From Avibacterium sp. 20-132 (lineage in GTDB: Bacteria; Pseudomonadota; Gammaproteobacteria; Enterobacterales; Pasteurellaceae): a stretch of DNA of 64,000 bases. Below the pieces are notes generated by a model. It made no database searches and was not told the DNA's origin. It saw only the letters and a list, made by a program, of their open reading frames with translations. The stretch covers positions 2,212,001 through 2,276,000 of the forward strand of contig NZ_CP091456.1 in NCBI RefSeq assembly GCF_023611925.1. Direction: 5' to 3'. This document shows, piece by piece, positions 1 through 64,000 of the stretch; position 1 is the first letter of the stretch; the number at the start of each line of letters is the position of its first letter. Made by a program: the position numbers and the translations under genes.

Positions 1-1734
1 AATAAAGAAACACAAGCCCCACTTGGTGCAGATGAAGGGGCATTATTACTTAATTTAGAGGGGTATTTAGCGGATAACCGAGAAGAAATTCACTCTTTGC
101 AAGATTTGCTGAAAGAAGTGGATTCCCAATATGTACCACGTCAAATTTCAACATTTGATTTGGTATATAGCATTCGATCTGCGATCAATGATCCACGCAT
201 TAAAGGCTTGGTGTTAGATCTAAACCGCTTTGAAGGAGCAGATTTACCCGCGATCAAATATGTGGGCAATGCGATTAATGAATTTAAACAAAGTGGTAAG
301 CCTGTGATTGCTTATGCAGATAGTTATTCACAAAAACAATATGTGCTAGCAAGTTATGCGGATGAAATCTATCTCAACCCAATTGGTGCGGTGGAAATTC
401 AAGGCTTGGCAGTGGACAATCTGTATTACAAAGATTTGCTTGATAAGTTAAAAATTACGCCACATATTTTTCGTGTCGGGACTTATAAATCTGCCGTTGA
501 ACCGTTTTTGCGTAACGATATGTCGCCAGAAGCAAAAGCCAATATGCAGCGTTGGTTAAGTGCGATGTGGACAGATTATAAAACGCTGATTGCGGACAAT
601 CGTCAAATTCCTGTCGCTGACATATTACCTGAAGCAGAGCAATATTTTGCCCATTTAAAAGCGTTAAATGGTGATCTCACCGCGTATGCTCAACAGCAAA
701 AATTCGTTACGCAACTCGCTGATCGTTTTACGTTAGCGAAAAAACTCACCGCACTTTTTGGTAAAAATGTAGAGGGTGAAGCAAAGCTACTGCCATTTGA
801 TCGCTATTTGACTGCGTTACCTGATCGCATAGACGGTGAAGGGGAAAATCGTATTGCAGTAGTTAATGTTGAAGGGGCTATTATTGATGGTGAAACTGAT
901 GAAAATGGCGTTGGTGGTGATACTATCGCGACGTTGTTGCGTCAGGCTTATGAAGATAAAAAAATTAAAGCGGTGATTTTACGCATTAATAGCCCCGGTG
1001 GAAGCGCCTTTGCTTCGGAAATTATTCGTCAGGAAATTGTCCATTTACAACAAGCAGGGAAGCCAGTGGTGGTATCAATGGGGGCTATGGCTGCTTCAGG
1101 CGGTTATTGGATTGCGAGTACTGCTGATTATATTTTCGCTGATGCGGATACCATTACGGGATCAATCGGTATTTTTTCAATTGTTCCTACTTTCGAGAAA
1201 GCGGTAGCAGAAATTGGCGTGAATGCCGATGGCGTAGCAACCTCGCCTTTAAGCCAGCAGTCTTCTTTTCGTGGTATTTCAAAAGTAAAAGGTGATATTT
1301 ATCAACTTGAAATTGAACACGGCTACGATAAATTCCTTTCTCTTGTGAGCCAAGGTCGCCAGTTGGCTAAACCTGAGGTGGATAAAATTGCACAAGGTCA
1401 AGTGTGGTTAGGCGCGGAGGCATTGCAAAATAAATTAGTGGACGAACTGGGCGATTTTGATCGTGCGGTAGCGAAGGCAACAGAATTAGCTCAGGCAAAA
1501 CAAGGCGAGCAACCTGCCAAAGAATTTAGTGTAGAATGGTTAATCGAACGTAATGATTCTCTATTCGATACATTGATGAAAGGCTTTGGCAAAGGCGTAC
1601 AACAACAATTATTCAGCTCCCTTGGCTTAGCAAAACCATTCGGTGAAGTAAAACAACAACTTAACCAATTGAGTCAATTTAACGATCCAAAAGGGCAGTA
1701 TTTATACTGTATTAATTGCGGAACGTTGCGTTAA
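1..1734 (+). CDS. sppA: Signal peptide peptidase SppA (protease IV), 5' end outside window
   Basis: Membrane-bound serine/lysine-dyad protease that degrades cleaved signal peptides. The reading frame is open from base 1, so the N-terminal membrane anchor lies upstream of the window; the TTG at 97 is an internal leucine and not a start. Both halves of the long (67 kDa type) enzyme are present: the lysine of GTYKSAVEPF (codon at 487) supplies the general base, and the serine of NSPGGSAFASE (codon at 1003) is the nucleophile. The protein ends in YCINCGTLR, similar to the E. coli C-terminus. A rho-independent terminator follows directly. The family assignment is secure. Confidence 0.95.
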   Translation, partial: NKETQAPLGADEGALLLNLEGYLADNREEIHSLQDLLKEVDSQYVPRQISTFDLVYSIRSAINDPRIKGLVLDLNRFEGADLPAIKYVGNAINEFKQSGKPVIAYADSYSQKQYVLASYADEIYLNPIGAVEIQGLAVDNLYYKDLLDKLKITPHIFRVGTYKSAVEPFLRNDMSPEAKANMQRWLSAMWTDYKTLIADNRQIPVADILPEAEQYFAHLKALNGDLTAYAQQQKFVTQLADRFTLAKKLTALFGKNVEGEAKLLPFDRYLTALPDRIDGEGENRIAVVNVEGAIIDGETDENGVGGDTIATLLRQAYEDKKIKAVILRINSPGGSAFASEIIRQEIVHLQQAGKPVVVSMGAMAASGGYWIASTADYIFADADTITGSIGIFSIVPTFEKAVAEIGVNADGVATSPLSQQSSFRGISKVKGDIYQLEIEHGYDKFLSLVSQGRQLAKPEVDKIAQGQVWLGAEALQNKLVDELGDFDRAVAKATELAQAKQGEQPAKEFSVEWLIERNDSLFDTLMKGFGKGVQQQLFSSLGLAKPFGEVKQQLNQLSQFNDPKGQYLYCINCGTLR

Positions 1735-1741
1735 AAATGTG

Positions 1742-1777
1742 TTTCCCCTTTTATATAAATAGAAGGGGAAAATTTTT
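1742..1777 (+). terminator. Rho-independent terminator after sppA
   Basis: A 9-bp stem (TTTCCCCTT at 1742-1750 with AAGGGGAAA at 1763-1771) is followed by a run of five T. It sits just after the sppA stop codon. An uptake signal (ACCGCACTT, 1787-1795) lies immediately downstream. Confidence 0.85.
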
Positions 1778-1823
1778 AAAAATAATACCGCACTTTTTAT
1801 TTCGTTATTGCCGAGAGATCTTT

Positions 1824-2726
1824 CTATTTTGCAATATCTTCTTGGCATAAACCAAGTCGGCTTAAAAAATCAATAAACGCTTTTACTTTAGCCGCAAGAT
1901 GACGGCGGTGAGGATAGACAATGTTTAAATCAATCTGATGCTGTGGGTAATCTGCAAGGACTTCGACTAATTCTCCCGAAGTTAATTCATTTTCAATTAG
2001 AAAACGCGGTAAATTCACAATGCCTAGTCCTGATTTCGCTAATTCAGCCAATGCCAAGCCACTGTTACACATTACATCAGACTGAATGCGTAAACGGTCA
2101 ATTCTTGTTCCATTAATAAATTCCCAAAATATTTGATTATTGTTGGATTTATACAGCATTATTTTGTGCTGATATAATTCTTCCGGGGTCTGTGGCACGC
2201 CGTTTTTTGCGAAATAATCTGGCGAACCTACGATATGCATTGTTGAACGAGCAATTTTTTTTGCCACCAATGAGCTATCTTGCAGATTGCCAATGCGTAA
2301 GGCGAGATCAAATCCTTCGGTAATTAAATCCACTAAACGATCGTTAAATTCAATATCAACTTCAAGATTAGGGTGGGCGTGCAGAAATAGCCCCAAATTG
2401 GGGGCAATAAAACGCAAGCCAAAATCACGTGGCACAGAAATATGCAACTTACCTTGCAACGTAGTTGCAAGATTACTGATACTTGCTTCCGCATCTTGTA
2501 AGTCTTCCAGAATCGGCAAACAACGTTGATAATAAAGTAGCCCAGCTTCAGTGGGAACGATCTTTCTTGTCGTACGTTGTAACAGGCGCGTTTTAAGCTG
2601 TTCTTCCAGTTGGGAAACCAGCTTACTTGCCATCGCAACAGAGATATTTTGTTGAATTGCTGTTTGGGTAAAACTTTGCGTTTCTACCACTTTACAAAAG
2701 ACAGAAATTGCATTCAGTTTATCCAT
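1824..2726 (-). CDS. LysR-family transcriptional regulator
   Basis: DNA-binding regulator of 300 residues, the usual LysR length. The N-terminal winged helix-turn-helix covers roughly residues 1-60 (FTQTAIQQNISVAMASK is the helix-turn-helix), followed by the conserved RTTRKIVPTEAG segment and a substrate-binding-like effector domain from about residue 90. It is divergent from topA, with about 100 bp between the start codons. No obvious metabolic target gene is adjacent, so the effector and regulon are unknown. LysR proteins often act on divergent neighbours, but regulation of topA would be surprising and I do not propose it. Confidence 0.85.
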   Translation of the reverse strand: MDKLNAISVFCKVVETQSFTQTAIQQNISVAMASKLVSQLEEQLKTRLLQRTTRKIVPTEAGLLYYQRCLPILEDLQDAEASISNLATTLQGKLHISVPRDFGLRFIAPNLGLFLHAHPNLEVDIEFNDRLVDLITEGFDLALRIGNLQDSSLVAKKIARSTMHIVGSPDYFAKNGVPQTPEELYQHKIMLYKSNNNQIFWEFINGTRIDRLRIQSDVMCNSGLALAELAKSGLGIVNLPRFLIENELTSGELVEVLADYPQHQIDLNIVYPHRRHLAAKVKAFIDFLSRLGLCQEDIAK

Positions 2727-2827
2727 TTATGCTTCCTTTTTTAAAAAAATGATTGACCTTACATAAGATAGTCCGCAATATATCGGGCAATTTTACACAA
2801 GTTAGCAGAAATTAGGTAAAGAAAAAG

Positions 2828-5431
2828 ATGAGTAAATCTTTAGTGATAGTGGAGTCGCCAGCCAAAGCGAAAACCATTAATAAGTATTTAGGAAAAGATT
2901 ATATTGTAAAATCCAGTGTGGGACATATTCGTGATTTGCCAACCGCGGGAAGTACGGGAGAGAAAGCCAAACCAATTTCCACCAAAGGATTAAGCACGGA
3001 AGAAAAACAAGCCATTAAGCAAGAAAAAGAACGTAATGCCTTAGTAAAACGAATGGGGATTGATCCTTATCACGGCTGGAAAGCAAACTATCAGATTTTA
3101 CCGGGCAAAGAAAAAGTGGTTGCAGAACTGAAATATCTCGCTAAAAAAGCGGATCATATTTACCTTGCTACCGATTTGGATAGAGAGGGAGAAGCGATTG
3201 CCTGGCATTTGCGTGAAGTGATTGGTGGTGATGATAAGCGTTTTAGTCGAGTGGTATTTAATGAAATCACGAAAAATGCCATTAAGCAAGCCTTTGAGCA
3301 TCCAGAACATTTAAATATTGATCGTGTTAATGCACAACAAACACGTCGTTTCCTTGATCGCGTGGTGGGCTTTATGGTATCGCCACTGTTATGGAAAAAA
3401 GTCGCCCGTGGCTTATCCGCTGGGCGAGTGCAGTCCGTGGCAGTAAAGCTGTTAGTTGAGCGTGAACGAGAAATCAAGGCATTTCAACCTGAAGAATATT
3501 GGGAAGTTGCGGTGCAAACGGAAACCGCACAGAAAATTGGCTTACGCCTTGATGTAACCAGTTTTAACGGTAAAAAATTTGAGCCGAAGAATGCGCAACA
3601 AGCACAAAGTGCGGTGGATTTTTTACAAAAATCTGACTATATCGTTTCTGATTTAGAAACCAAACCAACCAGCTCCAAACCGAAAGCGCCCTTTATCACT
3701 TCAACCTTGCAACAAACAGCAAGCACTCGCCTAAATTTTGGCGTGAAAAAAACGATGATGCTAGCGCAACGTTTATACGAGGCGGGTTATATCACTTATA
3801 TGCGTACCGATAGCACAAATTTGAGTAAAGATGCGTTAAATATGGTGCGTGATTATATTGGCTCCCATTATGGTGAGGCCTATTTACCGGCCAAGCCAAA
3901 TTTTTATTCTAGCAAGGAAAATGCCCAAGAAGCACACGAAGCCATTCGTCCTTCTGATGTCCGTATATTAGCAGCAGATGTACAAGGAATGGAAAAAGAT
4001 GCGGTACGTTTATATGATCTTATTTGGCGCCAATTTGTTGCTTGTCAAATGCCAGCAGCGCAATATGATAGCTCAACGCTCACGGTAACCGCCGGGGATT
4101 ATAGCTTGAAAGCAAAAGGGCGTATTTTGCGTTTTGATGGTTGGACAAAGGTGTTACCAGCAATGAGTAAAAGCGCCGAAGATCAAGTGTTACCCGATGT
4201 TGCGGTGAACGATCAGCTAAATTTAAAAGAGGTAATTCCACAGCAACATTTCACCAAGCCACCAGCACGTTTTAGCGAAGCGGCATTAGTCAAAGAGCTA
4301 GAGAAGCGTGGTATTGGTCGTCCTTCTACTTACGCAGCAATTATTTCAACCATTCAAGAACGTGGCTACGTACGTGTAGAAAACCGTCGTTTTTATGCAG
4401 AAAAAATGGGCGAAATTGTGACAGATCGGCTTAATCAATCTTTTGCTGATTTAATGAACTATGATTTTACCGCGAATATGGAAGATGTGCTGGATCAAAT
4501 TGCTAGTGGAGAAAAAAATTGGAAAACAGAATTAAATCAATTCTTTAAAGATTTTTCCGCACAACTTAGTCAAGCCGAATTAGACGAACTAGAAGGCGGA
4601 ATGAAGCCAAATAGCCTTGTGCTAACCGATATTAAATGCCCAACTTGTGGTCGCCCAATGGCAATTCGCACTGCCAGTACTGGGGTATTTTTAGGCTGTT
4701 CAGGCTATGCCTTACCAGTAAAAGAGCGGTGTAAAACCACGATAAATTTAATTCCTGAAGCCGAATTATTAAACGTTCTGGACGAAGCTTCCGAAACGAA
4801 AGCGCTGATGGAACGCAAACGTTGCCCGAAATGTGGTACGGCAATGGATAGCTATATTATTGATCCGCAACGTAAACTTTATGTCTGTGGGAATAATCCA
4901 AATTGTGATGGCTACGTCGTGGAGCAAGGTGAGTTTAAAATTAAAGGCTATGATGGTCCGATTGTTGAATGTGATAAGTGCGGTGCGGATATGCACTTAA
5001 AATTAGGGCGCTTTGGTAAATATATGGCTTGTACCCAATGTGATAACACGCGTAAAATCTTAAAAAATGGTGAAGTTGCACCACCTAAAGAAGAGCCTGT
5101 ACATTTCCCAGAGTTAAAATGTGAAAATTCAGATGCTTATTTTGTTTTGCGTGATGGGGCAAGTGGCGTGTTTATGTCTGCGCATAATTTTCCAAAATCA
5201 CGTGAAACTCGTGCAGCAAAAGTGGCTGAATTAGCACAATATCGTGATCGTTTACCTGAGAAGTTACAATATTTGGCCGATGCACCACAGAAAGATCCTG
5301 AAGGTAATGAAGCGATTGTACGTTTTAGCCGAAAAGAAAAACGTCAATATGTTACGTCAGAAAAAAATGGTAAAGCCACAAAATGGCGTGTTGATTATAT
5401 TGAGGGAAAATGGGTTGAGAATGGGAAATAG
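2828..5431 (+). CDS. topA: DNA topoisomerase I (TopA)
   Basis: Type IA topoisomerase that relaxes negative supercoils by passing one strand through a transient 5'-phosphotyrosine break. The Toprim domain is at the N-terminus ([14 protein letters not shown], then [14 protein letters not shown]). The catalytic tyrosine is in [13 protein letters not shown] at about residue 324. Three C-terminal four-cysteine zinc ribbons are visible: [16 protein letters not shown] and CDKCGADM with their partner cysteines, followed by a basic tail. Its 867 residues match the family. The ATG is preceded by a purine-rich AGGTAAAGAAAAAG region. Monocistronic, with a strong terminator behind it. Confidence 0.97.
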
Positions 5432-5464
5432 CGTTTAATATAAAGGTTATTTTGATGTAAAAAG

Positions 5465-5495
5465 ACGATAGTTCGATTTCGAGCTATCGTTTTTT
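5465..5495 (+). terminator. Bidirectional terminator between topA and the tRNA genes
   Basis: An 11-bp stem (ACGATAGTTCG paired with CGAGCTATCGT, one G-T pair) is followed by six T on the plus strand. Five A precede the stem, so the minus strand also ends in a U-run. It can therefore serve topA and the convergent tRNA-Gly transcript. Confidence 0.85.
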
Positions 5496-5579
5496 GTTAG
5501 TTGAATTATTAGAGCAGATTAGAAAGGATAGAATAAAAATACTACGTTAATTTTGGTAAATTATAATAGGAAGAAAATT

Positions 5580-5655
5580 TGGAGCGGGAAACGAGGCTCG
5601 AACTCGCGACCCCAACCTTGGCAAGGTTGTGCTCTACCAACTGAGCTATTCCCGC
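5580..5655 (-). tRNA. tRNA-Gly (anticodon GCC), copy 2 of the transcript
   Basis: A 76-nt tRNA with encoded CCA end, read on the minus strand. It starts GCGGGAATAGCTCAGTTGG, carries anticodon GCC in the loop TTGCCAA, has the T-loop GTTCGAGC and ends CCCGCTCCA. It is nearly identical to the E. coli glyV-type tRNA. It differs from the neighbouring copy by an A-T instead of a G-C pair in the anticodon stem. Confidence 0.97.
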
Positions 5656-5670
5656 AAGAGATAAGAAAAT

Positions 5671-5746
<76 letters not shown>

Positions 5747-5769
5747 ATATTCCGTAAGGAACGGGGCGT

Positions 5770-5797
5770 ATTATACGAAAAATTTTTACGCCCGCAA
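5770..5797 (-). promoter_or_regulatory. Promoter of the tRNA-Gly operon
   Basis: On the minus strand TTGCGG and a perfect TATAAT are separated by 16 bp. The -10 is followed by ACGCCCCG, a GC-rich discriminator typical of stringently controlled stable-RNA promoters. It ends about 24 bp before the first tRNA. Confidence 0.75.
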
Positions 5798-5877
5798 GTA
5801 AAATTATAAAAAAGTTGATTGCTTGTTTAGTTATTGATCAGAAAGCAAGGATCTCCTCTTCCTAAATAATAAATAGG

Positions 5878-6426
5878 CTAAGGCATTTTGATAAAATGCT
5901 CTCGATAATAAGCTAGCTCGGCAATAGATTCACGGATATCATCTAAAGCAAGATGCGTATTTTTCTTACTAAATCCTTTTAACATTTCTGGGTTCCAACG
6001 TGAGGCAAGCTCTTTGAGCGTGCTAACGTCAAGATGACGATAATGAAAATAGTTGGCCAGTTCGGGCATATATTTGAATAGAAAGCGTTTATCTTGTGCC
6101 ACGCTATTGCCACAAATTGGGGAAGCCCCTTTGGGTACCCATTTTTTGAGAAAATCTAAAGTTTGTAATTCCGCGGCACGTTCGCTGAGTTTACTTTGTT
6201 TTACACGTTCAATTAAGCCGTTTTCACGATGAGTTTTTTGACACCAATCACTCATTTTGGCAAGTAGACTATCGGGCTGATGAATTGCAAGCACAGGCCC
6301 CTCAGCAAGAATATTAAGATTTTTATCTGTGACAATGGTGGCGATTTCAATAATGCGTTCTTTTTCTGGATCTAAGCCCGTCATTTCTAAGTCAATCCAA
6401 ATAAGGTTTTGTTTATCTAATTGCAT
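5878..6426 (-). CDS. orn: Oligoribonuclease (Orn)
   Basis: A 3'-5' exoribonuclease that finishes RNA decay by hydrolysing 2- to 5-mer RNAs and linear dinucleotides. It is a DEDDh-family enzyme: [20 protein letters not shown] carries the first Asp-Glu pair, and the C-terminal [20 protein letters not shown] carries the histidine and last aspartate. 182 residues, the normal length. It is divergent from rsgA, with 80 bp between starts, the arrangement seen in E. coli (orn-rsgA). Confidence 0.97.
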
Positions 6427-6506
6427 TAGGGTATCCTATATCAGTGTTATTTTGATGAGTTCGGAATAGTTTAACCGAAAATCAACCCCACTTTAAGGAT
6501 TTATCT

Positions 6507-7568
6507 TTGAGCAAACAAAAATTAACTTACAATCAGCAACGTAGAATTCGTTCTAACAACGCAAAAACATTACAACGTCACAAATTGAAGGAAAGTAAAG
6601 AAATTCAGTGGCAAGATGAAATGCTAGGTCCAACGCAAGAAGGTACAGTGGTAACGCGCTATTCTTTACACGCTGATGTAGAAAATGAGCAAGGGCAAAT
6701 TTTTCGTTGTAATTTACGCCGCACTTTAGCTAATGTGGTTGTTGGGGATAATGTCGTATGGCGAGAGGGCAATGAGCAATTGCAAGGAGTAAGTGGCGTG
6801 ATTGAAGCAATTCATCCACGTCGTAACGAGATTGCTCGCCCAGATTATTATGATGGATTAAAGGTTATTGCTGCCAATATTGATCGCATTATTATTGTGT
6901 CAGCCGTTGTGCCAGATTTGTCTTGGAATATTGTCGATCGCTATTTGGTGGTGTGTGAAAATGCGAGAATTCCTGCAGTGATCGTGATTAATAAAGCTGA
7001 TTTATTCTCTCAAACTCAGCGAAGCGCAGTAGAAAATCAGCTTAAGGTTTATGAAAAAATTGGTTATCAAACGCTGATGATTTCCGCAAAAACTGGCGAA
7101 AATATGCAAAATCTTACCGCACTTTTGTCTAACGGATCATCTATTTTTGTCGGACAATCAGGCGTAGGGAAATCCAGTTTAATCAACAGTATTTTGCCTG
7201 ATGTTAATGCTCAGGTTGGAACTGTGAGTGAAGGATCGGGATTAGGACGTCATACCACAACCTCTTCTCGCCTGTACCATTTACCACAAGGAGGAAATTT
7301 GATCGATTCACCGGGGATTCGAGAGTTTGGTTTATGGCATTTAGATGCCGATCAAATCACAAAAGGATACCGCGAATTCCAATACGTGTTAGGTACTTGC
7401 AAATTTAGGGATTGTAAACATTTGAATGATCCGGGGTGCGCCTTGCGTGAGGCTGTAGAGCAAGGAAAAATTGATCCAGTAAGATTTAAAAACTATCATA
7501 ATTTAATTGAGAGTTTGTTAGAAACAAAAGATCATAGACACTTTTCAGTTAAGGCAATGGTTAAATAA
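6507..7568 (+). CDS. rsgA: Ribosome small-subunit biogenesis GTPase RsgA
   Basis: Circularly permuted GTPase that matures the 30S subunit. The G4 motif (VINKADL) precedes the P-loop [13 protein letters not shown], which defines the permutation. An N-terminal OB fold comes first, and a C-terminal zinc knuckle [14 protein letters not shown] (Cys-x4-Cys-x-His-x6-Cys) follows. The start is TTG, supported by the ribosome binding site AAGGA 7-8 bp upstream and by the [13 protein letters not shown] start typical of the family. 353 residues. Confidence 0.96.
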
Positions 7569-7611
7569 AGGTTAATAACCGCATAAAAAACCGTCGCTTT
7601 AAGTGTTTTTT

Positions 7612-7627
7612 TGTGATTTAGTTCAAA
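7612..7627 (+). promoter_or_regulatory. Candidate CRP (cAMP receptor protein) site upstream of ptsHI
   Basis: TGTGA-N6-TCAAA matches the CRP consensus TGTGA-N6-TCACA at 9 of 10 half-site positions. Its centre (7619.5) lies about 61 bp before the start point predicted from the promoter at 7645-7673, the classical class I distance. In E. coli ptsHI is also CRP-activated. Confidence 0.6.
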
Positions 7628-7644
7628 TTTTATAGCGATTGGGG

Positions 7645-7673
7645 TTGATTATTATTGTGTTAAGTTGAATACT
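7645..7673 (+). promoter_or_regulatory. Candidate ptsH promoter
   Basis: TTGATT and AATACT are separated by 17 bp, each matching 4 of 6 consensus positions. A start near 7680 would leave a leader of about 105 nt before ptsH. Confidence 0.45.
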
Positions 7674-7784
7674 ATTTCGAGATTTATTTTTAGAGATGAA
7701 ATAAATACATAATTGAACAGCCGTTGTTGCTGTTTGATGTCAAAACAAAATTTATACTCAAACAATGATTAAGAGGATTTTACT

Positions 7785-8042
7785 ATGTACTCAAAAGATG
7801 TTGAAATTATTGCTCCAAATGGTTTACATACTCGCCCAGCAGCGCAGTTCGTAAAAGAAGCAAAAGCCTTTGCTTCAGACATTACAGTAACTTCTGGGGG
7901 CAAAAGTGCAAGTGCAAAAAGCCTTTTCAAATTACAAACTTTAGGTTTGACTCAAGGTACGGTGATCACCATTTCTGCTGAAGGTGAAGATGAGCAAAAA
8001 GCAGTAGATCATTTAGTTGCATTAATTCCTACTTTAGAGTAA
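7785..8042 (+). CDS. ptsH: Phosphocarrier protein HPr
   Basis: Small cytoplasmic phosphocarrier of the sugar phosphotransferase system. It takes phosphate from enzyme I on His15 ([10 protein letters not shown]) and passes it to EIIA proteins. Ser46 (SASAKSLF) is conserved, though HPr kinase is not general in gammaproteobacteria. 85 residues, exactly the usual length. An AGAGGA ribosome binding site precedes the ATG. First gene of ptsH-ptsI-crr; the candidate CRP site upstream implies catabolite control. Confidence 0.98.
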
Positions 8043-8140
8043 TCACATCATTAGCCACAAATTTTACTTCCTAGAAAAAGTTCGTTTGTGGCTATTGTTC
8101 TATTTATAGCCAAATTTAATTATTAGTTCGGAAGGTCATT

Positions 8141-9868
8141 ATGATTTCAGGTATTCCAGCATCACCCGGTATTGTTTTCGGTAAAGCGCTTGTTTTAAAA
8201 GAAGAAAAAATCGTACTTGATACGCAAAAAATTCAAGACGACCAAGTTGACGCTGAGGTTGCACGTTTTTATGAAGGACGCAATGCAGCCATTGAGCAAT
8301 TAACCGCAATTAAAGATCGTGCTTATGCTTCATTAGGTGAAGAAAAAGCCGCGATCTTTGAAGGTCACTTAATGATTTTGGAAGATGAAGAATTAGAAGA
8401 AGAAATCATTGATTATTTACGTTCTAATAAAGTGAATGCGGGTGTTGCCGCAAGCACAATTATTGATCAGCAAGTGGCAATGTTATCAGAAATTGATGAC
8501 GAGTATTTAAAAGAACGTGCAGGAGATATTCGCGATATTGGTAATCGTTTAATCAAGAATATTTTAGGTATGCACATTGTTGATCTGGGTGAGATTAACG
8601 AAGAAGCCATTCTTGTGGCTTATGATTTAACGCCATCAGAAACTGCACAGCTTAACCTTGACAAAGTGCTTGGTTTTATTACAGATATTGGCGGTAGAAC
8701 ATCTCATACTTCTATTATGGCGCGTTCGTTAGAATTGCCGGCCATTGTGGGAACAAATACGGTTACGCAGCAAGTAAATACGGGAGATTTCTTAATTCTT
8801 GATGCGGTGAATAATTGTGTTTATGTGAATCCAAGCCAAGATGAAATTGAACGCTTAAAAGCCTTAGAAGCCCAATTAGCGGAAGAGAAAGCAGAATTAG
8901 CTAAATTAAAAGATTTACCAGCACTTACTTTAGATGGACATCGTGTTGATGTGGTAGCAAATATCGGTACGATTCGTGATGTAGAAGGAGCTGATCGTAA
9001 TGGTGCGGAAGGCGTAGGTTTATATCGCACAGAATTTTTGTTTATGGATCGCGATCAACTTCCAACAGAAGAAGAACAATTTATTGCTTATAAAGAAGTC
9101 GTTGAAGCAATGAATGGCCGTTTAGTTGTATTAAGAACGATGGATATTGGTGGGGATAAAGAATTACCTTATTTGAACCTACCAAAAGAAATGAACCCAT
9201 TCTTAGGCTGGCGTGCGATTCGTATTGCGTTAGACCGTAAAGAAATTTTACATGCTCAATTAAGAGCGGTATTAAGAGCGTCTGCTTTCGGTAAATTAGC
9301 AGTAATGTTCCCAATGATTATTTCTGTGGAAGAAATTCGTACCTTAAAAGAAGAAATTACACGATTAAAAGAGCAGTTACGTAATGAAGGTAAGGCGTTT
9401 GATGAGAATATTCAAATTGGTGTAATGGTGGAAACCCCATCAGCCGCAGTAAATGCGAAATTCTTAGCGAAAGAAGTGGATTTCTTCAGTATCGGTACTA
9501 ATGATTTAACACAATATACCCTTGCAGTAGATCGCGGTAACGAGTTAATTTCTCATTTATATAACCCAATGACACCATCTGTATTGAGCTTAATTAAGCA
9601 AGTGATTGATGCCTCTCACGCAGAAGGTAAATGGACAGGAATGTGTGGTGAGCTAGCAGGTGATGAGAGAGCCACTTTATTATTACTCGGTATGGGCTTA
9701 GACGAGTTCAGTATGAGTGCCATTTCTGTGCCAAGAATCAAAAAATTAATCCGTAATGTAAATTATCAAGATGCTAAAGTCTTGGCAGAGAAAGCCTTAG
9801 CGCAACCAACTGCAGCAGATATTGAAAAATTGGTGGCTGATTTTTTAGCAGAAAAAGCATTAAACTAG
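8141..9868 (+). CDS. ptsI: PTS enzyme I (phosphoenolpyruvate-protein phosphotransferase)
   Basis: Transfers phosphate from phosphoenolpyruvate to HPr. The phosphorylated histidine is His189 in [13 protein letters not shown]. The PEP-binding TIM barrel carries [15 protein letters not shown] and the C-terminal [10 protein letters not shown] with its active-site cysteine. 575 residues, full length. A GGAAGG ribosome binding site precedes the ATG, about 100 bp after ptsH, and crr follows at 62 bp. Confidence 0.98.
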
Positions 9869-9930
9869 ATACCAATTATTCAAGTTTTGGGCTAGAATAG
9901 CCCAAACATTCACTTAGTAGGAGACTAAAA

Positions 9931-10431
9931 ATGGGTTTTTTTGATAAATTATTTGGTTCAAAAAGCAATAAAACCGTTGAAGTAGAGATTTATGCACCGC
10001 TTTCAGGTGATATTGTGAATATTGAAGATGTGCCTGATGTGGTTTTTTCAGAAAAAATTGTGGGTGACGGAATTGCAATTCGCCCAACCGGTAATAAACT
10101 TGTTGCCCCTGTTGATGGCGTTGTAGGCAAAATCTTTGAAACTAACCACGCTTTCTCAATGGAATCTACCGATGGTGTTGAATTATTCGTACACTTTGGT
10201 ATTGATACCGTTGAATTAAAAGGGGAAGGTTTTAGACGTATTGCCGAAGAAGGTCAAACAGTAAAACGTGGTGATACCATTATTGAATTAGATTTAGAAT
10301 TACTTGAAGCCAAAGCTAAATCTGTACTTACCCCAGTAGTCATTTCTAATATGGATGAAGTTAGCCATATTGAGAAAAAAACAGGTGAAGTTGTTGCGGG
10401 TGATTCTGTTGTTCTTGTCGTGAAAAAATAA
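9931..10431 (+). CDS. crr: PTS glucose-type EIIA component
   Basis: Cytoplasmic EIIA(Glc), which phosphorylates sugar-specific EIIBC proteins and acts as a regulatory signal (adenylate cyclase, inducer exclusion). His73 (TNHAFSM) and the phosphorylated His88 ([12 protein letters not shown]) form the active site. 166 residues. No sugar-specific EIIBC gene is adjacent, so crr serves permeases encoded elsewhere. A good terminator follows, closing the operon. Confidence 0.97.
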
Positions 10432-10447
10432 AAGACCTCATATAATC

Positions 10448-10478
10448 AAGCCCATTACATTAAGTGAATGGGCTTTTT
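10448..10478 (+). terminator. Rho-independent terminator after crr
   Basis: AAGCCCATT (10448-10456) pairs with AATGGGCTT (10467-10475), followed by a T-run. It ends the ptsHI-crr transcript. Confidence 0.85.
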
Positions 10479-10562
10479 GTTATGCAGAAATGTGGTTAAA
10501 CACCGGTCAAGTTTATCCGTAAAAAAGATGATTAGCCATTTACGCACTTTACTCATTATTTA

Positions 10563-10571
10563 AAGTGCGGT
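10563..10571 (+). repeat. DNA uptake signal sequence
   Basis: AAGTGCGGT, followed by a T-rich stretch, as in H. influenzae-type uptake signals. It sits in the 353-bp gap between crr and aceE, which otherwise holds the crr terminator and the aceE promoter. Confidence 0.85.
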
Positions 10572-10665
10572 GGAATTTTTTCATAAATTTTTTGTCTTTC
10601 TATAGACTTAGCAATATTTTCTCATTTCAACAAATCTTATATTTTTTATAATCTTTGTTAAATAT

Positions 10666-10694
10666 TTGTAAACGGGTTTTAATAGTTGTAAAAT
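10666..10694 (+). promoter_or_regulatory. Promoter of the pyruvate dehydrogenase operon
   Basis: TTGTAA and TAAAAT are separated by 17 bp, matching 4 and 5 of 6 positions. A start near 10701 leaves a leader of about 84 nt. A TGTTA-type direct repeat resembling an ArcA box (10656-10672) covers the -35. No pdhR gene lies upstream, unlike in E. coli. Confidence 0.65.
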
Positions 10695-10784
10695 AGCCCA
10701 GATATAAGTATTAGTTATCCATTCGTTGTTCAGTTTCAGATAGAAATTGAACTTAACTTCAACTTAATAAATAAGGAAAAGACT

Positions 10785-13448
10785 ATGTCAGAAATGTTAA
10801 GAAATGACGTAGATCCGATCGAAACCAATGATTGGTTATTGGCGATCGACTCAGTAATTCGTGAAGAAGGTGTTGAAAGAGCACAGTTTATTATTGAGCA
10901 ATTAATGCAGCACGCACGTGCAAATTCAGTCTCTTTACCAACGGGTGTTACCACTGATTATATTAATACTATTCCTGTTGAGGAAGAGCCAAACTACCCG
11001 GGTAATTTAGATCTTGAACGCCGTATCCGTAGTGCAATTCGTTGGAATGCAATTATGATGGTATTAAGAGCCTCTAAAAAAGATCTAGAGCTTGGCGGTC
11101 ATATGTCATCTTTCCAATCTTCTGCGACAATCTATGAAGTTTGTTTCAACCATTTCTTTAAAGCGCGTACCGAAAAAAATGGTGGCGACTTAGTTTTCTT
11201 CCAAGGCCATATTTCTCCGGGGATTTATGCGCGTGCTTTTGTTGAAGGACGTTTAACTGAAGAACAACTAGATAATTTCCGTCAAGAAGTACACGGAAAA
11301 GGGCTTTCTTCTTACCCGCACCCTAAATTAATGCCTGAATTCTGGCAATTCCCAACTGTATCAATGGGGCTTGGTCCATTGAATGCCATTTATCAAGCAC
11401 GTTTCTTAAAATATTTACATAATCGTGGCTTGAAAGATACCGCAGATCAAACCGTTTACGCATTCTTAGGTGATGGCGAAATGGACGAAGTAGAATCTCG
11501 TGGTGGGCTTGCTTTTGCCGCTCGTGAAAAATTAGATAACCTTGTTTTTGTTATCAACTGTAACTTACAACGTTTAGACGGGCCTGTAACAGGTAATGGC
11601 AAAATCATTCAAGAATTAGAAGCGCAATTTAACGGTTGTGGCTGGGAAGTAATTAAAGTTGTTTGGGGTCGCCGTTGGGATCGTTTATTACAACGTGATA
11701 CTTCAGGTAAATTATTGCAATTAATGATGGAAGTGGTTGATGGCGATTATCAAACCTTCAAAGCAAAAGATGGTGCTTATGTTCGTAAACACTTCTTTGG
11801 ACGTTACCCTGAAACTGAAGCATTAGTGGCTGAAATGACCGATGATGAAATCTGGGCATTGAACCGTGGTGGTCACGATCCATTAAAAGTTTTTGCTGCA
11901 TTCAATAAAGCAAAACAAGTTAAAGATAAACCTGTTGTGTTATTAGTGAAAACCATTAAAGGTTATGGTATGGGTGATGCAGCGGAAGGTAAAAACATTG
12001 CTCACCAAGTTAAGAAAATGGATATGTCGGGCGTTAAACACGTTCGCGATCGTTTCAATATTGCGGTATCCGATGAAGAGATTGAAAAATTACCATATAT
12101 CAAGTTTGAAGAAGGTTCAGAAGAATACAAATATCTTCACGAGCGCCGTCAAGCATTAAATGGTTATTTACCAACGCGTGCGCCACGCTTTACCTATGAG
12201 CTTGAAGTGCCAGCGTTAGAGGAGTTTGCCCAATTATTTGAAGCCCAATCTCGTCCAATTTCAACCACAATGGCGTTTGTTCGTTCATTAAACGTATTGT
12301 TGAAAAATAAATCTGTGGGTAAACACATTGTGCCAATTATTGCAGACGAAGCGCGTACTTTCGGTATGGAAGGGTTATTCCGTCAAATTGGTATTTATAA
12401 CCCACACGGACAAAACTATACGCCACAAGATCGCGAACAAGTTTCTTACTATCGTGAAGCCATTGATGGTCAAGTGTTACAAGAAGGGATTAATGAACAA
12501 GGTGCAACCGCATCTTGGATTGCGGCAGCAACTTCTTATAGCACAAACAACGTGCCAATGATTCCATTCTTTGTGTATTACTCAATGTTTGGTTTCCAAC
12601 GTGTTGGTGATTTAATGTGGTTAGCTGGCGACCAACGTGCGCGTGGCTTTATGATTGGTGGTACATCAGGTCGTACAACGCTAAACGGTGAAGGCTTACA
12701 GCACGAAGATGGTCATAGCCATATTCAATCTTCAGTTATTCCAAACTGTATTTCTTATGATCCTGCTTTTGCGTTTGAAGTGCCTGTGATTATTCAAGAC
12801 GGTGTTCGCCGTATGTATGGTCCAGAGCAAGAAGATGTGTACTACTACATCACAACCTTAAATGAAACCTATGAGCAACCAGCAATGCCAAAAGGGGCAG
12901 AAGAGGGGATTCGTAAAGGTATTTATAAATTTGAAACGGTAACTGGACAAGGTAAAGGCAAAGTTCAATTATTAGGTTCAGGTGCGATTTTACGCCACGT
13001 TCGTGAAGCAGCGAAATTGCTTGCAGATGACTTTGGTGTTACTTCTGATGTGTATAGCGTAACTTCATTTACGGAAGTTGCACGTGATGGCGCAAATGTA
13101 GAGCGTTGGAACTTATTACACCCTGAAGCAGAAGCCAAAACACCATACATTGCACAAGTAATGAATGATGCACCGGCTGTGGCAGCGACAGATTACATCA
13201 AGCTTTATGCAGAACAAGTACGTGCTTATGTGCCAGCACAAAGTTATCGTGTATTAGGTACAGACGGTTTTGGTCGTTCAGACAGCCGTGAAAACTTACG
13301 TGAACATTTTGAAGTGAATGCACATTATGTTGTGATCGCCGCATTAACTGAGCTTGCAAAACAAGGTACAGTTGATAAGAAAGTTGTGGCAGATGCTATT
13401 GCAAAATATGGCATTGATGCAGATAAAATTAATCCACTTTACGCATAA
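10785..13448 (+). CDS. aceE: Pyruvate dehydrogenase E1 component
   Basis: Homodimeric thiamine-diphosphate enzyme that decarboxylates pyruvate and acetylates the lipoyl groups of E2. The thiamine-binding motif begins GDGEMDEVESRGG and ends near FVINCNLQRLDGP. 887 residues, the E. coli-type single-chain E1. The leader carries an AAGGAAAAG ribosome binding site. First gene of aceE-aceF-lpdA, with a strong promoter about 90 bp upstream of the start codon. Confidence 0.98.
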   Translation: MSEMLRNDVDPIETNDWLLAIDSVIREEGVERAQFIIEQLMQHARANSVSLPTGVTTDYINTIPVEEEPNYPGNLDLERRIRSAIRWNAIMMVLRASKKDLELGGHMSSFQSSATIYEVCFNHFFKARTEKNGGDLVFFQGHISPGIYARAFVEGRLTEEQLDNFRQEVHGKGLSSYPHPKLMPEFWQFPTVSMGLGPLNAIYQARFLKYLHNRGLKDTADQTVYAFLGDGEMDEVESRGGLAFAAREKLDNLVFVINCNLQRLDGPVTGNGKIIQELEAQFNGCGWEVIKVVWGRRWDRLLQRDTSGKLLQLMMEVVDGDYQTFKAKDGAYVRKHFFGRYPETEALVAEMTDDEIWALNRGGHDPLKVFAAFNKAKQVKDKPVVLLVKTIKGYGMGDAAEGKNIAHQVKKMDMSGVKHVRDRFNIAVSDEEIEKLPYIKFEEGSEEYKYLHERRQALNGYLPTRAPRFTYELEVPALEEFAQLFEAQSRPISTTMAFVRSLNVLLKNKSVGKHIVPIIADEARTFGMEGLFRQIGIYNPHGQNYTPQDREQVSYYREAIDGQVLQEGINEQGATASWIAAATSYSTNNVPMIPFFVYYSMFGFQRVGDLMWLAGDQRARGFMIGGTSGRTTLNGEGLQHEDGHSHIQSSVIPNCISYDPAFAFEVPVIIQDGVRRMYGPEQEDVYYYITTLNETYEQPAMPKGAEEGIRKGIYKFETVTGQGKGKVQLLGSGAILRHVREAAKLLADDFGVTSDVYSVTSFTEVARDGANVERWNLLHPEAEAKTPYIAQVMNDAPAVAATDYIKLYAEQVRAYVPAQSYRVLGTDGFGRSDSRENLREHFEVNAHYVVIAALTELAKQGTVDKKVVADAIAKYGIDADKINPLYA

Positions 13449-13457
13449 TTAACATCG

Positions 13458-13481
13458 CTCCCCTTGCTTTGGTGAGGGGAG
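13458..13481 (+). other. Hairpin in the aceE-aceF intergenic region
   Basis: CTCCCC (13458-13463) pairs with GGGGAG (13476-13481), followed by only four T and then the aceF ribosome binding site. It is a weak attenuator or an mRNA-processing/stability hairpin between cotranscribed genes, not a convincing full terminator. Confidence 0.5.
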
Positions 13482-13499
13482 TTTTGAGGAAAAAAGAAA

Positions 13500-15392
13500 A
13501 TGGCTAAAGAAATTCAAATTCCAGATATTGGTGGCGATGAAGTAACCGTTACCGAAGTAATGGTAAAAGCGGGTGATACGGTTGAAGTTGATCAATCAGT
13601 AATTAATGTTGAAGGTGATAAAGCCTCTATGGAAGTGCCTTCACCTGAAGCGGGTGTCATTAAAGAAGTATTAGTAAAAGTTGGTGATAAAGTTTCAACA
13701 GGTACACCGATGTTTATTTTAGAAGGTGCAGCTGCTGCACAAGCACCTGCCGTGGAAGAAAAGGCTGCGCCAGCTGCTCCACAAAGTGCGGGTGGTTCTG
13801 TGATTGAAATTTACGTTCCGGATATTGGTGGCGATGAAGTAAACGTGACTGAAATTTTAGTGAGCGTAGGCGATTCTGTTTCAGAAGAACAATCTATTTT
13901 AAACGTAGAAGGTGATAAAGCCTCTATGGAAGTGCCTGCGCCTGTAGCTGGTGTAGTAAAAGAGATTCTTATTAAAGTAGGCGATAAAGTTTCAACGGGG
14001 TCATTAGTGATGAAATTTGAAACTACTGCCGCAGCGCCAGCAACTCAACCAGCGGTTGAGGAGACAACTGCACCTGCAGCAGTCTCTGGTGGCGTGCAAG
14101 ACGTTCACGTTCCAGATATTGGTGGTGATGAAGTAAACGTGACTGAAATTATGGTTGCCGTGGGTGATAGTATTTCTGAAGAGCAATCATTAATCACGGT
14201 TGAAGGCGATAAAGCCTCAATGGAAGTGCCTGCCCCATTTGCTGGTGTAGTGAAAGAAATTTTAGTGAAATCAGGTGATAAAGTTTCAACGGGTTCATTG
14301 ATTATGCGTTTTGAAGTTGCAGGTTCAGCACTAGCTGCTGCGCCAGTGACACAACCAGCTACACAAGCCCCCGTACAAACTCAAGCAGCTAGCCCAGCAC
14401 CAGCAGCGCAATCTGCGCAATCGGCTAACCAAGCAGAAGTTACAGCGAGTGCAAGTTTTGCTCACGCAACACCAGTTGTTCGCCGTTTAGCGCGCGAATT
14501 TGGCGTAAACTTAGATAAAGTGAAAGGAACAGGCCGTAAAGGTCGTATCCTAAAAGAAGACGTTCAAGCTTATGTGAAAGCGGCAGTGAAAGCCGTAGAA
14601 AGCGGTTCTGTCTCTGCAACATCAACAGGTGCAGCAAATGGTGCGGGTTTAGGCTTACTCCCTTGGCCGAAAGTGGACTTCAGCAAATTTGGTGAAGTAG
14701 AACAAGTGGAATTAGGTCGTATCCAAAAAATCTCTGGTGCAAACTTACACCGTAACTGGGTAATGATTCCGCACGTTACACAATGGGATAAAGCGGATAT
14801 CACGGATTTAGAGCAATTCCGTAAAGAGCAAAATGTGCTTGCGGAAAAACAAAAACTTGATGTAAAAATTACCCCACTTGTATTTATTATGAAAGCAGTA
14901 GCGAAAGCCTTAGAAGCTTATCCACGCTTCAATAGCTCGTTATCCGAAGATGCACAAAGCTTGATCTTGAAAAAATACGTTAATATTGGCGTCGCAGTCG
15001 ATACACCAAATGGTTTGGTTGTACCAGTATTTAAAGATGTGAACAAAAAAGGCATTATCGAACTTTCACGTGAATTAGCGGAAATCTCGAAAAAAGCACG
15101 TGCAGGTAAATTAACTGCTTCGGATATGCAAGGTGGTTGTTTCACCATTTCAAGCTTAGGTGGTATTGGTGGTACACAATTTACGCCAATCGTAAATGCC
15201 CCAGAAGTGGCGATTTTAGGTGTGTCTAAATCTGAAATGACACCAGTGTGGAACGGTAAAGAATTCACACCACGCTTAATGTTACCATTATCGCTTTCTT
15301 ACGATCACCGTGTGATTGATGGTGCAGATGGCGCAAGATTTATCACCTTCATTAATGGTGTATTAAGCGATCTTCGCCGTTTAGTAATGTAA
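13500..15392 (+). CDS. aceF: Pyruvate dehydrogenase E2 (dihydrolipoamide acetyltransferase), three lipoyl domains
   Basis: Core of the pyruvate dehydrogenase complex; transfers acetyl groups from lipoamide to CoA. Three lipoyl domains are present, with modified lysines at residues 41, 139 and 237, each in GDKASMEVP. They are joined by Ala/Pro/Gln-rich swinging linkers. The subunit-binding domain follows at about 320-360 ([16 protein letters not shown]), then the catalytic domain ending in [15 protein letters not shown] with the catalytic histidine. 630 residues. Lipoyl domain number varies between species; three is the E. coli arrangement. Confidence 0.97.
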
Positions 15393-15399
15393 TTTCCTG

Positions 15400-15428
15400 A
15401 GCGTTTCTCATTAATAATGGGAAACGCT
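15400..15428 (+). other. 13-bp hairpin between aceF and lpdA
   Basis: AGCGTTTCTCATT pairs with AATGGGAAACGCT (one T-G pair) around a 3-nt loop. It is followed by GTTTAG, not a T-run. The position suggests an intercistronic stability or attenuation element adjusting lpdA relative to aceEF, since LpdA also serves other 2-oxoacid complexes. An uptake signal follows at 15438-15446. Confidence 0.55.
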
Positions 15429-15478
15429 GTTTAGTTAAAGTGCGGTGTAAAAATCGCAAGAATTTAACGAGGTAAAAA

Positions 15479-16903
15479 ATGAATAAAGAGATTAAAACAC
15501 AAGTTGTTGTACTTGGTGCAGGCCCAGCTGGTTATTCAGCAGCATTCCGCTGTGCGGATTTAGGCTTAGATACCGTTATTGTTGAACGTTATTCAACCCT
15601 TGGTGGAGTGTGTTTAAACGTTGGTTGTATCCCATCTAAAGCCTTATTACACGTTGCAAAAGTGATTGAAGAAGCAAAATCTTTAGCGGAACACGGTATC
15701 GTATTTGGTGAACCACAAACCGATATTGACAAAATCCGTGGTTGGAAAGAAAAAGTTATCAATCAACTTACAGGTGGCTTAGCTGGAATGGCTAAAATGC
15801 GCAAAGTACAAGTCGTAAATGGTTATGGTAAATTCTCAGGTCCTAATACGATCATTGTTGCGGGTGAAGAAGGTGAAACGACCATTCATTTTGATAATGC
15901 GATTATCGCAGCGGGTTCACGTCCAATCCAATTACCATTTATCCCACACGAAGATCCACGTATTTGGGATTCGACAGATGCACTAAAATTAAAAGAAGTA
16001 CCACAAAATCTATTGATTATGGGCGGTGGTATTATCGGTCTTGAAATGGGAACAGTATATCACGCACTAGGTTCTAATATTGACGTAGTAGAAATGTTTG
16101 ATCAAGTGATCCCGGCTGCCGATAAAGATATTGTTCAAATCTACACAAAACGTATTGAAAAGAAATTCAACTTATTACTTGAAACCAAAGTGACTGCGGT
16201 TGAAGCAAAAGAAGATGGTATTTATGTTTCAATGGAAGGCAAAGCAGCGAATGAAACTCGCCGTTATGACGCCGTGTTAGTTGCAATCGGTCGTACACCA
16301 AATGGTAAGTTGATCGATGCCAATGTTGCTGGTGTAGAAGTGGATGATCGTGGCTTTATCCATACGGATAAACAAATGCGTACCAATGTGCCACATATCT
16401 TTGCGATTGGCGATATTGTTGGGCAACCAATGCTTGCTCACAAAGGGGTACATGAAGGTCATGTCGCTGCAGAAGTGATTGCAGGACAAAAACACTATTT
16501 TGATCCGAAAGTCATTCCTTCTATTGCCTATACTGAGCCAGAAGTAGCTTGGGTAGGTAAAACAGAAAAAGAATGTAAAGCTGAAGGTATTAACTACGAA
16601 GTTGCAAAATTCCCTTGGGCAGCATCAGGTCGTGCGATCGCTTCTGATTGCGCAGATGGTTTAACTAAATTGATCTTTGATAAAGATACTCACCGTATTA
16701 TCGGTGGCGCTATTGTCGGTACAAACGGTGGTGAGTTGCTAGGTGAAATTGGTTTAGCTATTGAAATGGGCTGTGATGCAGAAGATCTTGCATTAACTAT
16801 CCACGCACACCCAACTTTACATGAATCTGTGGGCTTAGCCGCCGAAGTATTTGAAGGTTCAATTACAGATTTACCAAATCCAAAAGCGAAAAAGAAAAAA
16901 TAA
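15479..16903 (+). CDS. lpdA: Dihydrolipoamide dehydrogenase (E3)
   Basis: FAD flavoprotein that reoxidises lipoamide and reduces NAD+; shared by pyruvate and 2-oxoglutarate dehydrogenases and often the glycine cleavage system. The FAD fingerprint VVVLGAGPAGYSAA is at residues 9-22, and the redox disulfide is Cys45/Cys50 in GGVCLNVGCIPSKA. An NAD-binding fold comes around residues 180-210 (MGGGIIGLEMG), and the C-terminal HAHPTLHES holds the catalytic histidine. 474 residues, ending in a lysine-rich tail. Confidence 0.98.
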   Translation: MNKEIKTQVVVLGAGPAGYSAAFRCADLGLDTVIVERYSTLGGVCLNVGCIPSKALLHVAKVIEEAKSLAEHGIVFGEPQTDIDKIRGWKEKVINQLTGGLAGMAKMRKVQVVNGYGKFSGPNTIIVAGEEGETTIHFDNAIIAAGSRPIQLPFIPHEDPRIWDSTDALKLKEVPQNLLIMGGGIIGLEMGTVYHALGSNIDVVEMFDQVIPAADKDIVQIYTKRIEKKFNLLLETKVTAVEAKEDGIYVSMEGKAANETRRYDAVLVAIGRTPNGKLIDANVAGVEVDDRGFIHTDKQMRTNVPHIFAIGDIVGQPMLAHKGVHEGHVAAEVIAGQKHYFDPKVIPSIAYTEPEVAWVGKTEKECKAEGINYEVAKFPWAASGRAIASDCADGLTKLIFDKDTHRIIGGAIVGTNGGELLGEIGLAIEMGCDAEDLALTIHAHPTLHESVGLAAEVFEGSITDLPNPKAKKKK

Positions 16904-16918
16904 ATTTCTTATCTCTTT

Positions 16919-16945
16919 AAAGCCTTTCATTAGAAAGGCTTTTTT
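16919..16945 (+). terminator. Rho-independent terminator after lpdA
   Basis: AAAGCCTTTC pairs with GAAAGGCTTT around an ATTA loop, followed by T's. It closes the aceEF-lpdA transcript. Confidence 0.9.
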
Positions 16946-16968
16946 ATTATTAAACTATTTTGCTGAGT

Positions 16969-16984
16969 TGTGATCTTCATCACA
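16969..16984 (+). promoter_or_regulatory. CRP site upstream of the symporter-sulfatase operon
   Basis: TGTGATCTTCATCACA has both consensus CRP half-sites (TGTGA-N6-TCACA) perfectly. Its centre (16976.5) lies about 40 bp before the start predicted from the -10-like CATAAT at 17004-17009, which is class II geometry; a second possible -10 (TAAACT, 17030) would give class I-like spacing. Confidence 0.75.
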
Positions 16985-17069
16985 GTGAAATTATGACTAT
17001 CATCATAATTGACTTTCTTACCCACCAAGTAAACTAAATCTACGGTTAATTGACGGAGGAGAAGTTATT

Positions 17070-18755
17070 ATGTGGCTGACGATTTTTAGTTTTCTATTTG
17101 TAACAGGGGCAGTTGCGTGGGTAGCTTGGCAAAAAACCAAAAATGATGATTTATCAACAGCAAAAGGATATTTCCTTGCTGGACGAGGATTAAGTGGTTT
17201 AGTTATTGGTTGCTCTATGGTATTAACATCATTATCTACAGAGCAAATTATCGGCGTTAATGCGAATTCCTATAAAGGTAATTTTTCCATTATAGCTTGG
17301 ACGGTTCAATCGGTTATTCCACTTTGTTTCTTAGCACTGTATTTATTACCAAAATATATTCGCAATGGCTATACCACCATTCCAGAGTTTTTTGAAAGTC
17401 GTTTTGATCGCCAAACTCGCTTGATTATGTCTGGATTATTTTTAATTTTTTATTTATTTATCGTAATTCCGACCGCACTTTATACTGGAGCAATTGCGTT
17501 TAATAAAATTTTTAACTTAGAAAGCGTATTTGGAATGAGTTACGCTGAATCTATTGTTTATACCGTGATGGCAATTGGTTTTATTGGCGCAATTTATGCC
17601 ATCTTTGGTGGTTTAAAAGCGGTGGCTGTATCAGATACGGCGAATGCGATTATCTTAGTTATTGGTGCTATATTAGTCCCTATTTTTGCGCTAATTTATT
17701 TGGGAAATGGGAGTTTCATTGAAGGGCTACGTATTGTTGGAACAACCCATATTGAAAAATTTAATGCAATCGGTAGTGCAACGGATGCGGTACCTTGGCC
17801 AGCTATGTTTACAGGCATTTTAATTGTAAACTTTTTTTATTGGACGACTAACCAAGCGATTGTGCAACGTGCATTAGGGGCAAAAGATTTAAAATCAGGT
17901 CAGAAAGGGATTTTGATTGCAGCTCTCTTCTTGCTTTTACTCCCTACCATTTTAAATTTACCGGGTTTATTGAGTTTTCATATTTTGGGGGAAGGAATAA
18001 ATCCAATCGATTTGTCCTATCCAGAATTAGTCAATCGAGTATTACCAACCGTATTACAAGGGTTCTTTATTGCGGCATTATTTGGTGCAATTTTAAGTAC
18101 ATTCAATTCCTTCTTAAATTCAGCAGCAACCATTTATTGTAAGGATTTATTACCTTCACTAACGCAAAGAACCTTCAGTGAAACCGAATTAATTGTTTAT
18201 GCGAAAAAGGTTTCAGCAATAATGGCAATTATCACGATCATTATTGGTCCTTTATTAATGTTTGGTACAGAGGGTATTTTCTTGCTTACTAAACGTTTTG
18301 CCGGTTTTGTCAATATTCCTATTGTTGCTTTATTTGCTGTCGGGCTATTTAATAAAACCGTATCAGGATTAGCCGCACGTATTGCTTTATTGGTGCATAT
18401 TATTTTGTATTTCCTCATTGTTTGGGTGTTTAATGTAAAAGTAAATTTTGTATATGTTATGGCAGCACTATTTGTTTTTGATGTCATATTAATGCTAGTC
18501 TTAGGGTTATTCTTACGCAGAAAAACGCCTTATGCTGATAATCTCTCTAACCAAAGCAATGTCGATTTAAGTAATTGGGAATATATTAATATTACGGTAG
18601 CCTCCCTTGCTTTAGGTTTGGTTTCACTTTATGCACTGCTTTCACCTATTGGGCTTGCTTCAGAAAATGGGAAACCACTTTGGGTGCTTGCGGCTTACGT
18701 TATTCTTCAAGTGATTTTATTTGTGGTAATTGGTCGAAATAAGAAAAAGGTGTAA
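17070..18755 (+). CDS. yidK: Sodium:solute symporter (SSS family), YidK-like
   Basis: Polytopic inner-membrane symporter of 561 residues with about 14 hydrophobic segments. The N-terminus carries the SSS signature [14 protein letters not shown] followed by [19 protein letters not shown], which matches E. coli YidK closely; [20 protein letters not shown] is another SSS hallmark. The ATG is preceded by ACGGAGGAGAAG. It is followed after 3 bp by a sulfatase-family gene, the same pairing as E. coli yidK-yidJ. The substrate is unknown; import of a sulfated or phosphorylated sugar is an inference from the neighbour and the CRP site. Confidence 0.85.
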
Positions 18756-18758
18756 TCA

Positions 18759-20207
18759 ATGAAAAATGTAATTTATATTCTTTTAGATCAAGTTAGAAAA
18801 GATATGCTCGGTGCGTATGGGCATCAGATTGTCAAAACGCCGAATTTAGATCGTCTAGCGCGAGAAGGCGTGCGTTTTAACAACGCTTTCACGCCAGCTT
18901 CAGTATGTGGACCTGCACGTACGTCATTATTTACAGGGCAAATGCCGTCCACACACGGCATTATTCGTAATGGAGAAAAAGGCGGAATAGGGGAAGTGCC
19001 TCCTGAACAGCCTCATATCGGTAAATTAGCAGGATACAATTGCTATGTAGCAGGAAAATGGCACGTCGGCACGCGATCTGTACCAAAAGATTACGGTATT
19101 AAAGGGCATAATTTTGACGGGTATGGCTACCCGGGAAGTCGCGTTTATAAAAATTTAGTCTTCGATCAGGCGCCAACTCAACCAAATCGTTATCCTGAAT
19201 GGCTTGCAGAAAAAGGTTTCCCAACACCTGAAGTAAGTTTAGCTTATTTTGGTGACAATCCTCATCTACGCGTTCAAGAGCTGTGTGGTTTGCTTTCTGG
19301 CACAAAAGAACAGACATTACCTTATTTTATTATTGATGAAGCGAAAAGTTTTATCCAAGAATCGCTAATACAACACAAACCTTTTTTTACTTGGATTAAT
19401 TTTTGGGGACCACATACTCCTTGCATTGTACCGGAGCCTTATTATTCAATGTATGATCCAAAAGACGTCGTGTTAGATCAGAGCTTCTTTAAGCCTTTAG
19501 AAGGAAAACCGGGACATTATCGTACGATTTCTAAAATGTGGGGAATGTGGGAAGCCAGTGAAGAACGCTGGAAAGAGGTAATAACCAAATTTTGGGGATA
19601 TATCACATTAATTGATGATGCCATTGGTGACTTATTTGACTTCCTTGAAAAACACAATCTTTATCAGGATTGTTTTATTGTCGCCACCGCAGATCACGGC
19701 GATGCAATGGGCGCACATAGAATGATCGAAAAAGGGGAGTTTATGTTTGATACTACCTATAATATTCCTCTGATTATTAAAGATCCACAATCCCAACGTA
19801 TCAACGAAGTAGATGATAATTTAGTTTATTTGCACGATTTGACTTCCACCGTTTTTGATGTTGCAGGACAAACCATTCCAGAAACTTTTCAAGGAGAAAG
19901 CCTATTGCCCATTTTACGAAAAAGCAAATCCAATGATCGCAAAGGGCTACTCGCTCAACTAGCGGGGCATTTTGTTTATTTTGAACAAAGAATGTGGCGT
20001 AGGAAAGATTACAAACTGGTCTTTAATGCAAGTGATGTAGGAGAATTGTACGATGTTCGTAATGACCCTGAAGAGTTACATAATTTATTTTCTGATCCCA
20101 AATATCAGCAAGTGAAAAAGGAAATGTTAGAAGAAATGCGGGCAGAAATGCTGAAATATAAAGATCCACTAGAAAACTGGGTATATCGTATTATTAATGA
20201 ACTCTAA
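18759..20207 (+). CDS. yidJ: Sulfatase-family hydrolase, YidJ-like
   Basis: Alkaline-phosphatase-superfamily hydrolase of 482 residues. The N-terminal metal site is in YILLDQVRKDMLGAYG. The modification motif is SVCGPARTSLFTG with Cys50, a Cys-type C-x-P-x-R that must be converted to formylglycine in a true sulfatase. The second metal site is VATADHGDAMGAH. No signal peptide is evident, so the protein is probably cytoplasmic, acting on what the upstream symporter imports. A phosphodiesterase or phosphonate hydrolase activity cannot be excluded. No sulfatase-maturing enzyme gene is in this window. Confidence 0.85.
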   Translation: MKNVIYILLDQVRKDMLGAYGHQIVKTPNLDRLAREGVRFNNAFTPASVCGPARTSLFTGQMPSTHGIIRNGEKGGIGEVPPEQPHIGKLAGYNCYVAGKWHVGTRSVPKDYGIKGHNFDGYGYPGSRVYKNLVFDQAPTQPNRYPEWLAEKGFPTPEVSLAYFGDNPHLRVQELCGLLSGTKEQTLPYFIIDEAKSFIQESLIQHKPFFTWINFWGPHTPCIVPEPYYSMYDPKDVVLDQSFFKPLEGKPGHYRTISKMWGMWEASEERWKEVITKFWGYITLIDDAIGDLFDFLEKHNLYQDCFIVATADHGDAMGAHRMIEKGEFMFDTTYNIPLIIKDPQSQRINEVDDNLVYLHDLTSTVFDVAGQTIPETFQGESLLPILRKSKSNDRKGLLAQLAGHFVYFEQRMWRRKDYKLVFNASDVGELYDVRNDPEELHNLFSDPKYQQVKKEMLEEMRAEMLKYKDPLENWVYRIINEL

Positions 20208-20421
20208 TTCTTCTAAATAATTACGAAAAGAAAAAGTGTAGTGAAAAATAATAAGCTGCTTAGAAGTTGAACTAATTTCGGTTGTTGATGTTATTGAAAT
20301 TAGCACGGAGAACTTTCTTTTATTGAAATAATATAAAAATGCAATGATTAGAGAAGGTTTTTGAGATTTATTAAGAAAATTATGGTTATCGTTGTATTTT
20401 CCTTACACTCAAAATGGATAA

Positions 20422-20591
20422 CAATATCTTTTAAGAAGGCACAAACAATCACGTAAATTAGGATTGAAACAGAAAATAAAGCAAGGTGAATATTGCTCTT
20501 ATTACGATGAAGTTATTGCTCTTATTACGATGAAGTAAGGGGATTGCTTAAGCGTGATTTTACTCTGATTTTTCCAATAAGAAATAGGTAA
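20422..20591 (+). pseudogene. Decayed gene fragment with a 23-bp tandem duplication
   Basis: The 536-bp gap between yidJ and kdsC holds no intact gene. A frame opens at 20422 and reads QYLLRRHKQSRKLGLKQKI, then KQGEYCSYYDEV. There the 23-bp unit at 20492-20514 is repeated at 20515-20537, shifting the frame. With one copy removed the frame continues RGLLKRDFTLIFPIRNR to a stop at 20591. There is no start codon. I do not recognise the family, and it could be chance. The rest of the gap is AT-rich with nothing else I can support. Confidence 0.35.
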
Positions 20592-20743
20592 TTAATGTAA
20601 AGAAATTGAAATCTAAAAAGAGGGCTTATTCAAGCAAAATTAGAAGTCCCCAGTTCTGCGTAGTATAGAACTCAGTCCTTGAATTAAATCAATCTAAGTT
20701 TTTGGATAGACTCGTTTTAATCGCACTTTTCTTTTTGATTGTT

Positions 20744-21292
20744 TTACTGTGCCATATTTTCTACGGTTTTGAGAAAGCCTTGTGCGGTGGCAAAAGCATC
20801 ACTTTTTCCTTGCGCACGCATAATCATATCTGACATTTCACGAAATGCGCCTTGACCACCGTGACGTTGTAGCACGTAATCGGCACAATCTTGTACATAA
20901 TCCATCGCATCACCTACCGCAAAGGATAATCCACATACTGCAAAAGCTGGGAGATCCACGCTATCATCGCCAATAAATGCGGTTTCTTCTGGGGTTACGC
21001 CAGCTTGTTTGATTAATTCAAAACAGGCGCTTTCTTTTTCTAATTTGCCTAAAAAGAACAGGTTAATACCAAGATCAGCAATGCGTTTGCGTAAAATAGG
21101 GGAGTCTCGCCCAGAAAGTACGGCAACCTGTACGCCATTTTCCATTAACATACGAATGCCTAAACCATCGCGAACGTGGAAACTTTTAAAGGCTTCACCG
21201 TTGGCATCATAGTGGAGTAAACCGTCTGTGAGTACGCCGTCCACATCGGTGATCACGAGTTTGATATTTTGTAATTGTTCGTTTGAAATCAT
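20744..21292 (-). CDS. kdsC: 3-deoxy-D-manno-octulosonate-8-phosphate phosphatase KdsC
   Basis: HAD-family phosphatase that releases Kdo from Kdo-8-phosphate for lipopolysaccharide synthesis. The nucleophile motif is VITDVDGVLTDG, followed by AVLSGRDSP and the metal-binding FIGDDSVDLPAF. I chose the ATG at 21292 (MISNEQLQ, 182 residues), which begins 4 bp after the kdsD stop codon and fits the family length. The frame extends to a TTG at 21313 that would overlap kdsD and has no better ribosome site. Confidence 0.95.
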   Translation of the reverse strand: MISNEQLQNIKLVITDVDGVLTDGLLHYDANGEAFKSFHVRDGLGIRMLMENGVQVAVLSGRDSPILRKRIADLGINLFFLGKLEKESACFELIKQAGVTPEETAFIGDDSVDLPAFAVCGLSFAVGDAMDYVQDCADYVLQRHGGQGAFREMSDMIMRAQGKSDAFATAQGFLKTVENMAQ

Positions 21293-21296
21293 AGTA

Positions 21297-22232
21297 TTAG
21301 CTCGAAAATTCAATTAAACCTACCACCTTTTTAGCGTCATCTAACACTATTAATGAATGAATTTTGTGTTCTTTCATCACATTTTCTGCTTCCGCTAAAT
21401 AGCAATTGGCATTGATAGTTTTGGGTTGTGAGGTCATCAGTTCTTGTGCGGTTTTACTTAAGGCTTCCGCACCATTGCGTGTGAGCGTTCGGCGAATATC
21501 ACCATCGGTAATAATGCCTTTTAATTCATTGCCTTGCATTACAATTGCGACCCCCATACGTCCTTCATTCATAATGCTTAAACAATCTGCAAATGAGGTG
21601 GAAAGCTGTGCAATAGGTAATTTAGTTTGCATCTGATCTTTCACTCGGGATAACAAGCGTTTACCTAAACTTCCTCCCGGATGATATTTGGCAAAATCTT
21701 CAGGTTGGAAGTTTCTTGCGGTAATTAATGCAACGGCAAGGGCATCACTCAAGGCGAGTGTAACCAAGGCAGAAGTGGTCGGTGCAAGATTATTCGGGCA
21801 AACCTCACGCTCCACCGTAATATCTAGCACATAGTCTGCGTGTTTTGCCAAGGTGGATTGTTTATTGCTGGTTAATGCAATGATTTTATTGCCAAAATTT
21901 TTTAAACTTGGAATAAGTTTATTCACATCATCGGTTTCACCGCTGTAGGAAATTAGCATTACAATATCAATGGGCTTGAGCATACCTAAATCGCCGTGAA
22001 AGGCTTCTGTGGGGTGAAGGAAAAAACTGGGCGTCCCTGTGGAAGCAAAGGTTGCCACCATTTTTTTACCGATCAGCCCTGATTTACCAATTCCACCGAC
22101 GACTAAGCGCCCTTCGCAATTTAGAATTAATTCTACCACTTGGTTGAATTGCTCATCTAAACGCTGGCTTAGTTGTAGTAAGGCCTTTTGTTCCACCGCG
22201 AGGGTGTCTTGTGCGATTTTAAGATAATCCAT
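21297..22232 (-). CDS. kdsD: D-arabinose-5-phosphate isomerase KdsD
   Basis: Converts ribulose-5-phosphate to arabinose-5-phosphate, the first step of Kdo synthesis. An N-terminal SIS domain (GGIGKSGLIGKKMVATFAST, then HPTEAFHGDLGM) is followed by two CBS domains. The start at 22232 (MDYLKIAQDT, 311 residues) has AAAGAGG 6 bp upstream and fits the family; the frame itself continues to 22256 without a ribosome site. Operon with kdsC, 4 bp apart. An uptake signal lies just upstream (22257-22265). Confidence 0.96.
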   Translation of the reverse strand: MDYLKIAQDTLAVEQKALLQLSQRLDEQFNQVVELILNCEGRLVVGGIGKSGLIGKKMVATFASTGTPSFFLHPTEAFHGDLGMLKPIDIVMLISYSGETDDVNKLIPSLKNFGNKIIALTSNKQSTLAKHADYVLDITVEREVCPNNLAPTTSALVTLALSDALAVALITARNFQPEDFAKYHPGGSLGKRLLSRVKDQMQTKLPIAQLSTSFADCLSIMNEGRMGVAIVMQGNELKGIITDGDIRRTLTRNGAEALSKTAQELMTSQPKTINANCYLAEAENVMKEHKIHSLIVLDDAKKVVGLIEFSS

Positions 22233-22319
22233 TGTTGCCTCTTTCATATTAAGCAAAAGTGCGGTTATTTTAGCGTAAGTTTTTTATGAACTCTAGCAAG
22301 ATATTTTATTGTGCTTTTC

Positions 22320-22347
22320 TTGCATTTCCTTGATATTCCGCTATACT
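22320..22347 (+). promoter_or_regulatory. rnpB promoter
   Basis: TTGCAT and TATACT are separated by 16 bp; the -10 ends 8 bp before the first base of the RNase P RNA. Confidence 0.65.
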
Positions 22348-22355
22348 CTCGCTCC

Positions 22356-22735
<380 letters not shown>

Positions 22736-22745
22736 AAAGAATAAA

Positions 22746-22772
22746 ATAGCCTCCATTTTTGGAGGCTTTATC
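22746..22772 (+). terminator. Terminator after rnpB
   Basis: AGCCTCC pairs with GGAGGCT around an ATTTTT loop, followed by a short T-rich tract. An uptake signal (22782-22790) follows it. Confidence 0.75.
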
Positions 22773-22790
22773 TTATCTTAAAAGTGCGGT

Positions 22791-23240
22791 CTATTTTTTC
22801 AATAAATCTTTTAACCCTTCTTTCATTGCCGACATTTGGTGTTCATAAGCCGCTTTACTTTCCCGTTCATCAATCATATAAGTGATGGTTTCAGAAAGCG
22901 TCATTTTCATTTTTTTAGCATATCTTGATAGCCTTAACCATACAGAATATTCTAAATCAATTGATTTTTTCTTGGTGGTTTGCTTTTCCGCATTGAAAAA
23001 ACGTTTACGCCGCGCGCGAATCGCTTGATCTAATTTCACGACTAAATTAGGCGAAAGATGCATTTTCACCCATTCTTCTATTTGTACAGCATTATTTTGC
23101 ACTGCGATCAAACGGCGTACCATTTCTTGCTGTAAACTACGCTCTTCATAGCGTGTAATTTGCTCCCCTTCACGGGCTTTTTTTGTTAAATAGAGCCATT
23201 TCCAGTGCGCTTCTTGATTTTCTAGCTTTTGGTATTTCAT
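22791..23240 (-). CDS. matP: Macrodomain Ter protein MatP
   Basis: Binds matS sites to organise the replication-terminus macrodomain and couple it to the divisome. 149 residues, the family length. MKYQKLENQEAHWKWLYL at the start, IRARRKRFFNAEKQ and KKKSIDLEYSVWLRLSRYA (ribbon-helix-helix) match E. coli MatP closely, and a C-terminal coiled coil follows. The matP-lonH-fabA order of E. coli is kept, interrupted here by higBA. MatP acts with MukBEF, which is also encoded in the window. Confidence 0.95.
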   Translation of the reverse strand: MKYQKLENQEAHWKWLYLTKKAREGEQITRYEERSLQQEMVRRLIAVQNNAVQIEEWVKMHLSPNLVVKLDQAIRARRKRFFNAEKQTTKKKSIDLEYSVWLRLSRYAKKMKMTLSETITYMIDERESKAAYEHQMSAMKEGLKDLLKK

Positions 23241-23365
23241 CGTATTCCCTCAAGTCCGTTACGGGGTAACTCTATAAGTTTACGCTGTTCTGATTTTTTT
23301 CGCTAGTAAATTTTGTTTTACGGTGATAAATCTGTCTAATCACTATATTTTTAGCGATGTTTATG

Positions 23366-23395
23366 AAGCGTGGTGGAATTGCACCACGCTTTTTT
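23366..23395 (+). terminator. Strong terminator-like hairpin, antisense to higBA
   Basis: AAGCGTGGTG pairs with CACCACGCTT around GAATTG, followed by six T on the plus strand, overlapping the last bases of higA. On the minus strand the hairpin is followed by only TTCAT, so it is a better terminator for plus-strand transcripts than for higBA itself. Confidence 0.7.
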
Positions 23396-23690
23396 AAGCA
23401 AATTGATAAGGGATAATATGGCTTAAATCTTCGTTAATGATTGAACGAGTTTGTTCTGTGTCATAATGTGATTGCATATTAAGCCAGCTTTGTGCATCGG
23501 TACCAAAGAATGTAGCCAAACGCAATGCGGTATCGGGAGTAATGGAACGTTTGCCTTTGACAATTTCATTAATTCTGCGAGGTGGGACAGAAATCGCTTT
23601 TGCCAGTGCGTATTGGCTAATACCAAGTGGTTTTAGCCAATCTTCTAATAAAATCTCACCGGGGTGGGATAGGGGAATTTCTCTAATCAT
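23394..23690 (-). CDS. higA: HigA-family antitoxin
   Basis: Helix-turn-helix (Xre-type) antitoxin of 98 residues. It begins IREIPLSHPGEILLEDWLKP, the signature start of the HigA addiction-module family, with the helix-turn-helix in ISQYALAKAISVPPRRINEI. It follows the toxin gene by 17 bp in toxin-first order, typical of higBA. It probably neutralises HigB and represses the operon through the paired palindromes upstream. Confidence 0.93.
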   Translation of the reverse strand: MIREIPLSHPGEILLEDWLKPLGISQYALAKAISVPPRRINEIVKGKRSITPDTALRLATFFGTDAQSWLNMQSHYDTEQTRSIINEDLSHIIPYQFA

Positions 23691-23707
23691 AATCAGTAAT
23701 CCTTAAT

Positions 23708-23986
23708 TTAGTGGTAATCCACAATTTCAACATCAGTGGCGTGTCCATTTAACCAAGTAAAACAAATCCGCCACTGATCGTTAATTCGAATGCTGTATTG
23801 CCCTTTTCGATCACCAGAAAGCTGTTCTAAATGATTTCCCGGAGGAATTTTTAAAAAGTTAAGCTCTGTTGCTGCATTGAGTTGTTGAAGTTTTCGCGTT
23901 GCGACTTTTTCAAATGCGATAAAACGCCGTATTCGTTTACCTTCAAAAAATGCCTGGGTTTCTTTACAGGAAAAATGGGTAATCAT
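23708..23986 (-). CDS. higB: HigB/RelE-family toxin
   Basis: Ribosome-dependent mRNA interferase family, 92 residues. Recognisable features are the N-terminal [16 protein letters not shown], the central [20 protein letters not shown] and the C-terminal [20 protein letters not shown], all typical of the HigB branch of RelE. Full length with no disruption, so it is probably active. First gene of the operon; its start lies 6 bp from the proximal operator. Confidence 0.93.
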
Positions 23987-23992
23987 AAATAA

Positions 23993-24007
23993 TAACGCCT
24001 TTCGTTA
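23993..24007 (-). promoter_or_regulatory. higBA operator O1
   Basis: Palindrome TAACG-N5-CGTTA located between the -10 and the higB start. The same palindrome recurs at 24023-24037, with centres 30 bp apart. Confidence 0.7.
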
Positions 24008-24018
24008 ATATTGCATAT

Positions 24019-24047
24019 ATAGTAACGGATTACGTTATTAAATGCAA
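24019..24047 (-). promoter_or_regulatory. higBA promoter with operator O2
   Basis: On the minus strand TTGCAT and TACTAT are separated by 17 bp. The second TAACG-N5-CGTTA palindrome (24023-24037) overlaps the -10 and extends into the spacer, so a bound repressor would block RNA polymerase. Confidence 0.5.
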
Positions 24048-24121
24048 GGCATAATATACAAAATAATCCCATTATGCGATAATCCACCTTTTGAATCATT
24101 ACCCAAAGAGAGCCACATACT

Positions 24122-25885
24122 TTGCCTGCGTTATTTAATCAAGTTTTATCTTGGCAGAATTTACGTCCTGAATTAGCAGGGCGAGCAGATTTTTCACAAT
24201 CTATTGATTTTTTTGATTTACAATCTCGCGCTCGTGCTAGCATTGCGCAATTCTTACAAAATTCTGACCGCACTTTGCTCGTGTTAAAAGCCGATCAGCA
24301 AGGGGAATATGCGGTATTACTGGAAAAATACATCAGTAAGTTCCAACCACAACATTTGCCGTTGCAAGGTGTGCGTTATCATATTGAACAAGGTTCTGAG
24401 CAACGATTGCCTACTATCACCTTACAAAATGCGACTAGCTTGGAAGATAATTTTGCAGCAAAAAAACAAGTGGCAAGTGCGATCTATTATGATCACCAGC
24501 GATTATTTGGTAATGTACGAGAAAACGCACAACAGATTGATTTACAAAGTGGCTTGGTCCATCAACTCAATGGTGGGGTACTGATTTTAAGCGTAGAGCC
24601 TTTATTAACACAAGTAGGCTTATGGGAACGATTAAAACAGCTTTTGAGCGAACAGCATTTTCATTGGCAGTCTTTACACCCTTATAAACCATTGCCTTGT
24701 GAGATTCCAAGTTACGATCTGGCATTAAAAGTGATTTTATTGGGCGATCGCACGCAACTCGCTTTATTAGAAGAATTAGACGAAAATCTTTACCAACTTG
24801 CCGATTATGGCGAAATTGAAAGCTATTTTTCTCTTGATGATGAGCAAACACAGCGGCAATGGCAAAATTATGTGCAGTCTTATGCCAAACAGCTTGGCAT
24901 ACAGCTTAGCATTGAGGGAATAAATAGGTTATATCAGCTTTTAGTGCGAGAAAGTGAAGATCGCCATTGTATTAATATTTCACCGTTAAAGCTAAAAGAA
25001 ATGCTGAGCAACACCCGAACCTTAGCACAATCCGATGAATTAAGTGCGGTGCAATTTGAGCAATATTTTCAAGCAAAACAGCAGCAACAAGGCTTTTTAC
25101 AACAGCAAACCTATGCCGATATTCTGCGCGAACAAATTTATGTTGCCACTCAAGGTGAGGCAGTCGGGCAAATTAATGGGCTTTCGGTGATTGAGTATCC
25201 CGGTAGCCCAATATCCTTTGGTGAACCTTCACGGATTAGCTGTATTGTTCAGCTTGGTGAGGGAGAAGTGATTGATGTTGAACGTAAAAATGAGCTGGCA
25301 GGCAATATTCATAGTAAAGGCACAATGATTGCTGAAGTGTGTTTAGCGAATATTTTGGATTTACCGACTCAACTGCCGTTTTCAGCCTCTATCGTTTTTG
25401 AGCAATCTTATAGTGAAATTGATGGCGACAGTGCATCGCTTGCCTGTTTCTGTGTGTTAGCCAGTGCCTTAGCATTGCAACCGTTACCTCAATCTATCGC
25501 AATTACAGGGGCGATTGACCAGTTTGGACTTGTTCATTCTGTCGGTGGAGTAAATCAAAAAATTGAAGGCTTTTTTGCCATTTGTGAAAAACGGGGGCTA
25601 ACGGGGAATCAAGGCGTGATTGTGCCTTCTGCGGTGTTAAATCAGCTGAGTTTATCGGAACAGGTAATCAATGCGGTGAAAAATCAGCAATTTTCAATTT
25701 GGGCAGTTGATGATGTTTTTCAAGCCTGTGAGATTTTGTTTAAACGCCATTTATTAGCCGAGGAAGATAGCACGTATAATGAACAAAATCAGCCACTCAG
25801 CGAGCTTATTAATCAACGTTTAAACGCCCATTCTGAGCAACAAAAAAGTGGTTTTTGGCATTGGTTATTGGGGAGAAAAAATTAA
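24122..25885 (+). CDS. lonH: Lon-like protease LonH (YcbZ)
   Basis: Lon-family serine protease homologue. The C-terminal proteolytic domain has the Ser-Lys dyad: Ser437 in EIDGDSASLACF and Lys480 in GGVNQKIEGFF. The N-terminal half resembles E. coli YcbZ but has no GxxGxGKT Walker A, so ATP-driven unfolding is doubtful. The start is TTG at 24122, with AAAGAGAG upstream. 587 residues. It sits between matP and fabA as in E. coli. Cellular substrates are unknown. Confidence 0.9.
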   Translation: MPALFNQVLSWQNLRPELAGRADFSQSIDFFDLQSRARASIAQFLQNSDRTLLVLKADQQGEYAVLLEKYISKFQPQHLPLQGVRYHIEQGSEQRLPTITLQNATSLEDNFAAKKQVASAIYYDHQRLFGNVRENAQQIDLQSGLVHQLNGGVLILSVEPLLTQVGLWERLKQLLSEQHFHWQSLHPYKPLPCEIPSYDLALKVILLGDRTQLALLEELDENLYQLADYGEIESYFSLDDEQTQRQWQNYVQSYAKQLGIQLSIEGINRLYQLLVRESEDRHCINISPLKLKEMLSNTRTLAQSDELSAVQFEQYFQAKQQQQGFLQQQTYADILREQIYVATQGEAVGQINGLSVIEYPGSPISFGEPSRISCIVQLGEGEVIDVERKNELAGNIHSKGTMIAEVCLANILDLPTQLPFSASIVFEQSYSEIDGDSASLACFCVLASALALQPLPQSIAITGAIDQFGLVHSVGGVNQKIEGFFAICEKRGLTGNQGVIVPSAVLNQLSLSEQVINAVKNQQFSIWAVDDVFQACEILFKRHLLAEEDSTYNEQNQPLSELINQRLNAHSEQQKSGFWHWLLGRKN

Positions 25886-25895
25886 CATTTTTTAC

Positions 25896-25904
25896 ACCGC
25901 ACTT
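25896..25904 (-). repeat. DNA uptake signal sequence
   Basis: ACCGCACTT, the reverse complement of AAGTGCGGT, just after the lonH stop codon. Confidence 0.8.
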
Positions 25905-26049
25905 TTCTACCAAACCAGAGCAAAAAACTGAGGAAGAATTAAGTCTCGTTAAAAGAGCGGTAAGATTTTTCCAATTTTTTCGGCGAGCAGCAATGTTCGC
26001 CTTTTTCTTTATTAAAATTTACTTATTTACCCACTGATCGGACAAGTTT

Positions 26050-26067
26050 AGCGAACAAGTGTTAGCT
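26050..26067 (+). promoter_or_regulatory. FabR-like palindrome upstream of fabA
   Basis: AGCGAACA-AG-TGTTAGCT is an 18-bp near-perfect inverted repeat (7 of 8 pairs). It resembles the AGCGTACA-N2-TGT-CGCT type operators of the unsaturated fatty-acid repressor FabR in front of fabA and fabB, as I recall them. The -10-like TAGAAT is at 26092-26097. Confidence 0.5.
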
Positions 26068-26108
26068 GTATCTATTTCGTCGAAAGCCTGATAGAATAGT
26101 TGCCGAAT

Positions 26109-26125
26109 TGATACATTCAGTATCA
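26109..26125 (+). promoter_or_regulatory. Perfect palindrome in the fabA leader
   Basis: TGATAC-ATTCA-GTATCA is a perfect 6-bp inverted repeat 23 bp before the fabA start codon, close to the expected transcription start. The binding factor is unknown. Confidence 0.45.
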
Positions 26126-26147
26126 TCACATATTAGAGGACATAAAA

Positions 26148-26681
26148 ATGACAAACACTTGTACACCAAATAAAAAAAGTAGCTACAACTATGAAGATTT
26201 ATTGGCATCAGGGCGTGGTGAATTATTTGGCGAACAAGGCCCACAGCTCCCAGCCCCAACAATGTTAATGATGGATCGCATTGTAGAAATGAATGAAGCA
26301 GGGGGAACCTTTGGTAAGGGATATATTGAAGCAGAGCTAGATATTCACCCTGAGTTGCCTTTCTTTACTTGCCATTTTATTGGTGATCCAGTAATGCCGG
26401 GCTGTTTAGGGTTAGATGCCATGTGGCAGCTTGTTGGTTTCTATCTTGGTTGGATTGGTGGCAAAGGTAAAGGCAGAGCCTTAGGTGTTGGTGAAGTGAA
26501 ATTTACAGGACAAATTTTACCAACGGCGAAAAAAGTGATTTACCGCATTAATATGAAGCGTGTGGTAAACCGTAAGCTAGTGATGGGATTAGCTGATGGT
26601 GAAGTTGAAGTCGATGGCAGAGTGATTTATACAGCAACAGATCTAAAAGTAGGTTTATTCCAAGATACTTCCGCCTTCTAG
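26148..26681 (+). CDS. fabA: 3-hydroxydecanoyl-ACP dehydratase/isomerase FabA
   Basis: Introduces the cis double bond in unsaturated fatty-acid synthesis. The active-site histidine is His76 in [15 protein letters not shown] and the aspartate is Asp90 in [20 protein letters not shown] distinguishes FabA from FabZ. 177 residues, about the E. coli length. AGAGGA precedes the ATG. Two palindromes upstream suggest transcriptional control. Confidence 0.97.
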
Positions 26682-26705
26682 ATAAATAACTTAATTTTCC
26701 CTATT

Positions 26706-26743
26706 GGCTCAAATGTTACCCCTTTCCCATTTGAGCCTTTTTT
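26706..26743 (+). terminator. Terminator between convergent fabA and ybaK
   Basis: GGCTCAAATG pairs with CATTTGAGCC, followed by six T, ending at the ybaK stop codon. Confidence 0.85.
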
Positions 26744-27224
26744 ATTCTATGTCATCAACAATATCAGCAAAATTTGCTTGCAAAATCTTGGCTAAATGCA
26801 GAGGAGACAGTTCCACACTTAACCCTCGCTTTCCACCTGATACGTAGATATACTCAAAATTTAGCGCAGATTGTGCAATCACTGTTTTCACTTTTCTTTT
26901 TTGCCCTAGCGGGCTAATGCCACCGACTAAATACCCCGAGCTTTTTTGGGCAGCCTCTTTATCTGCCATTTCCACTTTTTTCACGCCGATAGCTTTTGCT
27001 GCTTTCTTCAAATTCAGCTTATTAGCCGTAGGAAGCACAAAACAAGCGAGTCTTTTTTGATCGCCATTTTCAGCCACAAGTAAAGTTTTGAAAGATTGTT
27101 CGGGCGGAATGCCTAATTTTTCTGCAGCTTCATCACCAAAATGGAGGTTGTTTGGATCGTGATCATAACTATGCAACACAAAAGGGATTTTATGCTTTTT
27201 TAATAAATCAATAGCTGGTGTCAT
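26742..27224 (-). CDS. ybaK: Cys-tRNA(Pro)/Cys-tRNA(Cys) deacylase YbaK
   Basis: Trans-editing enzyme that removes cysteine mis-charged on tRNA-Pro, acting with prolyl-tRNA synthetase. 160 residues. It begins [20 protein letters not shown] and has the conserved lysine segment [13 protein letters not shown] and [17 protein letters not shown], nearly identical to the structurally studied H. influenzae YbaK. Cytoplasmic, monocistronic, convergent with fabA. Confidence 0.95.
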
Positions 27225-27297
27225 TTTCTTTTCCTATTAGAATTCGGTAAAATGCAGGGCTTATTTTACGCCGATTATTAAAATTAAGGGAGAAAAA

Positions 27298-28272
27298 ATG
27301 TTAAAAATCGCCATTGCCGCAGAATTTGAATTAGCCGAAAAACTGGCTGAATGTTTAGAACAAAGCCAGCTTGAAATTGACCACCTATCCGTCGTAGAAA
27401 TTTTTCCATTTAATGAAGAACAGGGGATTCGTTTTAACAATAAAGCGGTGGAGCAAATAGTGCCAGATGAGGTGGATTGGACAACTTTCAATTATGTCTT
27501 GTTCGCAGGCGAAGTGTCAGCGGCAAGCCATTTAGCAAAAGCAGCAGATGCAGGCTGCGTGGTGATGGATTTGTTTGGGATTTGCGCCAGTTTACCTGAT
27601 GTTCCGCTTGTTCTTCCTACCGTAAATGATCAGCAAGTTATGGAATTACGTCAGCGTAATATTGTTGCTTTACCTAATCCACAAGTAACCCAAAGCCTCT
27701 TGCCACTTGCTGATTTATTGCAACAATATCCACTAAAACAGGTACTTATTACATCATTATTACCTGCTTCCTATATGGGAGATGAAAAAGTGGCACAGCT
27801 TGCAGGACAAACCGCAAGACTATTAAATGGTATTCCTTTAGAGGAACAAGCACAACGCCTCGCTTTCGACGTCTTTCCAGTGCAACGTGCTAATTTGAGC
27901 GCTCAAGTGCAGAAAATTTTTCCTCAACTTGATAATGTGATTTTTCACCAAGTACAGGTTCCCGTCTTCTATGGGTTAGCACAACAAGTCAGTGCCTTTT
28001 TTGATTATGACGTAGAGCCAGAAAGGGTAGTGCAAAGTTGGCAACAAAACGCATTACTCAGCTATCATCCTGATACCTTAATCACCCCTGTGATAAACGG
28101 CGAAAATGAAAATGGTGAAAGTGAAGTAAAACTGCACATTAGCAACCTTAAGCAACAGCAAAGTGCGGTGGAAAATGGCATTGAATTTTGGTCAGTAGCA
28201 GACGAACAACGCTTTAACCTTGCTTTAATGGCGGTAAAATTGACGGAATTAGTTTATCAGGCGGGTTATTAA
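27298..28272 (+). CDS. usg: Aspartate-semialdehyde-dehydrogenase-like protein (Usg-1 type), catalytic Cys absent
   Basis: 324-residue relative of aspartate-semialdehyde dehydrogenase, best matching the non-catalytic Usg-1 paralogues. The NADP-binding start is MLKIAIAAEFELAEKLAECL, and the dimerisation part has FDVFPVQRANLSAQVQKIF. At the expected active site the segment is IVALPNPQVTQSL where true enzymes have NPNC or QNC; the nucleophile position is valine. It should therefore not catalyse the dehydrogenase reaction. E. coli usg lies upstream of truA, whereas here it is alone. The role of this family is unknown. Confidence 0.75.
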   Translation: MLKIAIAAEFELAEKLAECLEQSQLEIDHLSVVEIFPFNEEQGIRFNNKAVEQIVPDEVDWTTFNYVLFAGEVSAASHLAKAADAGCVVMDLFGICASLPDVPLVLPTVNDQQVMELRQRNIVALPNPQVTQSLLPLADLLQQYPLKQVLITSLLPASYMGDEKVAQLAGQTARLLNGIPLEEQAQRLAFDVFPVQRANLSAQVQKIFPQLDNVIFHQVQVPVFYGLAQQVSAFFDYDVEPERVVQSWQQNALLSYHPDTLITPVINGENENGESEVKLHISNLKQQQSAVENGIEFWSVADEQRFNLALMAVKLTELVYQAGY

Positions 28273-28287
28273 TTTTCTTTCAAAGAT

Positions 28288-28328
28288 AAAGTGCGGTGGA
28301 AAAATTTACGTTTTTTCTACCGCACTTT
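28288..28328 (+). terminator. Inverted pair of uptake signals acting as a terminator
   Basis: AAAGTGCGGT (28288-28297) and ACCGCACTTT (28319-28328) form a 10-bp stem with a 21-nt loop directly after usg. Inverted uptake-signal pairs are known to double as terminators in Pasteurellaceae. Confidence 0.65.
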
Positions 28329-28377
28329 GCTTATGCTCATTTTAAATAAATGACAGCCATATCCTAAAAAAACTATC

Positions 28378-28393
28378 GCGTAATCGTTTTCGT
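28378..28393 (+). promoter_or_regulatory. PurR-like box upstream of the purine permease
   Basis: GCGTAATCGTTTTCGT matches the PurR operator ACGCAAACGTTTTCGT at 13 of 16 positions. It lies next to a -10-like TAGAAT (28399-28404), about 80 bp before a purine transporter gene. Confidence 0.6.
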
Positions 28394-28472
28394 TCTGCTA
28401 GAATTGGCAGGAAAAACACCTTTCTTTAAGTTGCGTTTTTCATCTTTTTTATCAACTAATCTGGATTAAAAA

Positions 28473-29783
28473 ATGGAAAATCAGTCTTTTCTACAAAAAC
28501 TTTTTAAATTAAATCAAAAAAATACCACCGCAAAAACAGAGATCATCGCAGGGATCACCACCTTTTTCACGATGGTTTATATTGTGTTTGTTAATCCTTC
28601 TGTGCTTGGTGATGCGGGGATGGATAAGCAAGTGGTCTTCGTTACAACCTGTTTAATCGCCGCATTTGGTACGATTGCAATGGGATTATTTAGCAATCTG
28701 CCTATCGCACTTGCACCAGCAATGGGATTGAATGCCTTTTTTGCTTATGTCGTAGTAGGGAAATTAGGGTATTCTTGGGAAGTGGGAATGGGGGCGATCT
28801 TTTGGGGTTCCGTTGGGTTGTTTATCTTAACCTTATTCCAAATTCGCTATTGGTTAATGGCATCTATTCCTTTGAGTTTACGCGTTGGAATTGGTGCTGG
28901 GATCGGCTTTTTTATTTCGCTCATTGGCTTTAAAAATATGGGGTTAGTTGTCGCAAATCCAGCAACCTTAGTGGCATTGGGCGAGTTACATAATCCACAA
29001 GTATTAATGGGCATTTTAGGCTTCTTTATCATTGTGGTATTAGCTGCGCGTAATATTTATTCAGGTGTACTCATTTCAATTGCTGTGGTTACCACGTTGG
29101 CATTAATTTTTGATGAAAGTGTCGTCTTTCACGGGGTTATTTCAATGCCACCGAGTCTTGCACCAGTCGTAGGCAAAGTGGATATTATGGGCGCATTAGA
29201 TACGGCTTTACTTGGCATTATTTTCTCTTTCTTATTGGTGAATTTATTCGATTCTTCAGGCACGTTACTGGGTGTAACGGACAAAGCGGGCATCAGCGAT
29301 GAAAAAGGGCGCTTTCCAAAAATGAAACAAGCGCTTTATGTGGATAGCGTGAGTGCGGTTGCTGGCTCGTACATCGGTACTTCTGCCATTAGTACCTATA
29401 TTGAAAGTGGGGCGGGTGTTTCCGTGGGGGGACGCACAGGAATGACTGCCGTTGTGGTCGGTGTGCTGTTTTTATTAACCATTTTCTTCTCTCCATTAGC
29501 CAGTGTTGTGCCAGCTTATGCGACTGCAGGCGCGTTAGTCTATGTAGGAATTTTAATGGCTTCAAGCTTAATTCGTGTTCAATGGGAAGATTTAACAGAA
29601 GCCACACCAGCCTTTATCACCGCAGCAATGATGCCATTTACTTATTCCATTACAGAAGGCATTGCCTTTGGCTTTATCAGCTACTGCGTGATGAAAGTGT
29701 GTACGGGGCGTTGGAAAGAAGTGAATGCACCTGTATTCGTAGTGTCATTACTCTTTATTGCTAAATTCGTTTGGGTTGGCTAA
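28473..29783 (+). CDS. Purine (adenine/guanine/hypoxanthine) permease, AzgA-like NCS2 family
   Basis: Inner-membrane proton-coupled purine transporter of 436 residues with 12-14 hydrophobic segments. Diagnostic segments are TEIIAGITTFFTMVYIVFVN near the N-terminus, LAPAMGLNAFFAY, and DSSGTLLGVTDKAG in the substrate/proton region, placing it with the E. coli AdePQ/GhxPQ group. Whether it prefers adenine or guanine/hypoxanthine cannot be told by eye. The PurR-like box upstream supports a purine role. Confidence 0.9.
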   Translation: MENQSFLQKLFKLNQKNTTAKTEIIAGITTFFTMVYIVFVNPSVLGDAGMDKQVVFVTTCLIAAFGTIAMGLFSNLPIALAPAMGLNAFFAYVVVGKLGYSWEVGMGAIFWGSVGLFILTLFQIRYWLMASIPLSLRVGIGAGIGFFISLIGFKNMGLVVANPATLVALGELHNPQVLMGILGFFIIVVLAARNIYSGVLISIAVVTTLALIFDESVVFHGVISMPPSLAPVVGKVDIMGALDTALLGIIFSFLLVNLFDSSGTLLGVTDKAGISDEKGRFPKMKQALYVDSVSAVAGSYIGTSAISTYIESGAGVSVGGRTGMTAVVVGVLFLLTIFFSPLASVVPAYATAGALVYVGILMASSLIRVQWEDLTEATPAFITAAMMPFTYSITEGIAFGFISYCVMKVCTGRWKEVNAPVFVVSLLFIAKFVWVG

Positions 29784-29794
29784 ATCTTTTTTAC

Positions 29795-29822
29795 TAGGGC
29801 GAGAAATTCGCCCTAATTTTTT
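29795..29822 (+). terminator. Terminator after the purine permease
   Basis: TAGGGCGA pairs with TCGCCCTA around GAAAT, followed by six T. An uptake signal follows at 29823-29831. Confidence 0.85.
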
Positions 29823-29925
29823 ACCGCACTTTTATTATTTTAGATTTGTCTTAAAAACAGGTAAAATATTGCCTATTTTCTGCCGCACTTTAATCCATTA
29901 CTGTCATCCTGAAGTTTATCGCACT

Positions 29926-30999
29926 ATGCCAAAAACAAGAAAAATCATTCATATAGATATGGATTGCTTTTATGCTTCCATTGAATTACGGGATAAACCT
30001 CATCTTAAAAACCTGCCTGTGGCGGTAGGTGGATCGGCAGAGCAACGTGGTGTACTGAGTACCTGTAATTATGAAGCAAGAAAATTTGGGTTACACAGTG
30101 CAATGCCAACGGCACAAGCCTTGAAGCGTTGCCCAAATTTAATTTTATTACCCGTAAATATGCCGTTATATAAACAGGTATCACAACAAATTCAGCAAAT
30201 ATTTCATCGTTATACGCATTTGGTTGAACCCTTATCTTTAGATGAAGCCTATTTAGATGTAACAGGTTGTGAACAATGCTCTGGATCGGCAACGTGGATT
30301 GCGCAAGAAATTCGTCAAGCCATTTTTGCCGAAACAGGATTAACGGCTTCAGCAGGTATCGCCCCATTAAAATTTTTAGCCAAAATTGCATCTGATAAAA
30401 ATAAACCGAATGGACAATTTGTCATCGAACCGAATGATGTAGAGGAATTTGTACGCAACCTTCCGCTCAGTGCCATTCCGGGAGTAGGAAAGGTAACCAC
30501 GCAACGCTTATTGGAAATGGGCTTAAAAACCTGTGCCGATGTACAGCAATTTGAGCCGCATTTATTACTCAATCAATTAGGCAAGAGTGGACAGCGTATT
30601 TGGCATTTTAGCCACGCTATTGATGAAAGGGAAGTCCAGCCCGAGCGATTGCGGAAATCCGTCGGGGTAGAAACCACATTGTTGAAAAATATAACGGAGC
30701 TAGAACAAGGGGAAGCGGTGCTAAGTCAATTGTATGAGCAATTAGTTAGCCGTGTGCAACGCGCTTGTCCTCATTTACCTGTGCAAAAATTGCGTAAAAT
30801 TGGTGTAAAGTTAAAATTTGATGATTTTCAAATCACTACCTTAGAGAAAAGTGCGGTGGATTTTAATCAAGAAAATTTCCGTAGATTATTGGCACAAATT
30901 TGGCAACGCCGTCAGGATAAATCCATTCGATTAATTGGTCTGCACGTTAATTTACCTGAACAACAAGAAGAAAAACAGATGAGTTTGTGGGAAAACTGA
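29926..30999 (+). CDS. dinB: DNA polymerase IV (DinB)
   Basis: Y-family translesion polymerase. Catalytic carboxylates are in HIDMDCFYASIE near the N-terminus and in EPLSLDEAYLDVTG. Helix-hairpin-helix and little-finger domains follow, and the tail EEKQMSLWEN contains a clamp-binding-like motif. I start at the ATG at 29926 (MPKTRKIIHIDMDCFY, 357 residues). The open frame runs back to 29758, but that part lies over the permease end and its terminator. No clear LexA box was seen in the upstream region. Confidence 0.95.
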   Translation: MPKTRKIIHIDMDCFYASIELRDKPHLKNLPVAVGGSAEQRGVLSTCNYEARKFGLHSAMPTAQALKRCPNLILLPVNMPLYKQVSQQIQQIFHRYTHLVEPLSLDEAYLDVTGCEQCSGSATWIAQEIRQAIFAETGLTASAGIAPLKFLAKIASDKNKPNGQFVIEPNDVEEFVRNLPLSAIPGVGKVTTQRLLEMGLKTCADVQQFEPHLLLNQLGKSGQRIWHFSHAIDEREVQPERLRKSVGVETTLLKNITELEQGEAVLSQLYEQLVSRVQRACPHLPVQKLRKIGVKLKFDDFQITTLEKSAVDFNQENFRRLLAQIWQRRQDKSIRLIGLHVNLPEQQEEKQMSLWEN

Positions 31000-31098
31000 A
31001 CCGTTAAATCTTGAAATTACAAAATTTATAATTATATTGGTTATTCCTTTAATCATTTATTGGATAATCAATCACATACTTACAATGAGGAACTTTCT

Positions 31099-31965
31099 AT
31101 GATGCGAATTTTACTTTTTTTAGCCACCAATATGGCCGTGCTAATTGTCTTTAATATTATTTTGAGCCTAACGGGTATCCGTGCGCAAGATGCTAGCGGA
31201 TTATTAATTATGGCAGCGCTATTCGGTTTCAGTGGCTCATTGATTTCCTTATTTTTATCCAAAACAATGGCATTAAGATCAGTGAATGGGCAGGTGATTG
31301 AACAACCACGCACGGAGCAAGAACGCTGGTTATTGAATACCGTTTCTATTCAAGCACGTGATGCGAATATCCCGATGCCAACGGTAGCGATTTATCATTC
31401 TGCTGATGTCAATGCCTTTGCCACTGGTGCAAGCAAAAACAATTCGTTGGTTGCCGTAAGTACAGGATTGCTCAATGCAATGACCAAAGATGAAGCAGAA
31501 GCAGTGCTAGCCCACGAAATCAGCCATATTCAAAATGGCGATATGGTTACAATGACCTTGTTGCAAGGAGTGTTAAATACGTTTGTGATTTTTATTTCTC
31601 GCCTTATTGCCAATGTGGTGGCGAGCAATCGTAACGACAACGGTGAAAGCAGCAGTGGCATTTATTTCTTAGTTTCAATGGTGCTAGAAGTGGTATTCGG
31701 CTTCTTGGCAAGTATGATCGCAATGTGGTTTTCTCGTTACCGTGAATATCGTGCAGATGCAGGTTCAGCTCATTTAGTCGGAAAACAAAAAATGATTGCT
31801 GCATTACGCCGCTTACAGCAACTTCACGAGCCACAACAAATGGAAGGGCAATTTGCTGCTTTTGCCATTAATGGTAAAAGAGGTGGATTAGCTTCATTAT
31901 TTTTAAGCCATCCACCGTTGGAAAAACGTATTGAGGCACTTCAAAAAAGTGATAGTTTAAAATAA
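31099..31965 (+). CDS. htpX: Membrane zinc metalloprotease HtpX
   Basis: Inner-membrane M48 protease that helps degrade misfolded membrane proteins. The zinc motif is HEISH with His139 and His143, and the third ligand is in the [10 protein letters not shown] segment. Two N-terminal and two central hydrophobic segments are present. The start is the ATG at 31099 ([11 protein letters not shown]), with GAGGA upstream; the frame's earlier start at 31060 adds residues not found in the family. 288 residues. A copy of the last codons reappears downstream within the repeat. Confidence 0.96.
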
Positions 31966-32077
31966 ACACTTTTTCGGGCAGACACATAGGTCTGCCCCTA
32001 CAAAATTCGTTTAATTATAATCAGTTATCATTCATTTATACTGGTGTAGGGGCGAACCGATGTGTTCGCCCTTTAAA
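31949..32077. repeat. Palindromic element, copy 1
   Basis: A 96-bp core (31976-32071) made of two hairpins. The left is GGGCAGAC/GTCTGCCC (31976-31997) and the right is GGGCGAAC/GTTCGCCC (32050-32071). Both are flanked inward by CCTAC/GTAGG, so the two ends also pair with each other. The duplicated block begins inside the end of htpX. An intact copy 2 lies 172 bp downstream. It resembles a non-autonomous palindromic (MITE- or REP-like) element; no transposase is present. Confidence 0.8.
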
Positions 32078-32090
32078 TTGTTACTATTAG

Positions 32091-32140
32091 CAAGACGTGT
32101 TGAAGCGTTGTAATAAAGAAGTGATGGCTTAAAATAAACG
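32091..32140 (+). pseudogene. Degenerate copy of the htpX 3' end
   Basis: Read in frame the DNA gives RRVEAL, two stop codons, then RSDGLK and stop. The genuine htpX end reads [13 protein letters not shown] and stop. The match continues directly into copy 2 of the palindromic element, so the htpX tail and the element were duplicated or re-imported together, and this copy has since diverged. Confidence 0.65.
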
Positions 32141-32249
32141 CTTTTTCGGGCAGACACATAGGTCTGCCCCTACAAAATTCGTTTAATTATAATCAGTTAC
32201 CATTCATTTATACTGGTGTAGGGGCGGACCGATGTGTCCGCCCTTTAAA
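32121..32249. repeat. Palindromic element, copy 2
   Basis: Core at 32148-32243, the same 96-bp length as copy 1 at a constant 172-bp offset. The left hairpin is identical; the right hairpin is GGGCGGAC/GTCCGCCC, differing from copy 1 on both arms so that pairing is kept. It lies about 100 bp upstream of epmC. Confidence 0.8.
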
Positions 32250-32344
32250 ATAATCAATGTGACTAAACCGCCATAAATGTTAAAATAGGGCGTTTTCAAA
32301 TTTTCAGGCACAGACTTTGTGCCTTATTATTTTTTGGAGTTGTG

Positions 32345-32881
32345 ATGGAGCATCGTTTAGAAGACATTATTGCCATTTTTAATCAATGCTTTGAGCAAGA
32401 ATATAATACCAAATTGGTCAAAGGGGGCGATGAGCCACTTTATCTGCCCGCCAATGAACATTGTCCTTACAATGCCATTTATTTTGCTCGAGGCTTTTAT
32501 AGTAGCGCTTTGCACGAAATTTCTCACTGGTTAATTGCTGGCAAAGCACGGCGTAAATTAGAAGATTTTGGTTATTGGTATGAACCCGATGGGCGTTCTG
32601 AACAACGTCAGCGTGAGTTCGAGCAAGTGGAGGTGAAACCACAAGCGTTAGAATGGATTTTAGCCACTGCCGCAGGTTTTCGTTATATTGCCAGCAGTGA
32701 TAATTTAAGCGGTGATCCCGGCGATACACAACCATTTAAACAAGCAGTGTATGAACAAGTAAAAATCTACGCCCAAAAAGGCTTACCGAAACGCGCAGAA
32801 ATTTTGCGTAAAGCACTCGCCAAATTTTATGGTACACCAGATAATATCAACCTCGATTTATTTGATGTCAGTAGAATTTAA
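32345..32881 (+). CDS. epmC: Elongation factor P hydroxylase EpmC (YfcM)
   Basis: Hydroxylates the beta-lysylated lysine of elongation factor P, the last step of EF-P modification. 178 residues, matching E. coli YfcM in EYNTKLVKGGDEPLYLPA, the metal-binding SSALHEISHWLIAGKARR and VEVKPQALEWIL. I start at the ATG at 32345, with GGAG 5 bp upstream; the in-frame GTG at 32342 is too close to that site. No epmA or epmB is nearby. Confidence 0.93.
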   Translation: MEHRLEDIIAIFNQCFEQEYNTKLVKGGDEPLYLPANEHCPYNAIYFARGFYSSALHEISHWLIAGKARRKLEDFGYWYEPDGRSEQRQREFEQVEVKPQALEWILATAAGFRYIASSDNLSGDPGDTQPFKQAVYEQVKIYAQKGLPKRAEILRKALAKFYGTPDNINLDLFDVSRI

Positions 32882-32911
32882 AAATACGGGTAAAAATCCG
32901 CAAAATTTATA

Positions 32912-32946
32912 CCGCACTTTGTTTACCTTTTATTTCAAAAGTGCGG
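32912..32946. terminator. Inverted uptake-signal pair after epmC
   Basis: CCGCACTTT (32912-32920) pairs with AAAGTGCGG (32938-32946). The 9-bp dyad separates epmC from the ABC transporter genes. Confidence 0.55.
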
Positions 32947-32981
32947 GGCAAAATTTCAATAAATTTTATACGGAACGTTGA

Positions 32982-33899
32982 ATGTTAGCATTAGAAATCA
33001 AAGGATTAACGAAAGAATATAAAAACGGCGTGAAAGCCTTGCATGGCATTGATCTCAGTGTTGAAGCGGGAGATTTTTACGCCTTACTTGGTCATAATGG
33101 AGCGGGGAAATCCACCACTATTGGGATTATTTGTTCTTTGGTTAATAAAACCGCTGGCGAAGTGAAGGTGTTTGGTGCAGATTTAGATCATAATCCAAGT
33201 CAGCTAAAACAGAATATCGGTTTAGTCCCGCAAGAATTTAATTTTAACCAATTTGAACGGGTGATTGATATTTTAATTAACCAAGCAGGTTATTATGGTA
33301 TTCCACGTAAAGACGCGTTGGCTCGCGCGGAAGTATGGCTGAAAAAGTTAGATTTATGGGATAAACGCGAGCAGCAATCACGCCAACTTTCAGGAGGAAT
33401 GAAACGCCGTTTAATGATTGCCCGTGCCTTAATGCATCACCCTAAATTGCTTATTCTTGACGAACCTACCGCAGGGGTAGATATTGAGCTTCGCCGTACA
33501 ATGTGGACGTTTTTGCGTGAGCTAAATCAGCAAGGCACAACAATCATCCTTACCACCCATTATTTAGAAGAAGCCGAAATGCTTTGTCGTCATATTGGCA
33601 TTATTCAGCAAGGACGTTTGGTGGTGAATATGCCAATGAAAGCGTTATTAGCAAAACTAGAAACAGAAACCTTTGTGTTTGATTTAGCCACGCAAGTGGA
33701 TAAACCAGAGATAATGGGTTACAACGTAACTTGGTTAGATAATAATACGCTTGAAGTCGAGGTGAAAAGAGAGCAGGGCTTAAATCAGTTGTTTTCACAG
33801 CTTGATAAGCAAGGCGTACAAGTATTGAGTATGCGTAATAAAGCTAACCGCTTGGAAGAGCTTTTTGTTTCAATGGCACTGAATAAAGGAGTGAAATAA
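32982..33899 (+). CDS. yadG: ABC-2 type transporter ATP-binding protein (YadG-like)
   Basis: Cytoplasmic ATPase subunit, 305 residues. Walker A is GHNGAGKST, the signature is RQLSGGMKRRLMIARAL, Walker B is LLILDEPTAGVDIE, and the H-loop is in TTHYLEEAEML. It is translationally coupled to the permease gene, the stop and next start sharing one base (TAATG). Together they resemble E. coli YadGH, an exporter whose substrate is not established. Confidence 0.92.
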   Translation: MLALEIKGLTKEYKNGVKALHGIDLSVEAGDFYALLGHNGAGKSTTIGIICSLVNKTAGEVKVFGADLDHNPSQLKQNIGLVPQEFNFNQFERVIDILINQAGYYGIPRKDALARAEVWLKKLDLWDKREQQSRQLSGGMKRRLMIARALMHHPKLLILDEPTAGVDIELRRTMWTFLRELNQQGTTIILTTHYLEEAEMLCRHIGIIQQGRLVVNMPMKALLAKLETETFVFDLATQVDKPEIMGYNVTWLDNNTLEVEVKREQGLNQLFSQLDKQGVQVLSMRNKANRLEELFVSMALNKGVK

Positions 33900-34666
33900 T
33901 GAGTTTAGCTTGGGTTGCCTTCCAAACCATTTTTATTAAAGAAGTTCGCCGTTTTACCCGAATTTGGGTGCAAACGCTTGTGCCACCGGTGATTACAATG
34001 ACGTTATATTTTGTGATTTTCGGCCAGCTTATTGGCAATCGTATTGGTGAAATGCACGGTTTTAGCTATATGCAATTTATTGTACCGGGGCTGATTATGA
34101 TGTCTGCCTTAACTCATTCTTTTGCCAATGTTGCCTCGTCTTTTTATAGCACAAAATTTGCTCGCAATGTGGAAGAGCTGCTGATTTCACCCACTTCACC
34201 GCACATTATTATTTTAGGCTATATGGCAGGAGGAATGGCGCGTGGATTGAGTGTTGGTATTCTGGTTACCTTAGTTTCGCTATTTTTCGTCCCATTACAG
34301 ATTTATTCTTGGACGGTCATTCTTGCGACCTTATTGCTTACCACAGCAAGCTTTGCATTAGGAGGCTTGATTAATGCCGTTTTCGCTCGATCATTTGACG
34401 ACATTAGCATTATTCCCACCTTTGTATTAACCCCTTTAACTTATTTAGGTGGTGTATTTTATTCTATCTCCTTACTTCCACCTTTCTGGCAAGTGGTGTC
34501 TAAATTTAATCCCATTGTCTATATGATAAGTGGTTTCCGCTACGGTTTTCTTGGCATTCAAGATGTCAGCCTTGTTTACACCTTCAGCGTTTTAGGCATT
34601 TTTATCACCGCACTTTACGGCATCGCCTATTCTCTAATCAGCCGCGGGGTAGGATTGCGGAGTTAA
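33899..34666 (+). CDS. yadH: ABC-2 type transporter permease (YadH-like)
   Basis: Inner-membrane permease of 255 residues with six hydrophobic segments. YMQFIVPGLIMMSALTHSFAN and LTYLGGVFYSISLLPPFWQ are typical of the ABC-2 family and of YadH. It overlaps the ATPase gene by one base, so expression is coupled. Substrate unknown. Confidence 0.91.
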   Translation: MSLAWVAFQTIFIKEVRRFTRIWVQTLVPPVITMTLYFVIFGQLIGNRIGEMHGFSYMQFIVPGLIMMSALTHSFANVASSFYSTKFARNVEELLISPTSPHIIILGYMAGGMARGLSVGILVTLVSLFFVPLQIYSWTVILATLLLTTASFALGGLINAVFARSFDDISIIPTFVLTPLTYLGGVFYSISLLPPFWQVVSKFNPIVYMISGFRYGFLGIQDVSLVYTFSVLGIFITALYGIAYSLISRGVGLRS

Positions 34667-34675
34667 AAAGAAAAA

Positions 34676-34695
34676 TGCGGTATTTTAATACCGCA
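34676..34695. terminator. Hairpin between convergent yadH and ppnN
   Basis: TGCGGTATT pairs with AATACCGCA around a minimal loop, containing an uptake-signal half. It probably terminates transcription from both sides. Confidence 0.55.
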
Positions 34696-34702
34696 CTTCT
34701 AG

Positions 34703-36067
34703 TTATCGAATAATTTCATAACAAGGCTCATAAGCCTCGCCGTCTGGGAGTTTCATTCGATGCTGGGTAATGAAATCTTGTAGCACATTGTCCACTTTCT
34801 CCATTAAATCTTTATCGCCTTTGAGCTGAAATTTACCTAATTCCGCAATGCGATCTTGTGTATCAGGCTTAATGTTACCCGCTACGATGCCAGAGAATAC
34901 ACGGCGAAGATTAGCGGTAAGGCTAACTTTGCTTTGGTTCATATGCAAATCTAAATTTGCCATATTTTCGTGAGTGGGGATAAATGGTTGTTGAAATTCA
35001 GGATCAATTTTTAATGACCAATTGAACCCATAAGAATCATTATTTTCATAACGTAAATGACGAATATCTTCAACAGCCGATTTTATATGACGCGCTACAG
35101 CCACCGGATCATCAATGATGATTTTATACAAAGATTGTGCTTCTTTTCCTAAGGTTTCGCCAATAAAACGATCAATCGTAGCAAAATAATCCGCACTTTC
35201 TTTTGGCCCCGTTAAGATTAATGGAATAGATTGCGCTTGATTTTCTGGATTGAGTTTGATGCCAAGAATGTAAAGTAATTCTTCAAATGTTCCCGGCCCA
35301 CCGGGGAAAATAATAATACCGTGTCCCATACGCACAAAAGCTTCAAGGCGTTTTTCGATGTCCGGCATAATAATTAATTCATTAACGATAGGATTAGGTG
35401 GCTCAGACGCGATGATTGAAGGCTCTGTAATGCCGATAAAACGACTATGTTTATAGCGTTGATTTGCGTGGCCAATCGCTGCCCCTTTCATTGGGGCTTC
35501 CATTACACCCGGTCCACAGCCTGTGATGATATTTAATTCACGATGCCCCAATTCTAGCCCTACTGCACGGCAATATTGGTATTCAATTTGATTGATGGAA
35601 TGGCCACCCCAGCACACGACCAAATTAGGTAATTCACCCACGATCAAGGCTTTGGCATTACGCAGAATAGAAAAGACTTGATTGGTGATGTGTACGCCAT
35701 CTTGGATATCACAAGGATTAATCCGTTGGCTTAGCACATTTACGAAGACAATATCACGCAATACAGCAAAAAGATGATATTGAATATTGCGGATAATATG
35801 TTGATCTACAAAGGCACTTTCTGGCGGATTATGTAGCTTCAGGGTGATACCACGCTCTGTCGCCACCAATTCAATATCAAAATCAGGATATTGATTTAAT
35901 AATTTACGGCTGTCATCGGTTACCGCACCAGAATTTAGCACGGCAAGAGAACAGTTGCGATACAGTTGATACAGTTCGCTTTTCGCTTGCTTGGTGAGTA
36001 ATTCCACTTCAAGGTGTGAGAGCTGTTCCATACTCCCTCGTGGATTAACATAATGAATATTTGCCAC
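34703..36067 (-). CDS. ppnN: Nucleotide 5'-monophosphate nucleosidase PpnN (YgdH)
   Basis: Cleaves purine and pyrimidine nucleoside monophosphates to base and ribose-5-phosphate; in E. coli it binds and is stimulated by (p)ppGpp. 454 residues. The LOG-type catalytic motif is [20 protein letters not shown], with [15 protein letters not shown] and [19 protein letters not shown] also conserved. The N-terminal regulatory domain starts [13 protein letters not shown]. It lies 9 bp after queF in the same direction. Confidence 0.94.
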
Positions 36068-36076
36068 TGCAACCTC

Positions 36077-36919
36077 CTATTGTCTGGCTAAGCGTGTATT
36101 GTGCGGTACGCTTTGAAAATTTGAGCGGAACGGATTAATATCCAGCCCACCACGGCGTGTATAACGAGCATAAACTGTGAGCTTTTCTGGCTGAGCAAAG
36201 CGCATTAAATCACAATAAATTCGTTCAACGCATTGCTCGTGAAATTCATTATGCTGACGGAATGAAATCAAATAACGTAACAATTTTTCCCGATCAATCT
36301 GCTTGCCTACATAATGAATTTGCAAGGATCCCCAGTCAGGTTGTTGAGTGATTAAACAATTTGATTTGAGCAAATGGCTCACTAACTGTTCTTCCACCTG
36401 TTTCGTCTCTTGTGTGCAATTTGCTAAATAATTGGGGTTGAATTGGTAATCACGAATTTCAATATCCTGATCATCAATGCAGTCGCCTTGTAATTCATCA
36501 ATAAAAGTGCGGTGGTAATTTTGTAAAGAATTTAACTGCACCTTGACTTGCCCATTCGCACAATTTGCTAGATCTTGCTGTAAGTGTTGTTGCACTTGCT
36601 CAGCCGTCTCGAAATGACTTTGATTAAAACTGTTGAGATAAAGTTTAAAACTTTTTGATTCGATTAAATTTTCACTGCGGAAATCAATTTCCACATCAGC
36701 AATGGCAACTTGTGGCACACCTTTGGCATTAAGCCAAGAGATTTCATAAGCCGTCCAAATATCTGCCCCAAAAGTAAAAGGTTGATTTTCCACAATCCCA
36801 AGCTGCTCACGGTTTAATTGGCGAGGTACGGCTTGTAGTAAAGTGCGGTCATAATTTTGTGCATATTTTGTTTCTTGCCCAAGTTTTAAGGCGTGTAAAC
36901 TTTCGTGATTGTAATTCAT
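36077..36919 (-). CDS. queF: NADPH-dependent 7-cyano-7-deazaguanine reductase QueF
   Basis: Reduces preQ0 to preQ1 in queuosine biosynthesis. Tandem T-fold (long, 280-residue type). The nucleophilic cysteine and aspartate are in [17 protein letters not shown], and the E(S/L)KSFKLY-type motif is [14 protein letters not shown]. The C-terminus [16 protein letters not shown] matches E. coli QueF. In the same direction as the VapD-like gene upstream (17 bp) and ppnN downstream. Confidence 0.96.
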
Positions 36920-36936
36920 TGTTTTTCCTTGTTTGA

Positions 36937-37362
36937 TTATTTCATATCTTCTAAAGCAAAAACTTCTTTACTTAATATTTCTGTAATTTGCTTTTGCGTT
37001 AATCCAGCGTCAATGAGATTTTTTTCTAGCATTGCTAATCTTTGATTAAATCGTTGTTTTGCTTGATGAATTTGATAAGCAATGAAGTCAGCATTGAGAT
37101 CACTTTCAATACGATAAAATTTAATATTTGAAATGCAAGGATAAAACCAATCAAATTTAGCGGTAAGTTCTTGAATTGCGATAGTTCCGTGAGCTTCACT
37201 AATTCCTTCTCTGCCTAAATATACGCTCCCTTGTAAATTATCAAAGCCGTGTTGGTCTAATACATTCCTAATATCATAATACGCATTATTATAGTTATTT
37301 CCGTGATAATTCTCTTTAAGGCAATTCGTATCCATATCAAAAGTGATTAAATAACGGCTCAT
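36937..37362 (-). CDS. VapD-like protein with C-terminal extension (putative RNase toxin)
   Basis: 141 residues. The first ~95 match the VapD family: start [12 protein letters not shown], the [21 protein letters not shown] segment, a middle [12 protein letters not shown] and the C-terminal [18 protein letters not shown]. VapD has a Cas2-like ferredoxin fold and in H. influenzae is an endoribonuclease paired with antitoxin VapX. Here about 45 residues follow ([19 protein letters not shown] onward), predicted helical and not found in the classical ~93-residue VapD. There is no room for a vapX gene upstream (54 bp), so it may be an orphan, self-regulated, or not a toxin. Confidence 0.75.
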
Positions 37363-37416
37363 TGTACAATTCCTGTGGTTATATCATTTTCTAAGTAATA
37401 TATTCTTTTAGTGTGC

Positions 37417-38193
37417 CTATTGCCAGTGCCAAGAAAGGTTGGATACCAATCGGCACTGATCACATTTAAAATCAAACAAACCAAAGAGCGGTGTTTTTAA
37501 TGCCCAATTTTGATTACAGCTTGGACAGCGGCGTTGTTGTTCGGCTTGTAAACTTTCGCCACCAATGCGGTATAAATAATAATAGGTTGGAATCCCCGTG
37601 TGTTGCTCTATTTCTTGGCATAAGGCATAGCCGTGTTTAGATAAATGACTATGTAGATCGGAAATTTCCGCAAGGGCGTGCTGTTCTAATGCTGTGCCGT
37701 TCATTTGTAGTTGATCACAAGCCTGCCAATTTTCTTGCCATTTAATGAGATCTAAACTCAAGTGCGGGGCATTTTTAAAATATTTATATAGTGGGATAGG
37801 CAAGTTATCCTCCCCACTGTGTAATGGCGAGCAAGATTGTAAATAAGTGGTATAAAGCACTTGCCAGCTAGGGCGTTTACCTTGATAGGTGAGATCTGAA
37901 TTTAAATCATCAGCAATAACTTGGAAACTATCGAAATTTATCCCGCCACATTGTGCTTTATCTAACGCTGTTTGTACCGCCACATTATTAAATTCGGGTA
38001 ACAAGCTTTGCTGTTCAGGACAAACGACACGCACTGCAATGCCTTGCTGGTTTTCTAGTTCAGCGTGGAAAAGGGGGATTTCTCGCCCAAGAATTTGCCC
38101 ATTATAACGCCATTGTTCAATCACTTGATTAATCAATGGGTAAGCCACATTGTTAGGTTGGGTAAGGGTAAAAAAAGCCTCAATTAAATACAT
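37417..38193 (-). CDS. DUF2310 zinc-ribbon protein
   Basis: 258 residues. The C-terminus has a four-cysteine ribbon, CPSCNQNW and FDFKCDQCR, consistent with the Pasteurellaceae/enteric DUF2310 family of possible nucleic-acid-binding proteins. The body (YLIEAFFTLTQ, GGINFDSFQVIADDL, GIPTYYYLYRIGG) has no recognised catalytic motif. Function unknown. It is upstream of the VapD-like gene in the same direction and divergent from yqcC. Confidence 0.75.
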   Translation of the reverse strand: MYLIEAFFTLTQPNNVAYPLINQVIEQWRYNGQILGREIPLFHAELENQQGIAVRVVCPEQQSLLPEFNNVAVQTALDKAQCGGINFDSFQVIADDLNSDLTYQGKRPSWQVLYTTYLQSCSPLHSGEDNLPIPLYKYFKNAPHLSLDLIKWQENWQACDQLQMNGTALEQHALAEISDLHSHLSKHGYALCQEIEQHTGIPTYYYLYRIGGESLQAEQQRRCPSCNQNWALKTPLFGLFDFKCDQCRLVSNLSWHWQ

Positions 38194-38333
38194 TTTCTGC
38201 CTTAATTTATCAAGAAAGCGATTGCGTTTTTTCGCATTTGGCTTTGTGGTATCATAACGCCTTCAGTTTTGCACTAAGGCGAATGCCACATTTTAGGCAG
38301 AATGAGATGAGAAAGCAAATTAAGGAAACCACA

Positions 38334-38666
38334 ATGCGTGAACAAACAAAATATCAGTTACAACAATTACAAAAAGCAATGGAAGAATTAGCGCTTTGGC
38401 AAGCAGCCCCCCCTGAAGCTGCCGCCTTTGACAGCGTTGAGCCATTTTGTATTGATACAATGAATGCACACGAATGGCTACAATGGGTGTTTATTCCAAG
38501 AATGTATGCCGTTATCGAAAGCAGTGAACCATTACCGCATAAAATGGCTATCGTACCTTACATTGAAGAAGCTTTGAAAGAGCAAGATATTATTGCCGTG
38601 CAACGCTTAATTGAGCCGTTGAAAGCCATCGAAGAAATTTGTAACGCACAAAATGACCGCACTTGA
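38334..38666 (+). CDS. yqcC: YqcC family protein (DUF446)
   Basis: Small helical protein of 110 residues. The hallmark is FCIDTMNAHEWLQWVFIPRM followed by LPHKMAIVPYIEEAL, as in E. coli YqcC. The start is the ATG at 38334 (MREQTKYQLQ), with AAGGA upstream; the frame runs back to 38238 without family similarity. It overlaps truC by 14 bp, the same yqcC-truC coupling as in E. coli. Function unknown. Confidence 0.9.
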   Translation: MREQTKYQLQQLQKAMEELALWQAAPPEAAAFDSVEPFCIDTMNAHEWLQWVFIPRMYAVIESSEPLPHKMAIVPYIEEALKEQDIIAVQRLIEPLKAIEEICNAQNDRT

Positions 38667-39381
38667 TATTCTTTACCAAGATGAATATTTGATCGCGGTG
38701 AACAAGCCAGCTGGAATGTTGGTGCATCGTAGTTGGCTTGATCGTCACGAAACCCAATTTGTAATGCAAACCTTGCGCGATCAAATTGGGCAGCACGTTT
38801 TTCCTATTCATCGTTTAGATCGCCCAACCTCTGGGGTGTTGCTTTTTGCCTTAAATGCTGAAATAGCCAAATTGCTGTGCGAACAATTTGAGCAGAAGCA
38901 GGTTGAAAAAAGCTATTTAGCGGTGGTACGCGGTTATCTCAAAGAGCAGGGAAGGATTGATTATCCGCTGAAAGTGCAATTGGATAAAATTGCCGATAAA
39001 TTTGCTCAGCAAGATAAAGCACCACAGGAGGCTATCACCGATTATGAAGGATTGAACGTAGTAGAAATGCCTTATGGGGTAGGGCGCTATCAAACGAGTC
39101 GTTATTCTTTAGTGAGGTTAATTCCACACACAGGAAGAAAACATCAGTTACGTCGTCACTTAAAGCATATTTTCCACCCCATTTTAGGGGATACTCAATA
39201 TGGCGATTTGCATCAAAATCGCGCTTTAACTGAACATACAGGCGTGCATCGGTTAATGCTACACGCAGAAACACTGGCCTTTATTCACCCCATAACAAAA
39301 AATTGGCTAAAAATCACCGCACCTTTAGATGAACAATGGCAACGCTTGTTTGATGCTTTTTCTTGGAATGGGGTAGGGTAA
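38653..39381 (+). CDS. truC: tRNA pseudouridine(65) synthase TruC
   Basis: Makes pseudouridine at position 65 of certain tRNAs. RluA-type fold: ILYQDEYLIAVNKPAGMLVH, the catalytic aspartate in PIHRLDRPTSGVLLF, and LIPHTGRKHQLRRHLKH. 242 residues. It begins inside the end of yqcC, implying translational coupling. Confidence 0.94.
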   Translation: MTALDILYQDEYLIAVNKPAGMLVHRSWLDRHETQFVMQTLRDQIGQHVFPIHRLDRPTSGVLLFALNAEIAKLLCEQFEQKQVEKSYLAVVRGYLKEQGRIDYPLKVQLDKIADKFAQQDKAPQEAITDYEGLNVVEMPYGVGRYQTSRYSLVRLIPHTGRKHQLRRHLKHIFHPILGDTQYGDLHQNRALTEHTGVHRLMLHAETLAFIHPITKNWLKITAPLDEQWQRLFDAFSWNGVG

Positions 39382-39449
39382 CCCCTTAACTAGAACATTC
39401 TAAAACATTAAGTGAACGAGCTTGCTAATAAAAAGGACTAAGAATTTCA

Positions 39450-39458
39450 AAGTGCGGT
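39450..39458 (+). repeat. DNA uptake signal sequence
   Basis: AAGTGCGGT with a T-rich 3' flank, just upstream of the rplM promoter. Confidence 0.85.
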
Positions 39459-39469
39459 GCTTTTTTCAT

Positions 39470-39498
39470 TTGTTTTTTCTTTAAAGCTCTTGTATAAT
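39470..39498 (+). promoter_or_regulatory. rplM promoter
   Basis: TTGTTT and a perfect TATAAT are separated by 17 bp. A start near 39505 leaves a leader of about 135 nt before rplM, long enough to hold the autoregulatory structure known for this operon. Confidence 0.7.
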
Positions 39499-39504
39499 CG
39501 CCCG

Positions 39505-39638
39505 ACCCTGTGAATGTGTTGGCTTTCCCACCGCACATTATTTTATCGAGATCCACTCGAAGGGGTGCAGATTGAGATTAATGGTTGTGTTCAATATTGA
39601 ACACTGGGTATTAATATTATTTTATTGGTAATTAATTA
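39505..39638 (+). promoter_or_regulatory. rplM mRNA leader, possible L13-binding structure
   Basis: Untranslated leader containing short dyads such as GTTCAATATTGAAC just before the start codon. In E. coli L13 represses its own operon through the leader. I see structure potential but cannot fold it or match it to the known leader model. Confidence 0.4.
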
Positions 39639-40067
39639 ATGAAAACTTTTGTAGCAAAACCAGAAACAGTTAAACGTGACTGGTATGTAGTAGATGCGAC
39701 AGGTAAAACGTTAGGTCGTTTAGCGACTGAATTAGCACGTCGTCTTCGTGGTAAACATAAAGCTGAATACACTCCACACGTTGATACAGGTGACTATATC
39801 ATCGTTATCAATGCGGACAAAGTTGCCGTAACAGGTAAAAAAGAAAGCGATAAAATTTACTACTGGCACACTGGCTATGTAGGTGGTATCAAACAAGCGA
39901 CATTTAAAGAAATGATTGCTCGCCGTCCTGAAGCAGTGATTGAAATTGCGGTTAAAGGTATGTTGCCAAAAGGTCCATTAGGCCGTGCAATGTATCGTAA
40001 GTTAAAAGTGTACGCTGGTCCTAACCACGAACACGCAGCACAACAACCACAAGTTTTAGATATTTAA
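39639..40067 (+). CDS. rplM: 50S ribosomal protein L13
   Basis: 142 residues, the family length. [20 protein letters not shown] at the start, [20 protein letters not shown] and [20 protein letters not shown] are diagnostic. First gene of rplM-rpsI; 16 bp before rpsI. Confidence 0.99.
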
Positions 40068-40083
40068 TCACGAGGTGAGAAAA

Positions 40084-40476
40084 ATGGCAGAGAATCAAAA
40101 CTACGGCACAGGTCGCCGCAAAAGCTCTTCAGCTCGTGTATTTATCAAACCGGGCAGTGGTAAAATTACTATCAACCAACGTGAATTAGACGTATATTTC
40201 GGTCGCGAAACTTCTCGTATGATCGTACGTCAGCCATTAGAATTGGTTGAATTAACTGATAAATTAGACCTATACATCACAGTTAAAGGTGGTGGTATTT
40301 CAGGTCAAGCGGGTGCAATCCGTCACGGTATCACTCGTGCATTAATTGAATATGATGAAACATTACGTCCAGCATTACGCGCAGCAGGCTTTGTTACTCG
40401 TGATGCACGTCGCGTTGAACGTAAAAAAGTGGGTTTACACAAAGCACGTCGTCGCCCACAATACTCAAAACGTTAA
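40084..40476 (+). CDS. rpsI: 30S ribosomal protein S9
   Basis: 130 residues, start at the ATG at 40084 ([20 protein letters not shown]), preceded by GAGGTGAG; the open frame reaches back to 40075 only because of an upstream in-frame start. The C-terminal tail [17 protein letters not shown] that reaches the decoding site is intact. Confidence 0.99.
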
Positions 40477-40500
40477 TCGTTTCTTATTCAAATATTGTTC

Positions 40501-40529
40501 AAATGGCAAGTTTTCACTTGCCATTTTTC
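40501..40529 (+). terminator. Terminator after rpsI
   Basis: AAATGGCAAG pairs with CTTGCCATTT around TTTTCA, followed by T's. Confidence 0.88.
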
Positions 40530-40693
40530 TTTTCTAAATTTATTAAACCAATCATTACAAGAAAATTCAATTTGTTATCAATAAGATAGAGTAGTATTGA
40601 ATAAATTTACTTAGCTATTTCCCTATAATTTATGGTAAAATATTGCCCTTAATTTAAAATGACAGATAAGCAAAAGGTTAGCAGAGGAATAAA

Positions 40694-41332
40694 ATGAGTA
40701 GTGCATCAAGTAAACGTTCAATAATGACCCTTTTTTCCAATCAAGAAGATATTTATTGCCATCAGGTTCGCATTGTATTAGCGGAAAAAGGCGTGCCTTA
40801 TGAAATGGAAGAAATGGCTCTAGGTTCTGTATCTGAAGATTTAATGGAATTAAACCCTTATGGAACATTACCAACCTTGGTAGATCGTGACTTAGTGCTA
40901 TTTAATTCTCGTATTATTATGGAATACCTTGATGAGCGTTTTCCGCATCCGCCATTAATGCCTGTTTATCCTGTATCTCGTGGTAAAAGCCGTTTATTAA
41001 TGTTAAGAATTGAGCAAGATTGGTATTCTTTACTAAACCAAATTGAGCAAGGCGATGAGTCTGAGAAAGAGCAGGCTACAAAGCAATTAAAAGAAGAATT
41101 ATTGGCTATTGCACCAATTTTCAATCAAACACCTTATTTTATGAGTGAAGAATTTAGCTTGGTCGATTGCTATATTGCCCCTTTATTATGGCGTATGCAG
41201 AAGCTGGGTATTCAATTTGCAGGAGCGGGAAGTAAAGCAATCAAAAATTATATGGAACGCGTGTATCAAAGAGATTCTTTCAAGCAATCCGTTGGTGAAG
41301 TTGCACCTAAAAATCTAATGGATGACAAATAA
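40694..41332 (+). CDS. sspA: Stringent starvation protein A
   Basis: RNA-polymerase-associated protein with a glutathione-S-transferase fold (no GST activity), needed for acid tolerance and phage P1 late transcription in E. coli. 212 residues. The N-terminal thioredoxin-like domain begins MTLFSNQEDIYCHQVRIVLA, and the C-terminal helical domain contains FSLVDCYIAPLLWRM. Order rplM-rpsI-sspA-sspB as in E. coli; sspB follows at 12 bp. Confidence 0.96.
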   Translation: MSSASSKRSIMTLFSNQEDIYCHQVRIVLAEKGVPYEMEEMALGSVSEDLMELNPYGTLPTLVDRDLVLFNSRIIMEYLDERFPHPPLMPVYPVSRGKSRLLMLRIEQDWYSLLNQIEQGDESEKEQATKQLKEELLAIAPIFNQTPYFMSEEFSLVDCYIAPLLWRMQKLGIQFAGAGSKAIKNYMERVYQRDSFKQSVGEVAPKNLMDDK

Positions 41333-41344
41333 AAGAGAGGAGTT

Positions 41345-41803
41345 ATGGAGCGTAAATTCTCACCGAAACGTCCTTATATATTAAGAGCTTATTATGATTG
41401 GCTTATAGATAATGATTGTACGCCTTATTTGGCGGTTGATGCAACGTATGCAGGGGTAAAAGTACCAGCTGAATACGTCAAAGATGGGCAAATCGTATTA
41501 AATATCTCGATGAATGCAACGGGAAACTTGCAATTAACCAATGATTTTGTGCAATTTAATGCGCGTTTTCAAGGCATACCGCAAGAAATTTTTATTCCTA
41601 TGGGGGCGCTTATTGCTCTTTATGCAAGAGAAAGTGGTGATGGCATTATGTTTGAACCAGAGGAATTTGAAGGTGATCTTGCCCAACAAGATGAAATTCA
41701 AGATGAGCAACCGTTAAGTTTCGTTGAAGCTGTTGATAAACCTAAACCAATAGAAAAATCATCTAGCAATAAATCCTCTCCAAAATTACGTTTTATTGAT
41801 TAA
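41345..41803 (+). CDS. sspB: ClpXP adaptor SspB
   Basis: Tethers ssrA-tagged proteins to ClpX. The substrate-binding domain starts FSPKRPYILRAYYDWLIDND and contains VLNISMNATGNLQLTND. An acidic linker follows (EPEEFEGDLAQQDEIQDEQ), and the C-terminal SPKLRFID is the ClpX-binding peptide. 152 residues. AGAGAGGAG ribosome site. Confidence 0.96.
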   Translation: MERKFSPKRPYILRAYYDWLIDNDCTPYLAVDATYAGVKVPAEYVKDGQIVLNISMNATGNLQLTNDFVQFNARFQGIPQEIFIPMGALIALYARESGDGIMFEPEEFEGDLAQQDEIQDEQPLSFVEAVDKPKPIEKSSSNKSSPKLRFID

Positions 41804-41827
41804 TTATTATTGCCCCTAATATCTTTT

Positions 41828-41865
41828 AAGTGCCTGTATTAAACAAATCGTGCAGGCACTTTTTT
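41828..41865 (+). terminator. Terminator after sspB
   Basis: AAGTGCCTG (41828-41836) pairs with CAGGCACTT (41853-41861), followed by a T-run. Confidence 0.85.
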
Positions 41866-42632
41866 ATATCCCTAATCTATAAAACCCTTATTTTTTCATT
41901 TCTATAGACCTTGTTTAATTATTTTGTAACCCTGTAACAAAAATATCGCTCGCATTTTTCTCTTTCTTTAATAAGTTTCACAATATTAGTTATTTTAAAT
42001 CTTATTAGTATTTATTTTATCTATTGTAGAAATCAAGGGTAAATTACCACATCACCATAACAGCACTGCAATCTAAAAAATAAGATAATGCTGCAATAAA
42101 TAAAGCGTAACATAAAATATTAGAGATGCCATAAGCCCGATAAAAGAGAGTAATAAAAAGTTACTTTTATACTTCTATTATTTAACATAATATATATTAT
42201 GCGAAATCAGTTATCGGGTTAGCGAAAACTACGAATAAATAAAATCACAGGGTTACACACAGATCACTTTTACTAGTTAAGCAAGGTGAAAACAAGCATA
42301 TCGGCAACGTTGTAACGCTAAAACTTTAGATGTTACGCACTGGAATGAATGCAATGTAAAGAAAAATTAAAGAAGAATTAAAGATGAAGGCTAGAAAAAT
42401 CTTGCTTTACTTTTAATTTAAGTAAAATTTTAATAAATAAAATTTGGAATTGATGGAAGCTATCCCATCTGTCTCTGTTATTTGTTCTTGTTGCTAATGA
42501 GTTTACTAAATTAGGTATTTTCGCGAGAACTTAACAGATATATTGATTAGTTAAATAAGAAATATAAGTATGTCCAATTTATTTAGCAGTATCATTTTCT
42601 TAATTAGATATGATTACGCTACGTGAAAAATA
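41866..42632. other. AT-rich region without identifiable genes
   Basis: About 770 bp between the sspB terminator and the sbcB terminator. All frames are broken on both strands, there is no uptake signal, no tRNA-like fold and no long repeat. Only short A/T-rich dyads are visible (for example TTACTTTTAATTTAAGTAA at about 42407-42425). It could be decayed accessory DNA or hold an unrecognised small RNA. Confidence 0.5.
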
Positions 42633-42665
42633 AAAAAATCGAGCAATTAGATTACTCGATTTTTT
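42633..42665. terminator. Bidirectional terminator downstream of sbcB
   Basis: AAAAAATCGAG pairs with CTCGATTTTTT, giving U-runs on both strands. It serves sbcB on the minus strand and any plus-strand transcript from the empty region. Confidence 0.8.
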
Positions 42666-42714
42666 ATTCTACATAATGTTAGAAAAATAATTACATTGTG
42701 ACAGCATCACAAAG

Positions 42715-44136
42715 TTACCCTAGTAATTTTACGCCATATTCATAAACCCGTTGCAATAAAGCTAATTTTTCAGGGGTGTTTTGATGTTCTTCCGCTAAGG
42801 TTTGTAATTCTTGCTCAAATTGCACCGCACTTTGTTCCAGCTTTCTACGGCGGTATTTATCCCAACGTAACTGCTCTGCTCTGGTTAATGTTTTATAGAA
42901 ATGTCGTGCGCGATAATGAAATAGCAAGCCATCAATACGTTTATCTTGGAACGTCAAATTATGTTCAGCCAATTTTTCAGGTGCTAAATCACGCAAAATA
43001 GCCATATTATTTTTATCATTTGGACTGAAAAATCCGCTATACAATTCAGTTTCCACATTATCGTTTGGCTCAAATGTCCGTTCATCGGTGAAAATTTGTA
43101 GCACTTTTTCACGGATATTGAGATCTGCACGTAATCTAGCAAGGTTTGCTAAGCAATCTTGACGATTAATGCCTAAACGTTGTGCATTTTCAGGTAATAG
43201 GGTTTTGGCTGGAGCTAAAATTGGGCATTTATTAATATGCACCAATTTTAATGGCACTGGCAAAATGCCTTGTTCTTCCAATTCCGCTTTTTTGGTATAT
43301 AAATTTTGGCGTAATTCTTCCGCACTTTTATTGAGTAAATCATCAATATTGCTATCTAAATCACACACAATGACGGCATTTTTATTGCTTGGGTGCCAGG
43401 CTAAAGGGGCAATCCAAGTGGTATTACCGCGATAATTCCCCAACATTCCTGAAACGTGAACCAAGGGTGTCATTTCTGTGGTGTTAATCATTTTTTCAAG
43501 GGATTTTTTATCGCGATGTTCAAAGAAAAATTGGAATAATCTTGGCTGTTTTTGTTTGATCAGTTTTGCCATTTCGATAGTTGCATACACATCAGCCATT
43601 GCATCGTGGGCATTGCTATGCTCTATTCCATTCGCTTTGGTTAAATTTTCTAAGCGGAACGAGGGCATTCCCTCATCATCATAAACCCAGTTTATGCCTT
43701 CTGGTCGCAAGGCATAACAGGCACGCACTAAATCCAGTAAATCCCAGCGAGAATTACCATTTTTCCAACTATATTCGTAAGGATCGATAAAATTCCGATA
43801 AAAGGTATAACGGGTCATTTCATCGTCATAACGGATATTATTAAACCCCATTACACAAGTATTTGGCTGTGAGAATTCTTGCAAAATTCGCTGGGCAAAT
43901 TCTGGTTCAGATAAACCTTGTTCGTTGCATTGTTGTGGCGTAATACCCGTTACCATTACCGCAGTGGGTGAAGGTAAATAGTCATTAGTTTGCTTGCAAT
44001 AGAACATCACAGGCTCACCAATAATATTAAAATCTTTATCAGTACGAATACCGGCAAATTGCGCAGGGCGATCCGTGGCGGGATTAACGCCAAAACTTTC
44101 GTAATCGTAAACAAAAAAACTAAAATTATCTTGCAT
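42715..44136 (-). CDS. sbcB: Exodeoxyribonuclease I
   Basis: 3'-5' single-strand DNA exonuclease in recombination and mismatch repair. DEDDh motifs: FFVYDYESFGVNPATDRPAQ near the N-terminus, CVMGFNNIRYDDEMTRYTF, and HDAMADVYATIEMAK. The SH3-like and C-terminal domains complete the 473 residues. It starts 4 bp after the EamA transporter gene, so the two are probably cotranscribed. Confidence 0.96.
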   Translation of the reverse strand: MQDNFSFFVYDYESFGVNPATDRPAQFAGIRTDKDFNIIGEPVMFYCKQTNDYLPSPTAVMVTGITPQQCNEQGLSEPEFAQRILQEFSQPNTCVMGFNNIRYDDEMTRYTFYRNFIDPYEYSWKNGNSRWDLLDLVRACYALRPEGINWVYDDEGMPSFRLENLTKANGIEHSNAHDAMADVYATIEMAKLIKQKQPRLFQFFFEHRDKKSLEKMINTTEMTPLVHVSGMLGNYRGNTTWIAPLAWHPSNKNAVIVCDLDSNIDDLLNKSAEELRQNLYTKKAELEEQGILPVPLKLVHINKCPILAPAKTLLPENAQRLGINRQDCLANLARLRADLNIREKVLQIFTDERTFEPNDNVETELYSGFFSPNDKNNMAILRDLAPEKLAEHNLTFQDKRIDGLLFHYRARHFYKTLTRAEQLRWDKYRRRKLEQSAVQFEQELQTLAEEHQNTPEKLALLQRVYEYGVKLLG

Positions 44137-44140
44137 TACC

Positions 44141-45013
44141 TTACCTTGTTAAAAAAGGTTCTAAATAAAATAGGCTGAGAATGGCAGAAATACCAAGTAC
44201 TAAGCCTACCCCATTAATTTTACTTATTTTTTCTTTGAATACTATTGCGCCTACAAGCGTGCCAAGACAAATCACGCCAATATTCATTCCAGCAAAAACC
44301 AGCGTTGGGTTTTGGCTGAAACTTTGATGGGCGCGAATATAAAATAGAATATTCATAAAATTTAGCCCGCCGAGTACAATTCCAGCTAATAAGCTTGCGC
44401 CATTCCATTGGGTTCGTTTAATCAATAAATACATAAACATCACGCACATTGCTAAGGCAAACGCAATAAACAAGGTGGTTGGAAAGGCATTTCCCATTTT
44501 GGCCATTTGTTTGAATAAAATGTCAATGACACCATAGCCTAACCAAACAGCAAGCAAACTCAATCCTGCTTTGACAGAAAGTTGCTGTTCGCACGGTTTA
44601 TTGATTAAACAAAATAACGCAAAAAAAGCCAAAACTAAACTGATAATACGTGATTGACTGAGCTGTTCGCCAAATAATATAAAGGCAGCTAAAATAGGCA
44701 GAAATAAGGATAAACGTTGCGCTGCATCAGAGCGCACAATGCCAGCAAATTCAACCGCTTTAGACATAATAATGAACACACTCGGTAGCAATAAACCTAG
44801 GGCTAAGAAAATGGCACTATTTTCATTTTGTACAATAAACTCGGTGAAGCCTTGTCCTTGAAAATTAGGCTGTAATAAAAAATAACTTAATAACAGGGCA
44901 ATAAGATAATTGAATGCGATTGCCTGTTCAATGACGATATTAAACTTCCGTGCGACTTTTAATAATACGGAGACAGCCACACTACAAGCAATAGCAAGAA
45001 ATAAATAAGCCAT
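44141..45013 (-). CDS. EamA/DMT-family transporter
   Basis: Inner-membrane protein of 290 residues with about ten hydrophobic helices in two EamA-type halves. Recognisable segments are SDAAQRLSLFLPILAAFILF at the end of the first half and VFAGMNIGVICLGTLVGAIV in the second. The substrate cannot be inferred. Cotranscribed with sbcB downstream; an uptake-signal dyad separates it from mukB. Confidence 0.85.
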   Translation of the reverse strand: MAYLFLAIACSVAVSVLLKVARKFNIVIEQAIAFNYLIALLLSYFLLQPNFQGQGFTEFIVQNENSAIFLALGLLLPSVFIIMSKAVEFAGIVRSDAAQRLSLFLPILAAFILFGEQLSQSRIISLVLAFFALFCLINKPCEQQLSVKAGLSLLAVWLGYGVIDILFKQMAKMGNAFPTTLFIAFALAMCVMFMYLLIKRTQWNGASLLAGIVLGGLNFMNILFYIRAHQSFSQNPTLVFAGMNIGVICLGTLVGAIVFKEKISKINGVGLVLGISAILSLFYLEPFLTR

Positions 45014-45043
45014 TCGCTATCCTTAGTAAAAAGAAAGAAATTT

Positions 45044-45083
45044 AAAGTGCGGTAGAAATTCCCCTTATTTTTTACCGCACTTT
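45044..45083 (-). terminator. Inverted uptake-signal pair after mukB
   Basis: AAAGTGCGGTA (45044-45054) pairs with TACCGCACTTT (45073-45083), an 11-bp stem directly downstream of mukB. It probably terminates mukFEB. Confidence 0.65.
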
Positions 45084-45091
45084 AATATAAC

Positions 45092-48000
45092 TTAGTGTGT
45101 TGCACCAAACCCACGTAATCCCACTACGTGAACTTGTTCTTGATTACCTGAGATTTTACGTACCAGTTTATAAGTGGTTCCTTTTTCTGGGCTAATGTTT
45201 TCAGGTGCTGCAATTAATAATTGCATATCTAAACGAGAACATAGTTCAAATAAGGTAGAAATCGATTTCGCATCTAAACGTGCCGCTTCATCAAGGAATA
45301 ATAAACGGCAAGGAACAATATCCTTACCTCGAATACGACGGCTTTCTTCTTCCCAACTTTGTACCACCATTAGCAAGATTGACATCCCAGTACCAATAGC
45401 TTCACCCGTTGATAATGCACCACTTTCTGCACGTAACCAACCATCTGCGCCACGATACACTTCAACTTCTAAATCAAGGTAATTGCGGTAATCCAACAAC
45501 TCTTCACCAATAGTTTGAGCGGTACGCTGCCCCATATCGATATGTGGATTTAAGCGTTGATACAATTTCGCAATGGCTTCGGAGAAAGTAATGCGGTTAT
45601 CTGAGAATAAATCTTGATAATCATTGTGGCGATCGGATAATGCATCTAACAACATTGCGTGAGTATCACGAATATTGACCACTAAACGCACCGATTTCAC
45701 CTGACCAAAGGCAATATTTTGTAAGCCTTGATTGAGCATACGAATGCGATTTTGTTCGCGTTGAATGGTTTTACGCATAATATTCGCCACACTTTCGGAA
45801 CTAATCGCGAGTTTTTTCTCACGATTTGTTAATTCTGCAGTTAGGCGAGATAATTCGATCTCCATTTGTTCAATCGCATCAATCGGATCATCTGTTTTAA
45901 TGATATCTTGACGAATACGCTCACGTAAATGTTGATACACTGCAATAAAGAACCGCACTTTATTTTCTGGTTTACGATTATCTTCAGATAAACGCAACGC
46001 ATCACGCAGGTATTCATTATCAGCTACGGCAGTACGCAACGCACCAAGGGCTTTATCTGACATTGAACGTAATTCATCAGCAGAAAGATAAGCTAACTCG
46101 CGGCGGTTTAAACGTTTTTCCACATCACTATTGCGTGATAATCGTAGCACCACACACCAGCTTGCTTTCATTGCCACCACTAATTCACGTTGTGTTTTGT
46201 AATCGCGTTCTGCTTTACGAATACGGCGATTAAGATTTTCACTTTCGCTTTCAATTAAGGTTAATTGTTTTTCCAAATAACGGCGACGATTACGTACCGT
46301 GGTAAGTTGTTGCGATAATTCATCACGACGTGCTTGCGCCCGTTGCTCTGCCCCATCATCTGCACGTACGCCAAGCTGACTGATTTCCTCAAGCAACTCA
46401 TTCAGTACTTTATTTTTTTCTTCATAGGAACTACGCAGCTCAATATAAACTTGATTATATTGGGCAAAACGAATTTGTTTTTGACGAACGTGTTCGCGTT
46501 GTTGTTCACGTTGTTGCTGAACTTGCTCTAAACGATTACGAAGCTGCTCATTTAATTCAGAGGTTTCAGATTGGACACTTTCTTTGTAATCAAAATGGGC
46601 TTTACGTTGTACCACATCGGCTAAAGCAAAAACACGTAGTTGAATTTGTTTTTGTTGTTGTTTTGCTTGTTCATAGTCAGCTTTTAATCGCTCATAATTT
46701 TCTGGATCGCTTTGTAATGTATTGGCAATGGGTTCAAGCTGTGACAATGTCACGCTATATTGGCGAATAAAGCGTTCATCTTGTTCCGCTAAATCTAATT
46801 GCTCACGACATTCTTCGATACGCTCTAATAAACTTTCATCGCCAATGACTCCAAGTTGCGGAATCAGTCTATTTAATAACTGTAATTTTTCTTTTGCATT
46901 GTCTAATTTAAGGCGAATTTGTTGTTCAGTGGTAGCAAACTGCCCTAATTCACGCTCGATTTCCCCTTGTTCACGGCGAATTTGTGCCATTAATTCTTCA
47001 GGGTTGGGCTGGAATGCGAGAGCTAAATGCAAACCAACAAATTGGCTGAAATGTTCGTGTAAGCGTTGGCATTTTTGCACATCAAAAGCACATTCGGCAT
47101 AGTGTTCCGATACTTCATCACGTTCAATTTGTAAGGCTTCTAAATGTTTTTCTCGTGCTGCACGGCCAAATAATGGAATTTCAGGGAATTTTGAATAACG
47201 TAATTCACGGTTAGACACCTGAACCACGACCCCTAAATCTAGCTCTTGGGCGGACAATACGCTGTCATCAAAAGAACTTGGATCACCTTCGATAAGGTAT
47301 AAATCATCTGGGCAATCTTCAAGTTGCGCTAATTGCGCTTTCACAGCGTCTAAATCGCGCACCACAATCGCGTGACGAGCAGGGCCATATAACGCGGAGA
47401 AATAAGGTGCGTCTTCAATTGGCACATCATCATAAAGCTCAGAAAGTAACACACCGCCAAAGCGTTCTGCTAATACATTTAAACGCGGATCTTCAGAACC
47501 ATCTGGCTGGCTTAAACGAGAAATTTGCTCATCAAGTTGCTGACGTTTTTGCTCTAACTGATCACGTTTGATGGTTAATTCTCGTTCTTTAACTAAGAGT
47601 GATTGCATAAAATTCATCACGTCTTGGCTATCAGCAAACTGACTATGACTTTGTTCTTGTAAACGTTCTAGCGCTGATTGCGCAGTAAGCCACGCAGGGG
47701 CTTTATTGGCATTTTCATTGTAACGGACATTCAACTGCTCACGTTTTTGACGCAAAGTTGAGCGCTGTTCCACCTGTTCTGCCAATTCTTCATTTAGCTC
47801 ATCAACAAGGCTTTCTTGCTCCGCATAATAGTCTTCAATTTCATCGGTGGTTTCAAGTTCTAATGCGGCTCGCTGATTAAATTCTTTCAATAAACGCACC
47901 GCACTTTGCTGTTGTTGATAACGCTGTTCTAACTCGTGTAATTTGGCACGAAGTTGCGGTGTTTGTTGCGCTTGCACTTTTTGGCTCGGATATTCACGCA

Positions 48001-49639
48001 ATAATGCTTTTGCACTTTCCCACGCAGCAGAACGTGGCATTTCGCCTGCGATTTGGCAAACAAGTTGATAGGCTTTATCAAACTGCGATTTCGCCATTTC
48101 GGAAATCGACATTTTTTGCTCTAAATCTAGAACGTTATTCGTCAAATCTTCCGCTTGCGCGACAAATTCAGCGTGATAATCCTCCACATTTTTAGTAGAA
48201 AGATCGGCCAATCCACAAAGGGTTTTGGCTTTTTCAAGTGCTTGAATAGCCTGTTGATATTGCAGCGCACGGGTTTGTTGGGCATCTAGTGCTTGTTGAT
48301 AATCCGCTAATTGGCTACGCAGTTGATCCACTTCTTGTTCATATTGTTCTAACTGCGCTTGGCTTTCTTCGTGCTGTTCTGATGCTTCTTCTACCGCAAA
48401 TTTTTGTTCTTCTAATTTTTCTCGTAAGCTTTCTACATCATCTTGATAACGCGAGATTTTTTCTTGATGACGTAACGCATTTAGCACCAAATTAAGATGA
48501 TCGAGTGCGCTTTGGTGATCAACCTCAAGGGTTTGCTCATTTTCGTTAAGTTCCGCCAATTCACGGCTAAAATCCACTAAGCGATGTTGTGATAAATCGC
48601 GTTCTGATTTTGCTAAATACCATTCCTTACGATGTGTTAAGGCACTTTCTACATTGCCTCGACGTTCATTGGCATTACGCATATAATCTGACGCCACATA
48701 ATTGGTGGTTTCCGTAATTAAATGCTTGAATAAATCACGATCCGATTGCGTAACTTTAATTGCCTCAAGGGTCATACGGTTTTCACGCAATGCACTTTCC
48801 ATATCTTGAAAGGCTTTACGGACGCCTAAGTTTTCGGGTAATAAATAATCACGCAAGGAGCGAGTAATCGCACTGGAAATTCCTCCGTAAAGCGAGGCTT
48901 CAATGAGTTTATAAAATTTGCTACGATCTGAAGAAGAACGCAGACGTTTAGGAATAATCCCTAAATCAAACATCATTCCGTGATAATCTGTAATGGAATG
49001 ATATTGTTTAAATTGTGCGCCAAGGTTTTCTATTTTTTCTTTTAATTCATTAAGTGTTAGTACCCTTGCTTGACGCTCATTGACCGTTTCAGTTAAAACA
49101 CTTGTTGGTGTTTGTGCAAGACTTAACCCTTGAATAGAAAAGGTTTTGATATCAACTTTTTTATCACGTCCAGCAACTTGTTGTAGACGCGCCCCGACTA
49201 AAACACGTTGATGACGAGAATTCACTGCATCTAATACTGCATAGCAGACACCCGGTTTAAGCTTACCGTGCAACCCTTTGTCGCGTGAACCCGTGGTTGC
49301 CCCCGCTTCTGTGGTATTACGGAAGTGCAATAAGGTTAAATCAGGAATTAACGCGGTAACAAAACCAGCCATTGTGGTTGATTTCCCCGCACCATTCCCC
49401 CCTGATAAGGTCGTGACTAACTCATCTAAATCAAATGTACGGGCAAAAAAACCGTTCCAGTTAATGAGGGTCAGTGAGCGGAATTTTCCACGCTCGACAT
49501 TTTGAGCAATGGGAGCAGGCGCATCTTGCTGTTCTGCTTGCGCTGTTTCAATAATGTCTAATTCTTCAGGTTGATGATTTTCCATTTCTTCACTATCAAG
49601 GGTTAAATTATCATTTTCTACTTCAAATGCTTTGCTCAT
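45092..49639 (-). CDS. mukB: Chromosome partition protein MukB
   Basis: SMC-like condensin ATPase of MukBEF that forms loops along the chromosome. The Walker A is [11 protein letters not shown] at residues 78-88, two long coiled-coil arms flank a hinge in the middle, and the signature [20 protein letters not shown] with [11 protein letters not shown] is near the C-terminus. 1515 residues. Compared with E. coli MukB there are about 46 extra acidic residues before [15 protein letters not shown]. The ATG shares one base with the mukE stop (TAATG), supporting the longer start. Confidence 0.97.
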
Positions 49640-50370
49640 TATTCTTCCCCTTCCTCATCAATTTCTTCTATTTCATCTACATTTTCAACGTCATTTTGTA
49701 CCGCACTTTTCTCATCTTGTAAGGATTGCGGTGTTGCCGCTTCGCCATCACGAATTAAGCGTAATTGTGCTTCCATTGGATCATCACCTGCACGCACTTC
49801 AGCACCAAAACGAAATACCGCTTCTGAAATCACAAATTTACCACTATGCTGATCCCCTACGGTAGCAATCATTCCTAGACGGCGTAAGCGGTTAAGTGCT
49901 GCTCGTACTTTTTCAGCTAATTTCTGTTTATCTAAATCAGATCCTGAAGAACGCTGATTGACGGTTTTTAACAGTTTGCTTTCATCAGCAAGATTTAATA
50001 ATTCATCATAAACTTCTTGTGTGGTAAAAATACCTTGTTGAGCAAGACGCTCTGGACTTAAATACAAGTAACATAATACTTTTCCCACAAGCATTTCTAG
50101 CTCGGAAAGAACAGAACGCGCAATTAATGTTGTTGCTTTTGGACGTAAATAAAAGAAACCTTCTGGCGCACGAATTAATTCTACGTTATAACGGCGATAA
50201 AATTGATCCAACTCATATTGAAAATCCATTAAAAAGGCGTGATTATCAAGCTGTTCAATACTAATATGTCTTCCCGCTCGTAATTGGCTGTCCACAACAG
50301 GAAAAAGAGGATTTGCAATGGCTTGAGCTTGTTTTACTGAAATTATATCTTGTAACTGATCTGTCATCAT
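49639..50370 (-). CDS. mukE: Chromosome partition protein MukE
   Basis: Winged-helix subunit that with MukF bridges MukB heads. 243 residues. Diagnostic stretches are [40 protein letters not shown] and [12 protein letters not shown]. The acidic tail is rich in Glu and Asp. Located 8 bp after mukF and overlapping mukB by one base. Confidence 0.97.
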
Positions 50371-50378
50371 TTTTTCTC

Positions 50379-51704
50379 TTAATTATATTCATCAATAATA
50401 TGGGCTTGTACTTCAGCCCCCGCCTGATTTATTTCTTCCCATTGTGGATATACGCCACTTAAATCACCACTCGCCATTCCTAGCCGTACTGCTTGATCGA
50501 CAATAATTCTTGCTACATCAAAATGTCGTTCGACAGGATAATTATCTAACTGTTCTTTTAACACAAGGCTAAGATTAATAGGACGATGATTTTCGCGATA
50601 AGCAATTAATAGAGCTTGCATATGTTCAACAATTTGTTCGTGCAAATCAGCCAAACTTTCGTATTGTAATGCTTCTGGCAACTCCCCTAGCGCATCTTCT
50701 TCACGTAATACAAGCTCTTCATCACGCAAATCTACTAAACGTTCTGCTTGTGCAGTCCATAAATACCAAGGATTTTCAAAATAATGTTGAATAGATTGGC
50801 GTAAACGTTGTGAAAACACACGATTTTTATCCATATCAATCGCTGTACGGATAAATTTATGTACGTGGCGATCATAACCAATCCACAAATCAATAGATTG
50901 TTGCCCCCAGCTGATAATGCGGTCTAATTTTGCTTGTAAATCAATAATAAGTTGATCGATAAAATAAAGATTCTGCTGTCCGATCACACAATCTTGAATA
51001 CGCAATAATTGTGCTTGCAATTTATCTCCAGCGGAATTGAGTGTATCTTGCAATTCACGTAAATTGCTTGAGGTTTCATCTAATAAACGTTCACAGCTTG
51101 AAATCGCTGCTTGCCAATCTTTGGTTAATAGCTCAGCGATTTCATCTTTAATGCTTTGCTGACTTTCATCCATCACACGTTGTGAGAAATCAATGCTGTC
51201 AAAAATCTCTGCCACAGAATATTTTAATGGCGCAAACACATTGCGTCGCCAATGATTTTCATCTCCACCCTCTTCTGCCGCTTCAGAAGCACGTTGAATT
51301 TCATCTGCCACAATAGAAAGCTGGACGGAAAGGCGTAACGCAGAAAATTCACGTTGGCGAATGTAATAGTCCGAAACCCCAACGCCCAATGGGGTTAAAC
51401 GATAGATTGCCAAACCTTCGGTGAATTCGCTACTAAAGCGATTGAGAAAACGCTGTTTCACTAATTCATTAATCGCATTATTGGCTCGAGTAGCAATATT
51501 ATCGGGGGATTGCTCAAAGGCTGACGCGGTATGACGGAAAATATCCACTAAATCCGTTTCTAACATCTCACCGTCTAAACGTTCATTGTTATAAATCGCA
51601 ATAGCCAATAAAAACGCCAAACGATCAGTCGGCAAATTAAGCGAAAATTCTCGCTCTCTTGCCCAAGAAACCAATTCAGGGATTGTTTGTGATGTTTCAA
51701 GCAT
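50379..51704 (-). CDS. mukF: Chromosome partition kleisin MukF
   Basis: Kleisin that links the MukB heads. 441 residues, starting with the winged-helix dimerisation domain ([20 protein letters not shown]), then a helical middle region and the C-terminal domain that caps MukB ([20 protein letters not shown]). First gene of mukF-mukE-mukB. The cmoM gene that precedes mukF in E. coli is absent; instead a divergent brnTA locus begins 167 bp away. Confidence 0.97.
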
Positions 51705-51812
51705 TGTGTATTCTCACAAGCAAATAAAAATTAGACAAAAATTGTAGTTGATTATACAGGATTTTTTACGGATCTTGTAGATCGTTTTTTTACCAAAAAT
51801 GTTTACAAAAAT

Positions 51813-51840
51813 TTGTCATTTAGCAAAATGTATTTACAAT
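51813..51840 (+). promoter_or_regulatory. Promoter of the brnTA locus
   Basis: TTGTCA and TACAAT are separated by 16 bp, each matching 5 of 6 consensus positions. It lies 32 bp before the brnT start codon. AAATGTTTACAA and AAATGTATTTACAA flank it and may be operator half-sites. Confidence 0.65.
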
Positions 51841-51871
51841 AAAGAAATGGTTATTTGATTTAACATTCAAA

Positions 51872-52110
51872 ATGGAAATTGAATTTGATCAAAAGAAAAA
51901 TCAGCGCAATATTGAAGAGCCTCAACTCTCGAGAGAAAAGATTATCCCGAACCGCGTTTTTTAGCCGCGGGTTATGTGGGTACAACAGCGCGATTACATA
52001 TTCTTGTATTTACGCCAATAAAAACAGGAATTCGAGTGATTAGCTTCCGTAAAGCAAATGCAAGGGAGGTCAAAAAATATGAAGACAGAAAAAAACATAC
52101 CACTAATTAA
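51872..52110 (+). pseudogene. brnT: BrnT-type toxin, disrupted by internal deletion and frameshift
   Basis: The locus opens MEIEFDQKKNQRNIEEPQLS, a typical BrnT start, then runs into a stop (TAG) after IIPNRVF. In another frame the C-terminal part is intact: ERKDYPEPRFLAAGYVG, then RLHILVFTPIKTGIRVISFR and KANAREVKKYEDR, ending at 52110. The central segment (roughly 15-20 residues, usually FDW...EDxR) is missing. The result is a non-functional toxin gene. Its end overlaps the start of brnA, the normal brnTA coupling. Confidence 0.85.
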
Positions 52111-52396
52111 TGTTGAGGGGGAAGCCCGAGAATTACAGCAAAGTGACTTTACACAAATGAAATCGTTACAAGAAACAATGCCTGATTATTTTGTCAATAT
52201 GGTGCTTGCACATCAAACTGAAATGGAAAAACAAGGGCATATAAAACCAAAAGTAAGAGGTAAACAAAAAGCGCCAACCAAACAAATTATCACTATTCGC
52301 TTATCACCAGAAGTCATTGAAGCCTTTAAAGCCACTGGAAAAGGTTGGCAATCACGCATCAATGAAGTACTTCTCCAGCATATTCACTCAGTATAA
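52079..52396 (+). CDS. brnA: BrnA-family antitoxin
   Basis: 105 residues, intact. It begins MKTEKNIPLINVEGEARELQ with GGGAGG upstream; the in-frame ATG at 52058 lies within brnT and is not needed. The C-terminus has the ribbon-helix-helix QIITIRLSPEVIEAFKATGK followed by GWQSRINEVLLQHI, characteristic of BrnA. BrnA normally binds BrnT and represses brnTA; here it is an orphan antitoxin that may still act as a repressor. Confidence 0.9.
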   Translation: MKTEKNIPLINVEGEARELQQSDFTQMKSLQETMPDYFVNMVLAHQTEMEKQGHIKPKVRGKQKAPTKQIITIRLSPEVIEAFKATGKGWQSRINEVLLQHIHSV

Positions 52397-52422
52397 TTAT
52401 CAATGACCGCATCATCATAATA

Positions 52423-52431
52423 AAGTGCGGT
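52423..52431 (+). repeat. DNA uptake signal sequence
   Basis: AAGTGCGGT between brnA and ttcA. Confidence 0.85.
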
Positions 52432-52558
52432 CAAAAACGTTCATCTTTTTTTAGCTACCTAAAAAGACCTAAATCCTGCATATTCCTATTGGAAAAAATT
52501 CCATTACCCCTTACTATACGCAAGTTTTTTAAATTGATATAACTGAATAATAAATCCA

Positions 52559-53509
52559 ATGAGTGAAAATTTAACTTCTCAAAACGAAAAAACAAAGAAA
52601 CAAATCTACAATTTCAATAAGTTACAAAAACGCCTACGCCGTAATGTAGGGGCTGCCATTGCTGATTTTAATATGATTGAAGAGGGCGATAAGGTAATGG
52701 TGTGCTTATCAGGTGGAAAAGATAGCTACACTTTGCTTGATATTTTGCTCAATTTACGCCTTAACGCACCGATTCATTTTGACATTGTGGCGGTAAATTT
52801 AGATCAAAAGCAACCCGGCTTCCCTGAACACGTCTTACCTGAATATTTAGAACGCATTGGAGTAGATTACAAAATTGTAGAAGAAAATACCTATGGCATT
52901 GTGAAAGAAAAAATCCCAGAAGGCAAAACCACTTGCTCTCTTTGCTCACGCTTAAGACGTGGGATTTTATACCGCACTGCCACAGAGCTTGGCGCAACCA
53001 AAATTGCTCTTGGTCATCATCGTGATGATATGTTGGAAACCCTATTTTTAAATATGTTCTATGGTGGCAAACTGAAGTCAATGCCACCCAAATTAATTAG
53101 CGATGATGGCAAACAAATTGTGATTCGTCCACTGGCCTATTGCAAAGAAAAGGATATTGAAAAATATGCTATCGCCAAACAATTCCCCATTATTCCTTGT
53201 AATCTATGCGGTTCGCAACCTAACTTGCAACGCCAAGTGGTAAAAGAAATGTTACAGACTTGGGATCGCCAATATCCGGGGCGTATCGAAACGATGTTTA
53301 GTGCAATGCAAAATATCCTACCTTCTCACTTATGCGATAAAAATTTATTTAATTTTAAAGATATTCAACGTGGACAACAGTTAGACGGTGTGGAAGGCGA
53401 TATTGCTTTTGATAAACAAGATCTGCCAACTACCCCATTATACCAAGATGAAGAGGAACAAACCGATTTTAGCCAAAATGAAATGATCGCGTTTAAGGAA
53501 GTGAATTAA
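52559..53509 (+). CDS. ttcA: tRNA-cytidine(32) 2-sulfurtransferase TtcA
   Basis: Iron-sulfur enzyme that 2-thiolates C32 of several tRNAs. The PP-loop is [13 protein letters not shown]; cluster ligands are in [11 protein letters not shown] and [12 protein letters not shown]. 316 residues, the family length. Monocistronic, convergent with nlpC. Confidence 0.96.
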
Positions 53510-53542
53510 ACATAAAGCGAATTAGAAAGTGGGTAAAAAATT

Positions 53543-53580
53543 AAGTGCGGTGAAAAAAATTAACATTTTCCACCGCACTT
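53543..53580. terminator. Inverted uptake-signal pair between ttcA and nlpC
   Basis: AAGTGCGGTG pairs with CACCGCACTT, a 10-bp dyad between convergent genes, followed by T's on the plus strand. Confidence 0.7.
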
Positions 53581-53610
53581 TTCTATTTCTCTATTTTTAT
53601 AAATGCAATT

Positions 53611-54114
53611 TTACATTCTACGCGCTTGCCAATAAGTGCGCGTCCAGTAAGGGCTATTGAGGGAAGAATAAATCACTCCCCCTTTAGTTGATGCGTGCAG
53701 GAATTGACCATCTTTAACATAAATCCCAACGTGATAGCCATTAGGCCCTCGCCCTGTTTTAAAGAAGACTAAATCTCCTGTTTGAATTTGCGATTTTGGC
53801 ACTTTTGTACCATATTTCACTTGCTCTTTTGTCGTACGTGGTAGATTAATATTAAAACGATCACGAAATGTTTTTTGCACAAATCCAGAGCAATCAATAC
53901 CACGGCGACTTTGCCCGCCTAAACGATAAGGCGTGCCAGCCCATTCTCGTTGATGTTCACTTAATAAGGCGATTGTCATAATTGGATCATCAAGTCGTCC
54001 CTGATAAGAAATTTTTTCATCAGAATCTGAATGATTTGCTGAATGTGGAGACCCTGAACAAGCTGCTAATACAGCAATACCAAGGGAAACTAAAATAAAT
54101 TTAGCTAAACGCAT
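53611..54114 (-). CDS. nlpC: NlpC/P60-family lipoprotein
   Basis: Probable murein endopeptidase anchored in the envelope. The signal peptide ends in the lipobox VLAAC, so Cys19 would be lipidated. The catalytic cysteine is in GIDCSGFVQKTFRDRF, the histidine in GYHVGIYV and the third residue in FLHASTKGG. 167 residues. It lies downstream of ihfA as in E. coli, but the intervening btuCED genes are absent here. MepS would be an alternative name; the context favours NlpC. Confidence 0.85.
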   Translation of the reverse strand: MRLAKFILVSLGIAVLAACSGSPHSANHSDSDEKISYQGRLDDPIMTIALLSEHQREWAGTPYRLGGQSRRGIDCSGFVQKTFRDRFNINLPRTTKEQVKYGTKVPKSQIQTGDLVFFKTGRGPNGYHVGIYVKDGQFLHASTKGGVIYSSLNSPYWTRTYWQARRM

Positions 54115-54183
54115 TTTTTACCTACAAAATAAATAAAAGGAAAGCTATCCAAAAAAAGATAGCTTTCTTATCACATAAATAAT

Positions 54184-54480
54184 TTAAGCCTTTGGCTTCG
54201 ATTTTTCTACTCGAGAACGTAATTTTTGACCGGGTTTGAACACCACGACGCGACGTGCGGAAACAGGTACGCTTTCCCCTGTTTTAGGGTTGCGTCCCGG
54301 GCGTGAGGCTTTATCACGTAATTCAAAATTACCAAAACCCGATAATTTCACATCTTGCCCACTTTCCAACGCTACGCGAATTTCCTCAAAAAAACTTTCT
54401 ACCAATAATTTGGCATCACGTTTATTTAGATTATGCTTTTCAATTAAGCTGTCAGCTAGTTCAACTTTGGTCAATGTCAT
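54184..54480 (-). CDS. ihfA: Integration host factor subunit alpha
   Basis: DNA-bending architectural protein, 98 residues. [20 protein letters not shown] at the start and the DNA-intercalating arm [18 protein letters not shown] are diagnostic of the alpha subunit. It starts 4 bp after pheT, in the conserved pheST-ihfA operon. Confidence 0.97.
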
Positions 54481-54484
54481 AATA

Positions 54485-56872
54485 TTAATCTCTCAAATAA
54501 GCATCAAATCGTTGTTTTAATGCGTCTAATACTGCTGAAATTACCGCATTAATTTCTTTCTCTTCAAGGGTTTTTTCCGTATCTTGAATTGTTAAGCTAA
54601 TCGCTAAACTTTTCTTACCTTGTGGTAAATTTGCCCCTTGGTAAACATCAAATAAACTGAGGTTCACAAGCTGTTTTCCGCCCGCTTGACGACAGACTTC
54701 TAACACATCGCCAGCCGGTATTGCGCTATCCACGACAATGGCCAAATCACGTTTATTAGCTGGGAAGCGAGAAATTTCTTTGGCATTTGGCACAGATTTT
54801 TCTGCAATCGCCGCCCATTCAATTTCAAATACAATTGGTTTACCTGACAAACCAAGCTGTTGTACGACTTTTGGATGTACGGTACCAATATAACCGATTT
54901 CTTTATCGTCCAACATAATGGCAGCGGATTGTCCTGGGTGTAACGCTGGATATGATTTTGCAACAAAACGCAAACGATTTCCAGCCTTTGTTAGCGATAA
55001 AATGCGTTCTAAATCCCCTTTTAGATCAAAGAAATCCACATTTTCGCCTTTATGTTCCCAATGAACTGGACGTTTATCCCCTACAATCGCAGCGCCAATA
55101 ACGTATTCTTGACGAACACCACTTTCTGCTTGGCTATCAGGAATAAAGCGTAATCCACCTTCAAAAATACGTACACGATTTTGCTGACGATTTTGGTTGT
55201 AAGCAATGGTGGTAAGTAAGCCCGGTAATAAAGAAACACGCATAGCAGACATTTCACGCGAAATTGGATTTGGTAAAATTAATGCCTCTTGTTGTGGGTA
55301 TAATAATTGCTGAACTTCAGGATCAACAAAGCTATAAGACACAATTTCTTGATAATCACTATCTACAAATGCCGTGCGAACACGAACCAATTCTAATAAA
55401 TGTTCAGGCATTGGTTTCATTTGTAAATGCGCTAACGGTGGATTATTCGGAATATTGTTATAACTGTAAATACGGGCGACTTCTTCGATCAAATCTTCTT
55501 CAATTTCAATATCAAAACGCCAGCTTGGTGAAATCGCTGTCCATAAACCGTCTTGATAACTTACTTGTAACCCTAAGCGTTGCAAAATATCAGTAACTGT
55601 TTCAGTTGGAATATAATGCCCTAGTAGATGATCTAATTTTTCACGGCGTAATTGAACCTGTTTTACTTTTGGTAAATGCACTTCACTGACCACCTCACAA
55701 ATTTCGCCCGCTTCTCCACCACAGATTGCTAATAATAATGCGGTTGCTCGTTCCATCGCATCGCGTTGTAAATTAAAATCAACGCCACGTTCAAAGCGGT
55801 GAGAAGCATCAGTATGCAAGCCATATTGTCTTGCACGCCCTGTAATAGCTAACGGAGCAAAGAATGCGGATTCAAGAATAACGTCTTTTGTTTCGCCATT
55901 TACTCCGCTTGCTTCACCACCAAAAATGCCAGCCATTGCTAATGGACCATTTTGATCGGCAATAAGAAGTGTATTGGGTTGAAGTTTGGCGGTTGTACCA
56001 TCTAACAGGACTAATTCTTCCCCTTCTTTCGCCATACGAACTTGTACAGGCTGGCTCACTTTAGCCGCATCAAAGGCGTGCATTGGCTGTCCTAATTCAA
56101 GTAAAATGTAATTGGTAATATCTACCACTGGATCAATAGAACGGATACCGCAACGGCGTAATTTTTCTTGCATCCAAATAGGCGTTTGCGCCTTAACGTT
56201 CACATTTTTTACCACACGCAATAAATAGCGTGGGCAAGCCTCTGGCGCTAACAGATCAATTTGTGCTTTATCAGTAATAGTTGCTACAACGGGCTGAATA
56301 TCAGGCGTATTGACTGTTTGCTGATTTACCACGCCCACTTCACGGGCAATGCCCGCAATACTTAAACAGTCGGCACGGTTTGGCGTTAAGCTGATTTCTA
56401 CACTGTTATCATTTAATTGTAAATATTCACGTAAATCCGTCCCAATCGGTGCATCGGCTGGCAATTCAATGATACCGTTATGATCGTCAGAAATGCCTAA
56501 TTCGCTGAATGAGCATAGCATTCCTTCAGAAGGCTGACCGCGTAATTTGGTTTTCTTAATCTTAAAGTTACCAGGTAACACTGCACCATCAACCGCACAA
56601 GCCACCTTCAAGCCTTGGCGGCAATTTGGTGCGCCACATACAATGTCTAATAGACGTTCACCACCAACATTCACTTTGGTTACACGCAATTTATCAGCAT
56701 CAGGGTGTTGAGCGCATTCCACCACTTCCCCAACAACAACGCCATTAAATTCACCAGCAACCGCTTCAATGCCATCGACTTCGAGTCCAAGCATTGTAAT
56801 TTGATCACATAATTGTTCCGTGCTAACTTCAGGATTAACCCATTCACGCACCCATAATTCACTAAATTTCAT
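54485..56872 (-). CDS. pheT: Phenylalanyl-tRNA synthetase beta subunit
   Basis: 795 residues, full length. An N-terminal tRNA-binding OB domain ([20 protein letters not shown]) is followed by the B3/B4 editing domain, the B5 domain, the catalytic-like core and the C-terminal anticodon-binding domain ending FDAYLRD. It forms the (alpha-beta)2 enzyme with PheS, which precedes it by 31 bp. Confidence 0.98.
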
Positions 56873-56903
56873 ATTCTTTCTCTACATTAAATTCGGTTTT
56901 CAA

Positions 56904-57902
<999 letters not shown>

Positions 57903-57968
57903 CTAATAACAATATAACATCTGAAAAATTTCTTAATGATAATACTAACGCCTTAAAAAATCACGTTT

Positions 57969-58667
57969 TTATTGTGGCTTTTCGCAATTATTCTGCCTTT
58001 CCCATTGTTGAATTTTTTCTTGCACGGAAAGTGCGGTAAAAAATTCACCTGTTTTGGGTAAGGCTTTCACACAAATTTGCTGGTTTTCATAAGTAAATTC
58101 AAGCTGATAACAATGTAAATAAGTGCGGTCGGATTTTTGCTTATTTCCGCCATAACGTTCATCACCTAAAATGGGACTTCCTAAACTTTTCATTGCCACT
58201 CGTAGCTGATGGGTTCTGCCTGTTTGCGGAAATAACATAAACAGGCGTAAATTGGGTTCACAGCTTAGCGAAGAAAAATGTGTAATGGCAGGATTTTCCT
58301 TGCTTTGGCATAATTTCCACGTCCCATTACGCGATTTTTGCATATCCCCAATGATCCGTCCTTGTTTTTTCTTCGGCTTTTCAGTGGATAGCGCCAGATA
58401 GGTTTTCGCGATGCGATGACTAGCAAATAACCCAGACAACGTTGCCGCAGCTTGCTTATTCAATGCTAAAATCAACAATCCTGACGTCGCCCTATCTAAG
58501 CGATGCACCAGCCAAACTTGGGGTAAATTCAATTGTTGAGCCATTAAGGTGGTTAGACCAACCTCTTGCTCATCTTTATGTACGGAAATGCCACAAGGCT
58601 TGTGAATAATGATAAAATCAGCGTGCTGAAAAACAATGTCAAACATTGGCGTTGTGATCTCTGGCAT
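57969..58667 (-). CDS. RluA-family pseudouridine synthase
   Basis: 232 residues. The catalytic motif VHRLDRATSGLLILALN and the RluA-type FPQTGRTHQLRVAMKSLGSP are clear. There is no S4 domain. It resembles a small Pasteurellaceae/Vibrio subfamily of uncertain RNA target (TIGR01621 type). Divergent from cls; an uptake signal lies between them (58684-58692). Confidence 0.82.
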   Translation of the reverse strand: MPEITTPMFDIVFQHADFIIIHKPCGISVHKDEQEVGLTTLMAQQLNLPQVWLVHRLDRATSGLLILALNKQAAATLSGLFASHRIAKTYLALSTEKPKKKQGRIIGDMQKSRNGTWKLCQSKENPAITHFSSLSCEPNLRLFMLFPQTGRTHQLRVAMKSLGSPILGDERYGGNKQKSDRTYLHCYQLEFTYENQQICVKALPKTGEFFTALSVQEKIQQWERQNNCEKPQ

Positions 58668-58701
58668 AATTAGACATTTATAAAAGTGCGGTTAAAAATA
58701 A

Positions 58702-60165
58702 ATGAATTTTACTTTTCAACAGATTATAGCATATCTCATCCCTGTTCTGATTTGGATTTTAACGATCTCCATTACAATGCGATTGGTGATTAAAAAACAA
58801 TCCGTTTCAGCTACCCTTTCTTGGTTGATGATAATTTATCTCGTCCCCGTGGTAGGCATTATCGCCTATTTAGTATTTGGCGAAGTGAAATTAGGGACAA
58901 AACGTGCAAAGGCATTTCGTTTACTTGCACCGAAATTTAATCAATGGTTTGGCGATTTTTCACAATGCCCGCAATTAATCAATCACCATAATACTCTGCT
59001 TTATCGCCCAATTTTTGACTTAGCTAAAAGTCGCTTAAATATTCCTTGTGTGCTGGGTAATGAACTGCATATTTTAGAGACGCCAGAAAGTATCATAAAA
59101 AGCATTATTGATGATATTCATCAAGCCAAACATAGCATCAATATGGTGTTTTATATTTGGTGGAATGGTGGCCTAGTGGAAGACGTGCAACACGCGCTAA
59201 TTGCTGCACAAAAGCGCGGCGTAACAGTGCGAATATTGCTTGATAGTGTAGGCAGTCGTCAATTTTTGAAAAGTAAACATTGCCGTGAAATGAAAGAAAG
59301 TGGCATTGAAATCACCGAAGCGCTACACGTTAATTTACTACGGATGTTTTTTAGTCGTATTGATTTACGCCAACACCGCAAAATTATAGTGATCGATAAT
59401 CAGATTGCTTATACAGGCAGTATGAATATGGTCGATCCGAAATATTTCAAACAAGACAGCCACGTTGGGCAATGGGTGGATATTATGGTGCGTATTAATG
59501 GTGCGGTGTCAGCGGTGCTAAATGGGCTGTATGCGTGGGATTGGCAAATTGAAAGTGATAAAGAAATCCCATTGCAGTTGCCTAATTGCCCTTTATTGCC
59601 CATAGAGAAGAACAATTCTCACGCCGTACAGATTCTTGCGACAGGCCCGGGATTTCCAGATGACTTAATGGCGCAATCTCTTTCTATTGCGATTTTCTCC
59701 GCGCGTAAAAGCATCACGATTACCTCGCCTTATTTTGTGCCAAGCCATAGCATTGCCGAAGCATTACGCATTGCGGCGTTACGCGGTATTGATGTGACGC
59801 TAATTCTGCCAAAGAAAAATGATTCTTTAATGGTTAGCTGGGCGAGCCGTACTTTCTTTGAAGATCTTCTTGCTGCTGGAGTAAAAATTTATCAATTTGA
59901 ACAAGGGCTATTACATACCAAAAGTGTGTTGATTGATAACCGCCTTGTCTTAGTCGGAACGGTAAATATGGATATGCGCAGTTTTATGTTAAATTTTGAA
60001 GTTACAATGGTAGTGGAAGATCAAACTTTTGCTAATGAAGTTACCCTCTTGCAAGAAAATTACCGCCAAAGTTCTTCATTATTAACCTATAAAGATTGGG
60101 TAAAACGTCCTGTTTATCAACGCGTTATCGAACGTTTATTTTTCTTATTCAGCCCACTTTTATAA
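58702..60165 (+). CDS. cls: Cardiolipin synthase
   Basis: Inner-membrane phospholipase-D-type enzyme that makes cardiolipin from phosphatidylglycerol. 487 residues. Two N-terminal membrane helices (IIAYLIPVLIWILTISITM and SWLMIIYLVPVVGIIAYLVF) are followed by two HKD motifs, HRKIIVID at about residue 225 and HTKSVLID at about 408. The length and two HKD sites fit ClsA. A histidine-phosphatase gene follows 36 bp later. Confidence 0.94.
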   Translation: MNFTFQQIIAYLIPVLIWILTISITMRLVIKKQSVSATLSWLMIIYLVPVVGIIAYLVFGEVKLGTKRAKAFRLLAPKFNQWFGDFSQCPQLINHHNTLLYRPIFDLAKSRLNIPCVLGNELHILETPESIIKSIIDDIHQAKHSINMVFYIWWNGGLVEDVQHALIAAQKRGVTVRILLDSVGSRQFLKSKHCREMKESGIEITEALHVNLLRMFFSRIDLRQHRKIIVIDNQIAYTGSMNMVDPKYFKQDSHVGQWVDIMVRINGAVSAVLNGLYAWDWQIESDKEIPLQLPNCPLLPIEKNNSHAVQILATGPGFPDDLMAQSLSIAIFSARKSITITSPYFVPSHSIAEALRIAALRGIDVTLILPKKNDSLMVSWASRTFFEDLLAAGVKIYQFEQGLLHTKSVLIDNRLVLVGTVNMDMRSFMLNFEVTMVVEDQTFANEVTLLQENYRQSSSLLTYKDWVKRPVYQRVIERLFFLFSPLL

Positions 60166-60201
60166 ATGCGGTATAAATTTTCAACGTTTTTAAGGATAGT
60201 A

Positions 60202-60843
60202 ATGAAAAAACAACTTACCTTTTATTTCGTCCGCCACGGACGTACCGTTTGGAACGAACAAGGTTTATTACAAGGACAAGGCGATTCACCACTGATCGCC
60301 GAAGGCATTGAAGGAGCAATGAAAACAGGCAAACACTTAGCCAATATTCCCTTTCTCGCTGCCTATTCAAGTGTGTTAAAACGCGCGATGGATACCGCAG
60401 AATACATTATTGGCAAACGAAATATTCCCTTTTTTCAACATAAAGGCTTAAATGAGCATAGCTTTGGCTCTTGGGAAGGGGCATTAGTGAGCCACCTTCG
60501 TCAAAACGAAGAATATCAACAAATGACCAAAGATCCCGCCAATTTTCAGGCTAAAAGCAATCGTGGCGAAACCTTTGGTGAATTAGCTAAACGGGCAATG
60601 AAAGCCATTGATGAAATTATTCAAGTACATCATTCAGGCAATATTTTGGTAGTTTCTCACGGTCATACACTACATTTATTGCTCGCTTTATTTGACGGCT
60701 CAACTTGGCAAAACCACCGTGAAAATCCGCGAGTAACACGCTTGGCAAATACCTCTATTAGCATTGTGCGTTATGAACAAGCTGAAAACGAAAGTGCGGG
60801 GCGTTTTGTGTTAGAAACGGTGAATAACACAGAGCATTTGTAA
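60202..60843 (+). CDS. Histidine phosphatase family protein (phosphoglycerate-mutase-like)
   Basis: 213 residues. The RHG motif is FYFVRHGRTVWNEQGLLQGQ, with the catalytic histidine at residue 12, and the second histidine is in ILVVSHGHTLHLLLALFDG. I start at the ATG at 60202 (MKKQLTFYF), with AAGGA upstream; the frame extends to 60166 over the end of cls. GpmB-like or a broad-specificity sugar-phosphate phosphatase; the substrate is not deducible. It is the last core-type gene before the AT-rich defence locus. Confidence 0.85.
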   Translation: MKKQLTFYFVRHGRTVWNEQGLLQGQGDSPLIAEGIEGAMKTGKHLANIPFLAAYSSVLKRAMDTAEYIIGKRNIPFFQHKGLNEHSFGSWEGALVSHLRQNEEYQQMTKDPANFQAKSNRGETFGELAKRAMKAIDEIIQVHHSGNILVVSHGHTLHLLLALFDGSTWQNHRENPRVTRLANTSISIVRYEQAENESAGRFVLETVNNTEHL

Positions 60844-60948
60844 TGCTTTATATTCCTACTCCAAAGAAGAGACTAATACAGTACAGCTCTAAAATTATAT
60901 TTCTAATTATCCTATTATTTTTATACCTTAGTAAGGTATTAATTGATG

Positions 60949-63423
60949 TTAAGTTAAAAAACCATTTTCAAATTTTTCTTCTATATTTAACCTTGGGGAT
61001 TCATCATTATTAAAATGATATATAAATCCATTATTATTTAGCATTTTAATAACAGATATGGCTTTTTCATCAGAATAATCAAATTCATATTTTAGAATGG
61101 AAAATATATGATATATTTCATTCCTAAGATCTGTAGAAAATATCCCAGGATCATCTGAACCAAGAACAATTATCATCGGGTAATCTCCTTCTATTTTTCT
61201 ATTGGCTATTCTTAGCCAACGAAATATATGATGATCTTTTATTGAATTATAAATACTAATTCTAACATTACTTGTAATTAAACTTTCAATAACAATTGAT
61301 TTTTCCGATATTAATTTTTGAACATATTGCTGACATTTAACAAGAAAATTCTCTGAGAAAAAATCAGAACATACTTTTTCTTTTTCTTCATACTTAGTAA
61401 ATGTTTTTACATTAAACCATCTATCTCTTAATAAACATAATGTATCTCTTGGGATTGATTTGACTAATGAAATCTCATATAGATCTAATATAACTTTATT
61501 TTCTAAAAAATTATTAACAATCTCAGGATTTAGATATCTATGCTCAAAGAAAGAGTCTAGTAATAAAAGATCTATTTTTTTACTATAGTCATCGCCAAAT
61601 ATTTCTTTAGAAAGCTTATTAATTTCATACTCAAGTTTATATATTTGAATATTATCAATATTCAAATCTATAGCTACTTTTCTAGCAAATAATAAATTCT
61701 CTAGCCATACTCCTTTAGATATAAATACCTCTCTAGGTATTGCTTTAATCCAATCACTAGGAATCAATCCTATTGCTGTAGCATGACCTATCCTATCACC
61801 TGATTTCAAGTTTAAGAAAACTATTGACTCATAAATAGCCCTAATGCCTGTCATTAAATGTTCAAAATCTTCTCCAACATGGTATGTAAATTTTTTAATA
61901 AAATTTCTTCTACAAAATCTATATAGAGGTGAGAAAACTTCTGGAGGAGTGTCCATCTCGTTAGCTGCAGCATCAACTCCAACAATAATATCTTTCAGTT
62001 TTGGATATTTAACAAAAGTCTCTTGTAAAATTTTCCCTTTTTCTATTAGATTTTCTCTAATATTTTTAAAATGATAATTCATATCAGGTATGCTAGATAT
62101 ATTATGATAATTCCATTTTCCTTTTATAAAGTGGCATACTAATCTAAGTTTTGGTCTATCTATTTTTAATACATTATCAATTAAACTATTTAAATCTTCT
62201 TTTTTTAATAAACCATTTTTCCCTCTAGCATATTTTACAAATCCATTTAAAATATTATAGATTAGAAACTCATTCTCCTCAATGCTGCTTTTAGGAGAGA
62301 ATCTACCTTCTATAGTTGCTAAATCAGAATTTTTAGAAAAAACATCTGGTCCATGTAATTGAATATATCTAATATAGTAATCTTTTTCATATCCTTCTCT
62401 AGCTCCAGAATCAGCAATTTTTTGGAAGTTATCAAATCCTTTTTTATATACAGATTGTAATGAAATGCTTCTAAAGCAATTCATAGAAACAATATATATC
62501 AAATAAAGTATGTCTAAAAGCTTTCTCCTAGACTCACTTTTTCCGGATTTAAGATAATTTATCGTTATCCTATGAAATTCTAACTCTTTAAAAAACAACT
62601 CTTCCTCTTCATAGTATTTAAAATTATCTTCAAAAAAAACATCGCAATAATCCTCATATTTTAATATTTTAATTAATAGATCGATTAGATGATTATACTC
62701 TTTGTTATAATTTTCATTAATAATTAAAATAATTAATTTTTTTATAGTCTTAGATATAACTAATAACTTATGGTATGACTTTGGGGTTTTTAGAAAATAA
62801 TCTGAACCATAATGTAAAAAAACATGTTCCTTATTAAAGTTTTCCTCTAAATAATTTCTTATAGAAGAGGGGGTTTCTAATGCCCAACTCCATAGTAATT
62901 CTGCTGTTGTTGTTCCATTTAAATGGATATGTAGATCATTAAGCCCTACATTATTAATATAATGTTCAACGATAGGTTTCTTAGGTGATAAAATTCCTCT
63001 AAGTCCTCTAATATTACTCCTATTATTGCATAGATTACATAGCGCTAATATTGGCAAAAATGAATGGTTAGACATCCAGTTTTGCCAATCAGAAAAAAGA
63101 TTTAACTTTATGGAAGAATCTTCTTCTACATAAAAATCTTTTACTTCATATAGTAAAGCTAGTGATAAACAGGTTCTCTTTTTATATTTGCAGCATAGAC
63201 TATCCCAATAACTAGAAAAAATTCTATCGTTAAAATTGGAGTAGATACTTAAATGGTTATAGGTGATGAACTTTATTTTATTGATGTTAATGCTTTCAAC
63301 TCCTCTCCCATCCAAAATATTAATGCTTTCAACTCTTCTCTCATCTAAAATATAACTTAATAGATCTTCACATAACGATTTATATACTAATTGTGATGAA
63401 AGAATAAAATCATTTATTAACAT
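60949..63423 (-). CDS. rdrB: Adenosine deaminase-domain protein, RdrB of a RADAR anti-phage system
   Basis: 824 residues. The metal-dependent deaminase site is split along the chain: His165-x-His167 in LNDLHIHLNGTT, His515/Glu518 in FTYHVGEDFEHLMTGIRAI, His547 in GDRIGHATAIGL and Asp757-Asp758 in VLGSDDPGIF. A long insertion separates the first motif from the rest. This layout and size match RdrB, which in published RADAR systems assembles into a large shell and deaminates adenosine/ATP. The N-terminus has Cys77-Cys78, Cys129-x2-Cys132 and a duplicated 11-residue unit. AGAGGAAG lies upstream of the ATG, 12 bp after the preceding gene. Strong AT bias and AGA/ATA codons suggest horizontal transfer. 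Ordinary purine salvage is unlikely given the size. Confidence 0.85.
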   Translation of the reverse strand: MLINDFILSSQLVYKSLCEDLLSYILDERRVESINILDGRGVESININKIKFITYNHLSIYSNFNDRIFSSYWDSLCCKYKKRTCLSLALLYEVKDFYVEEDSSIKLNLFSDWQNWMSNHSFLPILALCNLCNNRSNIRGLRGILSPKKPIVEHYINNVGLNDLHIHLNGTTTAELLWSWALETPSSIRNYLEENFNKEHVFLHYGSDYFLKTPKSYHKLLVISKTIKKLIILIINENYNKEYNHLIDLLIKILKYEDYCDVFFEDNFKYYEEEELFFKELEFHRITINYLKSGKSESRRKLLDILYLIYIVSMNCFRSISLQSVYKKGFDNFQKIADSGAREGYEKDYYIRYIQLHGPDVFSKNSDLATIEGRFSPKSSIEENEFLIYNILNGFVKYARGKNGLLKKEDLNSLIDNVLKIDRPKLRLVCHFIKGKWNYHNISSIPDMNYHFKNIRENLIEKGKILQETFVKYPKLKDIIVGVDAAANEMDTPPEVFSPLYRFCRRNFIKKFTYHVGEDFEHLMTGIRAIYESIVFLNLKSGDRIGHATAIGLIPSDWIKAIPREVFISKGVWLENLLFARKVAIDLNIDNIQIYKLEYEINKLSKEIFGDDYSKKIDLLLLDSFFEHRYLNPEIVNNFLENKVILDLYEISLVKSIPRDTLCLLRDRWFNVKTFTKYEEKEKVCSDFFSENFLVKCQQYVQKLISEKSIVIESLITSNVRISIYNSIKDHHIFRWLRIANRKIEGDYPMIIVLGSDDPGIFSTDLRNEIYHIFSILKYEFDYSDEKAISVIKMLNNNGFIYHFNNDESPRLNIEEKFENGFLT

Positions 63424-63435
63424 TTATTTCTTCCT

Positions 63436-64000
63436 CTACTTTTCGTTATACTTAAATGAAACTGGTGCTATCTTTGATATTGCCAGTTTTGATATTGGTG
63501 GTAAACCATCTTCATCAAGTTTATCAAGCTTTAGGTTATCTAAATAATTTTTCATCTTTTCATCTATCTTCAAGATTCCTTCAAGTATTTCATTTGCCAT
63601 TTTATCTTCTGTCATATATAAAAATGGATAAACTAATGGACAATTTACAATAGAATATGTTAATGGGAGATACTCTTTGAATTTATCTTCTAGCCTACTA
63701 TTTTTATCGTTATTTAGTACGTTTTTTATAGACTTTAAATTATTAATAAAATGCTTGATAGATGTTGATACATTACTAGCATTGGTCATAATATTAAAAA
63801 TATCATTGCTTCTATTATTAGAATAACGGCTCTCCTCTATTAATATAGAGTTGCAAACACCCCAAATAAATCTAGCAAATATTTCACTTGTATACAACCT
63901 TCTTTTTTTGTATTCTCTTTTTGCATTATCTGAAATATTATTTATAGAGTAGAATAATCTTGCCCATATCTTACCTAAACATAAAGATGAATAATTAAAT
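63436..64000 (-). CDS. rdrA: C-terminal part of probable RdrA (RADAR ATPase), 5' end outside window
   Basis: Open to the window end on the minus strand, about 187 residues visible, starting within NYSSLCLGKIWARLFYSIN and ending APVSFKYNEK. The TTG at 63897 is an internal leucine, not a start. The visible part is helical and Lys/Asn/Ile-rich, with no motif of its own. It is named by position: rdrA precedes rdrB in the same operon in RADAR loci, with the ATPase domain expected beyond the window. Stop-to-start spacing to rdrB is 12 bp. Confidence 0.6.
   Translation of the reverse strand, partial: FNYSSLCLGKIWARLFYSINNISDNAKREYKKRRLYTSEIFARFIWGVCNSILIEESRYSNNRSNDIFNIMTNASNVSTSIKHFINNLKSIKNVLNNDKNSRLEDKFKEYLPLTYSIVNCPLVYPFLYMTEDKMANEILEGILKIDEKMKNYLDNLKLDKLDEDGLPPISKLAISKIAPVSFKYNEK

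Follow-up and report, generated by a model that had tools for sequence, protein, structure and literature searches.

RADAR is represented among solved systems by that of E. coli P0304799.3 (EcRADAR; chains 8fnt, 8fnv, 8fnw, 8hr7 and others), for which PMC9994260 describes RdrA heptamers that dock on an RdrB dodecamer and an RdrB activity that turns ATP and dATP into ITP and dITP, with infection triggering the system within minutes and both active sites being required. The same source gives the phage trigger of RADAR as still to be identified and counts the system in 270 of about 38,000 genomes, which makes it rare. Three subtypes are distinguished in PMC7699616, namely stand-alone rdrAB, Csx27-associated rdrABC and SLATT-associated rdrABCD.

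The DNA analysed here, a 64,000-nucleotide stretch of Avibacterium sp. 20-132 (the window), corresponds to C1:2212001-2276000 of a single-contig 2,585,160-bp genome, from which the sequence was extended past the right edge. At that edge lies, with high confidence, an anti-phage RADAR operon of the stand-alone rdrAB kind, belonging to a branch close to the E. coli P0304799.3 type and horizontally acquired as a pair, in which RdrA would sense infection and RdrB would deaminate ATP and dATP. What this analysis shows directly is the gene pair with intact catalytic residues, the predicted monomer fold of RdrB, the conservation of the pairing, a low GC content and congeners in which the site is empty; how the complex assembles and is triggered, and that it deaminates nucleotides and defends the cell, would follow published work on relatives. 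As in EcRADAR, rdrA precedes rdrB; in the window genome the two stand in tandem on one strand with a 12-bp gap (Table 1). The RADAR identity proposed by the initial annotation is borne out by the RdrA and RdrB profiles, the intact residues, the gene order and this spacing together, and no evidence contradicting RADAR was found.

Table 1. Features of the rdrAB locus, its flanks and a gene upstream of rdrA in related loci (window positions unless a locus or contig is named).
Feature	Position	Strand	Remark
Phospholipase-D-family, cardiolipin synthase-like gene	58702..60165	+	flanking host gene, outside RADAR
Histidine phosphatase superfamily gene (pgm-like)	60166..60843	+	flanking host gene, outside RADAR
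Spacer, 105 bp, between convergent phosphatase gene and rdrB	60844..60948	.	left junction of the insertion; congener similarity stops at or just past the phosphatase stop codon
rdrB	60949..63423	-	downstream gene of the operon; 824-aa protein of the adenosine deaminase family; ATG start
rdrA-rdrB spacer, 12 bp	63424..63435	-	operon-like
rdrA, 3' end (last 187 codons and stop)	63436..64000	-	remainder beyond window edge
rdrA, complete, 861 aa	L002:5437-8022 = genome C1:2275436-2278021	-	genome sequence past window edge
Gene with weak TPR matches upstream of rdrA, Lachnospiraceae	L082:1919-3118; L085:1319-2686; L087:1023-2366		

The window RdrB retains the deaminase histidine tetrad and the catalytic glutamate (H165, H167, H515, H547 and E518, equivalent to H152, H154, H498, H530 and E501 of EcRdrB), and these five zinc/catalytic positions are identical in all 84 RdrB rows compared. 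The motifs from which the gene had been recognised are all located in the 824-aa reading frame (HIH at H165-H167, HVGED at 515-519, GHATAIG at 546-552 and GSDDPG at 755-760), and the protein has the N-terminal extension and the sizeable insertions into the surroundings of the deaminase core that are expected of an RdrB. Its alignment with solved RdrB is near full length, covering 735 residues and running well past this core. Matches to RdrB-family profiles and sequences lie beyond chance, with E-values from 1e-21 to 1e-94; RdrB ranks above all other deaminase families, rather than a non-RADAR family doing so, and the sole Pfam match is A_deaminase, at 29.7 against a cut-off of 27 bits. At the level of the monomer, the predicted fold is that of solved E. 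coli RdrB. Housekeeping adenosine deaminases, in contrast, consist of a domain of about 330-400 aa without the RdrB insertions, and Cad1, the CARF-adenosine deaminase acting as a type III CRISPR effector, aligns to the window protein within the core only. A CARF-deaminase identity was considered and rejected, the PADLOC CARF-ADA model reaching an E-value of only 0.0027 and Pfam giving no match beyond A_deaminase.

Extension to the right, which the initial annotation had suggested as a way of finding a P-loop ATPase of about 900 residues, yields a complete 861-aa AAA+ protein with its ATPase domain, and the gene ending 12 bp upstream of rdrB is indeed rdrA. It matches the PADLOC RdrA model at E 2e-27, the NCBIfam RdrA model at E 4.3e-47 (under the curated cut-off of that model) and, through residues 64-803, solved E. 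coli RdrA at E 8.4e-44. Specifically, Walker A (G79, K80, T81), Walker B (D218, D219), sensor 1 (D250) and sensor 2 (R360) are intact; the ATPase residues of EcRdrA named in PMC9994260 are G81, K82, T83, D221, D222, D253 and R377, of which R377 was placed on window R360 by pairwise alignment to solved RdrA. All 76 RdrA rows share G79, K80, D218, D219 and R360; T81 is shared by 71 of them and D250 by 70. The alignment continues through residue 803 of 861, so that the C-terminal region past the ATPase domain is related in sequence to that of solved RdrA as well. Compared with solved chains, a 26-row RdrA profile recovers the E. coli RdrA chains at 1018 and 1014 bits; its match to a second chain, 8fnu_A, is limited to the ATPase part (E 6.7e-8).

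The cardiolipin synthase/phosphatase neighbours named by the initial annotation are in place on the plus strand, while the accessory rdrC/rdrD genes that it had envisaged upstream are absent: a bioD-like gene (Pfam AAA_26) ends 34 bp from the rdrA start, and the other genes upstream are a ROK-family regulator and, as named by eye, asnS. No Csx27- or SLATT-type extra gene adjoins rdrAB, the gaps being 34 bp and 105 bp, and the locus is assigned to the stand-alone rdrAB subtype because neither flank leaves room for another gene. Neither a defence island nor a mobile element was recognised among the open reading frames, mostly named by eye, within 12 kb on either side of the right window edge. 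Ahead of rdrA stands a good ribosome-binding site (AGGAG), and no promoter stands out in the preceding 34 bp. Because the operon lies behind bioD and has no evident own promoter, it might be intact yet silent in this genome, a reading that is compatible with the preferred one and to which we give a rather low probability; the 34-bp distance and a promoter scan across the region at chance level (48 found, 46.7 expected) speak for it, whereas two full-length reading frames, the AGGAG site and the intact active sites speak against it, and expression would need no more than transcription running on from bioD or a weak AT-rich promoter.

In a working RADAR operon of this kind, RdrA would form an ATPase ring whose tasks are to sense infection and to dock on the RdrB shell, RdrB would be the zinc-dependent deaminase that converts ATP and dATP into ITP and dITP, and the poisoned nucleotide pool would stop the phage, probably with abortive infection. 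With the predicted fold and the catalytic residues kept, the same chemistry as in EcRADAR would be the best assumption. It is very unlikely that the effector instead edits RNA, as in the original 2020 model; that was the first published reading, given for the C. rodentium system (PMC9994260, PMC7699616), but the E. coli relative converts ATP and dATP and not RNA in vitro according to PMC9994260, and the window protein shares its active-site residues and, by prediction, its fold.

Comparison with EcRADAR covers both proteins near full length, with the same zinc/catalytic and ATPase residues, at a sequence identity of about 30-33% for RdrB and 21-26% for RdrA against EcRADAR-like rows and with a shorter RdrA (861 aa against 947 aa in E. 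coli). The interface charges of the E. coli proteins (RdrB E595-E597; RdrA K150, E151 and R162), which are needed for shell and RdrA-RdrB contacts, are not conserved in the window proteins, at positions that vary widely across the family and where the alignment is gappy and uncertain. The contacts have probably co-diverged. The type represented in the NCBIfam models, exemplified by Aliivibrio plasmid pVSAL840 (L008), has the same two genes, order and catalytic residues as the window, shares about 20% identity with it and is distant from it in both trees described below; this subtype appears to be the C. rodentium type.

The window pair scores below the NCBIfam equivalog cut-offs, at 161 of 600 and 107 of 800 bits. 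The control pair L004 from a Pantoea plasmid, whose RdrB aligns with solved E. coli RdrB over the full length (1675 bits), is also below them (128 of 600; 115 of 800), as is a Halomonas pair (L011; 183 and 143), while the Aliivibrio pair clears both (781 and 970). Because a pair closely related to the solved E. coli type misses these cut-offs, they do not define RADAR, and we read them, on these scores, as marking one RADAR subtype and not all RADAR. The curated models miss all three scanned pairs outside their own subtype (window, L004 and L011), and RADAR counts based on those cut-offs alone would therefore be too low.

The rdrAB pair appears to have arrived as one imported unit in the gap between bioD and the phosphatase gene. 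Its GC content is 26%, against 42% for bioD and 38.6% for the window, with steps at both ends of the pair. The window contains 37 copies of the 9-base sequence AAGTGCGGT, which we take to be the Haemophilus-type uptake signal, where 0.3 would be expected; this signal supports the Pasteurellaceae membership named by the initial annotation. The rdrAB insert contains no copy; at window density about 3 copies would be expected in these 5.2 kb, so its absence from the insert is suggestive only. In five of six congeners (G001-G005), the phosphatase gene and bioD are adjacent, separated by a spacer of about 0.12-0.14 kb that holds an inverted uptake-signal pair flanking a T-rich stretch. In the window genome this entire spacer is replaced, similarity ending at or just beside both stop codons, and we infer that the replacement took place by homologous recombination through the flanking genes. 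No repeat spanning both insert junctions occurs among the families listed (20 of 27 direct, 25 of 81 inverted). The sixth congener (G006) carries a 278-aa formyl-transferase-family gene at the same site. Two genomes of another genus (G022 and G055) likewise have about 5.4 kb between the two genes; an insertion hotspot is nevertheless unsupported, since the content of G022 is housekeeping by eye and G055 was compared by reading-frame size and order only.

The pair is also rare around its host. RdrB was found in one of 100 genomes searched with the window protein and in one of 140 genomes of the family (by full-length score with an eight-sequence profile), in both cases the own genome. In four genomes, all from one further genus, open frames of 390-409 aa match the RdrB profile weakly and locally, with E-values between 3e-7 and 9e-6, and one of these frames, of 395 aa, is a Pfam adenosine deaminase at E 1e-65. 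A search for phage carriage of the pair found no match in 50,697 phage records, nor did six peptide patterns, whose reach is limited to close relatives, in IMG/VR. A literature search that took in few subscription papers and lay apart from the published 270-system table returned no paper joining RADAR with Pasteurellaceae or Avibacterium. The broadened host range put forward by the initial annotation is accordingly plausible but not proven, and a first report of RADAR in the family is not claimed. That the gene is instead an ordinary enlarged purine-salvage adenosine/AMP deaminase with an unrelated ATPase neighbour has a negligible probability and is refuted in practice: the Pfam A_deaminase match above cut-off and a catalytic core common to housekeeping deaminases would allow it, but RdrB models outscore deaminase models, the solved-RdrB alignment reaches far past the deaminase core, rdrA is conserved beside rdrB, the composition is foreign, the pair is found in one of the 140 family genomes, and the 395-aa adenosine deaminase reaches the RdrB profile at only E 3e-7 over a short stretch.

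The pairing of the two genes holds across the RADAR relatives collected. In the plasmid collection, seven records match RdrB, all seven with rdrA directly upstream. The genome-contig scan gave 141 RdrB relatives, of which the best 80 were kept (among them L070, the same record as the plasmid locus L005); a same-strand reading frame matching the RdrA model lies upstream of rdrB in 73 of these best 80, and in the other 7 the rdrB start is less than 1.6 kb from the edge of the sequence stretch. Pairing is loose in a few loci: L088 has 418 bp between rdrA and rdrB, and L020 has 172 bp. In Methylovulum psychrotolerans (L019:3895-6407), rdrA is split into separate reading frames beside one long rdrB, possibly an inactivated RADAR. 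A search of 5,426 complete E. coli genomes with the sensitivity of megablast recovers the Pantoea-type pair in 4 of them.

Trees were built by a quick method from 83 RdrB and 75 RdrA rows and midpoint-rooted for drawing, after removal of L003 (a duplicate of the window genome), L070 and reading frames that were too short or open at the 5' edge; L078, with its split rdrB, was excluded. In both trees, the window forms a clade with support 100 together with Halomonas sp. SpR1 (L011), a Neisseriaceae MAG (L013), Marinagarivorans algicola (L012) and Proteus cibi (L025), which share 36-41% RdrB and 32-36% RdrA identity with it. Since the same clade appears in both trees, the two genes have probably travelled together. 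A wider supported group, of 25 RdrB and 20 RdrA rows, encloses this five-row clade and takes in the EcRADAR-like L004, Serratia oryzae, methanotroph and other rows as well. The end branch of the window row is long (1.22 and 1.13), and the letter make-up of this row departs from that of the alignment.

As in the window, the pairs of the four clade relatives have a lower GC content than their flanks, in hosts and between flanking genes that differ from those of the window. More broadly, among 74 loci flanked by 4 kb or more of sequence, that of the window included, rdrAB falls below its flanks in 65, by more than 5 points in 39 and by more than 10 points in 15. Proteus cibi provides another two-gene insertion among housekeeping genes (L025, 3129-11043), where rdrAB, at 27% GC against about 40-42% around it, lies between cheZ and flhB (by eye) in a flagellar/chemotaxis cluster. 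A transposase gene (Pfam HTH_Tnp_1) is located 0.9 kb downstream of rdrB in L013 (10437-10745, minus strand), and a transposase-like reading frame recognised by eye, with no Pfam match, upstream of rdrA in L011 (3800-4090, plus strand); both are possible traces of the movement of the pair.

When 465 neighbours lying within 3 kb of rdrAB were compared all against all, no recurrent accessory family emerged, none being present in more than 5 loci, and the commonest family is transposase-like by eye. Individual loci have neighbours of their own. Three Lachnospiraceae loci share a related gene of 399-455 aa with weak TPR matches directly upstream of rdrA (Table 1), which may be an accessory gene, and in one of them (L085) a gene with a weak, below-cut-off DUF4231 match overlaps the rdrB end. 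On Rhizobium leguminosarum pRLN3 (L005:8475-13252), genes annotated as adenylosuccinate synthetase, hypothetical protein and metallophosphoesterase lie 0.9-5.7 kb downstream of rdrB, a curious adjacency of a purine enzyme and a purine-nucleotide deaminase. On a Cetobacterium plasmid, a same-strand VanZ-family gene (L007:7738-8169) follows rdrB after 72 bp.

A further reading, which we consider doubtful, is that the five-member clade is a separate RADAR lineage with re-tooled RdrA-RdrB and shell contacts that moves as an AT-rich two-gene unit between housekeeping genes and that, in this host with its dense DNA-uptake signal, replaced the spacer with the inverted uptake-signal pair. The transposase and transposase-like genes near two of the four relatives count against movement as a bare unit. 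If this reading were true, the spacer replacement would fit spread by natural transformation and recombination, and the clade may assemble differently and sense other phages than the solved E. coli complex. In its firmer form, the locus is an added member of the known RADAR system on a small distinct branch. As a divergent, complete and accessory-free system with an empty site in the same genus, it offers a clean extra test case for the phage-sensing parts of RdrA and for the contacts that are essential.
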